This document shows, one piece after another, positions 1 through 64,000 of a stretch of 64,000 nucleotides of DNA. Where the stretch lies: NCBI RefSeq assembly GCF_021134715.1, contig NC_060026.1, positions 12,949,001 through 13,013,000 of the forward strand. Direction: 5' to 3'. The position numbers and the translations under genes were made by a program. The stretch's first letter is position 1. Each line of letters begins with the position of its first letter. This DNA comes from Daphnia pulex. Lineage: Eukaryota; Arthropoda; Branchiopoda; Diplostraca; Daphniidae. The notes beneath the pieces are model-generated. The model saw nothing but the letters and a program-made list of their open reading frames with translations. It did no database searches and had not been told where the DNA came from.

Positions 1-560
1 TTACAATCAATAATTGCCAAAAACTAGTGCATCCATCTATGTAGTGTTACGAGAACTGAGGGTGCCCATGTAAACCATACTGCAAACGAAACTTTGACCA
101 GTAACCCTTCGGGTAATTAGTTTTTAGGACACAATACTGATGACGGAAGGAAGAGTAGACATAAAGTAAAAACACGGAAATTGAGTGAATAAACGCGTGA
201 ATCATGCCTGATTTTAGTGATTTATTAAAAAAAAAAAAGAAAGGTTTGATCAAAGCCAAATAGAACCAGATTCAGCTGGTGAGTTGGGAGTGCTGTTGCT
301 GAACGAAAACGAAACACCAGCGGCTAGTTGTTGTGGACTAAAGCTAGCGGAAAGCAGTATTCTCCGCCCGCGAGACCATGATATACGCATAAAATTGTAT
401 ACACCTCTGGTGCCGGAGCTTCATTCATGCATTACTACTTTGTTAGCTATTTGTGGCTATATGGGAAAACCCTATAAGCGTCCTTCAGCTTTAGCTAGCT
501 AGAAAATTCCGGAGCTGTGGGTCTACTTACGCATCGGATGTTTCTACATGCACCACTGGG
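1..560. other. 5' flank of peptide gene, duplicated
   Basis: No gene is seen here. From about position 110 to the TATA box the sequence is closely repeated at about 9030-9500, upstream of the second peptide gene, so the promoter region was duplicated together with the coding sequence. Short open frames on either strand show no signal peptide, domain or splice context. Confidence 0.6.
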
Positions 561-563
561 TAG

Positions 564-570
564 TATAAAT
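564..570 (+). promoter_or_regulatory. TATA box of first secreted peptide gene
   Basis: TATAAAT lies about 100 bases before the start codon at 667. An A/C-rich initiator-like stretch follows about 25-30 bases downstream, so transcription probably starts near 595. The same box is kept in the second copy at 9503-9509. Confidence 0.6.
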
Positions 571-666
571 ACGAAGCTCCATCAACTATGAGCATCAAAC
601 ACCATTCGACTGAAGAGCTAACAAGTAGAAGATCATAGAAACAGCCAAACAGACTTATAAATCATC

Positions 667-946
667 ATGAATCCCAAGGTATTGTTTCTTCTGCTTAATA
701 ATTGAAAAAAGACTGAAGAGTAATTTTATTCAATTGTTAATTCTTATTCAACAGGTCATTCTTATTCTTCTCGTGTTGGTTGTCGCTGACGTATTGACGG
801 TCGCAGCCCAGAACGAAAACGATCAGATTTGGGACTACCCGGAAACTGAGCCCGGCATCGTCGTTAACTATCGTCTAGTTCGATTGAGTCGAGCTGCTGA
901 GCCTGCCATGATCGGTTCCAGATTCTCCCGTTGGCTTTTCGGTTAA
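667..946 (+). CDS. Small secreted peptide precursor, copy 1 (possibly C-terminally amidated)
   Basis: I do not recognise the family. The gene has two exons (667-678 and 755-946) joined by a GT-AG intron and encodes 67 residues. The first exon encodes only MNPK. The second opens with a hydrophobic signal-peptide core that ends near an Ala-Ala-Gln site. The remainder has an acidic stretch (Asn-Glu-Asn-Asp-Gln... Glu-Thr-Glu) followed by a basic half with Arg in RLVRLSR and SRFSR. It ends Arg-Trp-Leu-Phe-Gly-stop. A C-terminal Gly can act as an amide donor in neuropeptides and some antimicrobial peptides, so an amidated or cationic defence peptide is possible. This is inference. There are no cysteines. 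The mature part is identical in the second copy at 9609-9906, which argues that it is functional. Confidence 0.75.
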
Positions 947-1287
947 CTCGTCTCATTATTAAAACAATCAACCGAGTACTTATTGTTTTTCCCCATCACT
1001 TTCATGTGTTGTGTATTGAGCACCAATAAGAATTCGTATATAGCCACAACCATTATAGAGCATCGTGCAAGGACCGCCAAGGACCCAGCAAAAGACAAAG
1101 CATACACTATTGAATTGCATATTGAATACCTTATATAATATGGCGTACCTGTTTCCCACACAAATCTAATGCTATTCTTTAATATTGACCCATAAAATCA
1201 AGCGTTCGAAATGTTACTTTCCGATTTGAAACGCCGAAGCTGTGCCGTTTGAACCAATAGAGCTCCACAAAGATTACGGAGTCGTGT
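947..1287. other. Short spacer, part of duplicated block
   Basis: This lies between the peptide gene and the 3' end of the first protease gene. Most of it recurs at about 9910-10250 behind the second peptide copy. No gene, promoter or RNA feature is seen. Confidence 0.5.
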
Positions 1288-3161
1288 TTAGTTTTTCATG
1301 TAGGTATCAATCCAGTTCCTGAAAAATGCCACACTGGCGTAAACGCCAGCGAAATCTGGATTCGCACAGCCTTCGTACAAAATAAATGAAAAACACATGA
1401 TTAGATGAAGCTTATGGATTATGGAAAAATATAAAGAACAGTCCACCGTTAATTGCCTACCTCGTCCGAAGCTGGTGATGCCGACCTGGGTCCATGCAGT
1501 AGAACCATCTTCAGTTTGGGCGACGATTGGACCTCCACTGTCACCCTTAAAAGTCGAAAGAACAACATATTCAATGCAGCAGACAATTTTGTCGAGTTAT
1601 AATTGAACGTAAACGACTAAACGTGTAGGTTACGGTATGATGCTTATAATAAAAAGTGATTTTACTTGGCAGGTGTCTTTTCCTTCAGCACTTGCACAGA
1701 GTTGCTGCTTGAAGATGATACCACCTCCATATTGCGCGTTACAATCTGCGTTAGGAATGATTTGGACGGTAGCTTGCTGAAGTGCATTCGGTTGACCTCC
1801 CTCTATAGAATGGCAGAAATGAAGGTAAATCGATAAATGTGAGGTATATACGTTATCGCGCTTTTATTCGTTATGTTCTAAAATCAGCTGACTGTGTTTC
1901 TACCTGTTTCCAATCTTCCCCACCCCATGATGGCCGCATCTTTACCCACGAATTGATCAGCGGCGTTATTAAATGGCGGCAAGCAAACGGGAGAAATGGC
2001 AGGTGAATAAACGATGGGCGGGTCTACCGTCAAGACGGCAACGTCATTATACTGCAGCAAATTCAAAAGTCAATGAATTTTTAGCGCCATATAGAAATAT
2101 TCAAATGCTACATTGATTCTCTCATTTATGGTTGCATTAACATTAACTCTTTATCATTATTATAAAATAAAGGTTATTGACTCACTTTCCTCTTGTCATT
2201 ATAACTTGTGTGGTAGACAACGCGAGTGACTCTCCTCGTCATCTGTGCGTCGTTGAAGGTGTCTGGTAGATTGCCCTGGGTGTTCATGCCAAGACTTGCA
2301 ACCATCGTCGAAATATCGAACGCTGATAATCTAAAATAATTGCAAACAATTAAATCATGAAAATCGCCCATCAACCAAATTCATTTTTACCCGTCTTGAA
2401 CTCAATATATGACTTACTTGATGAAGCAATGAGCCGCCGAAAGGATTCTCGTCGGGGAAATGATTGATCCTCCGCAGAACACGCCAGGCGATCCAAATAT
2501 CCTCAGACCCACCTGCAATATGAATTCATTTAACAATAAACCAATTCAATAATTATATAGTTATACAATAGCCACGTTAGATATTTTCATTGAATAACTT
2601 ACGATGAACGGCCAAGAATTTGGGTCGGCATCGGATCCACCGACAATTCCGACTGTTGGGTTTTTACGTTGTGGTGGTGCATCAGGTCCCTTACCACAGG
2701 CAATATTCTGCTGCCTGGATTCAGGGGAAGTTGCTGTTACATCATCGGCATCAGAGAAGCTGCTGGCAGGCTTGTAGAGAGGATAATAAGGCCAGAACGG
2801 AAAATTTGGGTACGGCTGGGACAATAGACCAGTGTACGGATTGTTTGCATACATCATCGGGTTCGGTGGAGGATTGCCGAAATTTCTCATGGCAGAGGGG
2901 CTAAGAGGCGGTCTCACATCGTCAACTACAAATAATTCGCAAAACAAAATAAGCATTATTACTGAAAAGTTGACATTTGAAAGAACCAACAATTTAAAAA
3001 AAAACTACAATATTTTTAATGAGAAAATAAATGGTCGAACCTTCGATGACGACGGCATCGTTTGTTTGATAAATTCGGCCGCTGACTGATGGGCAGATGG
3101 AGAACAGGAGTAGATGAACGGCAGCAAAGGAGAAAAGTGTCAAATGCTGAAGTCGTGACAT
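1288..3161 (-). CDS. Trypsin-like serine protease, complete (cluster gene 1)
   Basis: This is a secreted S1-family endopeptidase. Exons, in transcript order, are 3161-3041, 2925-2603, 2512-2418, 2330-2186, 2051-1904, 1802-1666, 1545-1461 and 1370-1288, giving 378 aa with all junctions in frame. A signal peptide covers about residues 1-28. Residues about 59-96 are rich in Pro, Tyr, Phe and Trp. A Cys at 117 probably bonds to the catalytic domain. The catalytic domain starts at Ile134 (IVGG). The triad is His176 (AAHC), Asp231 (NDVAVL) and Ser326 (GDSGGP); Asp320 sits at the S1 floor, predicting cleavage after Arg or Lys. The residue before Ile134 is Gly, not Arg or Lys, so activation is not by ordinary trypsin cleavage. 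The start codon sits only about 55 bases from the TATA-like box, and unlike its paralogues it shows no 5' UTR intron. Confidence 0.88.
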
Positions 3162-3215
3162 TCTTTCACTTCGTACGATTTCTGAAGACAGTCTGAATTG
3201 TCTCCTCGTTCCGGG

Positions 3216-3248
3216 CTCTTTTTATTGCCGAATTGCGAAAACGCCCTT
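3216..3248 (-). promoter_or_regulatory. Conserved core promoter of cluster gene 1
   Basis: Read on the minus strand this is AAGGGCGTTTTCGC followed by a TATA-like AATAAAAAGAG. The same pair occurs upstream of five other protease genes or relics. This copy is the shortest, with about 10 bases missing between the two elements. Confidence 0.6.
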
Positions 3249-5356
3249 CAATCTCCTCAGGGAATGAGTGTGACTAAAATTAATGGCTTCTTTCCTATTT
3301 TGTTTGTGGCAATCGTGTTTATTTTTTTTTGGGGGGGGGGGGGATTACGAATTATAACAAATGGGAGGAGCATAATTCCAAAAAAATGTTCAATGTCAGA
3401 CTGAACAAGATCTGCTTATGACTTTTTAAAATTATTTTTTCTGTTTTAATCTAATAATAAGATTAATAATCATTAGTATTATTCATTATATATCATTAGT
3501 ATATTCTTATTTCTTAAGTACGAAATTCTGTAGTTCTTTCAGCATAAATTGTCTGAATATCAACCGCGAATATAATTTATTCGAAAAAATCGTGCCGTCA
3601 CAACTCAAACGGTATTATATCAGAGCAGTCTTAAATTGATTTCCCTATCACACTTAAATTACCTAATGTATAAATCATATTTTTGTCTATAAAGTCAGAC
3701 CACAACCCCAGAGGCAGACGAATGCTCAGTTTTAACTCTTACAATGAAATGCATTTTACACAATGAAGGTCACGTGTCACGTAACAAACAGCTGCAATTG
3801 GCAAACAAATTTGAATATTATAAAACAAGCTTATTTGGGTTCTTACCTAATAAAGAACTCCATCTTGCAGCTGATAAACAACGAAAAAATCGTTTGGCTG
3901 ATCTAAAAACTTGTTCCAGGAGCGACGTTTCCATTATGAAACGTGCAAACGCGACGACCATCATTGTTCACTTTATTTATCCAATTATGGATGTTGTACG
4001 TTGCCAACACCTTCCCGCTCAGGGCGCTCACGAACATGAAATTCTCATCCATTAACGTCTGCTTCGTGATTTCAGCTTATCTTAGCCAAAATATAATACC
4101 GTAATAAACTACCACAATTTTACTATTTAAAACGTTTAGGATTGTAAATATTTACGAAAATGTCTCAAACACACGTTGGTTACTTTTAACGTAGGCCGAT
4201 TATAGTATAGGCTGAGCTGAAACATAATTTTCTCTTGAATCGTTTATCACGAAAACGGAGATGAGTATAGGGATCAAAATTCTAATGATATTGACAAGCA
4301 CAGATATTTTTATATCGACCCAACACAGGTGCTCTGATGTTGACGCCTACGAGGAATTTTCCAGATGTGGAATCATTTTGTCTTCTCACGGTCAACTGAA
4401 AGGGTTCAAGGTATTTTGTAAGTTGACAGCTGGACCACCACGCAACAAGTTATACCGATGTCGTATGGCAACAAGTTTTCGTCCAGCAAGTTCCGACGAC
4501 CTCCAAAAGTCCGTCAAGTCCATCAGATTATTCAAATGTGAAGATTTGGAGGTAATGCAACATTAGTCTTTTAAAAATTCAAAGCATCATATGGATAAAA
4601 TCACCCGGAGCACTGACACGGAGCGCAAACAAGGGGTTGTAATTATTTTTTTCACTTAAGTCTCAAAGAAATAGAATTTAAATTATCCAAGCCCTTATTA
4701 GCGTGCATACCAGTTAGCAACAATCAAGAAACTTCTTCTTTTTTTTTTACATTTCATTTTTTGAACGTTGGAATAAACTGGATTTTTTCTTATCGCCTAT
4801 CAACCATGCTACACGATATTAGAAACTGATCTAACCACTATTTGACACAAGTGAAGCGGAAACAGGTTGAAACCAAAAAGTCAGTCGATTCGCAGGACCT
4901 GGAATATTTTTTCACTAGCCAAAATAAGTGAGCGAATTACGATTTTCTACGGGGCACCGGGCTAATAATTTTGCGTAATTTTGTTTCTTTAAATACCCGA
5001 TTTATTCCGTAAAATGCAAATCAGATATACGAATAATATCATACCAAACCAAAAGAATTTTTGGGATCGCATACAGTTAATTGAGTGGGAAGAAATCAGA
5101 CGTAAAAAAAGTGGTAAAAGAACCAATCGTATCAGATAGCAATATAGAAAAAACAAATTTTAAAAAGGCCATTTAACTTAATCAGATAAATAATTATCCG
5201 TCACCGCAATGCGAAAATGATGAGAATTCATTTCGTGTGATTTTTTTAAAATTTGGATTTCAGGATGAGCATAGATAGATACACCGTAATCCAGATTTGG
5301 GTCGCCTGGACTTCGGAAATATAATCTGGTCGTCAAGTAGTGTTTCCTTGTTCCTG
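3249..5356. other. AT-rich spacer
   Basis: No full gene is seen. It contains a 12-base G run near 3331-3342 and AT-rich sequence. The only stretch with any coding character is a frame at 4261-4551, listed separately. Confidence 0.4.
4261..4551 (+). CDS. Possible orphan exon with Cys-rich frame
   Basis: A 97-codon open frame starts with a hydrophobic stretch that could be a signal peptide and contains five cysteines (at about frame residues 23, 36, 53, 67 and 93). It ends in GAG|GTAATG, a plausible splice donor. I see no convincing partner exon and do not recognise the protein. It may be chance in AT-rich DNA or part of a decayed gene. Confidence 0.2.
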
Positions 5357-6690
5357 CATGTAAGTATTAATGCAGTTCCGGAAAAATGCCACTTTGGCGT
5401 AAACTCCATGTAAATGCTGGATTCGCACAGCCTTTACATCCAATCGATGAAAGACGAATATTAATAATGATATGCGAGCCGCGAGGAGAAATATACACTA
5501 ATGCTGAAATGCTAATGCAGAAATATACGCGTGAACTAAGTTCTAAACTAGTGCAAATGTTAAGCCGTATTAAAAAGAAAGAAAAACTAGCCCATTACCG
5601 ATTAATAGCTCGCAGATTCGGCCCGCAGCTGTCACCCTAGAAACACAATTTGAGTAATCAATACATGAAGGGGAAAAGGCATTTCATTTTTTCTAATTCA
5701 TGGGTGTGGTGACTCTGATGGAACACATCACATTGCATTAGCACCCAATTGTTTAAGTTGTAAAATGTCTCCTTACTTGACACCAATGACACGAGTCTTT
5801 TCCATAAGTTGTTGCACAGAACTGCTGGGGCTTAATTTTGCCTCCGTATGATAAGGCATTACATTCGGCATTAGTAACAATCTTGACAGTTGCTTGTCGC
5901 AGAGCATATTGGGCGCGGATCCATCTAGAACGAAAATAACGGATATGATCTCAAATCTCAAATGCTGGTGCTTTACCAAATTTGAGATTCCCCTTTCCCA
6001 TGATGGCAGCACCTTGGCATTCGAATTGATCAACGGCGGAACTGGCTAATGCTGGCAAGCAAACGGGCGAAATGGCAGGTGAATAAACGATGGCTGGGGC
6101 TACGGTCAGGATGGCAATGTCAAAATACTGCAACTCGCCAACATGAGCATTAGTTGAAAAAAATAGCACATACAGAAATATTCGATTGCTTGAATGAGTT
6201 AAGTTTGAGTAAATATGAATTAAAAAAGATTTAGTTATCTGTATGAAGGCTGTAAAAGCTACAAGAGGCCGCTAAGACACAATCGTCATGTTCAGAAATA
6301 ACGCTTGTCAAAAATCACTTACGATAAATGGCCAAGAATTCGGGATCGCATTGGTTCTACCGACTATGCGGTCAGCTGGGCCGGTATCGGATTAACTCCG
6401 TCGGTGGTGAGTCAGGTCCGACACCACAAGCAATCTGCTTCGTTTCAGAGGTGGCATCTTCGACATCAGGGACGTTATTGTTGGTCGGATTGAAGAGAGG
6501 ATACGGTCGGAACAGAGTGTCATCTGACTGCGTTGTTGGTGATCGATGTCTGACTTGGGGAAGTTCGGGTATAGGCTACGGATTGACATCATCCATCATC
6601 GGGATCAGCGCAGGATTTGCGAAAGCGCTCCTTGCCAAAGGAGTCCACCGTTGTTCAATTAAGTCTCTGCCCCTCGCAACTGCATAGAAT
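5357..6690 (-). pseudogene. Broken serine protease gene (cluster relic)
   Basis: The order on the minus strand is: exon 2 relic (about 6690-6320), exon 5 relic (about 6125-5975), exon 6 relic (about 5925-5776), a decayed exon 7 around 5630 and an exon 8 relic (about 5443-5357). Exons 3 and 4, which carry the catalytic His, are absent from the 200 bases where they should lie. Exon 6 has a two-base insertion just before its ALRQATV-like segment. Exon 8 has a one-base shift after the Cys-Ala-Asn-Pro motif. Exon 5 reads GKG where functional copies read GWG. Exon 7 keeps only GGTGACAG of the catalytic-Ser motif before losing similarity. This copy cannot make an active enzyme. Confidence 0.82.
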
Positions 6691-7369
6691 TAGCATCGAA
6701 TAAAAGTAATTTGACAAGCAGCAATTTTTTGCATGCAGCAAAATTACAAGTTTTCCACGTTTGCAAATAATAATAATTGCAATGAACTGCCATGAACCAC
6801 GCTGAAGGTCACACATACAGCAGTACTTTACTGGACAATAAAAACAAAAACAAATGAAAATATGTAAACAAGCTTTGACTTACCCAATCCATGTTGAATG
6901 GCAAAATCACGAAGAATCCTTCGATTCAAACCGGTTCACGAGCGTTCACGAGGCGGCATTTGCATTCAGGTGGTGTCACCACTCACCAGATCTTCACTGG
7001 CTAGTGGCTATTATACAACAATGACATTGTTATGATGTCGACATTGAAAGAAAAGATGTTGCCAAATAGGCAAATATCCGCCTCATCAGTTCAACATGAT
7101 AAAACTTGTGCATAATATTTGTTTCTGAATCTGATAAATTATGGCCGAAGTAAATGATAAAAAACATGCATTAAGGTTCTTAAGCAGGTTCAATATTTAA
7201 CAAAGGAAAATTAATATTTAAATGAAGAATGGCACGTCCCTGTGCATACTATAATTTTTTGACCCATTTCAGGTCAAATTGTTCTCCCTGGATTATTATC
7301 GGTGGGGTTTTATTATGAAAGAATTCAGTCAATACAGATCGCGCTGAATAATGGAATCCCATCATTTCC
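6691..7369. other. Spacer with no recognised gene
   Basis: AT-rich sequence between the broken protease gene and the first copy of repeat family R2. No coding, promoter or RNA signal that I can support. Confidence 0.35.
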
Positions 7370-7640
7370 AAGAACCATCTAGCGATTCTTGTTCCAATTG
7401 ATTGTTGGCATGTTGGAGCCGAAGCCACACCCACTAATACGAAAATTCAGCTTCGTTTGCGCTTTTTGAAACCTTAGTGACAGCTGACTACATCTACATG
7501 TGCGAAAGTTAATTACACTGAGAACATAAGCCAGTATATTATTGAGACATCGATGAGATTCTAAGTACCACTTCAAGACAATTACTTCCGCACTCATCGT
7601 TATTATGTGGTCTATCGTTGTTACGTGATTATCTGGGGCG
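7370..7640. repeat. Interspersed repeat R2, copy 1
   Basis: This block of about 270 bases contains CATCTAGCGAT and GCTTCGTTTGCGCTTTTTG, and then GACTACATCTACA. Diverged copies lie at about 11980-12250 and 20150-20330. No coding capacity or terminal repeats are seen, and the origin is unknown. Confidence 0.6.
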
Positions 7641-7889
7641 ATCGCATTGGCACTAGTTCACTATGAAGAAAAAGCATTGCAACTTCTGTCGATTCCGCAT
7701 AAGCGAATGCGGATATTTGAGCGGCAATCGTTCTTAAAATGCATTTTCGAACGCCTTTGCCGAATTCGAAGAAACCGAGTCACAGCAAGCAGCAAAAAAG
7801 AATTTGCATGTGGTTTATTCAAATAGATAGATTGGACGCTATTATTATTCCCTATAATTTGACAGACTGGCCAAAGTCCTATACTTACT

Positions 7890-8036
7890 TTTGTCGCATC
7901 ATTGTAATTGGCGTGGTATAGACAACGCGAGTGATCCTTCTCGTTTGTTGCGCATCGTTTGACAAAGTATTTCCGTCTCCCTGGGAATGCATGCCAAGAC
8001 TCACCGATAGCCTATCCAGCTGTGAAAACCTGCAGA
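7890..8036 (-). pseudogene. Orphan exon 4 of a cluster protease
   Basis: The minus strand encodes a segment like exon 4 of the cluster genes (SLGMHSQGDGN, then DAQQTRRITRVVY) with an acceptor-like start and a donor (GTAAGT) at its end. A two-base insertion near its 3' end shifts the frame before the usual Asn-Tyr-Asn-Asp residues. No exons 1-3 or 5-8 adjoin it, and the nearest relic at 5357-6690 lacks exons 3-4. It may be a displaced piece of that gene or the last trace of another copy. Confidence 0.75.
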
Positions 8037-9502
8037 AAAATAACCAGTTCAACCGATGAAATTGCGTAAGTAACGAAATCATTACACTCATTTCACAGGG
8101 TGGATGTTGGAGGAAGATATTGTTGCGTCACTTTGAATAAATATGTATATCGTCGAGTGACTGGAGCAAATGCGGCAATATAAAATTACAAGCAGCAATA
8201 ATCTTGATGAAAATAACACGACACTCTGTACTACAAATCTCTGTAATACAAGCTGACAAAGTAGTTGTTTCGATAAAACAATCAAAATAATTCGTAACAT
8301 TTTTCACTTAAAAGGGATAATTCTTACGAATGTATTCGAAGGCTTGTCGTGTTATATGACTGCGATCCGTGTCCTACCACAATGTCCACCCTTACACTTT
8401 TTCCACTGAACGATTCGCAATTGAGACGACAGACAAATTGATCAAGGATAACTATTAACTGCACTGCTGGTCTACGATACGACAGACGGACATCTTATAA
8501 ATAGCACAGTTTGGAAATTACAAACTTAATAAGTTAATGTCCGACGTATCGGATAACCTCCCAACTTGACTGACATAGCACCTCTATTCACATTAAAGAC
8601 ACTTTCTCAAATGAGGACGCCCATCAATTAAGTCAGACGAAATTGGGCAATTGTGCCCCCCCCCCCTTACATTTTATCACAAAGGAAAAAACCCCTTCAA
8701 AGAATTACATCACAAAAGAAGACCCTCCCCCAGACGAAAAAGAACACAAATTTTAGTAATAGTTTTGGACCAAACTTGTGACGTCACATTTGACCTCCAC
8801 CCACATCCCGTCTTAAAATTTACGACCCCTCCCTCCTCGATGATTGACGTAATTTATGGACGCTTCAAGGACATATCCCGATGTCGACGAAATTGTTAGC
8901 CATTTCTCTGAGCTTTGATTTCAATTCCGCATTGAAATCGAAAAGAAATCCTAGTTCCTTCCGCTTTCACGGAATACAATTCGATATCCTATTAAACCAC
9001 AGCGTGTGGATTAAATGCTATCCGTATTAGTTTTAGGACACAATACACCTAGGATTTCTTGAAGGTATTTTTCTGAATTGTCGATGACTGAAGGAAGAGT
9101 AGATATAAATTCAAAACAAGGAAATTGAGTGAATAAACGCGTGAATCATTGCCTGATTTATTTAAAAAAAAAAACAGGTTTCATCAAAGCCAAATAGAAG
9201 TAGATTCAGCTGGCGTGTTGTGAGTGTTGCTGAACGAACACGAAACACGCACACCTCGCCAGCGGCTATAGTAGTTGTAATGCGGCGGATTTAAGCTAGC
9301 GAAAAGCAGTATTCACCGCCCGCAAGACCATGATACGCATAAAATTGAACACCTTTGGCTCGGAGTTTCATTCATGCATTACTACTGTGCCAGCTCTTTG
9401 TGGCTATGGGAAATCCCAAGCGTCCTTCAGCTTTAGCTAGAAAATTCCGGAGTTGAACTTCTTACGCATCGGATGCTTCTATCTGCACGACTGGGTACTT
9501 AG
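8037..9502. other. Spacer and upstream duplicated block
   Basis: From 8037 to about 9000 I see no gene, only AT-rich DNA with a C run near 8657-8666. From about 9030 the sequence repeats the 5' flank of the first peptide gene. Confidence 0.4.
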
Positions 9503-9509
9503 TATAAAT
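9503..9509 (+). promoter_or_regulatory. TATA box of second secreted peptide gene
   Basis: TATAAAT is at the same relative place as in the first copy, about 100 bases before the start codon. Confidence 0.6.
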
Positions 9510-9608
9510 TCGAAGCTCCATCCACTATGAGCATCAAACACCATCCGAATGAAGAGCAAACAAGTAGAACTGAAGATAATAGAAAAAGCCAAACAGACTT
9601 GTTTTATC

Positions 9609-9906
9609 ATGAACCCTAATAAGGTATATTGTTTCTTCTGTCGAATAATTTGCCTTATAACTACTTAAAAGACTCGAGAGTAATTTCATTCAATTGTCAA
9701 TTCTTATTCAACAGGTCATTCTTATTCTTCTCGTGTTGATTGTCGCTGACGTATTGACGGTCGCAGCGCAAAACGAAAACGATCAGATTTGGGACTACCC
9801 GGAAACTGAGCCCGGCATCGTCGTTAACTATCGTCTAGTTCGATTGAGTCGAGCTGCTGAGCCTGCCATGATCGGTTCCAGATTCTCCCGTTGGCTTTTT
9901 GGTTAA
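9609..9906 (+). CDS. Small secreted peptide precursor, copy 2
   Basis: This is a paralogue of the gene at 667-946. The exons are 9609-9623 and 9715-9906, encoding 68 residues. It differs from copy 1 by one extra Asn in the first exon and a Val-to-Ile change in the signal peptide. The predicted mature peptide, including the terminal Trp-Leu-Phe-Gly, is unchanged. Synonymous and intron differences are present (for example a longer intron with an inserted stretch near 9650), so coding conservation exceeds that of the intron. The function is unknown; the amidation idea given for copy 1 applies here. Confidence 0.75.
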
Positions 9907-10261
9907 CTCGTCGTCTTGTTTTTGAATTTTGAATCAACCGAATATTTATTGTTTGACGCCACCATTTTCATACGTATTGACTTATTGAGCACCAGTTAGA
10001 AATCGCATAGCCACAACCATTAGAACATCCTACCGGTACAAAAAACCAGCAGAAGAAAAAGCATCGACATTACTATTGAATACCTTTTCCTGCGCAGGCA
10101 ACACTCAAGTCTGAGTAGGCCTAGTAATACAAAAAATACCTTTTCCTCTTATGGCGTACCTGTTTCCCATTCAAATCGAATGCTATTCTTAATAATATTG
10201 ACCAATAAAATCAAATCCGTTCGAAACTTTACTTTCCGCTTTGAAACACCAAAGCAACTGG
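9907..10261. other. 3' flank of peptide gene, duplicated
   Basis: This is a diverged copy of 947-1250. No gene is seen. It is followed directly by a copy of repeat R1. Confidence 0.5.
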
Positions 10262-10572
10262 TTCTACACTTCGTAGTGCACAAGGATTAACTGGAATCGC
10301 CTCTTTTTCCCACACAAAGCGCGGGGGGGGAATGGAGTGCAAACCAAATGCCGATCATTTTCAGCACCGCAGGACGTTTGGGAAAATTACCTTGAAATCA
10401 AAAGCACGTAAAAATAAAAAAAAAATTCTTTGTCCTTGATAACCGTACCCATCCTTAAAGACTAATAACTAGAAATAACTTGAATCAATTAAACAAAGCG
10501 GCTTTCTCACATAAAGAACGTAAGATCAAAAACGAGACGAAAAAGTGTTATCCCATTTGAAAGTCGCCACTA
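10262..10572. repeat. Interspersed repeat R1, long copy
   Basis: This is a diverged match to 19415-19740. Shared landmarks are CGCCTCTTTTTCCCACACAAA, ATCATTTTCAGCAC, GGAAAAT-ACCTTGAAA and a closing CATTTGAAAGTCGC. Other copies begin with the palindrome GCGGAAGGATTCCGC. No open frame or terminal inverted repeat is obvious. Confidence 0.6.
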
Positions 10573-12760
10573 TACCGACGAATCGTCTGAAGTAAAAATG
10601 ATTCGAAGTGAGATGAATTTAGTTTCGAATAGATTTAGTCAAAAACTTGGATTATTCGCTCGGATTGAAGCAACTTTACAGAGGTCAGAGGTGCGTGTTG
10701 CTGTGGACAACAATCAAACAGGAGGGTAGAATTTTGAGTTCAAGCAAAAACCCTTCATCGTATCTACGAAAGGGACGCCGCCGAAGCAAAATACTAAGGA
10801 AAAGCGGCAAGTTTGTGGTGTGTTGGCTCTCGGTTTACAGAATAAGCAAGTTTAAACTATACGCGAACAAAGTCCTAGGAGCTATGATCCATGATCCTAA
10901 ACTCCGTACTGTGCGGAAGGATTCCGCTTCTTTGTTTCAAACAAAGCGGGGGAATATGGTTCGTTTCCTTTGCAACTATACCTATACTCCAAGCCAATAG
11001 TCGAATGAAATAAGACTAATAAATGTCCCCTTATTATCGCTTATTATAATTGCACTCAAAAGAGGTAGCCTATCTGCATTGAAGTGTATGGCATGAATTA
11101 TTCAAATAAGAGGATGTCATTTAAATTTGCATGTCGTTTATTGAGAATGAAAGAAATCGACGCAAGAAATTTGTTTCATGTAAGCCGAAAAGATTCAACC
11201 GAAACAGAAGGCAATAATATATAAATATAGAAGTTTGAAATAGATGTAATGGAATAAGAAAGTGGAAAATCACGGAGCCCTTAAGCATTCTGTGAGGCAA
11301 AAGCGCACTGTCTCTGGGTCTGATTTGCCTCTCTAATAAGTAATTCCCTTAGAAAAGAAACCAAGTGAGAAACATTGCCTTATCAAGAAAATGGTGCAGA
11401 CAAATTTGTATGCGTTTCCAGTTTGCTTCTAAATTTTCTGATAGCTAATATTGTAATATGGCTATAATAGAGTTGTAGCTATATAGAGTATATATAGATG
11501 CTATATAGAGTTAACCTTGAAAAAAGCTTGGCAATAACGACAATAACAAAGATAATGCCGCAAAACATAAAAAATAAAATATAAAAAAAACGAACGGACA
11601 CATAAAGTGAATTATACTTTAGAACAAATTTCCTGGTTTTGTCTTTAACTATTTTGAAGTGAAATCTTGTCAAATCCTGTTAGTACTTAATGATGCAAAC
11701 TAAATCATGAAAAATAATGTGCCCAAAAGTCGAGGCCTCATATTTGAATAAATATATTCCTAATTTGAGCAGAATATAAAATCTTGAATTAAGTTGTCTT
11801 GATTTGATTAGATATACGGCTGCTCACTGCCGCTATACAGCGGAATCCTTCCAAGGCTATACTAATTATTGTATTAGAAACTCCAGAATAATTCGTTAGT
11901 TCAACCGGGAAATCGGAAGGTTATTAAAAACTTGTATGGTAATTCAGATCGTCCACGATAGTAGAATAATCCCCTCATTCCCAAGAACCATCTAGCGATA
12001 CTTATTCAAATTATTTTTGGAATATTGCGTAGTGAAATCCACCAATACAAAAATTCAGCTATTTTCTTTGCGTTTTTTTTCAAACTTTTTTGACGACTGA
12101 CTACATCTACAGGTGCGTATGTCAATCAGACGGTGAATATTGGCCAGCAGCATTATCTGTAAAACGGAATAATGATTTTCGTGTAGTACCACTTCAGAAC
12201 AATAACGTCAGCACTTATTCGCTATTGTGCTATCTATCGTTGTATATCTCAAACTGAATAACCTAAGCAATTAACGGTAACATCGTCACGAAGGGCTAAT
12301 TCCTTCAATATCTCATGCAGATGAAGTGGGGCAGCCGCTATTTTTAAAAAAGAATATCCGCGATTTCTGTCGACTCCTGCTGGACATTGTCTTGGCTTCC
12401 GGCCTAAAAGACAATTTCTGTACTGTTGAATTTTCTATTCACCAAATTTCAATATAACCAATACGAATTCGAAATCGTATTCAGAATAAAAAACCCAGAC
12501 GCTAGTAGGCCTAATTGTTTTCATGCAAGCGCAAAAAAATTAAAAGTTCAACCGTAACAGAAGGCGATAGCATGATATTTTTAAAAAAGAAGATTAGACG
12601 AGATTAAAAATACATAATAAGTAGCATGTAATGGAATCACGTTTCTAAACTGGGAATATTTAGCGTGGGCTTTTAAAAACACCATATAGCTAATGTCTTC
12701 TGCGGTCGTCTGTTCGTATTGGGTTTGGGAGTGGTTATCGCAAGTCTTATTAAGATGTGA
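10573..12760. other. Repeat-rich spacer 3' of the pseudoprotease gene
   Basis: A partial R1 copy with GCGGAAGGATTCCGC starts near 10913. Blocks at about 11040-11230 and 12500-12600 are shared with 25.9-26.3 kb, 35.7-35.9 kb and 19.9-20.0 kb, including TTGCATGTCGTTTATT and GTTCAACCG(T/A)AACAGAAGGC. An R2 copy occupies about 11980-12250. No gene is seen; the 117-codon frame at 10647 lies across repeat sequence. Confidence 0.45.
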
Positions 12761-14837
12761 TTAATTTCTCACGTAGGTGTCAATCCATTTTCTGAAAAAC
12801 GCAACATTTGCGAAGACGATGGGTTTCCCTCCGGCACATGCTGTTTAAAAAAATGGACAAAACACAAATAATGTTGCTTAATAAGAAAGAAAATTAACAT
12901 GTGATGGCTTACAATCTACGTTGGCACATCAAATCATATAGCAAGTGGTAGGCCTACATACCGTTTCCAAAGCTGGCGATGCCGACTTGGGTCCACGAAG
13001 TAGAACCATCTTTCGTTTGGGCGACCATGGGACCACCGTTGTCAGACTACAGAATATTTCCAGAATTATAGAAATAGCTACCAGCATGTATAAAATAGTC
13101 CATATAGCGCTCAATCGGTATTATTTTCTACGCTAATCTAAAATCTTATCTCTACGTTTCTAGAAACGACTTATTGACTTGACTACTTACTTTGCATATG
13201 TCTTTTCCAGCAGCACTTGCGCAAATGTGCTGGTTGGTGACGGGAGAAGGAGACGCACTCCAACCCTCAATGCATTTTGCATTAGCAGTAACCTGGACGG
13301 TAGCTTGCTGAAGTGTTTTGGAAGTACTACCATCTAGAATGAAAAAAGGACGAATTTATGAACCGATTTTAAATATTTACGTCTCCTTCCTCTTCGAATT
13401 GCTGATTTATTTCGATGTGAAAATCTGTTTTTCATTTTACCTTTTTCTGTTACTCCCCATCCCATTATGGCTGCATCTTTGCCTACAAATTGATCAGCGG
13501 CGGAACTGGCTGGCGGCAAGCAAACGGGCGAAACGTCTTTGGAGAAATTGATGGGCGGGTCAATCGTCAAGACGGCAACGTCATTTTGCTAAAAAGGGGA
13601 AAAAATGAAATTAAAAATTGCACAACACAAAGATTCCGCATTGTTGGAGAAATGCTTGTTTTAGCAGAACGAGGTTCAACTCCAAACGGGGACATTTGAA
13701 TTATTAAACGTAGAAAGTCTAAAGCAGACACGCAATTAATACTCACTAATGTTTTAGCATTATAATCGATGTGGTACACAACGCGAAGAACCCTCCTAAC
13801 CATCTGTGCATCGCCAATAAACCCAACCATTTCTGCCTGGCGGTGCACGATTAAAAGCACATAAAGTTGCGAAATCTCCTCCATTGTCAATCTTAATTTT
13901 AAAAAAAGAACAGAAATGAATTAAAATCTTTCAACCTATTATATGTGATCCTTCTTCAAATCAAACGTTTTACCTATACACGCAACTGGCCGCTGTAAGG
14001 ATTCTCGTCTTGGAAATGATTGATCCTCCGCAATATATTAAACTCATTGTGCTTTTCAGACCCACCTGGAATATATGAAGTCAACGAGTTTAATAATCGT
14101 CGTTGCGTTAAATAATATGTTAATACATATATATTTTCACATCAAACTTACGACGAACGGCCAAGAATTCGGGGTGGCTTCCGTTCCACCGAGTATACGG
14201 TCCGCTGCTGGTGCATTCATAGTTTTGGGTAGGGTGGTAGGTCCAACACCACAGGCAATTTTCTGTTGCTTAGATTCAGCGGAAGTTGCCGTAATATTTT
14301 CGACATCAGAGAAGCTGCTGGCCGGCCTGTAGAGCGGATAAGGCCAGAACGGAAAGTTGGGCTGCTGCTGGTAATAGAGACCGGTGTACGGATTAACTGC
14401 GTACATCATCGGGATCGGTGGAGGGTATCCGAAATTGCGACTTGCGAAGGAGCTCGGTCCCATCAGATTGTCAGCTGCAAAGTTATTGGCAGAAAATGAA
14501 CCTTATTCTATTATGTCTTCAATTCTGCGGAAGACGATATCAAAAATTTAAGTGAATTCATTGCTTCACAACGCTATATCGCCTGTTGAATTGCCATCAA
14601 CTAAATTATAGCCTATCACAGAGACAATAAAACCATGAATTTTACAATTTCTCGAAAACCTTTACAATTTGACAGGAACATTTTAATTAAAAAATAAACG
14701 ATCGAACCTTCAATGACGACGGCATCGTTCGTTCGATAAATGCGGCTGCTGACCGGGCAGATGGAGAACAGGAGAAGATGAATGGCAGCAACGGAGAAAA
14801 CTGTCAAATGCTGGAGTCGTGACATTCTCATTTTCAT
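12761..14837 (-). CDS. Serine protease homologue (catalytically dead), cluster gene 2
   Basis: Same eight-exon layout as its neighbours: about 14837-14708, 14475-14153, 14069-13974, 13893-13747, 13589-13441, 13333-13190, 13047-12961 and 12842-12761. Frames join cleanly and no stop interrupts them. It has a signal peptide and the Pro/Tyr/Phe/Trp-rich segment. The catalytic His motif reads AASC (His to Ser) and the catalytic-Ser motif reads SDNGG (Ser to Asn, and the first Gly to Ser), while the Asp motif (NDVAVL) is kept. It should fold but not cleave. Unlike active copies, its activation site is Arg before ILGG. Such homologues act as cofactors or modulators in arthropod immune cascades; that role here is inference. 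Start is taken at the first Met of MKMRMSRL; a Met at 14825 is the alternative. Confidence 0.85.
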
Positions 14838-15096
14838 AGAGCTTGATTCTCTACGCAACCGATTAAAAATAATCCGACATTAATAAGTCGCTAACACTAC
14901 ATTGATTGCAAATACAATAAATTTGTCATGTTTTTAATTCGAATATTGTCAAATCGTTTATAATTTACCTTTTTGTGATCCTATAAAGGGTGTGAAAATT
15001 TAAACTCGAAAGAGCCTATACAGAATTCCTCGTGGCTATCAGCTGTCGTCGTCAAGTGCTTCTCAGACACGTTTTGAATTTTCTTCTCGTGTCACG
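14838..15096 (-). promoter_or_regulatory. 5' UTR with probable intron, cluster gene 2
   Basis: A donor-like site near 14968 lies in the context TGATCC...AAAGGTAAAT on the minus strand. It corresponds to the GATCCTGAA...GGTAA site conserved upstream of cluster genes 4-7, so a noncoding first exon is spliced onto the exon that carries the start codon. The exact acceptor is not certain. Confidence 0.4.
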
Positions 15097-15138
15097 CTCT
15101 TTTTATTGCTGGATTGCCGACGTTTGGAAAACGCCCTT
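15097..15138 (-). promoter_or_regulatory. Conserved core promoter of cluster gene 2
   Basis: Minus-strand reading gives AAAGGGCGTTTTCC, then AACGTCGGCAAT and AATAAAAAGAG. This is the shared promoter of the minus-strand protease genes. Confidence 0.65.
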
Positions 15139-16320
15139 TGACGCCATTATTCCCCGGGTCTTCCCTCTCGGATGCTTAGCTAGTTTCAAGGCTAGTTTGT
15201 GTAAATTCAAATTCGTGATCAAGGGATGCGACGATCTAATAACTGGCAGATGGCCAAGGTTGTTGGAAAGTTAACTAAGTCATTTACTGAACAACGTGAG
15301 AGGCAAGCGATGACCTTGCAAACAATCAAATATAGAAATAAGAAGTCAATGTACACTACAATCATCCAGACATCAGCAACAGTTTTTTAAAATACGAAGC
15401 GTAAGGGTCGAGACAGATTTGAATGTCATTTTATTCCCTAAAATCTACACGCTGGACCAAATAAGGGGGGTTTTGATTTGAGAGAAACCGGTTAACTCTG
15501 CTCCAGCACGGCAAAAGCGCCGGAAGGATATTTTAATTCTAACAATGTTTTTTTTTTCAAAGAAAAAGTTTCAGCTCAACGTATTTGGGTATTTTGTCAT
15601 TGTATTATTTCCAAGCAACACATCGTTGCCAAAAGGGATGGCGATTAATTCAAAAGTTCAACAAGGTTACTCGAGAGCATTACCGAATAAAGGAACTTGT
15701 TTGTACTGGTCTGAAGAGATATTACCATGGAGCAGATTTGGTTACCATGCAACCGAAGAAGATTTTTAAAAAAAAATAAAATAAATAACATTACACTTAG
15801 AATTTAGCGTTATATACCTTCAGTGAAATGTTTCGAAAAATCGGGTATATAAGATAAGACAACCCTTCCTCTTCTTTTCTACCACCCACCTCACCTCAAT
15901 CCCTTTTAATTACATCACCTTCAAAATTAGCACGCAGCCCACTGTTGAGCTACTATTAGGCCTACCTTTAAACTTTTGAATTTGAAAATATATGCAAACC
16001 AGAGTAATAGCTAATAGGTAGCCTAGTTGTGAGTAAAAGCCGGCAAGGGAAATAACGCGTGGTGGGGACGAAAAGTATAATATACCGAATTTGGATGAAA
16101 AATAAAATCATATAATAAGAGTGTCAGATATTTAGCTATACCACCTATAACATTAGATACAGAAACAAGATAATAATGAGGATATCTGGTTTTGATTATA
16201 GTTTGAACGACAAGATGGGTGGAGGAGCAAATAATAAAATCCCCGAACAAAGACTACAGCAGCACCGAAGGCCAGCAGGTTAATTTGTATTCTGCACACG
16301 ATGAAGGTCGATCAAGAGAT
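15139..16320. other. Spacer between head-to-head pseudoprotease genes
   Basis: No gene is seen. The two pseudoproteases diverge from this region, so it may hold regulatory sites for both. No conserved element is shared with the plus-strand gene. Confidence 0.35.
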
Positions 16321-16329
16321 GCAGCAGGG

Positions 16330-16337
16330 GTATATAA
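16330..16337 (+). promoter_or_regulatory. TATA box of plus-strand pseudoprotease gene
   Basis: GTATATAA is followed about 30 bases later by TCACACAGT, a reasonable initiator. A donor-like AAG|GTAATATC near 16734 and an acceptor TTATAG near 16919 suggest a spliced 5' UTR before the start codon at 16943. Confidence 0.45.
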
Positions 16338-16942
16338 CCCTGGATGCAGTCACACAGTACATGGAAATACAAATTGAATTTACATAGAAGGTGACTAACC
16401 GATTTAAAATATAATCTGACCTGAAGAATGCACTTAACTCTTTTTTTTTCTTCTTTTGTTGGACAACAATGTAGCTATTGTACAACATATATTTAGATGC
16501 AATATAGTTTAATCAGTTTTAAATTTTTGTTTTCCCTTTTTCGTTATTTCAAAGGGCGGTGGCGCGCTATTATTCAAAACCGTTCAAAACATAGGTCAAT
16601 AACACCAAGGGCGCGGTCCCGAAGCGGTCCTGAGCTTCCACAGTTTCTTAATAAAAAGAAGAAGTGCTCAAAAACACATCACCAGTTTCCTCCAGCAAGT
16701 GGAAACAAACACAACCGTCTGCAAGAATCAAGGTAATATCCTACATATAGATAAAACTTGGTTTTCTTATCATTCAATTCAATTCCAGACAAGTGTAATT
16801 AATTAATACTGAACTTCTTAAACTGCTACTTTGTCTCAAAATTTTATGGCTCTACTATATACAGAAAAATAAAAGATAATTGCAACTAAATTTCTATTGA
16901 AAAACTGACTTTTTATAGCAGCACACTTTGACTTATAGGAAA

Positions 16943-18685
16943 ATGATGGGCGACCAAAAAGGTTTTTTAACCGTCATCGTCGTTGCGGTCGTGACTCTAC
17001 TAAGCTGTTGCAGCCCAGCGTCAAGTTTCCTCCTTCCCCGTGTCACTCGTACAAGTGACGCCATCATCATTGATTGTATTTCAAAGAATCATTTATACTC
17101 GTTTCGTATTTTGAGAATTGGCTGAATTTATACATATTGTCTGAAATTTAGATGATGGCCTGGGATATGCTCCCTTGGAATGGAAATATGGAAATGTTGC
17201 TAAGCTAGGATTTATTCCGATGTCGTCGTCGTTCAATCCTTATTACGCAATGATGTATGGCCAGGAGCAGCAGCCAATGATGTTCGATGCTGCTGCTTTC
17301 AATGTCGGGGAGCAAGGAGTCAAGCAAAGTATCACGACGACAACACCACCAGCGATTCAATGCGGTCGTGGACCGGCCACCATGCCCGCAGCACGATCGC
17401 CAATAAATGAAAGAATCATTGAGGGCGTAAGTGCCAAAAAGAATGCTTGGCCTTTCATGGTAAGTTGCAATTATTTTTCATTTATTTGCATATTAACCTA
17501 TTACTTCTCGTGGATCCCGTATTATTGATCCTCGCTAACGACGCTAATAATTAATTAAATTGTATTATAACAACGCTTGTTCAATGTTCATGACAGGTAT
17601 ATGTTTCAATAAGCTCAAAAAAATGTGGCGGAGTTTTGATTAGTGACTCTAAAGTGTTACTAGCGGCCCAATGCCTGGAACGGTAATATAGAATTTCATA
17701 TACATCATTAACATCTCGAGATAAACAACATGAACTGAGTTTAAAAATTTTCCCTTTTTCGTGTGGTACATAAAGATTTACTTTATTTGATACGTTGCTC
17801 TCGTCAACTGTTTCCATTGGGGTATACTCCATTGACCCGTTGGACGCCCAAATGACGAGGAGAATCAGCAATATTATACTCCACAGCCAATTCAATGCTG
17901 CCTCCTTTGTGAGTTTCTATAAATAATAAGGATCGGAATGATATAATTTGTTTTTCTTATATTTGATGTAACTCACTATAATTTGATTTCGATCACAGGC
18001 CAATGATATCGCCATCATTACTTTGGACGCGCCTGTTGTTTTATCCAAAACTGTTGTACCTGTTTGCTTACCACCAGAAAGTACCGACCCCGACCAATAC
18101 GCCGACCAGGATGCCATTATTTTGGGGTGGGATGGTAAGGAAATATCAGCACCATGCACCAACTGGTTATTGATATTGATTGTGATGAATTATTTGCTGG
18201 CACGTGCTGGATTTTTCTTTTGATATTTTCTAGCAAGCGAGGTTTTGCAGCAAGGCAAGGTCAAAATTGCGTCTAATGTAGATTGCAAGAATATGCAAAG
18301 CATATCGCAATATGTTTCCGACACAACCATCTGCCTTAGTTCTACTACCGTATTCCCATGCAACGTAAGTCGCTTAAGTTGAATTTTTTAATATATATGC
18401 TGTTAATATCAAACAAAAATTAAAATTTGCAGTATGACATGGGCGGTCCAGTAGTTATTCAATCGTCGACGGGAGCTTGGACCGTAGTTGGAATCAACAG
18501 CTATGTCACCCCTGGTAAACTTTTTTGAATACTACTCCTAATAAATGGCATTATTTGTGAAATGAATTACTAAAGGGCGAACTCTTATTCATCATCTTTT
18601 GACAGATTGCGATGCGAGTGGTCTCCAAACCAGGGTGTCCGCCTTCAGTGCATGGATTGATAAATACATGAAATTGAAAAAGTAA
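16943..18685 (+). CDS. Serine protease homologue (catalytically dead), cluster gene 3, opposite strand
   Basis: Exons are 16943-17075, 17152-17459, 17597-17682, 17776-17908, 17999-18134, 18234-18364, 18433-18514 and 18606-18685. All GT-AG junctions are in frame, giving 362 aa. Intron positions match the minus-strand genes. A signal peptide is present, then a shorter Tyr/Met/Gln-rich segment and a Cys near residue 100. The catalytic domain follows Arg132 (IIEG). The His position is Gln172 (AAQC), Asp223 is kept (NDIAII), and the Ser position is Met312 in YDMGGP. It is therefore a pseudoprotease that has lost His and Ser independently of cluster gene 2. It is the most diverged member and the only one on the plus strand. 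Intact splice sites and frame argue that it is under selection. A binding or cofactor role is plausible but not shown. Confidence 0.87.
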
Positions 18686-18954
18686 TTGTGCCTATATAAA
18701 GGATAACGACCGCCACCAACACTTAAGACCTTCATCATGATATTCGAGCTCGTTTTTTTTGGGGGGGAGAGAGATTTTCAACTTTTTTCTGAAAGAAATA
18801 TAAAAGCTTTCGATTCAATTTTGGTTGACAAAGATTGTCCTTGTATGTTACATTACTATATGGCTACATATATATTTGAAAATTGTGAACTTAACAATAA
18901 TATCGCCATTGCATTTTTTCGAGGCCAACTCGGACGCATCTCAAGAGCACATGA

Positions 18955-19347
18955 TGCTGGGAACTGAGCAACAAATACGGTAGCTTCTTTGTGCGTCAGT
19001 TTGGGTATGGCTGGACAATATACGAGACCGAGTACAGACTGGATGACTGCGTACATCATCGGGATCGGTGCAGGAATGCCATAACTTCGATTTGCCAAGG
19101 TGCTAGCGCTAGCGGTGTCGCATCGTCAACTGCACATTTCTTTGCAAAACAATAAGCGTTATTAAAAGGAAAAGCTGACAATTTGAAAGAAACATTTGAT
19201 GCGATTTTTAAATCATAAAATAAATGGTCGTAGTTCGATGACGACGGTATCGTTCGTTCAATAAATGTGGTCGCTGAGAGATGGAGAACAGGAGAAGATG
19301 AACGGCAGCAAAAGAGAAAAGGGTCAAATGCTGTGGAGTTGGGCCAT
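18955..19347 (-). pseudogene. Relic of exons 1-2 of a cluster protease
   Basis: The minus strand at about 19347-19225 matches exon 1 but shifts frame and stops within the first ten codons. The part at about 19134-18955 matches the start of exon 2 (IPMMYAV then a degraded Tyr/Pro stretch) and then loses similarity. No catalytic exons follow; the 3' end of the plus-strand pseudoprotease lies next. The promoter remnant near 19395 is cut by a copy of repeat R1. Confidence 0.75.
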
Positions 19348-19414
19348 TCTTATCTTCGCACAACCTTTGCAGTCGTCTGAATATTTGTCTACGCGTCGCG
19401 CTCTTTCATCTTCA

Positions 19415-19740
19415 CATGCGGAAGGATTCCGCCTCTTTTTCCCACACAAAGCGAGGGTTGGGGCATGGAGAATAGGAAAAAAAGAAACAAATCAAAATGC
19501 CTATCATTTTCAGCACGGCAGGATGTTTAGGAAAATCACCTTGAAACCAAAAGGGCATCAAACTAAACTTCTTTGTCTTTGATAACTGTATACCTATCCT
19601 TAAAGACTAAACTAGAAGTAAATTAAATCCGATTAAATCAATTAAATACAAATAAAGCGACTTTATCACACAACGAACAACTAGTCAGATCAACAAGACT
19701 ATAACAATTCTACCCCCTTCCCCTATTTGAAAGTCGCAAC
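19415..19740. repeat. Interspersed repeat R1, longest copy
   Basis: It begins with the palindrome GCGGAAGGATTCCGC and matches 10262-10572 over almost its whole length. It sits inside what was the promoter of the relic protease at 18955-19347, so it arrived after, or destroyed, that promoter. Confidence 0.65.
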
Positions 19741-19805
19741 TTGCCAACCAATTGGTGACTAATGGAGGCGGCCAACAAACGGGCGAAACGTCCCTCGACC
19801 GTGCA
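19741..19805 (-). pseudogene. Scrap of protease exon 5
   Basis: The plus-strand string CCAACAAACGGGCGAAACG matches the part of exon 5 that encodes Ser-Pro-Val-Cys-Leu-Pro in functional copies (for example 13515-13535). Flanking similarity to the rest of the exon is weak, and no splice sites remain. Confidence 0.5.
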
Positions 19806-21312
19806 GCGGCCTTCTTATTCAAGGCGATATTTTTTGGATTTAATGTTTGCATCATTTATATTCACCTGTCCACAGCAACTAATTTAAAAAATCATCCAAA
19901 AGCGAAATTTTCCCTGAACTGTTCACATTTGCATGCCGTTGATTAGGAATCAAGAAATCGGGCGCAAGTATAATTGTTTTCATTCAAGCGCAAAATGTTC
20001 AACTGAAACATGAGGCAATAGTATCAAATTAAGAAGCTAAGACAAAAAACAAAGAAATTTGTAAACATATGTGCTCCTTGAACACCATTAAAAAGGTGAA
20101 GTGAAGGACAAATAGTCCTGAATCAGATCAGAGAAGCGCCTCATTTTCATCAAGAACATCATCTAGCGATACTTATAGCTATTCTATATAATTATTGTTG
20201 GAATATTGTAACGGAACCCACACTCGTCTGTACGATAATTCAGCTTCGTTTGCGCTTTTTGAAACCTTAGTGACAGCTGACTACATCTACAGGTACGCAC
20301 GTTAATTACTCGGCGATGACGGCCACCGCCACCTGTCTCGACCTGTCTGGAATTTTTATGAATTATAACCTACCGATCTCGGCTTAATGAAGTGGGGGCA
20401 GTCGCATCACTACTCATCCCATCTGCGAGTGTTCCAGGAACCATCAAAGACGCAGGGGAATCAATATAGACTGAACCGGGGCCGTCCTGATGGAGACGGC
20501 CGTGGATGAGTATTTCTGCTGGAACATTTCAGTTGCGATACATTTTCGTATTTTTATGTTTGACACGTTTATTATTCCAAGCTAGATATGAGGGTCCTTG
20601 AACACAGCGTAATCCGATAATGCCACTAATTTATAATAACATAACTCTTAACTGGAATTTAAATTTAATAAGGAAACAGCATCTGATGACATGAGAGCAG
20701 AATTTTTAGTTTAAGCAAAACCCTTATTTTATCATCGTATGAAAGAGATGTCGAAGCAAAATACAAAAACAAAAACAGCAGCTATTTTAAGTGTAGCTCG
20801 GTAGAGAATAATAAGCAAGGTTGTAGTTTTACTACGAAGAAAGTCCTACATGATTTGCGGAAGGATTCCGCCTTTTTTTTTCAGGCAAAGCGGAAAGGGG
20901 TGGAAAGAATGTATAGGTTAAAAAAATGCCATTTTCTTGAAACCAACAAACACACAGCAAACATAAGCTTAAATATTGTCTTTGAAACTATACTCTTGTC
21001 TATACTGCTCATTGAATCAAGATAAGAGTTGTAATTGAACACTCGTTGTCCAAAGCACAATCATATAGTAGACCTACATATTCAAAACCTAATAAAATCA
21101 TTTCTATGAATTTATTATTTCGTGCTAGAACCACTCAATACACTAAGAAGCACCCGACTGATGGAGAAGACAGTAATATCCAGTTTGAAAGAAGATAAGT
21201 GGTGATAAGTAGCATGTAATGGAATAAAAAACAGAATATCATAAAAGGCAGGCAGCACGAAAGTCGAGTAATATCGTCTGCCAAATCGGACCTGGGAGCG
21301 GTAACACGGCGA
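19806..21312. other. Repeat-rich 3' flank of cluster gene 4
   Basis: It contains the TTTGCATGCCGTTGATT / GTTCAACTGAAAC block also seen 3' of other cluster genes, an R2 copy at about 20150-20330 and an R1 head (GCGGAAGGATTCCGCC) near 20852. No gene is seen. Confidence 0.45.
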
Positions 21313-23357
21313 TTAGCTCCTCATGTAGGTGTCAATCCATTTCCTGAAAAACGCCACATTCGCGTAGACGCTGGGTATAGTCGAGCTCCCAACGCATCCT
21401 TCATATTATAGAAATGCGTAGAAATGAGATAAAACACGAAATAATCATGCTTAACAAGAAGAAATACATATATGACTTATATACTGTACAAACTATTAGG
21501 TTGCGAATCAATTTATCAAGTGGTATACATACCGCCATAGCTGGTGACGCCGACCTGGGTCCATGCAATGGAATCAGCGTCCGTTTGGACGACCATTGGA
21601 CCACCACTGTCACCCTACAAAACAATAGAGACATAATATAAAGGTAATACCGAGATAACATATGTTCAATAGTTGATTGCAATTGGTACGTTGAACTGTA
21701 CATTTATGGAAATGACTTTATAAAGTCATGCACGTATATACGTATGAAGTATAGCCTACTACTTACGGGGCATGTATCTTTTCCGTCAGCACCTGCGCAG
21801 ATGTGTTGGTTAAAGATAAAAAAAGGAGAGTTAGGAATAAATGCCCAAATTTTGTTGCATTTTTCTTTGCTAGTGATCTGGACGGTAGCTTGCTTAAGTT
21901 CATTCCATTGAGATCCACCTAGAAATGAAAAGATTGGATTGGATTCGCTGCAGTTTTGAACCGATTTAAAGTGTGTGCGCTTTAGAAGAATTATATTAAG
22001 CAGATTAGCATAGTGGATAACAATAATATAGTTTCTTATTCCAGTTAGAATTTCTGCTTCGTTTGCATCTTTCATTTGACATGTGTGTCATCTGTTTCAT
22101 ATTTACTTGAAGACACTTTTCCCCATCCCATGATGACTGCATTTTTATCGACAAATTGATCGGCGGCGTTATTGAATTCTGGCAAGCAAACGGGTGAAAT
22201 GGCCTTTGAGTAATTGATGGGCGGGTCTATCGTCAAGACGGCAACGTCGTTTTGCTACACCGAACAGAAATGAAATAAAAAATTATACAACTCAAATAAG
22301 ATTCAATGGTTTGAAAATTGTTCGTTTCAGCCAAGATGAATCTAATCTAATCTAATCTAATAATAAATAACACATTCAAATAATGAGATGCGTATTAGTC
22401 TAATACTCACTTTTGTCTTCCTATTAAAATCTTTGTGGTAGACAACGCGACTAACTCTCCTCGTTTGCTGGGCATCATTTACAAAACCGTTGCCGCCTCC
22501 CTGGGTGTGCATGCCAAGACTCACAGTCATTGCAGAAATTTTGGACGCCGATAATCTAAAATCATTGCAATCAGCAATGAAAAATTAAAATCATTATTGA
22601 ACCAAATAGATTTGACCTGTCTCAAAATCTCAAAATGAATTGTCTTACTGGTCCACGCAATGGGCCGCTGTCAGGATTCTCGTCGTGGAAATGATGGATC
22701 CTCCGCAAACCACAGTATTCGAGTCGTCACTCCTCAGACCCACCTGGAATATATAAATTCACCAACAAACAATTCATTATTCGTCGCTCCGTTCTGCATG
22801 AAATTTTTGTAAACTTACGACAAACGGCCAAGAATTCGGTTTGGCACTGGATCCACCGGCTATGCCGACCGTTGGGTTTTTACGTTGAGGTGGTGCATCA
22901 GGTCCGACACCACAGGCAATATTCTGCTGCCGAGATTGAGGGGTATTGGTCGTCACGTCATCGACATTCGAGACGCTGCTGGCCGGCTGGTAGAGAGGGT
23001 AAGGCCAGAATGGAAAATTTGGCTGCTCTTGGTAAGAGAGGCCCGTGTACGGATTGACTGCATACATCATCGGAATCGGCGCAGGATTTGCGAAATTGCG
23101 AATTGCAAAGTTGCTGGGTCCCACACCGTCAACTGCACATAATTTGCATAACAGGTTCGTTAAGCAACAAATTGAAAAATTTATCGAAGAAATAATTGTA
23201 TACGAATTTTAAATTAAACGGTTGAACCTTCAATGACGACGGCATCGTTCGTTTGATAAATGCGGCCGCTGACTGGGCAGATGAAGAACAGTAGAAGATG
23301 AATGGCCGCTAAGGAGAAAATTGCTAAATGCGGATGTCGTGACATTCTCATCTTCAT
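21313..23357 (-). CDS. Trypsin-like serine protease, complete (cluster gene 4)
   Basis: Secreted S1-family protease with eight exons at about 23357-23228, 23125-22820, 22746-22650, 22556-22412, 22255-22108, 21919-21772, 21616-21532 and 21399-21313; the checked junctions keep frame. It has a signal peptide after MKMRMSRH and a Pro/Tyr/Phe/Trp-rich segment (NPYTGLSYQEQPNFPFWPY). The Cys of IACG is present. The domain start reads Gly followed by IAGG. The triad is intact: AAHC, NDVAVL and GDSGGP. KDTC before GDSGG puts Asp at the S1 floor (trypsin-type specificity). The segment encoded by exon 6 carries a longer loop than other copies (Trp-Ala-Phe-Ile-Pro-Asn-Ser-Pro-Phe-Phe). A noncoding first exon with donor near 23456 and an acceptor near 23373 is inferred. 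Confidence 0.87.
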
Positions 23358-23570
23358 AGAGCAATTTATCTGCACAATCGGTTAATAAATGATTAAACAG
23401 ATCAATTGCGTAATGCATAATGCTTGAATTCGAATTAGCTAGGGCATGGATATATTACCTTCGTGATCCTGAACGAAGTGCAAATTATACCTGGGAGGAG
23501 CCTATAGTTTTTCTCGTCCCTCAGCTCTCAAGTCTTCTCGAGATCTGTAAGTTATCTCCTCTTGTCTCAC

Positions 23571-23611
23571 TCCTTTTATTGCGAGATTGCGGACGTTGGG
23601 AAAACGCCCTT
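23571..23611 (-). promoter_or_regulatory. Conserved core promoter of cluster gene 4
   Basis: Minus-strand AAGGGCGTTTTCCC, then AACGTCCGCAAT, then AATAAAAGGAG. Same architecture as at 15097, 28751 and 32251. Confidence 0.65.
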
Positions 23612-25284
23612 ATACACGTAACTAGCAACTAAAAGAAAATCCAATAATTGACAACAAAAAATAGCATACGTGGTTCATGAAATGGCCATGAAAACCAAAT
23701 CGTAACTGGTTTGAATTCATTGAACCATATTATAGGTTTTAGTAATTGCTGTTTGTGATTCTTCTTCTCGATCGATTCTTCCTGGCACCTCCTATATGGT
23801 TTGAGAACTACCCACCTCACTATGAAAACTTAAGAGAGCGAATTCAACTGACCTTCAAAGAATCAAGTTTTGATATAACAAGTATCTCGAGGCACCACAT
23901 GCTGACGACAATTCATAATTCAAAAATAAACGCCGATGTATCAGAAAATTCCTACCTTATTTTGCATATTCAAATGTTGCGATAAAATTGACTTTACACA
24001 AATCAACATTATTACAGAGATCCTTCCTTTCTCGCTTCGAAATTGAATTTTTTGCATGCATTATCAGTAATTCTGGATAATTGTTAAGAGCTCCTCCGAC
24101 CATCCAACCGTCCAAGTTTAATAGAATAAAAATGCGCTCACGGATATTTTTTTTGTTTTTAAATAATTGAAACACTTTTGAAATACTGGCCTTATAGAAT
24201 CTTCTGTCTTCTCATGTTTGATGCCCTTTGATTTACACTTTGTTTTGTACATTTAAGAAGCTAAAACTTTCAGTAGACATTTGAAATTTGCCCCACCCTA
24301 TTCGATGGCTAGTTGCCAACGAATTGATTGATTGCACTGGAAGGGGGCAACGGACAGAGATCAGGTACAATGGCTTTCTTCAAGGCGATACCCATTTCTT
24401 TTTGTTTCATCGTGTAATGAAGAAGCAAAGATTCTTTTTTTGCCTGCTCGAAATGGAAGAGGAAAGGAAAGATGGCGAGACATCGAGAAAGACATCAGGA
24501 ACTGTCTGGTAATGTATAACGAAGTGCGACGAAGTGTACATGTCGAGATAGATCTGGACATTAGATACCTTCCAAAAACCCACATAAACTCAAATAAGGG
24601 CCGCCGTGATACCGCCACATTTTAATTCAAGTTTTAATTTGTTGTCTGTATATAATTCTTTTTTCCTTCTTGATTCTATTCTTTATATAGTCCGTGACCT
24701 TAATAGTACATTAGTACAAAGCCAACTCGAATCCGGCTAACTAAGCGACAAGTGAGCACACAATTTTCTGGTGATGGAAATGGAAAGAAAAAAATGAAAA
24801 CTATCGAGGCAGGTTCTAGGAGGTAAGCCATATATATGAGCAGACGGTGCGCCTTTTCAAAAATCCGCACCAACCCAATAAGGGACGTTGATATGATTTG
24901 AGAAGAACCAGTTCATTCTATTTCAGTACTGCTAAAGCGCAAAGGTCTGGTTTTTACCTGTACGTCGTACGTGATTCCTTTTAGAGATGTAAAACCAAGT
25001 AGAAACATTTCCTCATCAAGAAAGTTATGTGGCTAGCGGCGGCTAGCACTATGTGTTTCTTGTATTTTCCAAAAACTATTAGCGAAGAATGTGCCTTGAC
25101 GGCACTAATAATAAAGATAGTGCAAATAATTAAAATGAAAGTTCTCACTCAAACACAAACAGAAAAACAACAACGATGTGATAATATCACTCTGACAAAT
25201 AGTGCATTAAACTTTAGGACAAGTTTGAATTCTGATTAATCGTTTTGAGTTCGAATCTTATAGTAGCATCGAGAAAAAATACGT
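23612..25284. other. Spacer upstream of cluster gene 4
   Basis: The block at about 23830-23890 (AATTCAACTGACCTTCAAAG, GATATAACAAG) is shared with the spacers at about 29195 and 32745, so the intergenic DNA was duplicated with the genes. The part at 24288-24400 resembles a degraded exon 5 and is listed separately. No intact gene is seen. Confidence 0.45.
24288..24400 (-). pseudogene. Exon-5-like relic in spacer
   Basis: The plus-strand order CCCCACCC, ATGGCT, TTGCCAACGAATTGAT and GGGGGCAACGG parallels the reverse complement of exon 5 (Gly-Trp-Gly, Ala-Ala-Ile-Met, Asp-Gln-Phe, Cys-Leu-Pro). Very similar relics lie at 32925-33040 and 39028-39130. Preceding sequence (ACACTTT...TTTGTACATTT...AGAAGCTAAAACTTTCAG) is shared too. 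No frame or splice sites survive. Confidence 0.4.
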
Positions 25285-25480
25285 AGTTACGGAAGGATTC
25301 CGCCTCTTTTTCTTAGACAAACAAAGTGAGCGAAAGCGAAGGGGGGAATGGGTTAGGAAAAAAGAACCAAATCAAAATGTCGATCATTTTCACCGCAGGA
25401 TATGTTTAGTAAATCAAATTGAAACCAAAATCACATCAAACAAAGCTTTTCGGTCCTTATAATTTTGTGTGGTTTGGTTA
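25285..25480. repeat. Interspersed repeat R1
   Basis: It starts with GGAAGGATTCCGCCTCTTTTT and matches 35417-35610 best, including CAAAGTGAGCGAAAG and CACATCAAACAAAGCTTTT. It is a more diverged match to 19415-19740. Confidence 0.6.
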
Positions 25481-25639
25481 TTTCATGCTTGAACCCACTC
25501 AAAACACACTATAATTATATGCAATCAACCTTTTTTTTTTTTAATTGACCATTTCCCATCATCTAGTCATACGTTTATGATTTTGGGCCTAATACTTGTC
25601 GTCCGACATCATTGAATTTTGAATTTGCATGTCGTTTAT

Positions 25640-25801
25640 TCAGAATTGAACGGCTGAAAAGGAGAAAATTGCTAAACGCGGGAGTCGTGAGTCGTGACAT
25701 TTTCATTTCAATTTCCAAATCAAAAATAGGAAATCAATTTTCCTATTCAAATTGTTTTCTCGTGGTCGCGCTCTTTTTATTGTGCCATTACATCGGTCGA
25801 G
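25640..25801 (-). pseudogene. Relic of protease exon 1 and promoter
   Basis: On the minus strand, a CTCTTTTTATTG promoter remnant (near 25770 on the plus strand) is followed by the start of exon 1: ATGTCACGACTCACGACTCC, with an internal repetition of the CACGACT stretch, and then GCAATTTTCTCC as in cluster gene 7. Nothing resembling the rest of the gene follows. It lies between two R1 copies. Confidence 0.65.
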
Positions 25802-25869
25802 AAAATTTGTAGGGAAATTGATATACGGCTAAATAAAACTATAAAAGAAAAGAAATGTTTTATCTTTTT

Positions 25870-26547
25870 TGTCGCGGCATTCTTGATTCCAGACAAAGAG
25901 GGGGAATGGGATAGGAAAATAAACAAACCAAAATCAAAGCAAAAGATCATTTTCACCGAAGGACGTTTGGGAAAATCACCTTGAAATCAAAAGCAAACAT
26001 CAAACCAAATTTTTTTTTGGGTCTTTGTAACTATACCTCTACTCTAAATATGACATTCAAAAGAGGTATCTGCGCTGAAGTATTATGCATGAATTATTCA
26101 AATATGAGGATGTCGTAGCATTGACTATATTCAATCAACGATGTTTTCAAAAATTCCCCTTCGGCTTGTCGTCACACATAATTAAATATTGAAATATTGA
26201 ATTTGCAAGTCGTTTATTAAGAATCAAAAATTCAACGCTAGTCATTTTTTCATGCAAGCGCGAAAAGTTCAACCGAAAAACAAGGTATAATATTATTTTA
26301 AAAAATTTTAAGGGAAAATATTAGAAATGGATGAAAGATAATAGCATGTAGAATATGAAAGAAGAAAAAAACAGAAACTAATACAGAACCGGTTTGCACG
26401 AGAGTGAAATGACTCACGTAAATTTCTTGCGTCAATTAACTGGGAATCCTTAGCGTGGGCTTTTAGAAACCGCACAGCTATGTTGTGTGCTCTCTTGTGT
26501 GCTGTATTTTGGATTTGGAGTGGTTGCAGGGTCTTATAAGATGGTGA
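25870..26547. repeat. R1 fragment and shared 3' flank of cluster gene 5
   Basis: The R1 internal part is at about 25880-26050. It is followed by the block with GCATGAATTATTCAAATA...GGATGTC, which is shared with 11050-11120, and by the GTCGTTTATT...GTTCAACCG block. The last 200 bases (GTGGGCTTTTA...TTGGAGTGGTT) match the 3' flank of cluster gene 2. Confidence 0.5.
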
Positions 26548-28470
26548 TTAGTTCTTCATGTAGGTGTCAATCCATTTCCTGAAAAATGCCACACTTGCGT
26601 AGACGCTGGGTTTAGCCGACAACGCAGGACAGCCTTTAATATAGGAAACAGATAAAACATAAATAATGATGTTGATTAATAACGGGGAGGGGGGGGGGTA
26701 CATTTGGCTTAAAAACTATGCTGGCACATTAAATTAGAAAAAAGTATACATACTATTTCCATAGCTGACGATGCCGATTTGGGTCCATGCAGTAGAACCA
26801 GCTTTAGTTTGGACGAGCAATGGTCCACCGCTGTCACCCTACAGAACATACGAAGAATTGACGAAGAATTCCATATGTTATATAGAAGAGATAAAATATA
26901 GTCCATAAAAATCGCCTTGGAGCGTTCGAACATTAAAGTGTAATGTACATTTTTAGAATGTCACAGAAGTGGGCTACTCACTTGGCACATGTCTTTTCCA
27001 TCAGCACCTGCGCAAATGTGCTGGTTGAAGGCGGGATTCAGAGTGGAACCCCAAAACTCGTTGCATTTGGCTTTGCCAATGATCTTGACGGTAGCTTGCT
27101 GAAGTGCATTTGATAGAACTCCGACTACGTCTGGGGTGTCTTTGCAGTTATGAACCGATTTCAAATATTTGGCGACGTATAGAAACTCCTTTCACAATTA
27201 GAATCGCCGCGTTTCATTTCTATGTGAAAATCTGTTTTTATATTTACCAGGTTTGAATTTTCCCCACCCAATAATGGCTGCATCTTTGCCGGCGAATTGA
27301 TCGGCGGCGTTATTGAATGGCGGCAAGCAAACGGGTGAAATGACCTTTGAGTAACTGATGGGTGGGTCTACCGTCAAGACAGCAACGTCATTTACCTATA
27401 TACCACCGTGCAAATAACGCAACACAGAGATTCAGTTGTTTAAGGGTTGCTATGTTTTAGCCAAGATTAACTCCTTGATTAACTCGAAGTGGCATATTTA
27501 AATAATTATGTACGCGTATTATATTCTAATGCTCACCAACGTCTTATCATTGTAATTGGTGTTGTACACAACGCGAGTGACCCTCCTCGTTTGCTGGGCA
27601 TCATTTGGCAAATCATTGCCGTTTCCTTGCGTGTGCATGCCAAGGCTCACAGTCATTGTCAAAATTTGGAACACTGATAATCTAAAATAATCAAAATCAA
27701 CAGTGAATTAAAATCATTCAACCATAATAAATTTGACCTGTCTCAAAATTGAATTATTGCCTTACTGGTTCACGCAATGGGCCGCTGTCAGGATTCTCGT
27801 CTGGGAAATGATGGATCCTCCGCAAACCACATTCCCTCCAGCAATTCTCAGTCCAACCTGGAAATGAATTCATTCAACAATATAAACAATTCGTCAATCG
27901 TCGCTCCGTCGTAATACGTTCAATTATGACAAACTTACGATAAACGGCCAAGAGTTTGGCGTGGCATCAGATCCACCGACTATGCCAACCGTTGGGTTTT
28001 TACGTTTCGGCGGTAAATCAGGTCCAACACCACAGGCAATAGTCTGCTGCCTAATAGAATCAGCGGAAGTTGCTGTAGCATTTTCGACGTGATCTGAGAT
28101 GCTGCTGGCCGGCTGGTAGAGAGGATAATAAGGCCAGAACGGAAAATTTGGGTACGGCTGGGACAATAGACCAGTGTACGGATTAACTGATGCATACGCC
28201 ATCGGGATCAGTGGAGGATTTCCAGAATTTCGATTCGCCAAGGTGCTGGGTCTCACATCGTCAACTGCATGGAATTGGTAGATGGACAGAAGATGCTATA
28301 TAAGAATTACTCAATATTCATAAATAAACGGTTGGGATGAAACCTTCGATGACGATGGCATCACTCGTTCGATAAATGCGGCCGCTGACTGATGGGCAAA
28401 TGGAGAACAGGAGAAGATGAACGGCAGCAAAGGAGAAAAGGGACAAATGTTGGAGTCGGGCCATTGTCAT
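26548..28470 (-). CDS. Trypsin-like serine protease, complete (cluster gene 5)
   Basis: Exons are at about 28470-28342, 28264-27940, 27859-27769, 27680-27536, 27396-27250, 27133-26983, 26840-26753 and 26634-26548. The protein starts MTMARLQH, followed by a signal peptide and the aromatic/proline segment (GLLSQPYPNFPFWPYYPLYQ). IACG supplies the linking Cys. The domain starts with Gly before IVGG. The triad motifs AAHC, NDVAVL and GDSGGP are intact. KDMC before GDSGG gives the trypsin-type S1 Asp. The exon 2 sequence is most like cluster gene 1. The C-terminus ends in WIDTYMKN. The core promoter lies about 280 bases upstream, with a 5' UTR intron inferred from the conserved GATCCTGAA site near 28632. 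Confidence 0.87.
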
Positions 28471-28750
28471 TTATATACGATACAGTCTGAATCTTTTGTC
28501 AATTATAACAGAAATAAGTCAGCATCAAAAGCTCGATTAATAATAAAATAAATGCTGTAAATTGACTTCGACGCTTAGCAAATTCCAGAATTTGAATGTA
28601 ATATACTGATGGTTAATATTTAGTACTTACCGTGATGATCCTGAAGCTTAGTTTAAATTAAACCTTGACGTTTATATAAATAGCCAATAGACTTGTCCCT
28701 CAGCTCCCAAGTGCTCTTGAGATGCGTCTGAGTTTCCTTCTGTTGTCTCA

Positions 28751-28784
28751 CTCTATTTATTGCGAACGTCGGGAAAACGCCCTT
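28751..28784 (-). promoter_or_regulatory. Conserved core promoter of cluster gene 5
   Basis: Minus-strand AAGGGCGTTTTCCC, GACGTTCGCAAT, AAATAGAG. Here the upstream and TATA-like elements abut, as they do at 32251-32284. Confidence 0.65.
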
Positions 28785-29950
28785 AAAATTAGCATCTAAA
28801 AGAAATGTTTCTAAAAGAGATTTAAAAAAAACCGCATGTGCTTCATGGCTTCATGGCCACCATATTGGTAATTGATGTTAAAACCATATTATAAGTTTTA
28901 ACATGTGATTCCTTCGCTATACTAGTTCGGGACCTCGAACTGCTAAACCGGTTCGCAAAGCCAGCACAATTGCATTATATTGGCGTGGCTCGACCGCGCT
29001 TGCCAAATGAGGCTACAATATAATGACTTATTGTTATATTCAAATGGCAGGTTCAGTGAACAGCTGGACATGGAAAAAAACAAATATCAAAAAATCTGTT
29101 TTGAATTATTTATTACGATTTTAATACGTTTGATGGTTTGAGCGGGTTTGAGGTAAGGTGAAAAACACGCTTGTACGCAACTCAAGGAACATTGGCGAGC
29201 GAGAATTCAATTGACCTTCAAAAATCAAGTTTCGATATTATAACTAGTCTGATGTGTATTTTACAAAGTTGATGGCAACGATTCCCTGTTTCATTTTCCC
29301 TTTCGAATAATGCTTAGTTTATTATGCATGCATAAATTATTGCTTCCGTCAAACAGAATAAAGATAATAAAATACTCGTACTCGCCGTATATATTACGTC
29401 GCTTCATCAGAAATATATCGGTACGTTTTTTCCTGAATAATAATATAATAATAACCAATAATAACCTCTACTTGTTCAGCCGGAGAGTATTTGAATAAAT
29501 TGATTGAAACGCAAGAAACGAGTTCTTTATTCAAAACGTCTGGAATTGAGTATAAATATAACCTGAACCCCGAAATCGCAACAAACAAGCTTTATTGCCC
29601 TTGTAACTATACACCGCTATTTGAATAAAACGAAGAGTAAATCTCTCTTTGCCCATGATGTATATATTTAATCAAAACCCGCAATCATTTCTGTTTAATT
29701 ATTTTGCGGTAATTGTACCATTCAACACACCATATAAGAAACATGCTGCAACTGATCGAGAAGTATCTATTTTTAAATATCTAATTTGAAAGAAGATTGG
29801 ATTAGAAATACATCTGATAACTAGCATAATGGAATCTAAAACAAAAACACAAAACCAGGATATCGTATAAATGGTGTCAGCACGGAATAAGTGAGTGTCG
29901 TCGTCATATTGGACTCAAAAAATTGGAGTGGTTCATACTGCACGCGTTGT
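28785..29950. other. Spacer between cluster genes 5 and 6
   Basis: No gene is seen. Parts recur in the spacer upstream of cluster gene 6: the AACCGGTTCG...AATTGCATTATATTGGCGTGG area near 28950 resembles 32395-32450, and the ATTGACCTTCAAAAATCAAG area near 29210 resembles 32750. Confidence 0.45.
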
Positions 29951-32066
29951 CTAGCTATTTATGTAGGTGTCAATCCAATCTCTGAAAAATGCCACACTAG
30001 CGAAGACGCTGGGTTGATTCGCCAACGCTGGACAGTCTTCATTGAAAACAAAAGAAACAGAAATCATGTTATTTAAATGAGAGGGGGAAATGTGATGTGG
30101 CTTAGGAAACTACGTTGATGGCCCATCTAATAATTGGCAAGTGGTTACATACTGTTTCCAAAGCTGGTGATGCCGACTTGGGTCCATGCAGTAGTAGAAC
30201 CACCTTCACCTTGGACGAGCAATGGGCCACCGCTGTCACCCTTCAAAAATAATACCAAAGTACAGGGATAAATATATAAGCGTACATCAAGTGGTCCATT
30301 ACAATCAGCATCACTGCGTTTAATTGTACATATTTACAAAAATGATTTCACTCTACTTACTTGGCACACGTCCTTATCATCAGCTCCTGCGCAGATGTGT
30401 TGGTTTAAGATTGGCACGACTGAATCCCATACTCTTTTACACCTTGCTTTATTAGTAGTCTTGACGGTAGCTTGCTGAAGGGCATTGGGTTGAGATCCAT
30501 CTAGAGTGGTTTTGCGGTTAAAAACCCAGCATTAAAAATTTTTGGCGACGTAGAAACTATAGCTCCTCTTTCACAGTTAGAATAATCGCTTCATTCCTAT
30601 GTGAAAATCTGTTTTATATTTACCAGCATTCAATAATCCCCACCCAATAATGGCTGCATTCCGATTGAAATATTGATTGGTGGTGGTATTGACTGGCGGC
30701 AAGCAAACGGGTGAAATGGCCTTTGAGTAATTGATGGGTGGGTCTATCGTCAAGATGGCAACGTCGTTTACCTATTACACCGTCAAAAATAGAATATAAA
30801 AAATGCGCAACACCAAAAGGATTCAATTCATTTTTGAGCTTTGTCCGTTGCAACCATCAAGATTTGTTAACTCTAATAATCCAAAGAAAATAAGTCTGAA
30901 ACAGACTCGCGATACTCACCATTGTTTCTATATTAAAATCAATGTGGTATACAGCTCGAGTGACCCTTCTGGTTTGCTTGGCATCATTTCTCAAAGTATT
31001 GCCGTTTCCCTGGGTGTGCATGCCAAGGCTCACAGTCATTGTCGAAATATCGGACACCGATAATCTAAAATAACAAATATCAGAAGTGAATTAAGATCAT
31101 TCAAAACGTCGAGTGTATATTAGTAATAATGTAATAAGTCAAGGCTATATCAGTCCCGTATCAAAAGAATTTTACTTTTCCACGCAATGGGCCGCTGTCA
31201 GGATTTTCGTCGTGGAAATGATTGATCCTCCGCAAAACACAGTACTCATTCCGGCTATCCTCAGACCCACCTGGGATATGAATTCAAACAGACAATTTAT
31301 ATCGGTTGTTTTACGTAAAATTTGTATAAACTTACGATAAAAGGCCAGGAATTCTTTTCGGCTTCGGATCCACCGACAATGCCGACTGTTGGGGCAGTTT
31401 GTCGAGGCAGTGAAGCAGGACCGACACCACAGGCAATAGTCTGCTGCCTGGATTCAGGGGAAGTTGCTGCAAAATCTTTGACATCAGCAGAGACACTGCT
31501 GATGGTCGGCTTATTGAGGAGTGGATACGGCCAGAACGGAAAGTTTGGGTATGACAGGTAATGGAGACCGGTGTACGGATTGACCGGAATCGGTCCAGAA
31601 TATCCGAAATTGCTACTTGCAAAACGAATCGACGGTTGTTCTGCCAAGTTGATGGCCACCGTGTTAGTAACTGCGCATAAGAGTCATGAAATGAGTGCTG
31701 TTAATTGATCTTTTGAATTCAGTTGGAGATCGGAGATATTAAAAACCAACGAAATATTTCCTTAGTGAACAACATGGTCAACTGTTGCAACTAAATTATC
31801 AGGCAATATAAGGAAACGGAGAGTTTCAACTGCTGTTGGATTCAACAGCAGTATCAATATAATATAAGTATGAAATGAGAAACTTTTTGACGAAAAACGG
31901 ATACGAAAATTAAATTAGAAAATGAATTGGTCGAACCATCAATGACGATGGCATCCTTCGTTCGATAAATGCGGCCGCTGACTGGGCAGATGGAGAACAG
32001 GAGAAGGTGAACGGCAGCAAAAGAGAAAAGGGTCAAATGTTGGAGTCGGGACATTCTCATCACCAT
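29951..32066 (-). CDS. Trypsin-like serine protease, complete (cluster gene 6)
   Basis: Exons are at about 32066-31937, 31670-31336, 31271-31178, 31063-30919, 30771-30624, 30503-30361, 30242-30152 and 30037-29951. It starts MVMRMSRLQH, followed by a signal peptide. Exon 2 is the most divergent of the active copies: it has an extra N-terminal piece (TNTVAINLAEQ) and lacks the MMYA residues before NPYTGLHYLSYPNFPFWPYP. The domain begins with Gly before IVGG. AAHC, NDVAIL and GDSGGP are intact. KDVC before GDSGG supplies the S1 Asp. A potential N-glycosylation-rich loop follows the Cys-Leu-Pro-Pro motif (VNTTTNQ). It ends WIDTYINS. It is predicted active with trypsin-type specificity. Confidence 0.87.
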
Positions 32067-32250
32067 ATAATAGCAACCTAAATCTTTTATTAATGATCAT
32101 AATAAGTCATCATGTAAATAAAATGTTCCAACGCTCCTTGAATTAAAAAAAATGGTTACCTTGATGATCCTGAGGAGTAGTCTGCTTGTCGCCCAGCTCC
32201 CACAGCAAGTGCTTTTGAGATGCGTCTGAGTTTTCCTCTCGTTTGTCGCA

Positions 32251-32284
32251 CTCTTTTTATTGCGAACGTCGGGAAAACGCCCTT
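32251..32284 (-). promoter_or_regulatory. Conserved core promoter of cluster gene 6
   Basis: Minus-strand AAGGGCGTTTTCCC, GACGTTCGCAAT, AAAAAGAGTGCGAC. A conserved donor-like site (GATGATCC...GGTAACC) lies about 95 bases downstream near 32158. Confidence 0.65.
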
Positions 32285-32924
32285 AAGTATATAACAACTA
32301 AAAAAAAAAAGTAATAAAACAAAATTGATAAAATCAGCAAGTTATATTTTAACAATGTTGAGTTCGGGAGCTCGTATATATAAAGTCAAATCGAAACCGG
32401 TCCAGCACGAAGCGAAAATTGTGCATTTAAAATTGGCGTGGTTCTCAGTCACACGTACTGCATTACAATGTTGTTGACTTGTTTCATTGAAATTGAACAG
32501 GTTCAGCGAAGAGCGAACAGCGCTGCTCGAAAGCAATGGAAAAAAAAAAATATTTAAAATAAATGTTTTTGAATTTACTTGCAGATGAATTGTTTTGAAT
32601 ATACGCGTTTGGGGAACAGGTCAGGTATGATTGCAGGTAGGCCTATAGTCAATTGCAATTGTATATTAATTTGCAGGTTTTCGCTTCTATATATCCATAG
32701 CGGAATAGACATCAGGAAATTTAATAACGAGCGAGAAACGTGAACTCAATTGGCCTTCGAAAATCAAGTTTCGATAAGAACAAGTCAGTGTACTTTACGT
32801 AGTTGATGGCAACAAGATCTTCTGTCTTCTTATCTTTGTCCTTCAGTTTATGCACTTCGTTTGTTCATTTGAGAATGCAGCTAAACGTGGTAAACAATCA
32901 TTCAACATGCAAAATCTTCCCCAC

Positions 32925-33040
32925 CCTATTTGATAGCTTTACCTTGGCGACGAATCAATTGGTCGCACCGGTATATAAGAGGAAAGCAAACGTATTTGAT
33001 AGCGATCAGGTACAATGGCCTTTCAAGGCGAAACTTTTTT
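32925..33040 (-). pseudogene. Exon-5-like relic in spacer
   Basis: The plus-strand CCCCACCCTATTTGATAGCT, CGACGAATCAATTGGTCGC and AGCGATCAGGTACAATGGCC parallel the relic at 24288-24400. As there, similarity to functional exon 5 is weak but ordered. Confidence 0.35.
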
Positions 33041-34098
33041 CTTTTTGTTTGACCATTAGATGCTTTATTTTCCCTTTCGAATGCTTATAATTTTTTCAAG
33101 TATCATAAATTATCCATATAATAATGAAGTTATATTCTTTCCATCCAGGTGGGAGAATAAAGATAAACTCGCTGCATATTTCGTCGCTTTATCAGAAGTA
33201 AATATACTTTCCTGAATAGTACCTTTACTTATTCAGCCGCAGGGTATTTGAATAAATTGATTTAAAAAATTAAGACGAATTCTACCAAAATATCTGGAAA
33301 AATCTGGAATTGTGAACATTTTCGGTTATCACTTTTGGCGGTTATATAATATTTTCATTAACACAGTTTGCTCATGAGGTGGAGAATATTATATTAGCTT
33401 CATCCTTGCACCACCCTAATATATTTGGTTGTCTCATGAAGTTAATAAAGGAGAGTCAAGATTCTTTTCTTTTCTGGTGGAAATGGAAAGATCAGGAAAC
33501 GTTTGATTACGTAAATTATAATAAGTCTATGCACAAGTACTTGTCAAAACTTCTTGTCAAGTTATGGATGCCAGCCAATACTAGCTTATTGCCTTAGTCC
33601 CATCAATTCAACAAGGGCATATGATTTGAGAAGAACTATAGATTCATTTTTTTTCAATACATGCATCAAGGCAAAAGCGCACGGGTCTGATTTATCTCTC
33701 TAATAAGTGATTCCCTTAGAAAAGAAACCAACAAGTGAGTCACTTTGCCTTATCAAGAAAATGGTGCAGCCAAATTTGTATGTATATGCGATTCCAGTTT
33801 GCTTCTAAATTTTTTGATTGCTAATATGGAAGAACTAACCTTGAAACAAGCTCGGCACTTACAAAGGTAATGCCAACTAACATGCAAAATAAAATAAAAT
33901 AAAACACGAAAAGTACTACAGCAGTGAATTGTACTTTAGAACAAGTTTCCTGGTATTCTCTATAAAAACCATTTTGAATTGAAATCTTGTTAAAATTTGT
34001 AGTAGGTACTTAGCTACTGATGCAAATCGGATGCAAATAGAAATTTTTGCGCGAAAATTCAACCGACCTCTAAAAATTCAAGTCTTTCAAATTTCAAA
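33041..34098. other. Spacer left of the large inverted repeat
   Basis: No gene is seen. Short open frames such as 33379-33597 have no domain or splice context. Some blocks resemble 24400-25000 (for example TTTTCTGGTGGAAATGGAAAG). Confidence 0.4.
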
Positions 34099-35077
34099 TT
34101 TTAACAAGCGATCTCCCACTCAACCGGACCGAAATGGTGGGGGTACTTTTCGGATCGTAATCCGGAAAAGAACTTTACAAATCCGGACTAGGTCTAATCT
34201 GTTCAGAATCGCAAGGCGATTCCAACGGAATTAAGTCCGGATTTTTATCTTTTCCCGTTCACGAGATAATCACGGTTGAAAATCGTGAAATATCACGAAA
34301 ACCCAAAGTCTCCACGTCCGACTACATCGCTTTAAGCCGTATATTCGGCTTGTAAAAAAAAACTAATTGATACAAAATGTAGCCCTTTCATCCCTTTTTC
34401 AGAATCCAAAAGGATTTTTTATAATTCTTTGAGATGTTTGAGATATCACGATTTTCGTGATACCCCCATTTCGACACATTTTTCAGGCATTTCATTCGGC
34501 GTTGCCGATTGCCGTATATGTGCTTTTCGCCCCCTTTCCTGTCCACTCCTTCGCTTTTCCCCTGTTTCCTATGTATCAAGGCCTTGTATATCGATACAGA
34601 TGGGACTTGATACATAGGAAACAATGGAAAAAGCGAAGGAGTGGGGGCGAAGTCACATATACGGCAATCGGCAACGCCGAATAAAATGCTTGGAAAATGT
34701 GTCGAAATGGGGGTATCACGAAAATCGTGATATCTCAAACATCTCAAAGAATTATAAAAAATCCTTTTGGATTCTGAAAAAGGGATGAAAGGGCTACATT
34801 TTGTATCAATTAGTTTTTTTTTACAAGCCGAATATACGGCTAAAAGCGATGTAGTCGGACGTGGAGACTTTGGGTTTTCGTGATATTTCACGATTTTCAA
34901 CCGTGATTATCTCGTGAACGGGAAAAGATAAAAATCCGGACTTAATTCCGTTGGAATCGCCTTGCGATTCTGAACAGATTAGACCTAGTCCGGATTTGTA
35001 AAGTTCTTTTCCGGATTACGATCCGAAAAGTACCCCCACCATTTCGGTCCGGTTGAGTGGGAGATCGCTTGTTAAAA
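34099..35077. repeat. Long near-perfect inverted repeat (foldback element)
   Basis: The left arm (about 34099-34580) and right arm (about 34606-35077) are reverse complements with a few small indels and a 25-base loop. The arms are about 475 bases each. The outer ends read TTAACAAGCGATCTCCC and GGGAGATCGCTTGTTAA. A TTAA at both edges could be a target duplication of the piggyBac type, though TTAA is itself a palindrome and could belong to the arms. Smaller hairpins (ATCACGATTTTCGTGAT) lie inside the arms. A 170-codon frame on the minus strand spans the element, but it follows from the palindrome and has no domain. The TTTCAAATTTCAAATTTT flank on the left is not repeated on the right. Confidence 0.9.
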
Positions 35078-35416
35078 GAGAAAACTCAGAAAAGGTTCTT
35101 TCCTTTTCTGGTGGAAATAATGGAAGGACAAAAGAAAATCTAGCGAAACAGCGAATAATGAAGACAAATCACTAAATCAGAAACAGGTTGGCCATCAGTT
35201 TTCTGGATGCACCATGCACTAAAAACTTGCCATAGGTGGTCTCCCTCTCAAAAATCCGCATCAACCAAAACGGGCGGACGGGCCGTTATGATTTGAGTCT
35301 TTGGTTTCTTGTTTTTGTTTTTAGCCCGAAATTTGCTTGAGTCCTTTCGAGCTCATTTGATGTAGCTTGTAGCTTTATGCAAAACAAAAATTTGAAGCGT
35401 CGTCCTGTAGAATCCG

Positions 35417-36129
35417 TAGTGCGGAAGGATTCCGCCCCTTTTTTCATAGACAAAGACAAACAAAGTGAGCGAAAGAACAATGGGACAGAAAGGAAGAAAG
35501 AAAAACAAATGATCATGATCAAATAATGTCACTTTTCCCGCAATAAGGTGTTTAGTAAATCACCTTGAAACAAAAATCACATCAAACAAAGCTTTTTCGG
35601 CCTTGTAACTTTGCCTCTATATACTTTAATCGACTTTGATCAAGTAAAAGAAAACCCAAAATCATTTTTGTGTAGTTTGATTATTTCATGCGCTTAAAAT
35701 AACACTCAAAACACACTATAATTATATTCAATCAACAATTTTTGTAAATTACCATTTCCCTATGATTTGGGCATTGGGCTTTCTGCACGTCGTAGGACAT
35801 GATTGAATTTTAATTTGCATGTCGTTTATTCAGAATTCGACGCAAATAATTTTTTTTTCATACAATCCCAAAACGTTCCACCAAAAAGTCCAAAAGAGAA
35901 GTTAATAATCATAATAAAATTATGTCAAAGAATATAAAATTTGAAATGTACGGTGGATAGAATATAAATAATTAAGAATAAGAAAACCGGCCAGGAAATA
36001 AAAGAGCCCGTAAAAATGTGAGTGGACTGGAATTTCTTGCGTTGGAAAAATTGGGAATTATCAGCACGCGGGTTTTAGACAGCACCCATAGAACTGTGTG
36101 GTCCGGTCTTATGATTCATCGGATGGTGT
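35417..36129. repeat. R1 copy and shared 3' flank of cluster gene 7
   Basis: GCGGAAGGATTCCGCCCCTTTTTT starts an R1 copy most like 25285-25480. The TTTGCATGTCGTTTATTCAGAATT block follows at about 35815. The last 120 bases before the gene lack landmarks. Confidence 0.55.
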
Positions 36130-38079
36130 TTAGCTATTCATGTAGGTATTAATCCAGTTCCTGAAAAATGCCACACTCGCGTAAACGCCAGCAAAGTTTG
36201 GTTTCGCACAGCCTTGTTCATAGTAAATGATTAAAAACAAAGGTATAATTTATGTTTCTTCTAAGAGAAAGTTTAGGCGCTAATCAATATTTTGCACGTG
36301 GCGTAGAGGACTTTAAAAAAATTGCAAAGAATGAAACATTCATTTGGTTATAGCTTACCATTTCCAAAGCTGGTGATGCCGACTTGGGTCCATGCAGTAG
36401 TAGAACCAGCTTGGACGACAATTGGACCTCCACTGTCACCCTACATAAATGAAAATAATTTACTTTCTTAAAAACTTGTTATCCAATACCTGCAGAGTAG
36501 GTATATATAAAATATCACTAGTTCGTAATTTCTATGGTTTTGCAATTTTGAATTATATATAGACGTGAATGTACTTGGCATGTGTCTCTTCCATCAGCAC
36601 TTGCGCAGAGTTGCTGATTTGTTATTTCCATTTCCACACCACCTACGGCATATTGCGTCTTACAATCTGCATTAGGAATAATTTGGACGGTAGCTTGCTT
36701 AAGTACATCGGGTGGAATTGTATCTAGAGTAAAAAGAATGGATGTGGTACCGATACAATTATTAAAGCGATTAAAGCACTAATCAACTGATCGGAATTTC
36801 TTTACCATTTTCATTTTCTCTTCCCCATCCCATAATGGCCGCATCTTTGCCGGCGAATTGATCGACGGCGGAACTGGCTCGTGGCAAGCAAACGGGCGAA
36901 ACGGCAGCCGAGTAAACGATGGGTGGGTCTATCGTCAAGACGGCAACGTCGTTTTGCTTCACCGTCCACAAAAATGAAATGATAACAATGCAAAACAAAG
37001 GATTAATTATTTACAAAGTGTTCGAAGGTGATTGAACATGACTATATAAAACGACAATTGCGAGTTAAATATTAATAGTATAAGGTGTTAACTTCTTCCC
37101 GTAGTAATATTAGGCTATTGACAGACGGCGATACTCACATTTGTGTTGGCATTGTATGCAATGTGGTAGACAACGCGACTAACCCTCCTCGTGTGATCTG
37201 CGTCGTTTCCTGTTTGGTTGTGCATGCCAAGATTCACAGTCATTGTCGAAATGTTGAACGCAGACATTCTAAAAGAATCGCAACCAGAAATGAATGAAAA
37301 TAAACTCAACCAACCAATAGATTTGACCTGTCTCAAAATGAATTGTCTTAGCCTACTTTTCCACGCAATGGGCCGCTGTAAGGATTCTCGTCGGTGAAAT
37401 GATGGATCCTCCGCAAAACACAGAACTTCTTCCGGCAATCCTCAGACCCGCCTGGAATATGAGAATTCAACAACAAGCAATCCATAATTCGTCACTGCGT
37501 CGTAATAGCCTATGTTACATTTTCATCAACTTATTCGTTATTACGATAAACGGCCAAGAATTCGGGATAGCTTCGGATCCACCGACGATAGCAGCAACTG
37601 GTAGAGAACGTTGAGGTGGTGAAGGAGGTCCGACACCGCAGTTAATTTTCTGCTGCTTAGATTCAGAGGAAGTTGCTGCAACATCTTCGACATCAGGGAC
37701 ACTGCTGCTCGCCGGCTGCTGGTAGAGAGGATACGGCCAAAACGGAAAGTTTGAGTATGGCTGGGACAAGAGGATGGTGTACGGATTGACTGCGTACATC
37801 ATCGGGATCGGCGCAGGATTTGCGAAATTTCGATTCGCGAAGGTGCTGGGTCTCACATCGTCAACTGCATCAAATAATTGGTAATTGACAAAGGATGCTT
37901 AACATTGTTACATATCTCTTAAATTCTAGAAAATAAAGGGTCACACCTTCAATGACGACGGCATCGTTCGTTCGATAAATGCGACTGCTGACTGGGCAGA
38001 TGGAGAACAGGAGAAGATGAACGGAAGCAGCGAAGAAGAAAATTGCTAAATGCGGGAGTCGTGACATTCTCATCTTCAT
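36130..38079 (-). CDS. Trypsin-like serine protease, complete (cluster gene 7)
   Basis: Exons are at about 38079-37947, 37866-37543, 37452-37353, 37270-37139, 36955-36807, 36723-36575, 36442-36358 and 36213-36130. The start is MKMRMSRLPH, with a Met farther upstream (38097) as a less likely alternative. It has a signal peptide and an aromatic/proline segment (NPYTILLSQPYSNFPFWPYP). The activation position is Ala (VAAIVGG) instead of the usual Gly. AAHC, NDVAVL and GDSGGP are intact, with KRDTC-like GRDTC before GDSGG giving the S1 Asp. Exon 4 is a few codons shorter than its paralogues around HNQTGND, which also forms an N-glycosylation site. Exon 8 groups with cluster gene 1 (Cys-Ala-...-Phe-Ala-Gly-Val-Tyr). 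Predicted active. Confidence 0.87.
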
Positions 38080-38287
38080 AGAGCAATTTATCTGCACAGT
38101 CGGTTAATAAATTATTAAACAAATCAATTGCGTAATGCTTGAATTCGAATTATTAGGGCATTAATGGATATATTACCTTCGTGATCCTGAACGAAGTGCA
38201 AATTATACCTCGAAGGAGCCTATAGTTTTTCTCGTCTCTCAGCTCTCAAGTCTTCTCGAGATCTGTAAATTTTCTCCTCTTGTCGCC

Positions 38288-38318
38288 CTCTTTTTATTGC
38301 GGGATTGCGGACGTTGGA
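38288..38318 (-). promoter_or_regulatory. Truncated core promoter of cluster gene 7
   Basis: The TATA-like AATAAAAAGAG and the CAACGTCCGCAAT part match the other genes, but the upstream GGGCGTTTTCC element is replaced by unrelated sequence (GAAATGATTTCATC on the minus strand). The similarity to cluster gene 4 breaks exactly inside the motif. Confidence 0.6.
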
Positions 38319-38539
38319 TGAAATCATTTCACATCTATTAATACGAAAGACAACTCCCAGGTGGGTTAATAAACAGAAGTTGCAGCAAAAAAACATAGTC
38401 CGCCCGGCCACTTGTTTATGCACAGGACACACAGGACCATTTGTCTTGTGAAAGCATTGTGTTTTGAAATATTTAACAGGGTTCAGCTTAGAAGAAAATC
38501 TTGCCTTTCTTTTGAAATTAAGATTATAACTTTATACAC

Positions 38540-38650
38540 TTTGTGTGGCAAGTGTGTGTCTGGTGTGTCGCAAGTGTCTGTGTGTCACAAAAGTGTCTGC
38601 TTGTGTCACAATTGTCTGTCTTGTGTGTCTGCAGTGATTGTGTGATTGTA
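38540..38650. repeat. Degenerate TGTGTC minisatellite
   Basis: Variants of AGTGTCTGTGTGTCACAA recur about five times with spacing near 20 bases. It is unrelated to neighbouring coding sequence, and frames through it on both strands are repetitive (Cys/Val/Ser or His/Thr-rich) and not credible genes. Confidence 0.6.
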
Positions 38651-39027
38651 GGTTGTTTTGTGTTTGAATTTAAAAAACGACGAGAAATTAGTAAATTGCC
38701 AGTCAGCAAGTCATTTTTATTAAGCTTAAATCTATTGTAACAGGTGTCTAATTGGTGATAAATTATTGGTGGAAATTATACAAAGAAGTAGCTTGAAAAG
38801 TAGCTGGTGGTGACTCAAACTTTTTTTTGCTGACGGTAACTACAACATAAAGGTTTTAAAAGTAAGTCTGTGCTTTTCCATACTGAACAGTATAAGTCAT
38901 TAATTGTGTCTATGTGAACGCTTTCCTGGCCTCCTAGAATCCTCAATCTTCTCACCTTTGCCCTTCGATTTACACTTTCTTTGTACATTTGAGAAGCTAA
39001 AAACTTTCAGCAGACATTTTAAATTTT

Positions 39028-39130
39028 CCCCACCCTATTCGATGGCTTATTGCCAACGAATTGATCGATTGCACTGTAAGGGGGCAACGGACAGAAATCA
39101 GGTACAATGACCTTCTTCAAGACGATAGTT
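39028..39130 (-). pseudogene. Exon-5-like relic in spacer
   Basis: Nearly identical to 24288-24390 (CCCCACCCTATTCGATGGCT, TTGCCAACGAATTGAT, GGGGGCAACGGACAGA), including the upstream flank from about 38955. The close match between two spacers 14 kb apart suggests a recent duplication of spacer DNA. Confidence 0.4.
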
Positions 39131-39876
39131 AACTTTAAAATTTTCCGAAAACTACATGGGACTAACAAAGACAACGTCAACAGAGTCGAAAGTTTTCGCG
39201 ACGAAAAATTCTCGGAAAAATTTTCAGACAGTGAGTGAATTTTTCACACAAGTTTCCAGGTTTCCCTTGACCATTTAGAGTTCAAACCAAAATCATAGAA
39301 ATTTTCTGTACGTACTAATGAAGCTACTGATGCGAATAAATCGCGGGGAAAAGAATCTATCCGGCAGACGGTATCCAGCTTAAGCGGAATTGTTCGTCGT
39401 CCATTCACTTATTGTTGAAACTCGAGAATAATTCGTCAGTTTAACCGGGAAATTTGAAGGTTATTAAGAACTCGTATGGTGGTTACCTCCTTTCTCAACT
39501 GCTAGCTGTTGTCGTGGCTCACCATATGTGTGCAAAGCGAAGAGGATAAAGTAAAAAGTTGATTTGATTTAGATGTATATTTCCAATCCTTGTTAGGCGT
39601 GCACAACACTGGGGATAGGAGTTCAAACATAACAACCAACATTCCCTAATATTCAAACATGATCTGTGCCAGTTATTCTCTGTAAAACATTTAAAACAGA
39701 AACTGTTTTATGTGAAATTATGGACAAATTAAGTCGAATATAGGAGGAAAAACTATGTGCGTTTGTTGAAAAAAAAGTAATGATTATAGTTGATTGAATA
39801 TTAAAACCTTATTCAATTTTCAAAATTGAAACTGGTTGACTCGAATGTTTGATCCTCAAAAATTGAATTTTCATTT

Positions 39877-40920
39877 TTAAATTCTAAACTGTCTAAAGTT
39901 CATATTGTTAGGTTTCAACAAATCGTCGAATTTTGGAAAGCCACCGCTAGTTTTGAAAAATTCCTCACTGGATCCTTTGTAGCTGTCTGGATAGCTCGGC
40001 TTCTCGTTGTAAGACGTAGGATATTCCGGCTCGGCCGCTGGAGAATAAGGAGCTTCGCCGTATGCCGGAGCAGGTGAGTACTCCTGTGGCTTGTAAGAAG
40101 GAATTTCGCTATAAGTAGGAGGAGAATATGAAGGAGCTTCGTAAGCTGGAGGGCTGTATTCTTCTGGTTGGTAAGCTGCTGGAGCCTCTGGGTAATAGGA
40201 AGGAGAGTACGACGGAGCTTCGTAACTCGGGACGTATGGAGGAGAGTAAGGAGCTTCAGTATAAGCGGTAGGGCTGTATGAAGGTGGGTTGTAAGAAGGT
40301 GGGCTGTAAGATGGTGGGCTGTATGAAGGTGGGCTGTATTCAGAGGGACTGTATTCAGAAGGACTGTAAGAAGGAGGGCTATAGGATGGAGAGTTGTATT
40401 CTGGACTGTAAGTCTGTTGATTGTAGGATGGCTCTGGTTTGCTGTACGCTGGAGCTTTGTAATTTCCCTTGGGGGCTCCGTACTGGGCTTTGGGGTGGTG
40501 TGGCTTGGGAGCACCGTACTGGGGTTTGGGGGTGACGTGATGCGCTTTAGGAGCTCCGTATTGAGGTTTAGGTGTTGCGTAGCTATGCTTTTGCTTCTTG
40601 TTTTTGTTCAGCCCGAAAATTCTGCCCTCCTGATCCGGTTTGACGTTAGAACGCGCCTCCGTCATGTTCCCGGAACCGGAATTCGACCTCTGTTCAACTG
40701 TTTTCCCCTTGGTCTCCGCTGCAAACCCGACAACTGCGAGCGCTAGCAGAGACAGCAGGATGAAGGCAAAGATCTGTAAAGAGCGTAAATTACTCTTAGG
40801 ACTTCATCAATTTTTTAAAATCTGAATTATTAGTTACCGGCTGACAAATGGATACATTTTCGAAACATTCGCATTCAAAAGAAACAATTGAAAAAAAAAA
40901 ATTACCTTTGATGTTTTCAT
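39877..40920 (-). CDS. Tyr/Pro-rich secreted repeat protein 1
   Basis: Two exons, 40920-40906 (MKTSK) and 40773-39877, give 303 aa. A strong signal peptide ([16 protein letters not shown]) ends near residue 24. Then come a hydrophilic region with RIFG and a Lys-rich stretch, YGAPK/TPKPQ repeats, and a long tract of YSPP(S/A) units mixed with Tyr-Ser-Glu and Glu-Ala-Pro-Tyr units. The C-terminus ends FRQFRI. There are no cysteines and no chitin-binding RR motif that I can see. Tyr/Pro-rich repeats of this kind occur in arthropod cuticle, cement and silk-like proteins, where Tyr can be cross-linked; an extracellular structural role is inferred. It is the most diverged of three tandem paralogues. 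Confidence 0.85.
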
Positions 40921-41016
40921 GGCGATTGCAAGAGTTGGTATCCTAGTAGTAGAAGAAGCTACGTTGAAGTGAAGCTCGAGAACGTCACTGATGCCAATTT
41001 GAGGAAAATGAATCCA

Positions 41017-41023
41017 ATTTATA
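41017..41023 (-). promoter_or_regulatory. TATA box of Tyr/Pro-rich gene 1
   Basis: Minus-strand TATAAAT is about 100 bases before the start codon. The downstream 5' UTR (TGATGCCAATTTGAGG..., GAAGTGAAGCTCGAGAAC in complement) is shared with the two paralogues. Confidence 0.6.
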
Positions 41024-41029
41024 CTAGAG

Positions 41030-44009
41030 CTAGTAGTACAACTGATGTAAGCTCCGCCTAACTATAAGCATAAGCCGCGATCGTGCGCCCATCTTCACCA
41101 GCCCTTTCTGTGTGTCTTGTTTTGCTTTCCCGCAGGAGATCAGATGTTATGCGTGGTTTGAGCTACTAACCCGGCCTCTCTGCTGTCGCCGTTTCATTTT
41201 CTCTGCGCTGCGGCTTTTCTTCACCGAACAAAAATTGCGGGTCTAGACGTTGATCGATCTTTGAATTGGCGAAAATGAACCGCAGATATGCACGGAAATG
41301 TGTGAAGGTATTCGGAGCATCTCCAATTCGAATAGAGTCATTCGTTCCGCTGGATGAGAAAACTCAATCGCCATTGGAGAAAGTGCTGGCATTTCATTAT
41401 TCGTGTAGGCGCGTCGTATAGGCTTTCACTACTATGCCTTATAGTCTCATGTCTGACTAATTTTTTGGGGAAATTAATCTGATTACCTTAATGTTATTTC
41501 AGGCTTCTTATTACACCGCATGATCTCTTCCCTGGAACTATACAAACCCGGCCTGCATATGAAACCGAGGGAATTGCGGTTGCAATGGAAACGCTGATTC
41601 TCCGCAGTCGACAATTTGCTTGAATCTATACCTGAATAAGTATAGCTTATACACATCTTTAACTACGTTAACTAGCTGTTACGTTCAGCGTTGTCAATCA
41701 GTATGTTGAATTTTCTGTCGACAATTTTCACAGCGGTAAAAGGCGGTAAAAGATTACAGTTAACAAGCTGAAAGTTGTGGAACACGAAAGAAAAGCGGTT
41801 TCAGCCATAAGGAGTTTAAATGAATCACCTTGAATTCAAAAAGGTGCACAAAATAATACACGCCCTTCCGGATTGTTGATTTAAAAAAACAAAAACAGCT
41901 GTGACTAAAATCTAACGACTTATTAGTAAACAGCAAAAACCTAACCAACACGAAGAAAACTGCCGTTGCAAATATTTCCTCTTGCTTTTTTTTCCCTGGG
42001 TGAATTATTATGTCAGTTATATTCTATTTTTGAATTTAGGTCTTCACAATATGGAACAGCTTGCGGGCGAAAGCAGTCACAAATAACACGACGAAAGGAG
42101 AATAACCGGTGAGTTATGAAACTTTCTATACATCGGTCTAACACAACGGCGGTTACGTTGTTTCGGTCATAATTATCTGTTAACCTGTTAAGATGATTTT
42201 AATTTTTGTTTTCTAATACTGTCTAGACGGTACTTCAATAATCGCTGCAAAATCTTCCTTGTCATTCCAAGGGCTTTCAGAACGCAAAAGAATTAAGGGC
42301 AAATATCCCATGATGACTTTGACGTGGAAAACATTTCATGGAATTTGTGCTTGCAATAAACGTCTTCAAGTTGCGAAACATGGCGAAAGAAAAATTAATT
42401 AAAGGCAAAATTAATTAAAATTATCTTTTTCTAAAAAATTTCCTCGTTTTGATATTTAATTTTAATTTTGGGTTAATGACCTTTCAGTATTTGAAATACC
42501 CATTTGCGACGAAAGGTGGGCGTTGTAAGAACAAAAATATCTTCCGGCCAGACGACATTTTGCTGTAAATCACCCCACAGGTTCATTAAAGTTAATCAAA
42601 GTTAATTGACTTTAAAGTAATGATCTAATTTCGTCTGTGATTCCACCTTCAGGGCATCAGTCAAAGTCTTGTGTTTTGCGACACGAACCAACCCAAATTA
42701 TTTGCGAGTTATTAGTTGGAAACCATTCGCTAATTTTAGCAACCCTTCGTTTACCAGCGTTGACGTGCTCATTTATATCTCACCCGTGTTTAGTGGGAGT
42801 AAAGGAACTGCTCCACAGTTGAAGGTTCCACGCCATAGATCAGGATCTGGAGAAAACCATTCCTTCGACAATTCAGCCGCCAACACGCCGGACTACGAGC
42901 TACAAGGATTAGCTTTGTGCGCACCAAATTGTGTGGTCCTTCACGACAAATGCACCATCGACCCATATGCTCCAATGTTGGCGTTTTGGGGTTATTGCCT
43001 TCGCTAGCCGGCCGGACAGACAGTTGGTAAGTCAAGTCGTCCAAACTTCCTTTTGATGTAAATTATAAACGGCAGTTATGCCAGACAGCCATTTCGCTGA
43101 GGTCGGTGGTTAGTATAGAACCGTAAATGGCCATCACCGCCAAACATGTTGCATTGCGTCATCGTTTGACATCTGTCGACATCTTCCGTCGCACATGTTA
43201 TTTGAGACTAACTTTCATTCCGAATTCGGTTGGCATCAATTTCCACGAGCAATTAAAACCGGGTTGCTCTTTTCCGACGGAAGGTGGTTTTTGCGGAATA
43301 CTTTCGCCACAAGAAAAAATATCTTTTTTATTTTATTCTATTTTTTTTATGAAATGGTTTTGGGTTCTTCATCGGCGTACTCTAAGACCCAATTGGTACG
43401 GCACTTACCGTCACCAACTTCTGTGGAATTTTCTCCGCCATGGTGACGTCTTAGAAGTTTTTATCAAATGTAATATTGGCCGCGGGAAAACAATTAATTC
43501 ACTAGCGGGATAAGAGATTGATGGTGATGGTTCATCCCGTTAACTTCAGCCGGATGTAACTCTTATTCGGTTATTCTGGTGTAGTCTAGCGCTTCCTTTG
43601 AGCTTGCGGGGTTTAAATTTTTCTTGTTCCGTTTCCTTCTTCATACCAAGTCAACCTGACGAGTAATTTAATACTAAGAGTCTTAATTTAAAACAATAAC
43701 AGAACAAAATTTAAACTTAATTCTTAAATCGTTAAAAAGTATTAGATCAAGCGTTTACTTCAAAGAGATAAAGAAAATGATAAAAGCAGGTTTTGATTTC
43801 GATATATATTTTGCAATGCACGCAAGGTGTGTTCAACACGGAAGAAATAACATAACAAATGAAGTCATCTTATATTTAACATTATTCATACTATCTTTAC
43901 TGTCTGCGACTGTCGGAAGGGAAATATTTAATCTTTCAGTTTTTCGAAAAATTGAAAGTGAATTGACTTAAATTAATAGAAATTGTTAATTGCATCATAA
44001 TTTCAGCTC
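41030..44009. other. Spacer between structural-protein genes 1 and 2
   Basis: No supported gene. Blocks at about 41090-41420, 42290-42370 and 43230-43320 recur near 49000-49390, 45860-45900 and 45985-46070, so the spacers were duplicated with the genes. Open frames of 112 and 128 codons (42669, 43127) lack signal peptides, domains and splice context and fall on these shared blocks. Confidence 0.45.
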
Positions 44010-45259
44010 TTAAAATTTAAACTGTTGAAAGTTAAAGTCGTTAGGTTTTAAAAAGTCCCCAAATTCGGCGAAATTATAAACATTTTCATTGGGACCTTTG
44101 TTGCTTTCTGGGTAGTTTGGATCCTGGTTGTAAGGTGTAGGATGTTCAGGCTCGGCCGGTGGAGAATAAGGAGCTTCTTCGTATGCCGGAGGTGAGTAAT
44201 CCTGTGGTTTGTAGGCAGGAGCTTCGGAATCAGCAGCAGCTTCGTAGTTTGGTGACTGCGGTGGTGGATAAGGAGCCTCAGTGCTGTGAACTGGTGGGCT
44301 GTATTCCTCTGGTTGTTGGTAAGCAGGAGCCTCTGGGTAAACGGAAGGCGCCGGAGCTTTGTAACTGGGGACGTATGAAGGAGAGTAAGGAGCTTCAGTG
44401 TAAACGGGAGCTGGAGGGCTGTAAGAAGGTGGGCTGTAAGATGGTGGGCTGTAAGAAGGTGGGCTATAATCAGGGGGGCTATAAGCAGGGGGGCTATAAG
44501 CAGGGGGACTGTAAGATGGTGGACTGTATTCAGATTGGCTATAATCAGGGGAGCTGTAGGAAGGCGGATTGTATGCAGGCGGACTGTATGCAGGCGGACT
44601 ATATGCAGGCGGACTATATGCAGGAGTAGTATAGGCGGGAGGGCTATAAGCTGGGGGGCTGTATGCAGGTGGGCTATAGGATGGAGGGCTGTATGCAGGT
44701 GGGCTATAGGACGGAGGGCTATATTCTGATGGACTGTAAGCCTGTTGATTGTAGGATGGCTCTGGTTTGCTGTACGCTGGAGCTTTGTAATTTGGCTTAG
44801 GTGTTTCGTACTGGGCTTTTGGGGCTTCGTATTGTGCCTTTGGAGCGCCATACTGAGCCTTAGGAGCACCGTACTGGGCTTTGGGAGCACCGTATTGAGC
44901 TTTAGGAGCACCATACTGTGATTTTGGCGCTCCGTAGCTTGGTTTCTTCTTATGTTTGTCAGATTTTAAAAACCCGAAAATTCTGCTCTCCTGATCCTGT
45001 TGTCCGCTACTGCGCACATATGTCAAGTTCCTCAAACCAACATTCGACTTTTGTTCAACTTTTTTTCCAGTGGTCTCAGCCGCTAAATTGCCATCGAACC
45101 CGACAACTGCAAGTGCCAGCAGTGACAGCAGGATAGAGGCAAAGATCTGTACAGCGTAATCAAATCAAATGATCGACAGAATGAATTATTTTCTGAAAAT
45201 TATTTCCGCGATTGAAACTGAATGAAGCAAAAATTTACCTTTGATGTTCCGTGTCTCAT
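44010..45259 (-). CDS. Tyr/Pro-rich secreted repeat protein 2
   Basis: Exons 45259-45239 (MRHGTSK) and 45146-44010 give 385 aa. The signal peptide ([16 protein letters not shown]) is followed by [11 protein letters not shown] with an N-glycosylation site, the conserved RIFGF...[12 protein letters not shown] box, seven or so [14 protein letters not shown] units, and a run of more than twenty YSPPA/S units with variants ([15 protein letters not shown]). The C-terminal part is Glu/Pro/Ala-rich and ends [11 protein letters not shown]. The terminal FxxFLxPNxFxFQQFK motif is shared with gene 3. Probably an extracellular structural protein; Tyr-rich repeats suit oxidative cross-linking. Confidence 0.87.
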
Positions 45260-45390
45260 GTTGATTAGGATGTAAGTTTTCTTAATAGTAAATGTTGTAC
45301 TTAATTTCTTTCACGAAGAAGCTACACTGAAGTGAAGCTCGAGAACTTGAGACGAGAACACTGATGCAAATTTGAGAAGAATGACTCCAA

Positions 45391-45396
45391 TTTATA
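45391..45396 (-). promoter_or_regulatory. TATA box of Tyr/Pro-rich gene 2
   Basis: Minus-strand TATAAA in GATATAAATTGG, about 135 bases before the start codon. The whole 5' region is nearly identical to that of gene 3 (48931-48936). Confidence 0.6.
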
Positions 45397-45399
45397 TCA

Positions 45400-47590
45400 G
45401 TAGATAAACTCCGCCTTCCTTGAAACAAGCCGTTGCCCATCTTCGAAAGCTCATCCTACGTTTTAGATTCGCGTGACGTTTGTCTGACTTTCCCACTTCG
45501 TGCATTGTGGCCAACACCAAAAGCTGCTTAATCCCGTTGCATGTCTCCAAAGTACCGGTGCAAAAGAACTTCAAAAAGTGCTTCACGATTTTGAGATCAA
45601 AATTCATATCGAATGTAACGAAAGATTTCTTCCGTGTTGCCCATCCTGGACATTTACAATTTAAAACGTTCAGGACAGGAATCGCGTGCGGAAAGTATAA
45701 CTATGTGAGGTTCCGTTAACCTTATACTTCGTTCCGAGAAATATTTCCACATCAGTCAAACTTGTTTTTGAATAGTGGTAGCCGTCCCATACTCTTGACT
45801 CCCATTTTTATTCTGTTAACTTGTACGTTAGTAATAATTACCGATTGTACAACTGACGACTTTGACTTGGAAAACTATTTCGTGGAATTTATAGAAATGG
45901 AAATATTTCTCCGATTGGACTCACTAAAGGGAAGTACCTCTGAGTTTGGCTGTCGTTGTTTTTTTTGTTTTTTTGTGGCATCATTTGCCATGGAAAATAA
46001 AACCGGGTTGCTATTTGCCGACGGAACGCGGTTTTTTAATTAACACAGAATATACTTTAGCCCCAAGAAACGGCAGAATTTTTGACGAATATATAACCTG
46101 GGCCAAATTTTATTTGATTTAGGTTAAAATGACTTTTGGCAAATGTAATTTCTGCCGCAGGAATATTAACGTTAAACTCACAAACGGAACACGCGAGTAA
46201 TTGAACTTTTCAGGACCATTGAAAGTTACTGTAAAATTGTACTGAATTGTTATTGGTCAGTATCCAATAAGGGCATAACATCAGAAACAGAAAAATCTCT
46301 TTTAAATTTTATTCATTTAGCAAAAACTTTGTGAGCAGTTTTAAATCAACCCTCAAAAACATTTTGTCTTATTGCCTTTGCATTTGCATTAATGCTCGAG
46401 TTCCGGAGAGCTCAATTTACTCAGAAATGGTTCCTTGAGGGTAGGTAGCACATACGGACGAAGTGGAACAAGGAAATTACGAAAACCAAGTTCTCGGAAC
46501 ACTTGGAATTCATAATGTTATTTATTTATTTTTTTTTATCTGCTCAGAAATGAGTTGTTCAATTGAGTATTTGCATATTAGCAATGAGTACGTCTTTTCA
46601 GTTTTAATTACAGTTTTAAATTAAATCGGGGGAAATTAAGGTTTGGGACAAACTCGAATGAAGTTTTATTTGTTGATTACAGTGCCGGTCCACTTATGCG
46701 ACCACTTGGTGCAGCGGTCGTATAATTGGATGGTCGCATAACCGGCCAAATGAATTAGTAGTAAGTAGAAGGTGATGACTGAATCTTAGTAACACTTTGC
46801 TTAAAGAAAACAAATTGTTACGACTGACGAAATTCATCTTTGTTCGAAAAAGTCCAACCCTTTTTAAATAATGAAGGTCAATGACGATTTAATAACAAAA
46901 TACCTCGAAATGGATTAAAATAATCCAAGTCGCGGCATGTTTATCGACAGAAAAGTTTGAACTAGGGGAATCTCGCGCCAGAAAGTGGTGCAAGCAAAAG
47001 GGTGGTCGTATACCTGGATTGGCCGTATGGGCAGGCGGTCTGATAAGTGGACCAGCACTGTAACGATAATCACTCCACTTCAGACACAAATGTACAGTCC
47101 TTCGGTTATTTCAGTCAATTACATCCTTGGTGGATTAATTCGAATTTTGCTTGCTCTATTTCATTCTTCAATTCTTCATGACAAGTCACCCTGATAAGTA
47201 ATGAAGTCGTTAAAGTTTTGCTCAAGCGTTTGCTTTGTAGAGATAAAGAAAATGATAAAAGCAGATTTTGATTTCGATATATATTTCCAATGCACGCAAG
47301 GTGTGTTCAACACGGGAGAAATAACATAACAAATGAAGTCATCTGATATTTAACATTATTGATACTATCTTTTCAGCTCTAGACAATTTTGATGCGTCAG
47401 CTGTTTTATGTAGACTGAAGTACGAATTATGTTGAATACGACGAGGGAACTGGATAATTTAAAAATTGTGCTTTTGATGATAAAGGAAAATGGTGAAATT
47501 AATTCAGATTTAATCTTTCAATTTTTCGAAAATTGAAAGTGAATTGACTTAAATGAGTAGAAATTATAACTCGCATTAGGATCTCACCTC
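45400..47590. other. Spacer between structural-protein genes 2 and 3
   Basis: No gene is seen. The part at 47228-47545 is a close copy of 43755-43985, each lying just 3' of its gene; the 47 kb copy has an extra insertion of about 100 bases with CTAGACAATTTTGATGCGTC. Confidence 0.45.
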
Positions 47591-48799
47591 TTAAACTTTA
47601 AACTGTTGAAAGTCAAAAGCGTTTGGTGTTAAAAAGTCCTCGAATTTGGGGAAACTAAAAAAATCTTCATTGGGTCCTTTGTTGCTTTCTGGGTAGTTTG
47701 GATCCTGGTTGTAAGATGTAGGATATTGAGGCTCGGCCGGGGGAGAATAAGGAGCTTCTTCGTAGGCTGGAGGTGAATAATCCTGTGGTTTGTAGGCAGG
47801 AGCTTCGGAATAAGCAGGAGCTTCGTAGTTTGGTGACTGCGGTGGTGGATAAGGAGCCTCAGTGCTGTGAGCTGGTGGGCTGTATTCCTCTGGTTGTTGG
47901 TAAGCAGGGGCCTCTGGGTAAGCTGGTGGAGAGTAAGCAGGAGCCTCTGGATAAGCTGGTGGAGAGTAAGCAGGAGCCTCTGGGTAAGCTGGTGGAGAGT
48001 ACGCAGGAGCCTCTGGGTAAACGGAAGGCGTCGGAGCTTTGTAACTAGGGACGTACGGAGGAGAGTAAGGAGCTTCAGTGTAAACGGGAGCTGGAGGGCT
48101 GTAAGAAGGTGGGCTGTAAGATGGTGGGCTGTAAGAAGGTGGGCTATAAGCAGGGGGGCTATAAGCAGGGGGGCTATAAGCAGGGGGGCTGTATGCAGGA
48201 GGGCTATAAGCAGGGGGGCTATAAGCAGGGGGGCTATAAGCTGGAGGGCTGTATGCAGGAGGGCTATAAGCAGGAGGGCTGTATTCTGATGGACTGTAAG
48301 CCTGTTGATTGTAGGATGGCTCTGGTTGACTATGCGCTGGAGCTTTGTAGTTTGGCTTGGGTGCTCCGTATTGGGCTTTTGGTGGTCCGTATTGGGGCTT
48401 AGGGGCGCCGTATTGAGCTTTAGGAGCGCCGTATTGAGCTTTAGGAGCACCATACTGTGGTTTTGGCGCTCCGTAGCTTGGTTTTTTCTTATGTTTGTCA
48501 GATTTTAAAAACCCGAAAATTCTGCTCTCCTGTTCCTGTTGTCCGCTACTGCGCACATATGTCAAGTTCCTCAAACCAACATTCGACTTTTGTTCAACTT
48601 TTTTTCCAGTGGTCTCCGCCGCTAAATTGCCATCGAATCCGACAACTGCAAGCGCCAGCAGTGACAGCAGGATAGAGGCGAAGATCTGTACAGCGTAATC
48701 AAATTAAAATGATCAACTGAATGAATTAATTTCTGAAAATAATTTCCGCGATTGAAACTGAATGAAGCAAAAATTTACCTTTGATGCTCCGTGTCTCAT
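47591..48799 (-). CDS. Tyr/Pro-rich secreted repeat protein 3
   Basis: Exons 48799-48779 (MRHGASK) and 48685-47591 give 371 aa. It is a recent tandem duplicate of gene 2: signal peptide, [11 protein letters not shown], the RIFGF...KHKKK box and the C-terminal NAFDFQQFKV motif all match. It differs in the repeat tracts. The YSPPA tract is more homogeneous, and a 36-base unit encoding AYPEAPAYSPP is repeated three to four times at about 47910-48020, where gene 2 has a single unit. Promoter and 5' UTR are almost identical to gene 2, so co-expression is likely. Confidence 0.87.
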
Positions 48800-48930
48800 G
48801 TTGATTAGGATGTAAGTTTTCTTAATAGTCAATGTTATACTTGATTTCTTTCACGAAGAAGCTACACTGAAGTGAAGCTCGAGAACTTGAGATGAGAACA
48901 CTGATGCAAATTTGAGAAGAATGACTCCAA

Positions 48931-48936
48931 TTTATA
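48931..48936 (-). promoter_or_regulatory. TATA box of Tyr/Pro-rich gene 3
   Basis: Same position and context as at 45391-45396. Confidence 0.6.
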
Positions 48937-48939
48937 TCA

Positions 48940-49825
48940 GTAGATAAACTCCGCCTTCCTTGAAACAAGCCGTCGCCCATCTTCACAAAACACAAACTCA
49001 TCCTTTGTTATTTGAGTCGCGGGTGACGTGTTTCTGACTTTCCCTGGAGCGATCGTATATTGTGTGGTTTATATTACTGGTTTGAGCTACTAACCTGGTC
49101 TGGCTGTTGTCTTATTGCATTACCGCTGATGGCTTTGAATCAGCCAAAAAATGGCGGGGCCTAGACGGTGATTGATCGCCAAATTGGCAAAACAGTGACC
49201 GCAGGAAAGTGTGAAGAAATTCGGAAGATTCCACCAATCCAATTTACCAACAACAGCTCAATTCGGATGAAAATTCGTTCCACTGCAAAGCACAATCCCG
49301 AACTGAGAAAGTGGAATGTAGCGTATTCTGCGAGCATCAATTCCGTTGTCACGATTTCGGAAAAAACCCACACGGCACTCTCTTATTTATAACCAAAATA
49401 GAAATTCAACTACTAAGATATTATACTGGTAGCTTGATTCTCGTATTCAATTAATATCCGACAATACGGAAGTTGACGATTCGGCACACATGAGAAACAC
49501 ATTCCGTATAATACGATATACATGCTTATTAGTAATTGCTGTCTGAAATAGGTTATCGATAAACTCGACAGGTAAATCTCTGAAGGACTGAATTTTCCAG
49601 GTTCATTGACCTTCTTTCCCAAGACCATTGCGGTTACACTAATGAAGGAAGGAAGTAAAAACCGTTTGAAATTGCCGCGGAAGTAATTTGTTTATACAAC
49701 ATCACCACCTATGAATGAAGGTAGGAACCTGCTAGCAGACGAAAGGTATTTTTCACGTGCTCGCTACTATTTACATCCATCAGTTTTATTTAGCACGAAT
49801 TTTTGGAGGGAAGTGAAGCAGAATC
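48940..49825. other. Spacer upstream of WDR6
   Basis: The first 450 bases are related to 41090-41420. No gene is seen. The WDR6 promoter must lie in the last few hundred bases; I see no TATA box. Confidence 0.4.
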
Positions 49826-52800
49826 ATGGTACTAAAGAAATTATATTTACAAACGCATGTTACTGCTTTGTGTACCGTTGAACCTCATTTTTTATTAGAA
49901 GGTGTGTATAAAATGAAGTAAAATTCCGTTCTATTTAACAGTGTTGTTTATGAACTGCAGGTTGCGGAGGCTTTATAAACCTTTATGACTTCGACTCTAA
50001 CGAGCTTTTGGAAAGCCTCGACATATTTCGAGGTGCCAGAATTCATGGTATTCGATATTCACTGCATAATAAAACAGTGATTGTTTTCGGTGGAAAGCTG
50101 TTTGCACTGGTGTCATTCAACGATTCTAAAACTGCTCTACCGAGGTTAATTGCTACATAAAAATGTAAATTTAGCTGGTTGCTATAACATTTCATCAGAT
50201 TGAAACTTTTACAGAAATCCAATGAAGCTGACTGGATAAGGGATGCTAAATTTGTAAATAATGGGGATTATCTTGTCAAATTAACTTCTCACAACAAAGT
50301 TATCATCGAAAAAACGTCTTCTGAAGCAGAAACTGTTGAAGTACAAGGAGATGAACAGTGCATATTGTAAGTAGTGATGAATGCTGTTTGTAGGTTCCTT
50401 ATTATTAACTTTACGTTCTACTCAGATACTGTGGCAAAATTCTGGGCGAAGATCTTTCACAGTTGACCATTCTGGCAGGGACTGTATTTGGCAACATCCT
50501 TGTTTGGGCAGCCTCACCATCTCAACAGAATAAATGTCTCTTCCACAGATTAACTGGTCACAATGTAAATCTATAGCTCTAAATTTAGTTTACTGTAAAG
50601 TCGTGCTAATATTTTTATTGCTATTGCTGTCTCTTGCAGGGTGTCATCTTCTCTATAAATTATGACGAAGTTTCGCACACTATCATATCAACGTCAGACG
50701 ATAGATCTGTTCGTTTTTGGAGTCTCCAATGCGAAGACGAAGTGCCAAACAAATTGAGCCTCTGGAGTTTATTTCAACGATCGAAAATTCATCCCCAAAA
50801 CGAACTTTATGGTCATGAAGCCCGTGTTTGGAACAGTGTCATAATCCGTCAAAATCAGTGTGATTCGGGACTGGTAGCCAGTTTGGGTGAAGACTCCCGT
50901 ATTTGTTTGTGGGATTTGACGAGCGGCAAATTGGTATCCAAGTTTGATGCTCACCCTGGAACCAGTGTATGGGCTGCCGTGTGGGATTCACGACTCCAAT
51001 TATTGGTTCGTTATTTTGACAGGCAAATACGAGTTTCGCTTAATGTATTCATGAATTTGTTTATTCTCAGGTAACTGCTGGAGGAGAAGGTTCGACACGA
51101 ATCTGGAACGCCAATCATTTACAGGAAACGAGCTGTCGTCAGCTCCAGCTCACCGAAGACGGCCAAGTTCCACGTTTAGTGATCGTTACATCCACGGGTT
51201 ACTACCGCCACTTGGTGGCCAGTCAGCTGGGCATCATTTACGGATGGGATAGTCACGCCCAGATTTGGGTCTCCCTCTTTCAGGACGAGGGACTCGGCAA
51301 CGGCAGCGTCTTGGATTCCGACGGTCGGACGATTATATTTGGAACGCGTACCGGAGCTGTGTTCGTGTTCGCTTCCGGCCCGTCGTCCTTGGAACTGCTG
51401 GCGACCCATCAGCTGGAAAAGACGAAAATTTATAGCCTGCATTTGGTCGCATCGCAGCAGCAAGAGTTTATGGCCTGTCTCGATAACGGTCGTCTGCTGC
51501 TTATGAATGTACTCGGCGGCAGCGAGTCACCACCCAGGGCCCAATTTATTCTCCCCGACGGCAAACAGCGATGGCCCAGCTGTGTTCTGGCCACCCAAAA
51601 TCGATTCATGATGGGCGATCGTGAAGGGAGCTTTCATCTTTATTCGACCGAAAAAGAGGTTGGTTTTTCGGGGATTTTTACGACCTCCGACAAACAGTTA
51701 CAAATCGAGAAATGATTTCTGATAATAATCAACATTTATTACTTTATTTTAGACTCCGCTTCAATCTTTTTCGCATATCCATGGCAAGAATGGCTTGACT
51801 GACATTCAGAGCGATCCGAACGGCCAACATCTTTATTACACCGGAGGAAGAGACGGTCGAATCGGTCTCTGGCGGTTAACCGACGACCAGAATCAACTGG
51901 AACTTTTGTCACTTACTAACACCAGTCTCGGTTGGATTGCCGGCTTGCGATGGATCGACCAGCAGTTAACATACCTGGCCTTTCAGAGCGTAAGTACCTA
52001 CTTATCCATATGGAAATTTTGAAAAAAATCTATAATCAATTCAAATTTGATGCAATATTTTGTATTGTGTCTATCCAAATTTATTCAGGATCGGTTCGTT
52101 GTGTGGTCGAGTGAGCAACAGCGGAGTCTCATGCAAGTGCCTTGCGGGGGAGGCCACCGATCATGGGACTTTGACGTGACGTCGTCTGATGTCACTTTCC
52201 TGTTCATCAAGGACAGACACATTTACGAGAATCGACGTCCATTGAGCGCCGTTTTCAACTCGTCGCTGCCTGGACGCTGCGGAGGGCACAGCAAATCGAT
52301 TTGCCGTGGCAGGTTCGTCGGATTCCACGACGACTCGCCGCTCGTCTTGACTGGAAGTGAAGACACGACGATGAGACTGTCGCGATTGGATCGGCGTTCC
52401 GCCCAATCGCTGACCGTCATAACCAAACACGTTTCCAGCGTCCGAGCCCTGGCCGTCAAGGAACTGGCATGTAGGTCTGCAGGGACGTGGCTGTGTGTTT
52501 CAGCCGGCGGCAGAGCCCAGTTATCGGTCGGATTACTGACACTATCTGGCCAGGGCGATCAAGTGCACGTCATTCACCGTGACGTGCGTTCGCATTTCTT
52601 GCGCGGTTGGCTCCGCCGGGCGGCCACCAATAAGCCCTGGATTCACGGCAGCGATCAGCTGTCGCTCATCCCCGACCCTGAAACCCGCTACATGGACGTC
52701 GATGTGGTAGACCGTGGCGACAGCAATTTCCATATTATCGCCGCCTGCTCCGATAGCTTTATAAGGTTTGTCTCGTACATTTGTTGCGTGCATTGAAATT

Positions 52801-53586
52801 TTTCACTTTTTTTGTTTGTTGTTCCAAATGTTTAAAACAAAAAATTCTACTGTCACATTTTCATTTTTTTTTCCAGGATTTTTTATCTATCCCTGGAGGG
52901 TGGCCGGTTAGACTTGTTTCACGAACTCAACTTCCACAATTGCTGCGTCTTGCTGGTCAAAGTGGTGGCCGATCCGGATGGCAATACCATCCTTTTCTCC
53001 GCCGGAACAGATGGCCGGCTGGCTGTGTGGGACGTAACAGTTGTGGAAGAAGATAAGGCCATGGATCCCTTGGACAGCCTGTCCATTCATCAATCGGGCA
53101 TTAATAGTTTGGACTGCCAATGGATCGACCTTAATCGCATGCTGGTTCTGACTGGGGGCGACGATAACGCTCTGATCTGCACCAAAGTGGAAATCAGCTG
53201 CGAAAGGAATTTACTGCGATTAATCGATCAGCAAAAGCTGTTCCCCCACGCAGCCCAAATCTCCGGTAACTTATTGCCGATATTGTTTGTTTTTTTTTCA
53301 CTTTGAATGTTGTTTGCTGATAACTTTTAAATTGGTTACAGGAGTAGCTCTGCTGGGTCACAACTTGTGTTTAAGCGTGTCACTGGACCAGCGTCTGATC
53401 CTCTGGAAGCGAGAGGACACTCGACTTATGTGGCAGTCGGCCGTTTGCTGCGACGTCTCCGACATTCAAGGGCTGCATGTGTCCGCGGGTGCCACTAAAA
53501 CTTTGTCCAAAGTCCTGGTTTATGGTCAAGGTATTCAAGTCTTTGAAGTGGACGACGACTCGTTAAACATCGCCCACACGATTTAG
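49826..53586 (+). CDS. WDR6: WD-repeat protein 6 (tRNA 2'-O-methylation cofactor)
   Basis: Exons are 49826-49901, 49961-50144, 50199-50366, 50426-50564, 50640-51005, 51071-51658, 51753-51989, 52089-52765, 52877-53265 and 53342-53586. All junctions are GT-AG and in frame, giving 1022 aa, close to the length of animal WDR6. Many WD-like units are visible, ending in WD, LW or VW (VRFWSLQ, ICLWDLTSG, TRIWN, IGLWRL, LAVWDV, LILWK). The segment FVVWSSEQQ...CGGGHRSWDF is characteristic of WDR6. In yeast (Trm734) and human, WDR6 partners an FTSJ1/Trm7-type methyltransferase to 2'-O-methylate position 34 of some tRNAs. Introns are all short (51-99 bases). It is a housekeeping gene unrelated to its neighbours. 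Confidence 0.93.
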
Positions 53587-56500
53587 ACTATTCATCTGTC
53601 GACCCGTTCTAACCAACTAAGGTAAAAAAGAAAAAAAATACAACATATTATTTTCTTCTTTGCACGGCACCTTTTACATCACTCTTGTCTTGGTAGTTTT
53701 AGATTATTTTGTTGTGAAATTATTTTGACGACCAAATCGCGCTACCGTTGTGAGCCGGTGATTTCAGATTTCACCTGTTTGATGACGTCAGCTGACACGA
53801 CGTGTCGAAACGCTGGAAAAGTGGACCGTTTGGGAAGGAGCGCCGCGTTTATTTCATTGCGTCATTGTGACAGGGAACTTTGGAGAGCAGCGGGGTGGAG
53901 GGGAGAATTGTGCACTGGGCGCGGAATGTGTTTCTCTTTATTTATTTATTTTTTTCCTCTTCTACTTTGGTCGTATTTTTTCTTTTGTTCAATTCCAAAT
54001 ATGGCGGAAATATTGAGAGGGGCGGGTCGCGATAACATCCATGACACGCCAGAGTGCTTGACAGGTTTTTTAGTGGCGCACTTGAGAGAAAGGCTAGTGC
54101 GCGATATAATATTCAATTCTATTTTATTCAGTCGACCATGGCGCACCCGATTTACATTTATTGAGCCTTTGGGGGTTGTGTACACATAGAGGCCCAAACT
54201 GTGTAAACACCAAACAAAAAAATTCATTAACATAATAATCCAATTAGATTTTGTGGCTTTTAAAACAAAATAGCATCTGGCATTCCTCTGGGGTGGGAAA
54301 GTGTGGGCGATTTATTTTTCGGGTTCCAGCCCGTGCTAAAGAGAACGAGGCTCACAAAATTCGAGATGATTCGATTTTTTTTCCGACGACCTCCACCACT
54401 TTGAATGAAAACTTAAATGCAGCGCGCAACAGGGCGACCTTACAAGGCAGCCTCCGTTTCCCATTTATGGCCATCTGTGACACACAGAGGGCTCGACCCT
54501 TGGGGGGCTTTGCTTTTTAAATATATTTTTCGTCATTGTGTTTGGTTGTAACCTGTTGTATATACCTTCATTTGGATTGATTTACATATAAAGGTCCCCA
54601 ACGGTTCACATTTTCGCTTGAATTGCAGATTTGGCGGCAGGGAAATTCAATTTCTTTCAAATTTCCAAATCCGCGTTTCCACCCAATTTACCTTAAATGG
54701 ACGCGCGGGAGAGAAGCGCGCTTTTATTTAAATGAATCGCGATATTTTATTTTTAGTACTCTTCTTCTTCTATTCATGTTTTTTTTTTTCTTTCTCCAAA
54801 ATGACTCGAGGGTGAAAAGAAAAAGAAACGTTTGTGCGTGAATCGTTATCGGTGGTTGCCGATCTTGAAGCGCGCACACTCGGTGACATACTCCTAATAC
54901 TTTGCAAACAAAAGGGATCCCCATATCGAAATGCAATTGCCCATAACCGGGTATCAAAGGGATACACACACACACACTCAGTCTATGTGTGTCTAAGAAA
55001 CTTAACCAACGCCAGCCAGCGCCAGCTACATGACGTAAAAGGGAAAACGATCAGCGATTGAGACGATAAAAAATAAACTTTGGTAAATTTTTCTTCTTCT
55101 TCGCGGCAAACACAAAACACTTGCCATATTTAACCCGACTTTTTAAGCGGTCCTGCGGGTTTTTATTCCGGCGCTCAGCTGTCAAGGATTTTTTTTTTGT
55201 TTTTCATTTGAATCTTATACATACCCGTTTTTGGGCCGATTTTTTGATTTTTCTCTGTTCGAATTGTACACGCCCTTGATTCAACCTGACATCATCGGCC
55301 AAATGGTGGTGTGCTGTATCTACACTGTGCGGTGGTTCCCGTTGAATTTGCCCTGTTGTTTTCATCTCTCGTCACGTCCCGCCTTTTAATTTGCCAGTTA
55401 TTATTTTTTCTTTTCTTTTTTTCCAGAGTAGAGAGATGATGATGGACTGGCGTCGAGTGGGTCAAGTCGTGATGATGGATATTTTTCCTTCTCGAAAGAG
55501 GGGGGAACACCGCCACACCTTAATACGTCACCGAATAGTCAGTGCAGCAGCAGCCCCCAGCAGCAGCTATCCATCAGTTTTAAAATTATAGATTGCGTTT
55601 TTATTTTGCTTTTTTTTTGCATATTCATAGTTAGTAGTAGTTGTCGACAATTGTGAGGCGACCTTAATCCACCAGTTTGGGAACACCTGCTGACTTCTCG
55701 GGACCATATTCTTTTATTTTTTATTTTTTTTCACGGACATTACTACCGTTGGGCCTGAAAGAGATAGATGGACCTTTTTTTTTCTTCTTTTTTTTTCTTT
55801 TTTCAAAGGCGAAATTTACACACACCACACAAGGATAGATCTGCAATTCATATCAGCTGGCAAACACCGCCAAGCTTAAAAAGGGGCACGGTCAATTCAG
55901 TTTTTTTTCCTTTTTTTCCCTTTTCTTTAGTCGAACGTTCCAGGTCATCTGAATACTCGTTGGAAGCGTCGAAGAAACAAAGAAACAAATCTCTATCAAA
56001 ATTGTCTAGGACAGGAGAGCGAGCTACTGGTGGGGAAACCTTGGGAAACGGCTGTTGTTGTATGTCCCGATGACTCACTCTCACTATTTTTCTTTACGGA
56101 TTTGTATTTTTTTCTTGTCTTATTTATTTATATGGGCCAAAGGCAAACAAGAAAAATAAAAGAAATGAGGTCGGGTTATTCCTTGACTGTCGAGGTCTCT
56201 CCCCATTTCTCCGTGTGTGTCAGTCTAATTGCAGTGTGTGTGTAACTCTTTTAACTGCCGGGCCAATTTTTCTTTTCCCTTTTTTTTTCTTTTAGGTGCG
56301 CAGGATCTCTTGCTGTGCCGTGTCTAAAAATGATGTGGCCCATCATCTTCGAGAGACTGTTTGGCACCACGAAGAAAATAACGGACCCTATCATCTACAG
56401 ACGTCACGAACTTGACCATCATAATAAAGTGGAGTCAATCTAGTCGATTGATTCGCTCCGCTCTGGAGATGGAAAATATGGCGAGTAATAAAAAAACATC

Positions 56501-57486
56501 TTTTTCAAAGTCGCTTTATTATTAGCAAAAGGGAAAGACAATGGCCGGCAGGTGCCATCGGACATTCTTCATTGCATTGTTCACGCTTTAATGACGGCCA
56601 GCTATAGTCGTTCCCCCCCGTTATGGACAAACAACTTAATGAACTCAGTCCCATGTGTTTCACAACGAAATTGAGCCTAAGTTCACATAGCCTCCCAATT
56701 TATTATTCACCACTGACTTTTGGCTTTAGTGTGTCTAGAAGACGCCCGGTGGATTTTTTAGATGTTCAATAATAAAAAAAAAGCCCCAACACTATCCAAC
56801 GCAGCCCTCGTGAGTGGAATTTAAGTTTTCCCATTTTCCAGGGATCACGTGATCTCTCTCCTCCAAGATCGAAAGAGTCGAAGGCCGTATATATACAAAT
56901 TTCTCTCTCTCTCTCTCTACTCATTCCCTCCCTCTTTTCTTTCTTTTTTAGATATTGAGAGCTGTGTGTATATGCCCCCATGCTGAGAGAGAAGGAGAGA
57001 GACTTGCCCCGCAGACGGGCCATGAAGCTCCCAGCAACGTTTCCCAGTCGAGTCACTCTCAAGTCGCATTCAGACCGGTGTGGAAGAGCTTAGACCCGTT
57101 CGCGTGCACCTTTTTTTGTTTGAAAACTTTTCAACAACGTGTGTTCAAATTGCGATTCGCCATCGTCAACAACAATCCACCCGGGTTTTGTTATTTTTTT
57201 GAAACAACTCCGCACTCCGCACTAATACTCCGCAACGGTTATTTCCCTCCACGCGAAAGAAAAATCGACCGCTCCTTTTCGGTAATAATCATTTGAATTT
57301 TTTGGTCATGGGATTTTTCAAAAGGAAATTATTGAAACTTTTAATCATTGGAAAACATTTTTCTATTTTTATTTCCAACCTGTTCTCTTCATTTAGTTCT
57401 CTGCAACGATTGACTCTCCAGTTGTTTGACGGGCTAATTATCTACTACTACTACCCCCCCCCCCCCCCACTTCCACATTTTGCGCA
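53587..57486. other. Spacer and probable 5' regulatory region of the muscle gene
   Basis: Rich in pyrimidine tracts and T runs. A TATATATA near 56888 is followed by a CT run at 56902-56917 and may mark the promoter and 5' UTR of the downstream muscle-protein gene. Open frames of 70-154 codons here (for example 53725-54189) show no recognisable domain and I do not call them. A C run lies at about 57456-57468. Confidence 0.4.
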
Positions 57487-60400
57487 ATGGCTGGACGTCC
57501 CAGATGGCAGGTAAGAGACTAACAGACGGAATTTTTAGAGAGATTCGATTGGGCATTTTTTTTAAATTAGCTTTTCGGAAGGGAAGACGGAAAGTCTTTT
57601 GAAGGGAACAACCCCTTTTTCTTCTGTTCTTTTTCTTTTCTCTTTGCGTGTGGTGGAAAAATGCGCTCGGCGGAGGCGATCACGCCTTATAAGGCCACAC
57701 GATAGAAGCTAGCAGCAGCAGCGGCAAACCTTTTCTTTCATGGCCCTCACTCTTTCGTTGTGCTGTGCAAGTTTGTTGCATTTTCGGCCGGTCGTATCAC
57801 CGGGGATCCGTCTCCCGTACGCGCCCTCCGATAAATACTTGCGGGGCTGCTAGAGGAAATAAAAAAAGAAAGAAAGAAGAGTTGAACGATAGAAACCAGG
57901 CAACACCATAGACTGGACCAGGGGGAAAGAGACGAGCTCAACGTCAACAGGGAACTCGAGAAAAGATGAAGCGTAAATATTTCTTGAATCCTTTTGAAAT
58001 CCGGGAAGAAGGAGAAGAGAGCGTTGGGTGTATAAATATTATAGGCAGACCAGACATTTTATGTGGATCCGGACCGGACCGGTCGGGTGTGAGTCACCCT
58101 CCGAAGCCGGAAAAACCGCACACCATTCGATACGGTTCATCTTTCGTTTAAAAGCAAAAAGGTTGAAGCGCTTCGTTGTAAACTTGTTGGTTGTTTGCGC
58201 AAACAAACCAAACATACAAGTCGGCCATACCTTTATTTATTTTCCGGGTTAGAAAAGGAAGAGAAATAACTAAATAAGTAAACACATCCGGCTGGAATGG
58301 ACTCTTCCCATCCGCTCTAATGTGTAACTCGTTTTTTTTTTCTTGTTTTTGTTTGTTTTATTCTTGGGGAAGTTCTTCACGCAAGTTTATATTTGGTATG
58401 GAGGTCACCATCTAGTGGTAGTCGATGACAGCTGTGGAAATTCTTTTCTTTTCTAGAAAGAATTAAAAAAAAAACCTGCCTGACTTCCCACACTCGATTC
58501 GATTAGCAACAGACGAACCACTGGAACGCCAAAATGATTCGACGCAATTTCTTTTTTTCTTTTTTCACGGAATATCCAACTCGACTTTCTTGGCAGAGCT
58601 CATACAGCAGAGCCGGCAGGCTATACACTCCTAGATTCTTTTGTTTTGTTTTTTTTCCCGAATGATTTATTTTGACCGATGCATACAACACGAAAGACAA
58701 GAGAGACACAGCTTGGACAAAGGTTTTTCTTTTTTTTTACTGTTGCGGTTAATATAATTAACAACAAAGGAATAATAGTGACAACACGAAATTCAAATAA
58801 TAGTTGGGACAAACAGCCTGCGGCGGGAGAGAAAAGAAGTAGAAGGAATTATATTATTACAACAAGTGTGAGAATGTGCGCTGGTTTGGCGGATGCGTGC
58901 GGATGCTGTGCAAAATTCGGTGGTTTCGGTTCGCTTCCATTTCTTTTCTTTTTTTCATTTCTCGCCCAATCTTTTCAACTTTCAATTCAAATTTCAAATG
59001 CAGATCCAAATATAGAGAATGTTGTGAGTGGTGTAGTAAAAATAAAACAAGAAAACAAAAAGGAAACGAGAGAAATGACTACAGAAAGAAACAAAAATGA
59101 ATTACAATTAGAAAATAGCTTCAATCTTGTTTTATAGCTCCGGCATTGTGTTGTTCGTTTGACGATTGGGCGAAACAATCAGACTGAAAACAAAAGGCAG
59201 GGAGAAAGTGGTTGGCTGGCTGTTATTAAATCAAGTTGAAAAACAAAAAGAATAATTCTTTTATGCACAAAAAGTTGCTTGAATCAAGTCCCCCCTCAAC
59301 ATGATTCAACTCCCTTTTACGTCATTTATTTGGCACCGATGGGGTTTAGGGGGCTGTGCCATCGAATTAAAAAAAGAAAATATGTTATATAACCTCTCGT
59401 CTAGATGTTTATCTTCCAATCCCAAAAAATGTCAATTATAATCATCAGTGAAAACAGAAAAAGAACCAAAATGAAATTAAAAAGTTTGGGGGATTACGAT
59501 AATTGGCTGTGAATTTTAGCGTCGCCGGCTGCTGATGGGGAGAGAGTTTTGTTCTTTTTGTTTTTGTTTTCACATGTGTCGGGTGTTTCCGAATCCTCCG
59601 ACGCCGGCCTGGGAGGCTCCTTTGTTAAATCCGGCCTGGAGTCCGACGTGTCCCTCGTGAGCACGTAATTGCTCCTCGGTGAACTCGCGTTCATTCTTGT
59701 CGGCCATCTTGGGTCCCATGCGAGGGCCGGTGTATTCTGGATGCTTCTGCGTCTGCGTGGTGGGATGACATCACCGTCAAAGAAAATAAAAAAATAAAAA
59801 GAAGAACGAAATTGAGCAATTCCCCTAGCTCCAACCGCTGCGCATTGGCCGAATTGTTTCTCTCGTGAAAAAATAATCGCCAGCGAGCGCGCTAGTTGCG
59901 TGCGCGCATTTGTGTGTGTGACATACCAATCGACTCAAGGCGTAGAGGCAGAGCGTGACTTGCGGAATGTTGCGACGCTCGTACAAATCCGCCGTCTGGA
60001 AAATTTCCTCCTCGGGAACGCCGTACTTTTTCAACGCCGTTTGAAACCTGCGCAACAAACACGCACACACGAAACGAAAATATTATTATTATTATAACGA
60101 GCGCATTTGTTATCGGAATTCAGCCAGGAGGAAGAGGGATAGCACACCCGCATAGTTGAGTCCACTTTGTTAACGCTGCGACGGAATGTGTCAAGTTTGT
60201 TTTAAAAAAGAAACGAAATTGAAAAAAAGAAAAACAGAATTGGAACGTGAAATATCGTCGCAGAAGACAGCGCCAAGCATCATTCAAATTTGGCGCGCTT
60301 GCACTTAATCTAAACTCGTTAAACGTGTTTGAAGCAGAGCCCAGCACAGCACAGTCGAGTCTCTCTATTGCGCCACCATCTCACGACCGCCCCAAAAATA

Positions 60401-63400
60401 GACAAGCCTCTTCTTCTTCTTCTTAACTTCTTTTTGCTTTTCGACTTCTTAATGGAACAGCTGCCTCCAGTCTTCTTTTCCTTTGGGGGGGATTTTTTCA
60501 GATTTTTTTTATTTTATTTTTCTTACGGGAAAGTGAGAAAGAAGGAAAGAAGAAAAATCATAAAAAAAGAGACTTTTATGTGTAGGAGGAGGAAGCAAGT
60601 CTCAGCCTCTTTAACACAACATCTGCCACCTCCCATTGGCTCTCTCCTACCCACACACGCACGCACACACCCGTTTCGTAGAATTTTCTTACCAAAATGT
60701 TTATCGTTTCTATCCTAGTGCTGACAAAATGCGAAAGCAATTTGTAATAACTTGTGGCTCTCTCTCTCTTGCATTGAACAAACTTTTCTTTTTCCAACCT
60801 CTTCTTCGTGTGGGTGGATGGATGACGTGTTGACACTTTGACGACGATATTATATCCCGGAAGAATTTCAATCGCGTATCATAATAATAAATAATAATGA
60901 TTAGAATTAATAGTTGTTATTTTCTTACCTTTGGATGTTTTCCATCAGTTTGAAACTCCCGCCGCTCGTTTGAATCTTGTTGACCGAGCCCGGTGCGATT
61001 TTGTTGATCAATTGGCACAAAATGATGCCGTCGCGCAGGACGTCCTCGTACGGCTGACCGGGCAATTTCTCGCCCAAAACGGCCTCGATCCATTCGATGA
61101 TTTCTTGTTCCTGTTCTTTGCTGCGGCCCTGTAAATAACATTGAAAAAGGAAAATTTCATTTTTCTTTCTTTAACAATTTGGTTTTGTTTTCTCCGATTC
61201 GCTCTAATGGCGTGTCAATTTAGACTTGACGTTAACTTGACATGGCGTGACACTTTGACGACAGTGTCTTCCGCACAGTTATGGATGGGAAAAATGCTCG
61301 TCAACTTACCACCATTTTCGCTTGCGATTGATGCTGAGAGTTGTACGGATTAAGTCAAAAAGTCAAAAGAATTTGAAAACAAATTATTTTTCACTGGAAT
61401 CAAAGTGTGTGAGAGAGAGTGAGAGAGAGTGAGAAAGCGCGATGGCGGATGAGAGTAGACTAGGTCGCTACCGGAGAACTGTTGTCGGTTATGTAGCCGG
61501 CCAGCTGGGCGGGGAGAAAAGTTGAACCTTTTTTTTTTTCCAAACTCTTGTTATTATTTTTTCTTCCGCCGTTGGACGGAAGCCATGTCTCCCCCCCCCC
61601 TTACGGGAAAAAAAAGGAGGAGTGATGGAGTCTAAAGAAAATAGTTTCTTTTTTTGTTTTCGTTTCAGTATCTTTTCTTTTCACAATGTTTCGGGATCCA
61701 TCCCCGGTGCCCTGTACGATACGAAACACGACGGGCGATTGACAAGTTAATGATTTTCACACGCCGTTTGGAATGTTAATAATCATGCCGTGTCCAATAA
61801 TTGGTGCGGAACTGCGGATTATGGATCATCGGATGGATTTTCATTATTTTTTTTATTTTTTTCAAAACGGCTCATTTTGGGCGCCAAAAAATTTTGAAAA
61901 AGAATTTCTCTTCTTATTTGTTTTTTGTTTGTTTTTTCCCGATTAGCCCGAAGGGAAAAGAAGGAGGCCGTATATCTATTACGAGCAAAAGCGGCCCGAT
62001 AGGTGCGCTCACGTCATCGCAAAAGAGACGGACCCGTGCGGCGTTAGCGCCCGAATCTATTTTTAAACTTATGACATCCGCCCGTGACTACGGCCGTTAG
62101 GAACTCTCGGGAGAGCTTCTCTCACGCTGGTGGTAACCTACACCCGTCCGCCAAAATCTATCCGACCCGTTACCCTTTCTGATCTGCTGCCGCTTTCTGA
62201 TCCCGTTCTTCTTCTTTTCTATTTTGTTACAAATCGTCCGCCAAATCGAAAAAAACAAAACAAAATTTCCGTAAAAATAGAAACGGACCGAATAAAAAAA
62301 ACCGTGAAAGATGTTCAAAACAAATACAAAATGGTTGGTGAGCGTCACGTTCTCTCATTCAACACTTCCTGGATGGCGTAGAGCTATTTCAGCCCATTTT
62401 CTTCTAGAATTTTTGCTTGTTTGGTTCACCCAATCGATCCAACGGCGGATGGGATGACATCATCGACACGGAGCACTTTCTTGTTTTTTCTTTCACGCTC
62501 GACCCTTCCTCTATTAGATCTGCACAACGTATACGTATACGTAGTATATACAACGCGATGAGCGCGAAAATCTAAACTTAGTTTTTGCCTGGCGTGTGTA
62601 TTTTGACACACGGCGCATGGCCGGTTGGTGGAAAATTTATGTTTTTATTTCATTTCACGACTGTGTCGGGTGGGGGGTGGGGTGGTGGGGTGGGTGCGAT
62701 GAACGGATGAGTCGGACTGGACACGTGTGTCTTGCCTGGCTTCTATTTCCGGATATCAAAAAATATGAAACCGTTTTTCACCAACTCTCTTCTTTTTTTA
62801 GTTTTGTCATCTTTTTTAAAAAAATGTTTCAACTTTTTCTTTCTATTTTGAAAAAAAACAACAAGTCCCGAGTGTTGTTGCGTGTCATATTAGCTGAAAC
62901 TAATTTGCGATTCATCTTTTTTTGTTTGTTTTTGTTTTTTTTATGTACAGGCACTCGGCAAACGCGAGCCGGAACAGGAAAGCGAAGCCCAAGCTTGGAT
63001 TGAAACCATTACGGGAGAGAGCTTTCCCGAAGGTGATAAAAACAGACATAATTACAACCATTGCGCTTTTTGACTTTGACTGGCTGGGAGGTTGGTGGTG
63101 GGGGGTTGGACTTGACTTTATGATTGATCAGCTGTTTTATTAGATACAGCAGCAGCAGCAACTCAGAGTTACACGGCACATGGGTTGCCTAATGTTGCTA
63201 ATAATAACCGACTCTCTTGTCACTCTTATCTCATTTGTTAGGTGTCTCGTATGAAGACGCTTTGCAAGATGGCGTCATCCTCTGCAAATTGATGAACATT
63301 ATCTCCCCTGGCTCCATCAACAAGATCAATCCCAGTGGCGCTGGTCATTTCAAAATCTGCGAAAATCTCAACAAGTATGAATCCAGATTACATTAAGACA

Positions 63401-63848
63401 ATGTGTATACTAAGTCAGAGATCTTATTCAAATTTTTTAATTTTTATAATTTGATTTACTTACAGGTTCCAGGAAGCTTGCAAGAAATACGGAGTGCCTG
63501 AAAGTGATATTTTCCAAACGATCGATTTGTCTGAGAAAAAGGATATCGCCATGGTCACTTCGACCATTTTCGGTCTCGGAAGCGCCGTAAGTCAATATAT
63601 ATTTAATAACAATAAATAACTCAATAAATATTGATGTTCGTTTATGAATCATCAAGACTTACAAGCACCCGGAATATCAGGGACCCAGTTTGGGACCTAA
63701 ACCGTCGGAGAAGAACCAGCGCAATTTCTCCGAGGAGCAATTGAAAGCCGGACAGACAGTGATCGGACTTCAAGCTGGAACCAACAAAGGAGCCACCCAA
63801 GCTGGTCTAAACATGGGAGCGTCACGAAAAATCCTTCTAGGCAAATAA
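57487..63848 (+). CDS. Mp20: Muscle protein 20-type calponin-family protein
   Basis: Exons are 57487-57510 (MAGRPRWQ), 62951-63032, 63242-63374, 63466-63586 and 63657-63848, giving 183 aa, the usual length for insect Mp20. A calponin-homology actin-binding domain covers about residues 20-125 (EAQAWIETITGE, YEDALQDGVILCKLMN, FKICENLNKFQEACKKYGV, FQTIDLSEKKDIAMVTSTIFGLG). A single calponin repeat sits near the C-terminus (IGLQAGTNKGATQAG), and the protein ends SRKILLGK. In insects this family binds actin in synchronous muscle. Intron 1 is 5.4 kb, far longer than any other here, and holds the antisense gene at 59570-61315. Exon 1 is assigned from the good start context, its GTAAGA donor and the in-frame join; an unseen alternative first exon is possible. 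Confidence 0.88.
59570..61315 (-). CDS. Calponin/transgelin-family protein nested in Mp20 intron
   Basis: Exons in transcript order are 61315-61310 (Met-Val), 61128-60929, 60047-59927 and 59752-59570, giving 169 aa. The calponin-homology domain runs from about residue 8 to 110 (EIIEWIEAVLGEKL, YEDVLRDGIILCQLIN, FKLMENIQRFQTALKKYGV, FQTADLYERRNIPQVTLCLYAL). One calponin repeat follows (LQAGFNKGASQAG) and the end is FGNTRHM, as in insect Chd64-like proteins. Two intron positions are identical to those of the surrounding Mp20 gene (after the NIQ/NLN segment and before the QKHPEY/YKHPEY segment), so the pair are ancient paralogues. The tiny first coding exon is inferred from ATGGTG|GTAAGT; a different upstream first exon cannot be excluded. 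Probably a cytoplasmic actin-binding protein. Confidence 0.85.
61316..62950. other. Remainder of Mp20 intron 1
   Basis: It presumably includes the promoter of the nested gene. A GAGAGAGAGTGAGAGAGAGT tract lies near 61410-61432 and a G-rich tract at 62667-62695. No exon is seen. Confidence 0.5.
62667..62695 (+). repeat. G-rich tract, potential G-quadruplex
   Basis: GGGTGGGGGGTGGGGTGG then TGGGGTGGG gives at least four runs of three or more G with one- to three-base loops, which fits a G-quadruplex in the sense strand of Mp20 intron 1, about 260 bases before exon 2. Confidence 0.6.
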
Positions 63849-64000
63849 AAGGGGAAAGATTATGGATTTTAAAGAAAGAAAAAGAAAGAAAACTAATCGA
63901 AATTGGAAAATTCAAAAAATCTATGACAACAGAAAGAGAAAAAAAAAACGAAACTTCTATGCGCTTTGACTTTTATTACGTCTATTTTGTCTTTAATCTT

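Follow-up and report, generated by a model that had tools for sequence, protein, structure and literature searches.

A Daphnia pulex family of small secreted peptides with kB-type promoter words and a conserved Gly-stop end: candidate defence peptides

At about even odds (a probability of roughly 0.5), the small secreted peptides encoded by at least six related genes of Daphnia pulex are host-defence peptides of the antimicrobial type, induced through NF-kB and amidated at the C terminus. GGGAAAWCCC words, which we take to be Dorsal/Dif/Relish (NF-kB)-type sites, lie upstream of the start codon in every member, and each precursor carries a signal-like N terminus and a Gly directly before its stop codon.

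In one genome survey, the Toll pathway is described as fairly well conserved in D. pulex and no antimicrobial peptides as recoverable (PMC2685406). A second paper states that the main Drosophila antimicrobial domains, sought across species, yielded only Defensin2, in the chelicerates Ixodes and Mesobuthus (PMC4833078), and a third gives ALFs and crustins as absent from D. pulex (PMC5437397). It is possible, if short of probable, that Toll/Relish-controlled, amidated, possibly pyroglutamate-capped peptides of the Daphnia lineage are the effectors that similarity-based surveys of D. pulex missed. If the effector reading is true, the promoter footprint together with the Gly-stop architecture would make a Daphnia-lineage family reachable. 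Daphnia is a main model of host-parasite coevolution, and kB-driven defence peptides, if real, would provide six concrete effector genes for such work.

Gene structure and family membership

The window, that is, the whole stretch of 64,000 nucleotides analysed here (C10:12949001-13013000), contains copies 1 and 2 of the family (Table 1). The first-pass annotation had described two two-exon genes about 9 kb apart with secreted-type products of 67 and 68 residues ending RWLFG-stop. Both genes are as described: their start codons are separated by 8,942 bases, and the products comprise 67 aa (copy 1) and 68 aa (copy 2). Each begins with MNPK or MNPNK, continues with VILILLVL[V/I]VADVLTVAA and ends in the same 45 residues, QNENDQIWDYPETEPGIVVNYRLVRLSRAAEPAMIGSRFSRWLFG, including the Gly. 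A TATA box, GTATAAAT, stands about 100 bp upstream of the ATG in both. The 3' flank has AATAAA in copy 2 against CATAAA in copy 1, with an additional ATTAAA near the copy 1 stop (window 958-963, 1191-1196 and 10204-10209); from these signals, the two copies may differ in polyadenylation.

Four members were used in turn as queries against the genome (133,188,837 bases in 13 contigs, 12 of these of 6.6-16.3 Mb); the member count is a lower bound. The duplication noted earlier is real, but 'two' copies was too few, as the family has at least six genes: three lie on C10 inside the window or close to it, two more on C10 at a distance of about 1.2 Mb, and one on C2. They fall into two subfamilies, copies 1-3 and copies 4-6, and the best match across these, copy 4 against copy 1, has E = 5e-4. 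This kinship is strengthened by a shared gene layout. With first exons located by reading the upstream DNA, all six members have the arrangement ATG-(1-3 codons)-AAG/gt...ag/, with a single phase-0 intron straight after the AAG codon; intron lengths are 76, 91, 99, 120, 442 and 1118 bases.

Eighteen positions are invariant in the six products (copy 1 numbering: M1, K4, L9, V11, V17, L18, Q23, Y32, E34, P37, R44, R47, E53, R60, F61, W64, L65 and G67). The chains end in RFSRWLFG in copies 1-3, NRFPGWLFG in copy 4 and NRFPGWLYG in copies 5 and 6, such that RF..WL[F/Y]G-stop is common to all. A search for relatives outside the genome in IMG/VR, a collection in which animal genes are not expected, found none.

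Table 1 Features of the six family members (positions without a contig are those of the window)
Feature	Position	Strand	Remark
Copy 1 kB-type word GGGAAAACCC	463..472	+	204 bp before ATG; one of two GGGWWWWCCC in the window
Copy 1 weaker second kB-like word GAAAATTCC (other strand GGAATTTTC)	502..510	+	in longest invariant block of copies 1-3
Copy 1 TATA box GTATAAAT	563..570	+	
Copy 1 exon 1 (MNPK)	667..678	+	ATG at 667
Copy 1 intron, GT..AG, phase 0	679..754	+	
Copy 1 exon 2	755..946	+	signal remainder to 808; post-signal part 809-943; stop 944-946
Copy 1 C-terminal Gly codon, putative amide donor	941..943	+	after Trp-Leu-Phe; Gly-stop in 6/6 members
Copy 2 kB-type word GGGAAATCCC	9408..9417	+	201 bp before ATG; the other GGGWWWWCCC in the window
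Copy 2 weaker second kB-like word GAAAATTCC	9440..9448	+	
Copy 2 TATA box GTATAAAT	9502..9509	+	
Copy 2 exon 1 (MNPNK)	9609..9623	+	
Copy 2 intron, GT..AG, phase 0	9624..9714	+	
Copy 2 exon 2	9715..9906	+	post-signal part 9769-9903; stop 9904-9906
Copy 3	C10:12927356-12927550	-	69 aa
Copy 4	C2:8394024-8394197	-	60 aa
Copy 5	C10:11723131	-	60 aa
Copy 6	C10:11719596-11720893	-	60 aa; frame intact

Divergence and selection

Copies 1 and 2 are the youngest pair. Their identity is 0.88 upstream, 0.89 in the promoter/5'UTR, 0.90 in the intron and 0.82 in the 3' flank, compared with 0.979 in exon 2. At the pooled noncoding mismatch rate (124/906 aligned bases), four or fewer differences in the 192 bases of exon 2, as observed, would be improbable (P = 2e-8). 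Synonymous sites fit the noncoding rate (5/50 differ, P = 0.30) and non-synonymous sites fall below it (1/151, P = 6e-9), and the two classes differ from each other (P = 0.004, Fisher test). This was the Ka/Ks check proposed in the first-pass annotation. Since synonymous sites diverge like noncoding DNA and non-synonymous sites do not, the coding sequence of the pair is, judged by these site classes, under purifying selection.

The post-signal parts of the pair encode identical protein; over their 135 bases they differ by 2 synonymous changes. Selection on the protein suffices to explain this identity and gene conversion is not needed, because the synonymous sites (5/50) have diverged to the noncoding level; conversion confined to the mature part, which has 2 synonymous changes in 32.5 sites, may have occurred.

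The claim of an unchanged mature region holds for this pair and fails across the family. Copies 1 and 3 differ with dN 0.178 and dS 0.209 (dN/dS about 0.85), and copies 4 and 5 with dN 0.202 and dS 0.306 (about 0.66). Pairs 1-2 and 1-3 have different shares of non-synonymous differences (Fisher test, 0.016); they have copy 1 in common and hence are not independent. Between subfamilies, dS exceeds 1 in all nine pairs but dN is 0.37-0.50; the retained Trp-Leu-aromatic-Gly-stop end is therefore constrained. Fast divergence among the older copies, as estimated from these rates, suits defence peptides. Copy 6 has a 1.1-kb intron and an RxxR run short of one Arg (RFIG), and is possibly a decaying or re-specialised member.

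kB-type words in the promoters

The GGGAAAWCCC word precedes the ATG in all six members, at -204, -201, -226, -334, -297 and -365 (copies 1 to 6). The wider pattern GGGWWWWCCC occurred five times in a background sample of 20 10-kb stretches, placed at round coordinates over all twelve large contigs, or 0.01 per 400 bp. The whole window has it twice, both times ahead of copies 1 and 2, and the neighbouring protease genes are therefore without one of their own. Across the 133.19 Mb of the genome, GGGAAAACCC occurs 313 times and its reversed control 357 times; the word is therefore rare and not generally favoured. If the two lineages are taken as independent, and before correction for motif choice, a match in both would arise by chance with a probability of about 1e-6 for GGGAAAACCC and about 1e-4 for GGGWWWWCCC. 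The motif was picked after GGGAAAACCC-like words had been seen upstream and was then tested; this post hoc choice, and a genome-wide count no higher than that of the reversed control, count against the defence reading.

Footprinting that presupposes no motif was done by aligning the 480 bp upstream within each subfamily and taking the longest invariant run. In copies 4-6 this was a 23-mer, TTGGGAAAACCCAAATAAGTGGG, around GGGAAAACCC, followed by the TATA box (10 nt). In copies 1-3 it was an 18-mer, AGCTAGAAAATTCCGGAG, holding GAAAATTCC, followed by runs of 14 and 13 nt, which makes this footprint less sharp; the upstream alignment of these copies is well conserved throughout. GAAAATTCC occurs five times in the window. 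Second words also lie in the other subfamily (GGAAATTCC at -185 in copy 4 and -182 in copy 6; GGGTAATCCC at -214 in copy 4), and the copy 5 promoter has no second kB-like word. In copy 4 it is GGGTAATCCC, and not the GGGAAAACCC at -334, that aligns with the -204 site of copy 1, and the exact word thus occupies positions in one subfamily that do not correspond to those in the other.

These comparisons bear on the possibility that each product is simply a secreted peptide of, say, gut or cuticle, neither amidated nor under NF-kB control, with words kept by descent or bound by another factor. Promoter ancestry is common within copies 1-3 and within copies 4-6, the motif was chosen after the fact, and copies 1-3 sit amid trypsin-like protease genes, all of which fit such a peptide. 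Descent accounts poorly for an exact word at non-matching places in two subfamilies, however, and the coincidence of the longest invariant promoter blocks with kB-like words argues in the same direction, as do the both-lineage chances given above. We consider an ordinary secreted peptide quite improbable.

Elsewhere in the genome, GGGAAAACCC lies at C3:3343466-3343475, about 565 bp upstream of a Rel-domain exon and some 320-565 bp ahead of the first coding exons recognised in that gene, a post hoc positive control from among the 100 of 313 places listed. The gene concerned (region C3:3342400-3344400) is Relish-like by eye, and on this arrangement NF-kB autoregulation in Daphnia is possible. 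Two further GGGAAAACCC words, 211 bp apart (C2:1571416 and C2:1571627), are in or beside a stretch that is multicopper-oxidase-like by eye (C2:1570000-1573000); Pfam gave no match for two ORFs of that stretch. Another pair, at C2:11823927 and C2:11823939, had no evident gene in the ORF list. By these two examples, the word alone is no marker of defence peptides.

Precursor features, candidate products and surroundings

All six precursors have a signal-like N terminus, judged from hydropathy and the residues around the cut: the hydrophobic core has a best 10-residue mean hydropathy of 3.6-4.1, and the residue at -3 is V or T and that at -1 is A or S, followed by Gln. AlphaFold2, run on copy 1 exon 2 with no alignment, gave a confident helix for the signal and a low-confidence model, with a pLDDT of about 60, for the remainder. 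The mature part is without cysteine in the six members. RxxR sites number three in copies 1-3, two in copies 4 and 5 and one in copy 6. The acidic front and basic back noted earlier are strong in copies 1-3 (front half -5, back half +4 or +5) but not family-wide, the front half carrying 0 to -2 in copies 4-6; back halves range from +2 to +5 over the six members. The whole post-signal chain has a net charge of -1 to 0 in copies 1-3 and +2 to +3 in copies 4-6.

The terminal Gly had been proposed as an amidation substrate. Its position is kept in 6/6 members, which is consistent with that proposal, and the amide itself is putative. Exons for a Cu-monooxygenase domain are encoded in the genome, as are Rel-domain exons; because this domain is common to PHM and the dopamine/tyramine hydroxylases, the former exons are no proof of PHM.

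The main rival to the defence reading is a neuropeptide or peptide-hormone precursor, releasing a single C-terminal amidated peptide of WLF- or WLY-amide type that would act on a G-protein-coupled receptor. The aromatic-Gly-stop end in six of six members and the small single-peptide precursor suit a hormone, as does Lys-Arg before NRFPGWLF-Gly in copy 4 or the Arg that precedes NRFPGWLYG in copies 5 and 6; the neuropeptide-like site of copy 4 also counts against the defence reading. Set against this, the other five members have no dibasic site before the putative amidated peptide, and kB-type words are the best-conserved elements of the promoters. Six fast-diverging copies would, moreover, be unusual for a hormone. 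Literature text searches, in which the D. pulex peptidome papers Christie 2011 and Dircksen 2011 figured only as reference entries, found no WLFamide or WLYamide family, and the peptide strings returned only three chance matches (a receptor sequence, a spider-toxin sequence and a web address). With moderate confidence, we favour an immune over a neuropeptide reading because kB-type words precede all six genes, and regard a hormone as rather unlikely; were the products hormones, a WLF/WLY-amide family would also be notable.

An NF-kB-controlled secreted immune peptide need not kill, and the same promoter evidence would serve a cytokine-like signal, an opsonin or a Bomanin/Daisho-like Toll effector of other action. 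The net charges fit such a role, as the chain is not cationic overall in copies 1-3 and reaches only +2 to +3 in copies 4-6. The basic aromatic end with Gly-stop, on the other hand, resembles a layout common among antimicrobial peptides, and we judge a non-killing role unlikely.

The scheme that we infer for a defence peptide, from induction through trimming, pyroglutamate formation and amidation to antimicrobial action, would run as follows. An immune signal would activate Dorsal or Relish as the Rel/NF-kB factor, whose binding to the kB-type words, 165-365 bp upstream of the ATG, would turn the gene on. The precursor of 60-69 aa would enter the secretory pathway and its signal peptide be cut just before Gln, a residue that could be converted to pyroglutamate. 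Trimming may then occur at the conserved Arg-x-x-Arg run and detach the front of the chain from its back, which is basic and rich in Trp and Phe. With copies 1-3 at a net charge of -1 to 0 after the signal, a classical cationic product therefore needs such trimming. PHM/PAL would convert the terminal Gly into an amide, giving ...RFSRWLF-NH2 in copies 1-3 and ...NRFPGWL[F/Y]-NH2 in copies 4-6. Candidate products are AAEPAMIGSRFSRWLF-amide, SRFSRWLF-amide, the whole pyroGlu...WLF-amide chain and NRFPGWLF/WLY-amide, and the amphipathic, basic, amidated end would act on microbial membranes or targets. The missing RxxR Arg of copy 6 and the single word of copy 5 count against the defence reading.

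The first-pass annotation did not recognise the family, and neither profile libraries nor the PDB gave anything above chance for the six members. Pfam returned no antimicrobial family at E up to 10 and only NVEALA, at 0.15, in two of the six; the best NCBIfam value was 0.034, to unrelated bacterial families; and the two PDB hits were at chance level. Among the matches listed for Daphnia neuropeptide and antimicrobial literature, none described the peptide family, judging by title and the start of the abstract.

Compared with known systems, the family can be set beside cecropin-type insect precursors, which have about 60-65 aa, a signal peptide, a mature part without cysteine, a C-terminal Gly for amidation, a Rel-controlled promoter and a small gene family. 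The Daphnia peptides gave no Pfam match to such a family (E up to 10); their basic part is shorter, they carry an RxxR run and a Trp-Leu-Phe/Tyr end, one subfamily has an acidic front, and the intron directly follows codon 3-5. The Toll-induced Bomanins and Daisho of Drosophila are likewise small, secreted and multi-copy, and their lineage restriction and Toll control would be further parallels; the Daphnia family has no profile match to them, and the Bomanin disulphide motif contrasts with a mature part free of cysteine. Arthropod amidated neuropeptide precursors share the signal peptide, the X-Gly-stop end and, in copy 4, Lys-Arg before the last peptide; the Daphnia family differs in its five members without a dibasic site, its kB-type promoter words and its six diverging copies. 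Crustins and ALFs, also secreted defence peptides of crustaceans, are cysteine-bearing, unlike the mature part here.

The window also contains a cluster of trypsin-like serine proteases, about seven genes or remnants as judged from repeated segments (1284-38068; Pfam Trypsin in the three of three exons tried), and further trypsin-like protease genes lie to its left. Between copies 1 and 2, at 5336-8010, protease-like exons look scattered and partly broken, and this stretch is possibly a decayed copy. At 34099-35077, an inverted repeat with 435-nt arms, 98% complementary and separated by 109 nt, has the look of a transposable element of the hairpin type, or else of an inverted duplication that arose recently. 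Within 40108-48490 lie three tracts of tandem repeats of 15 and 21 nt, one of which gives repeated YSPPA on the minus strand; from this translation, they probably encode repetitive structural proteins.
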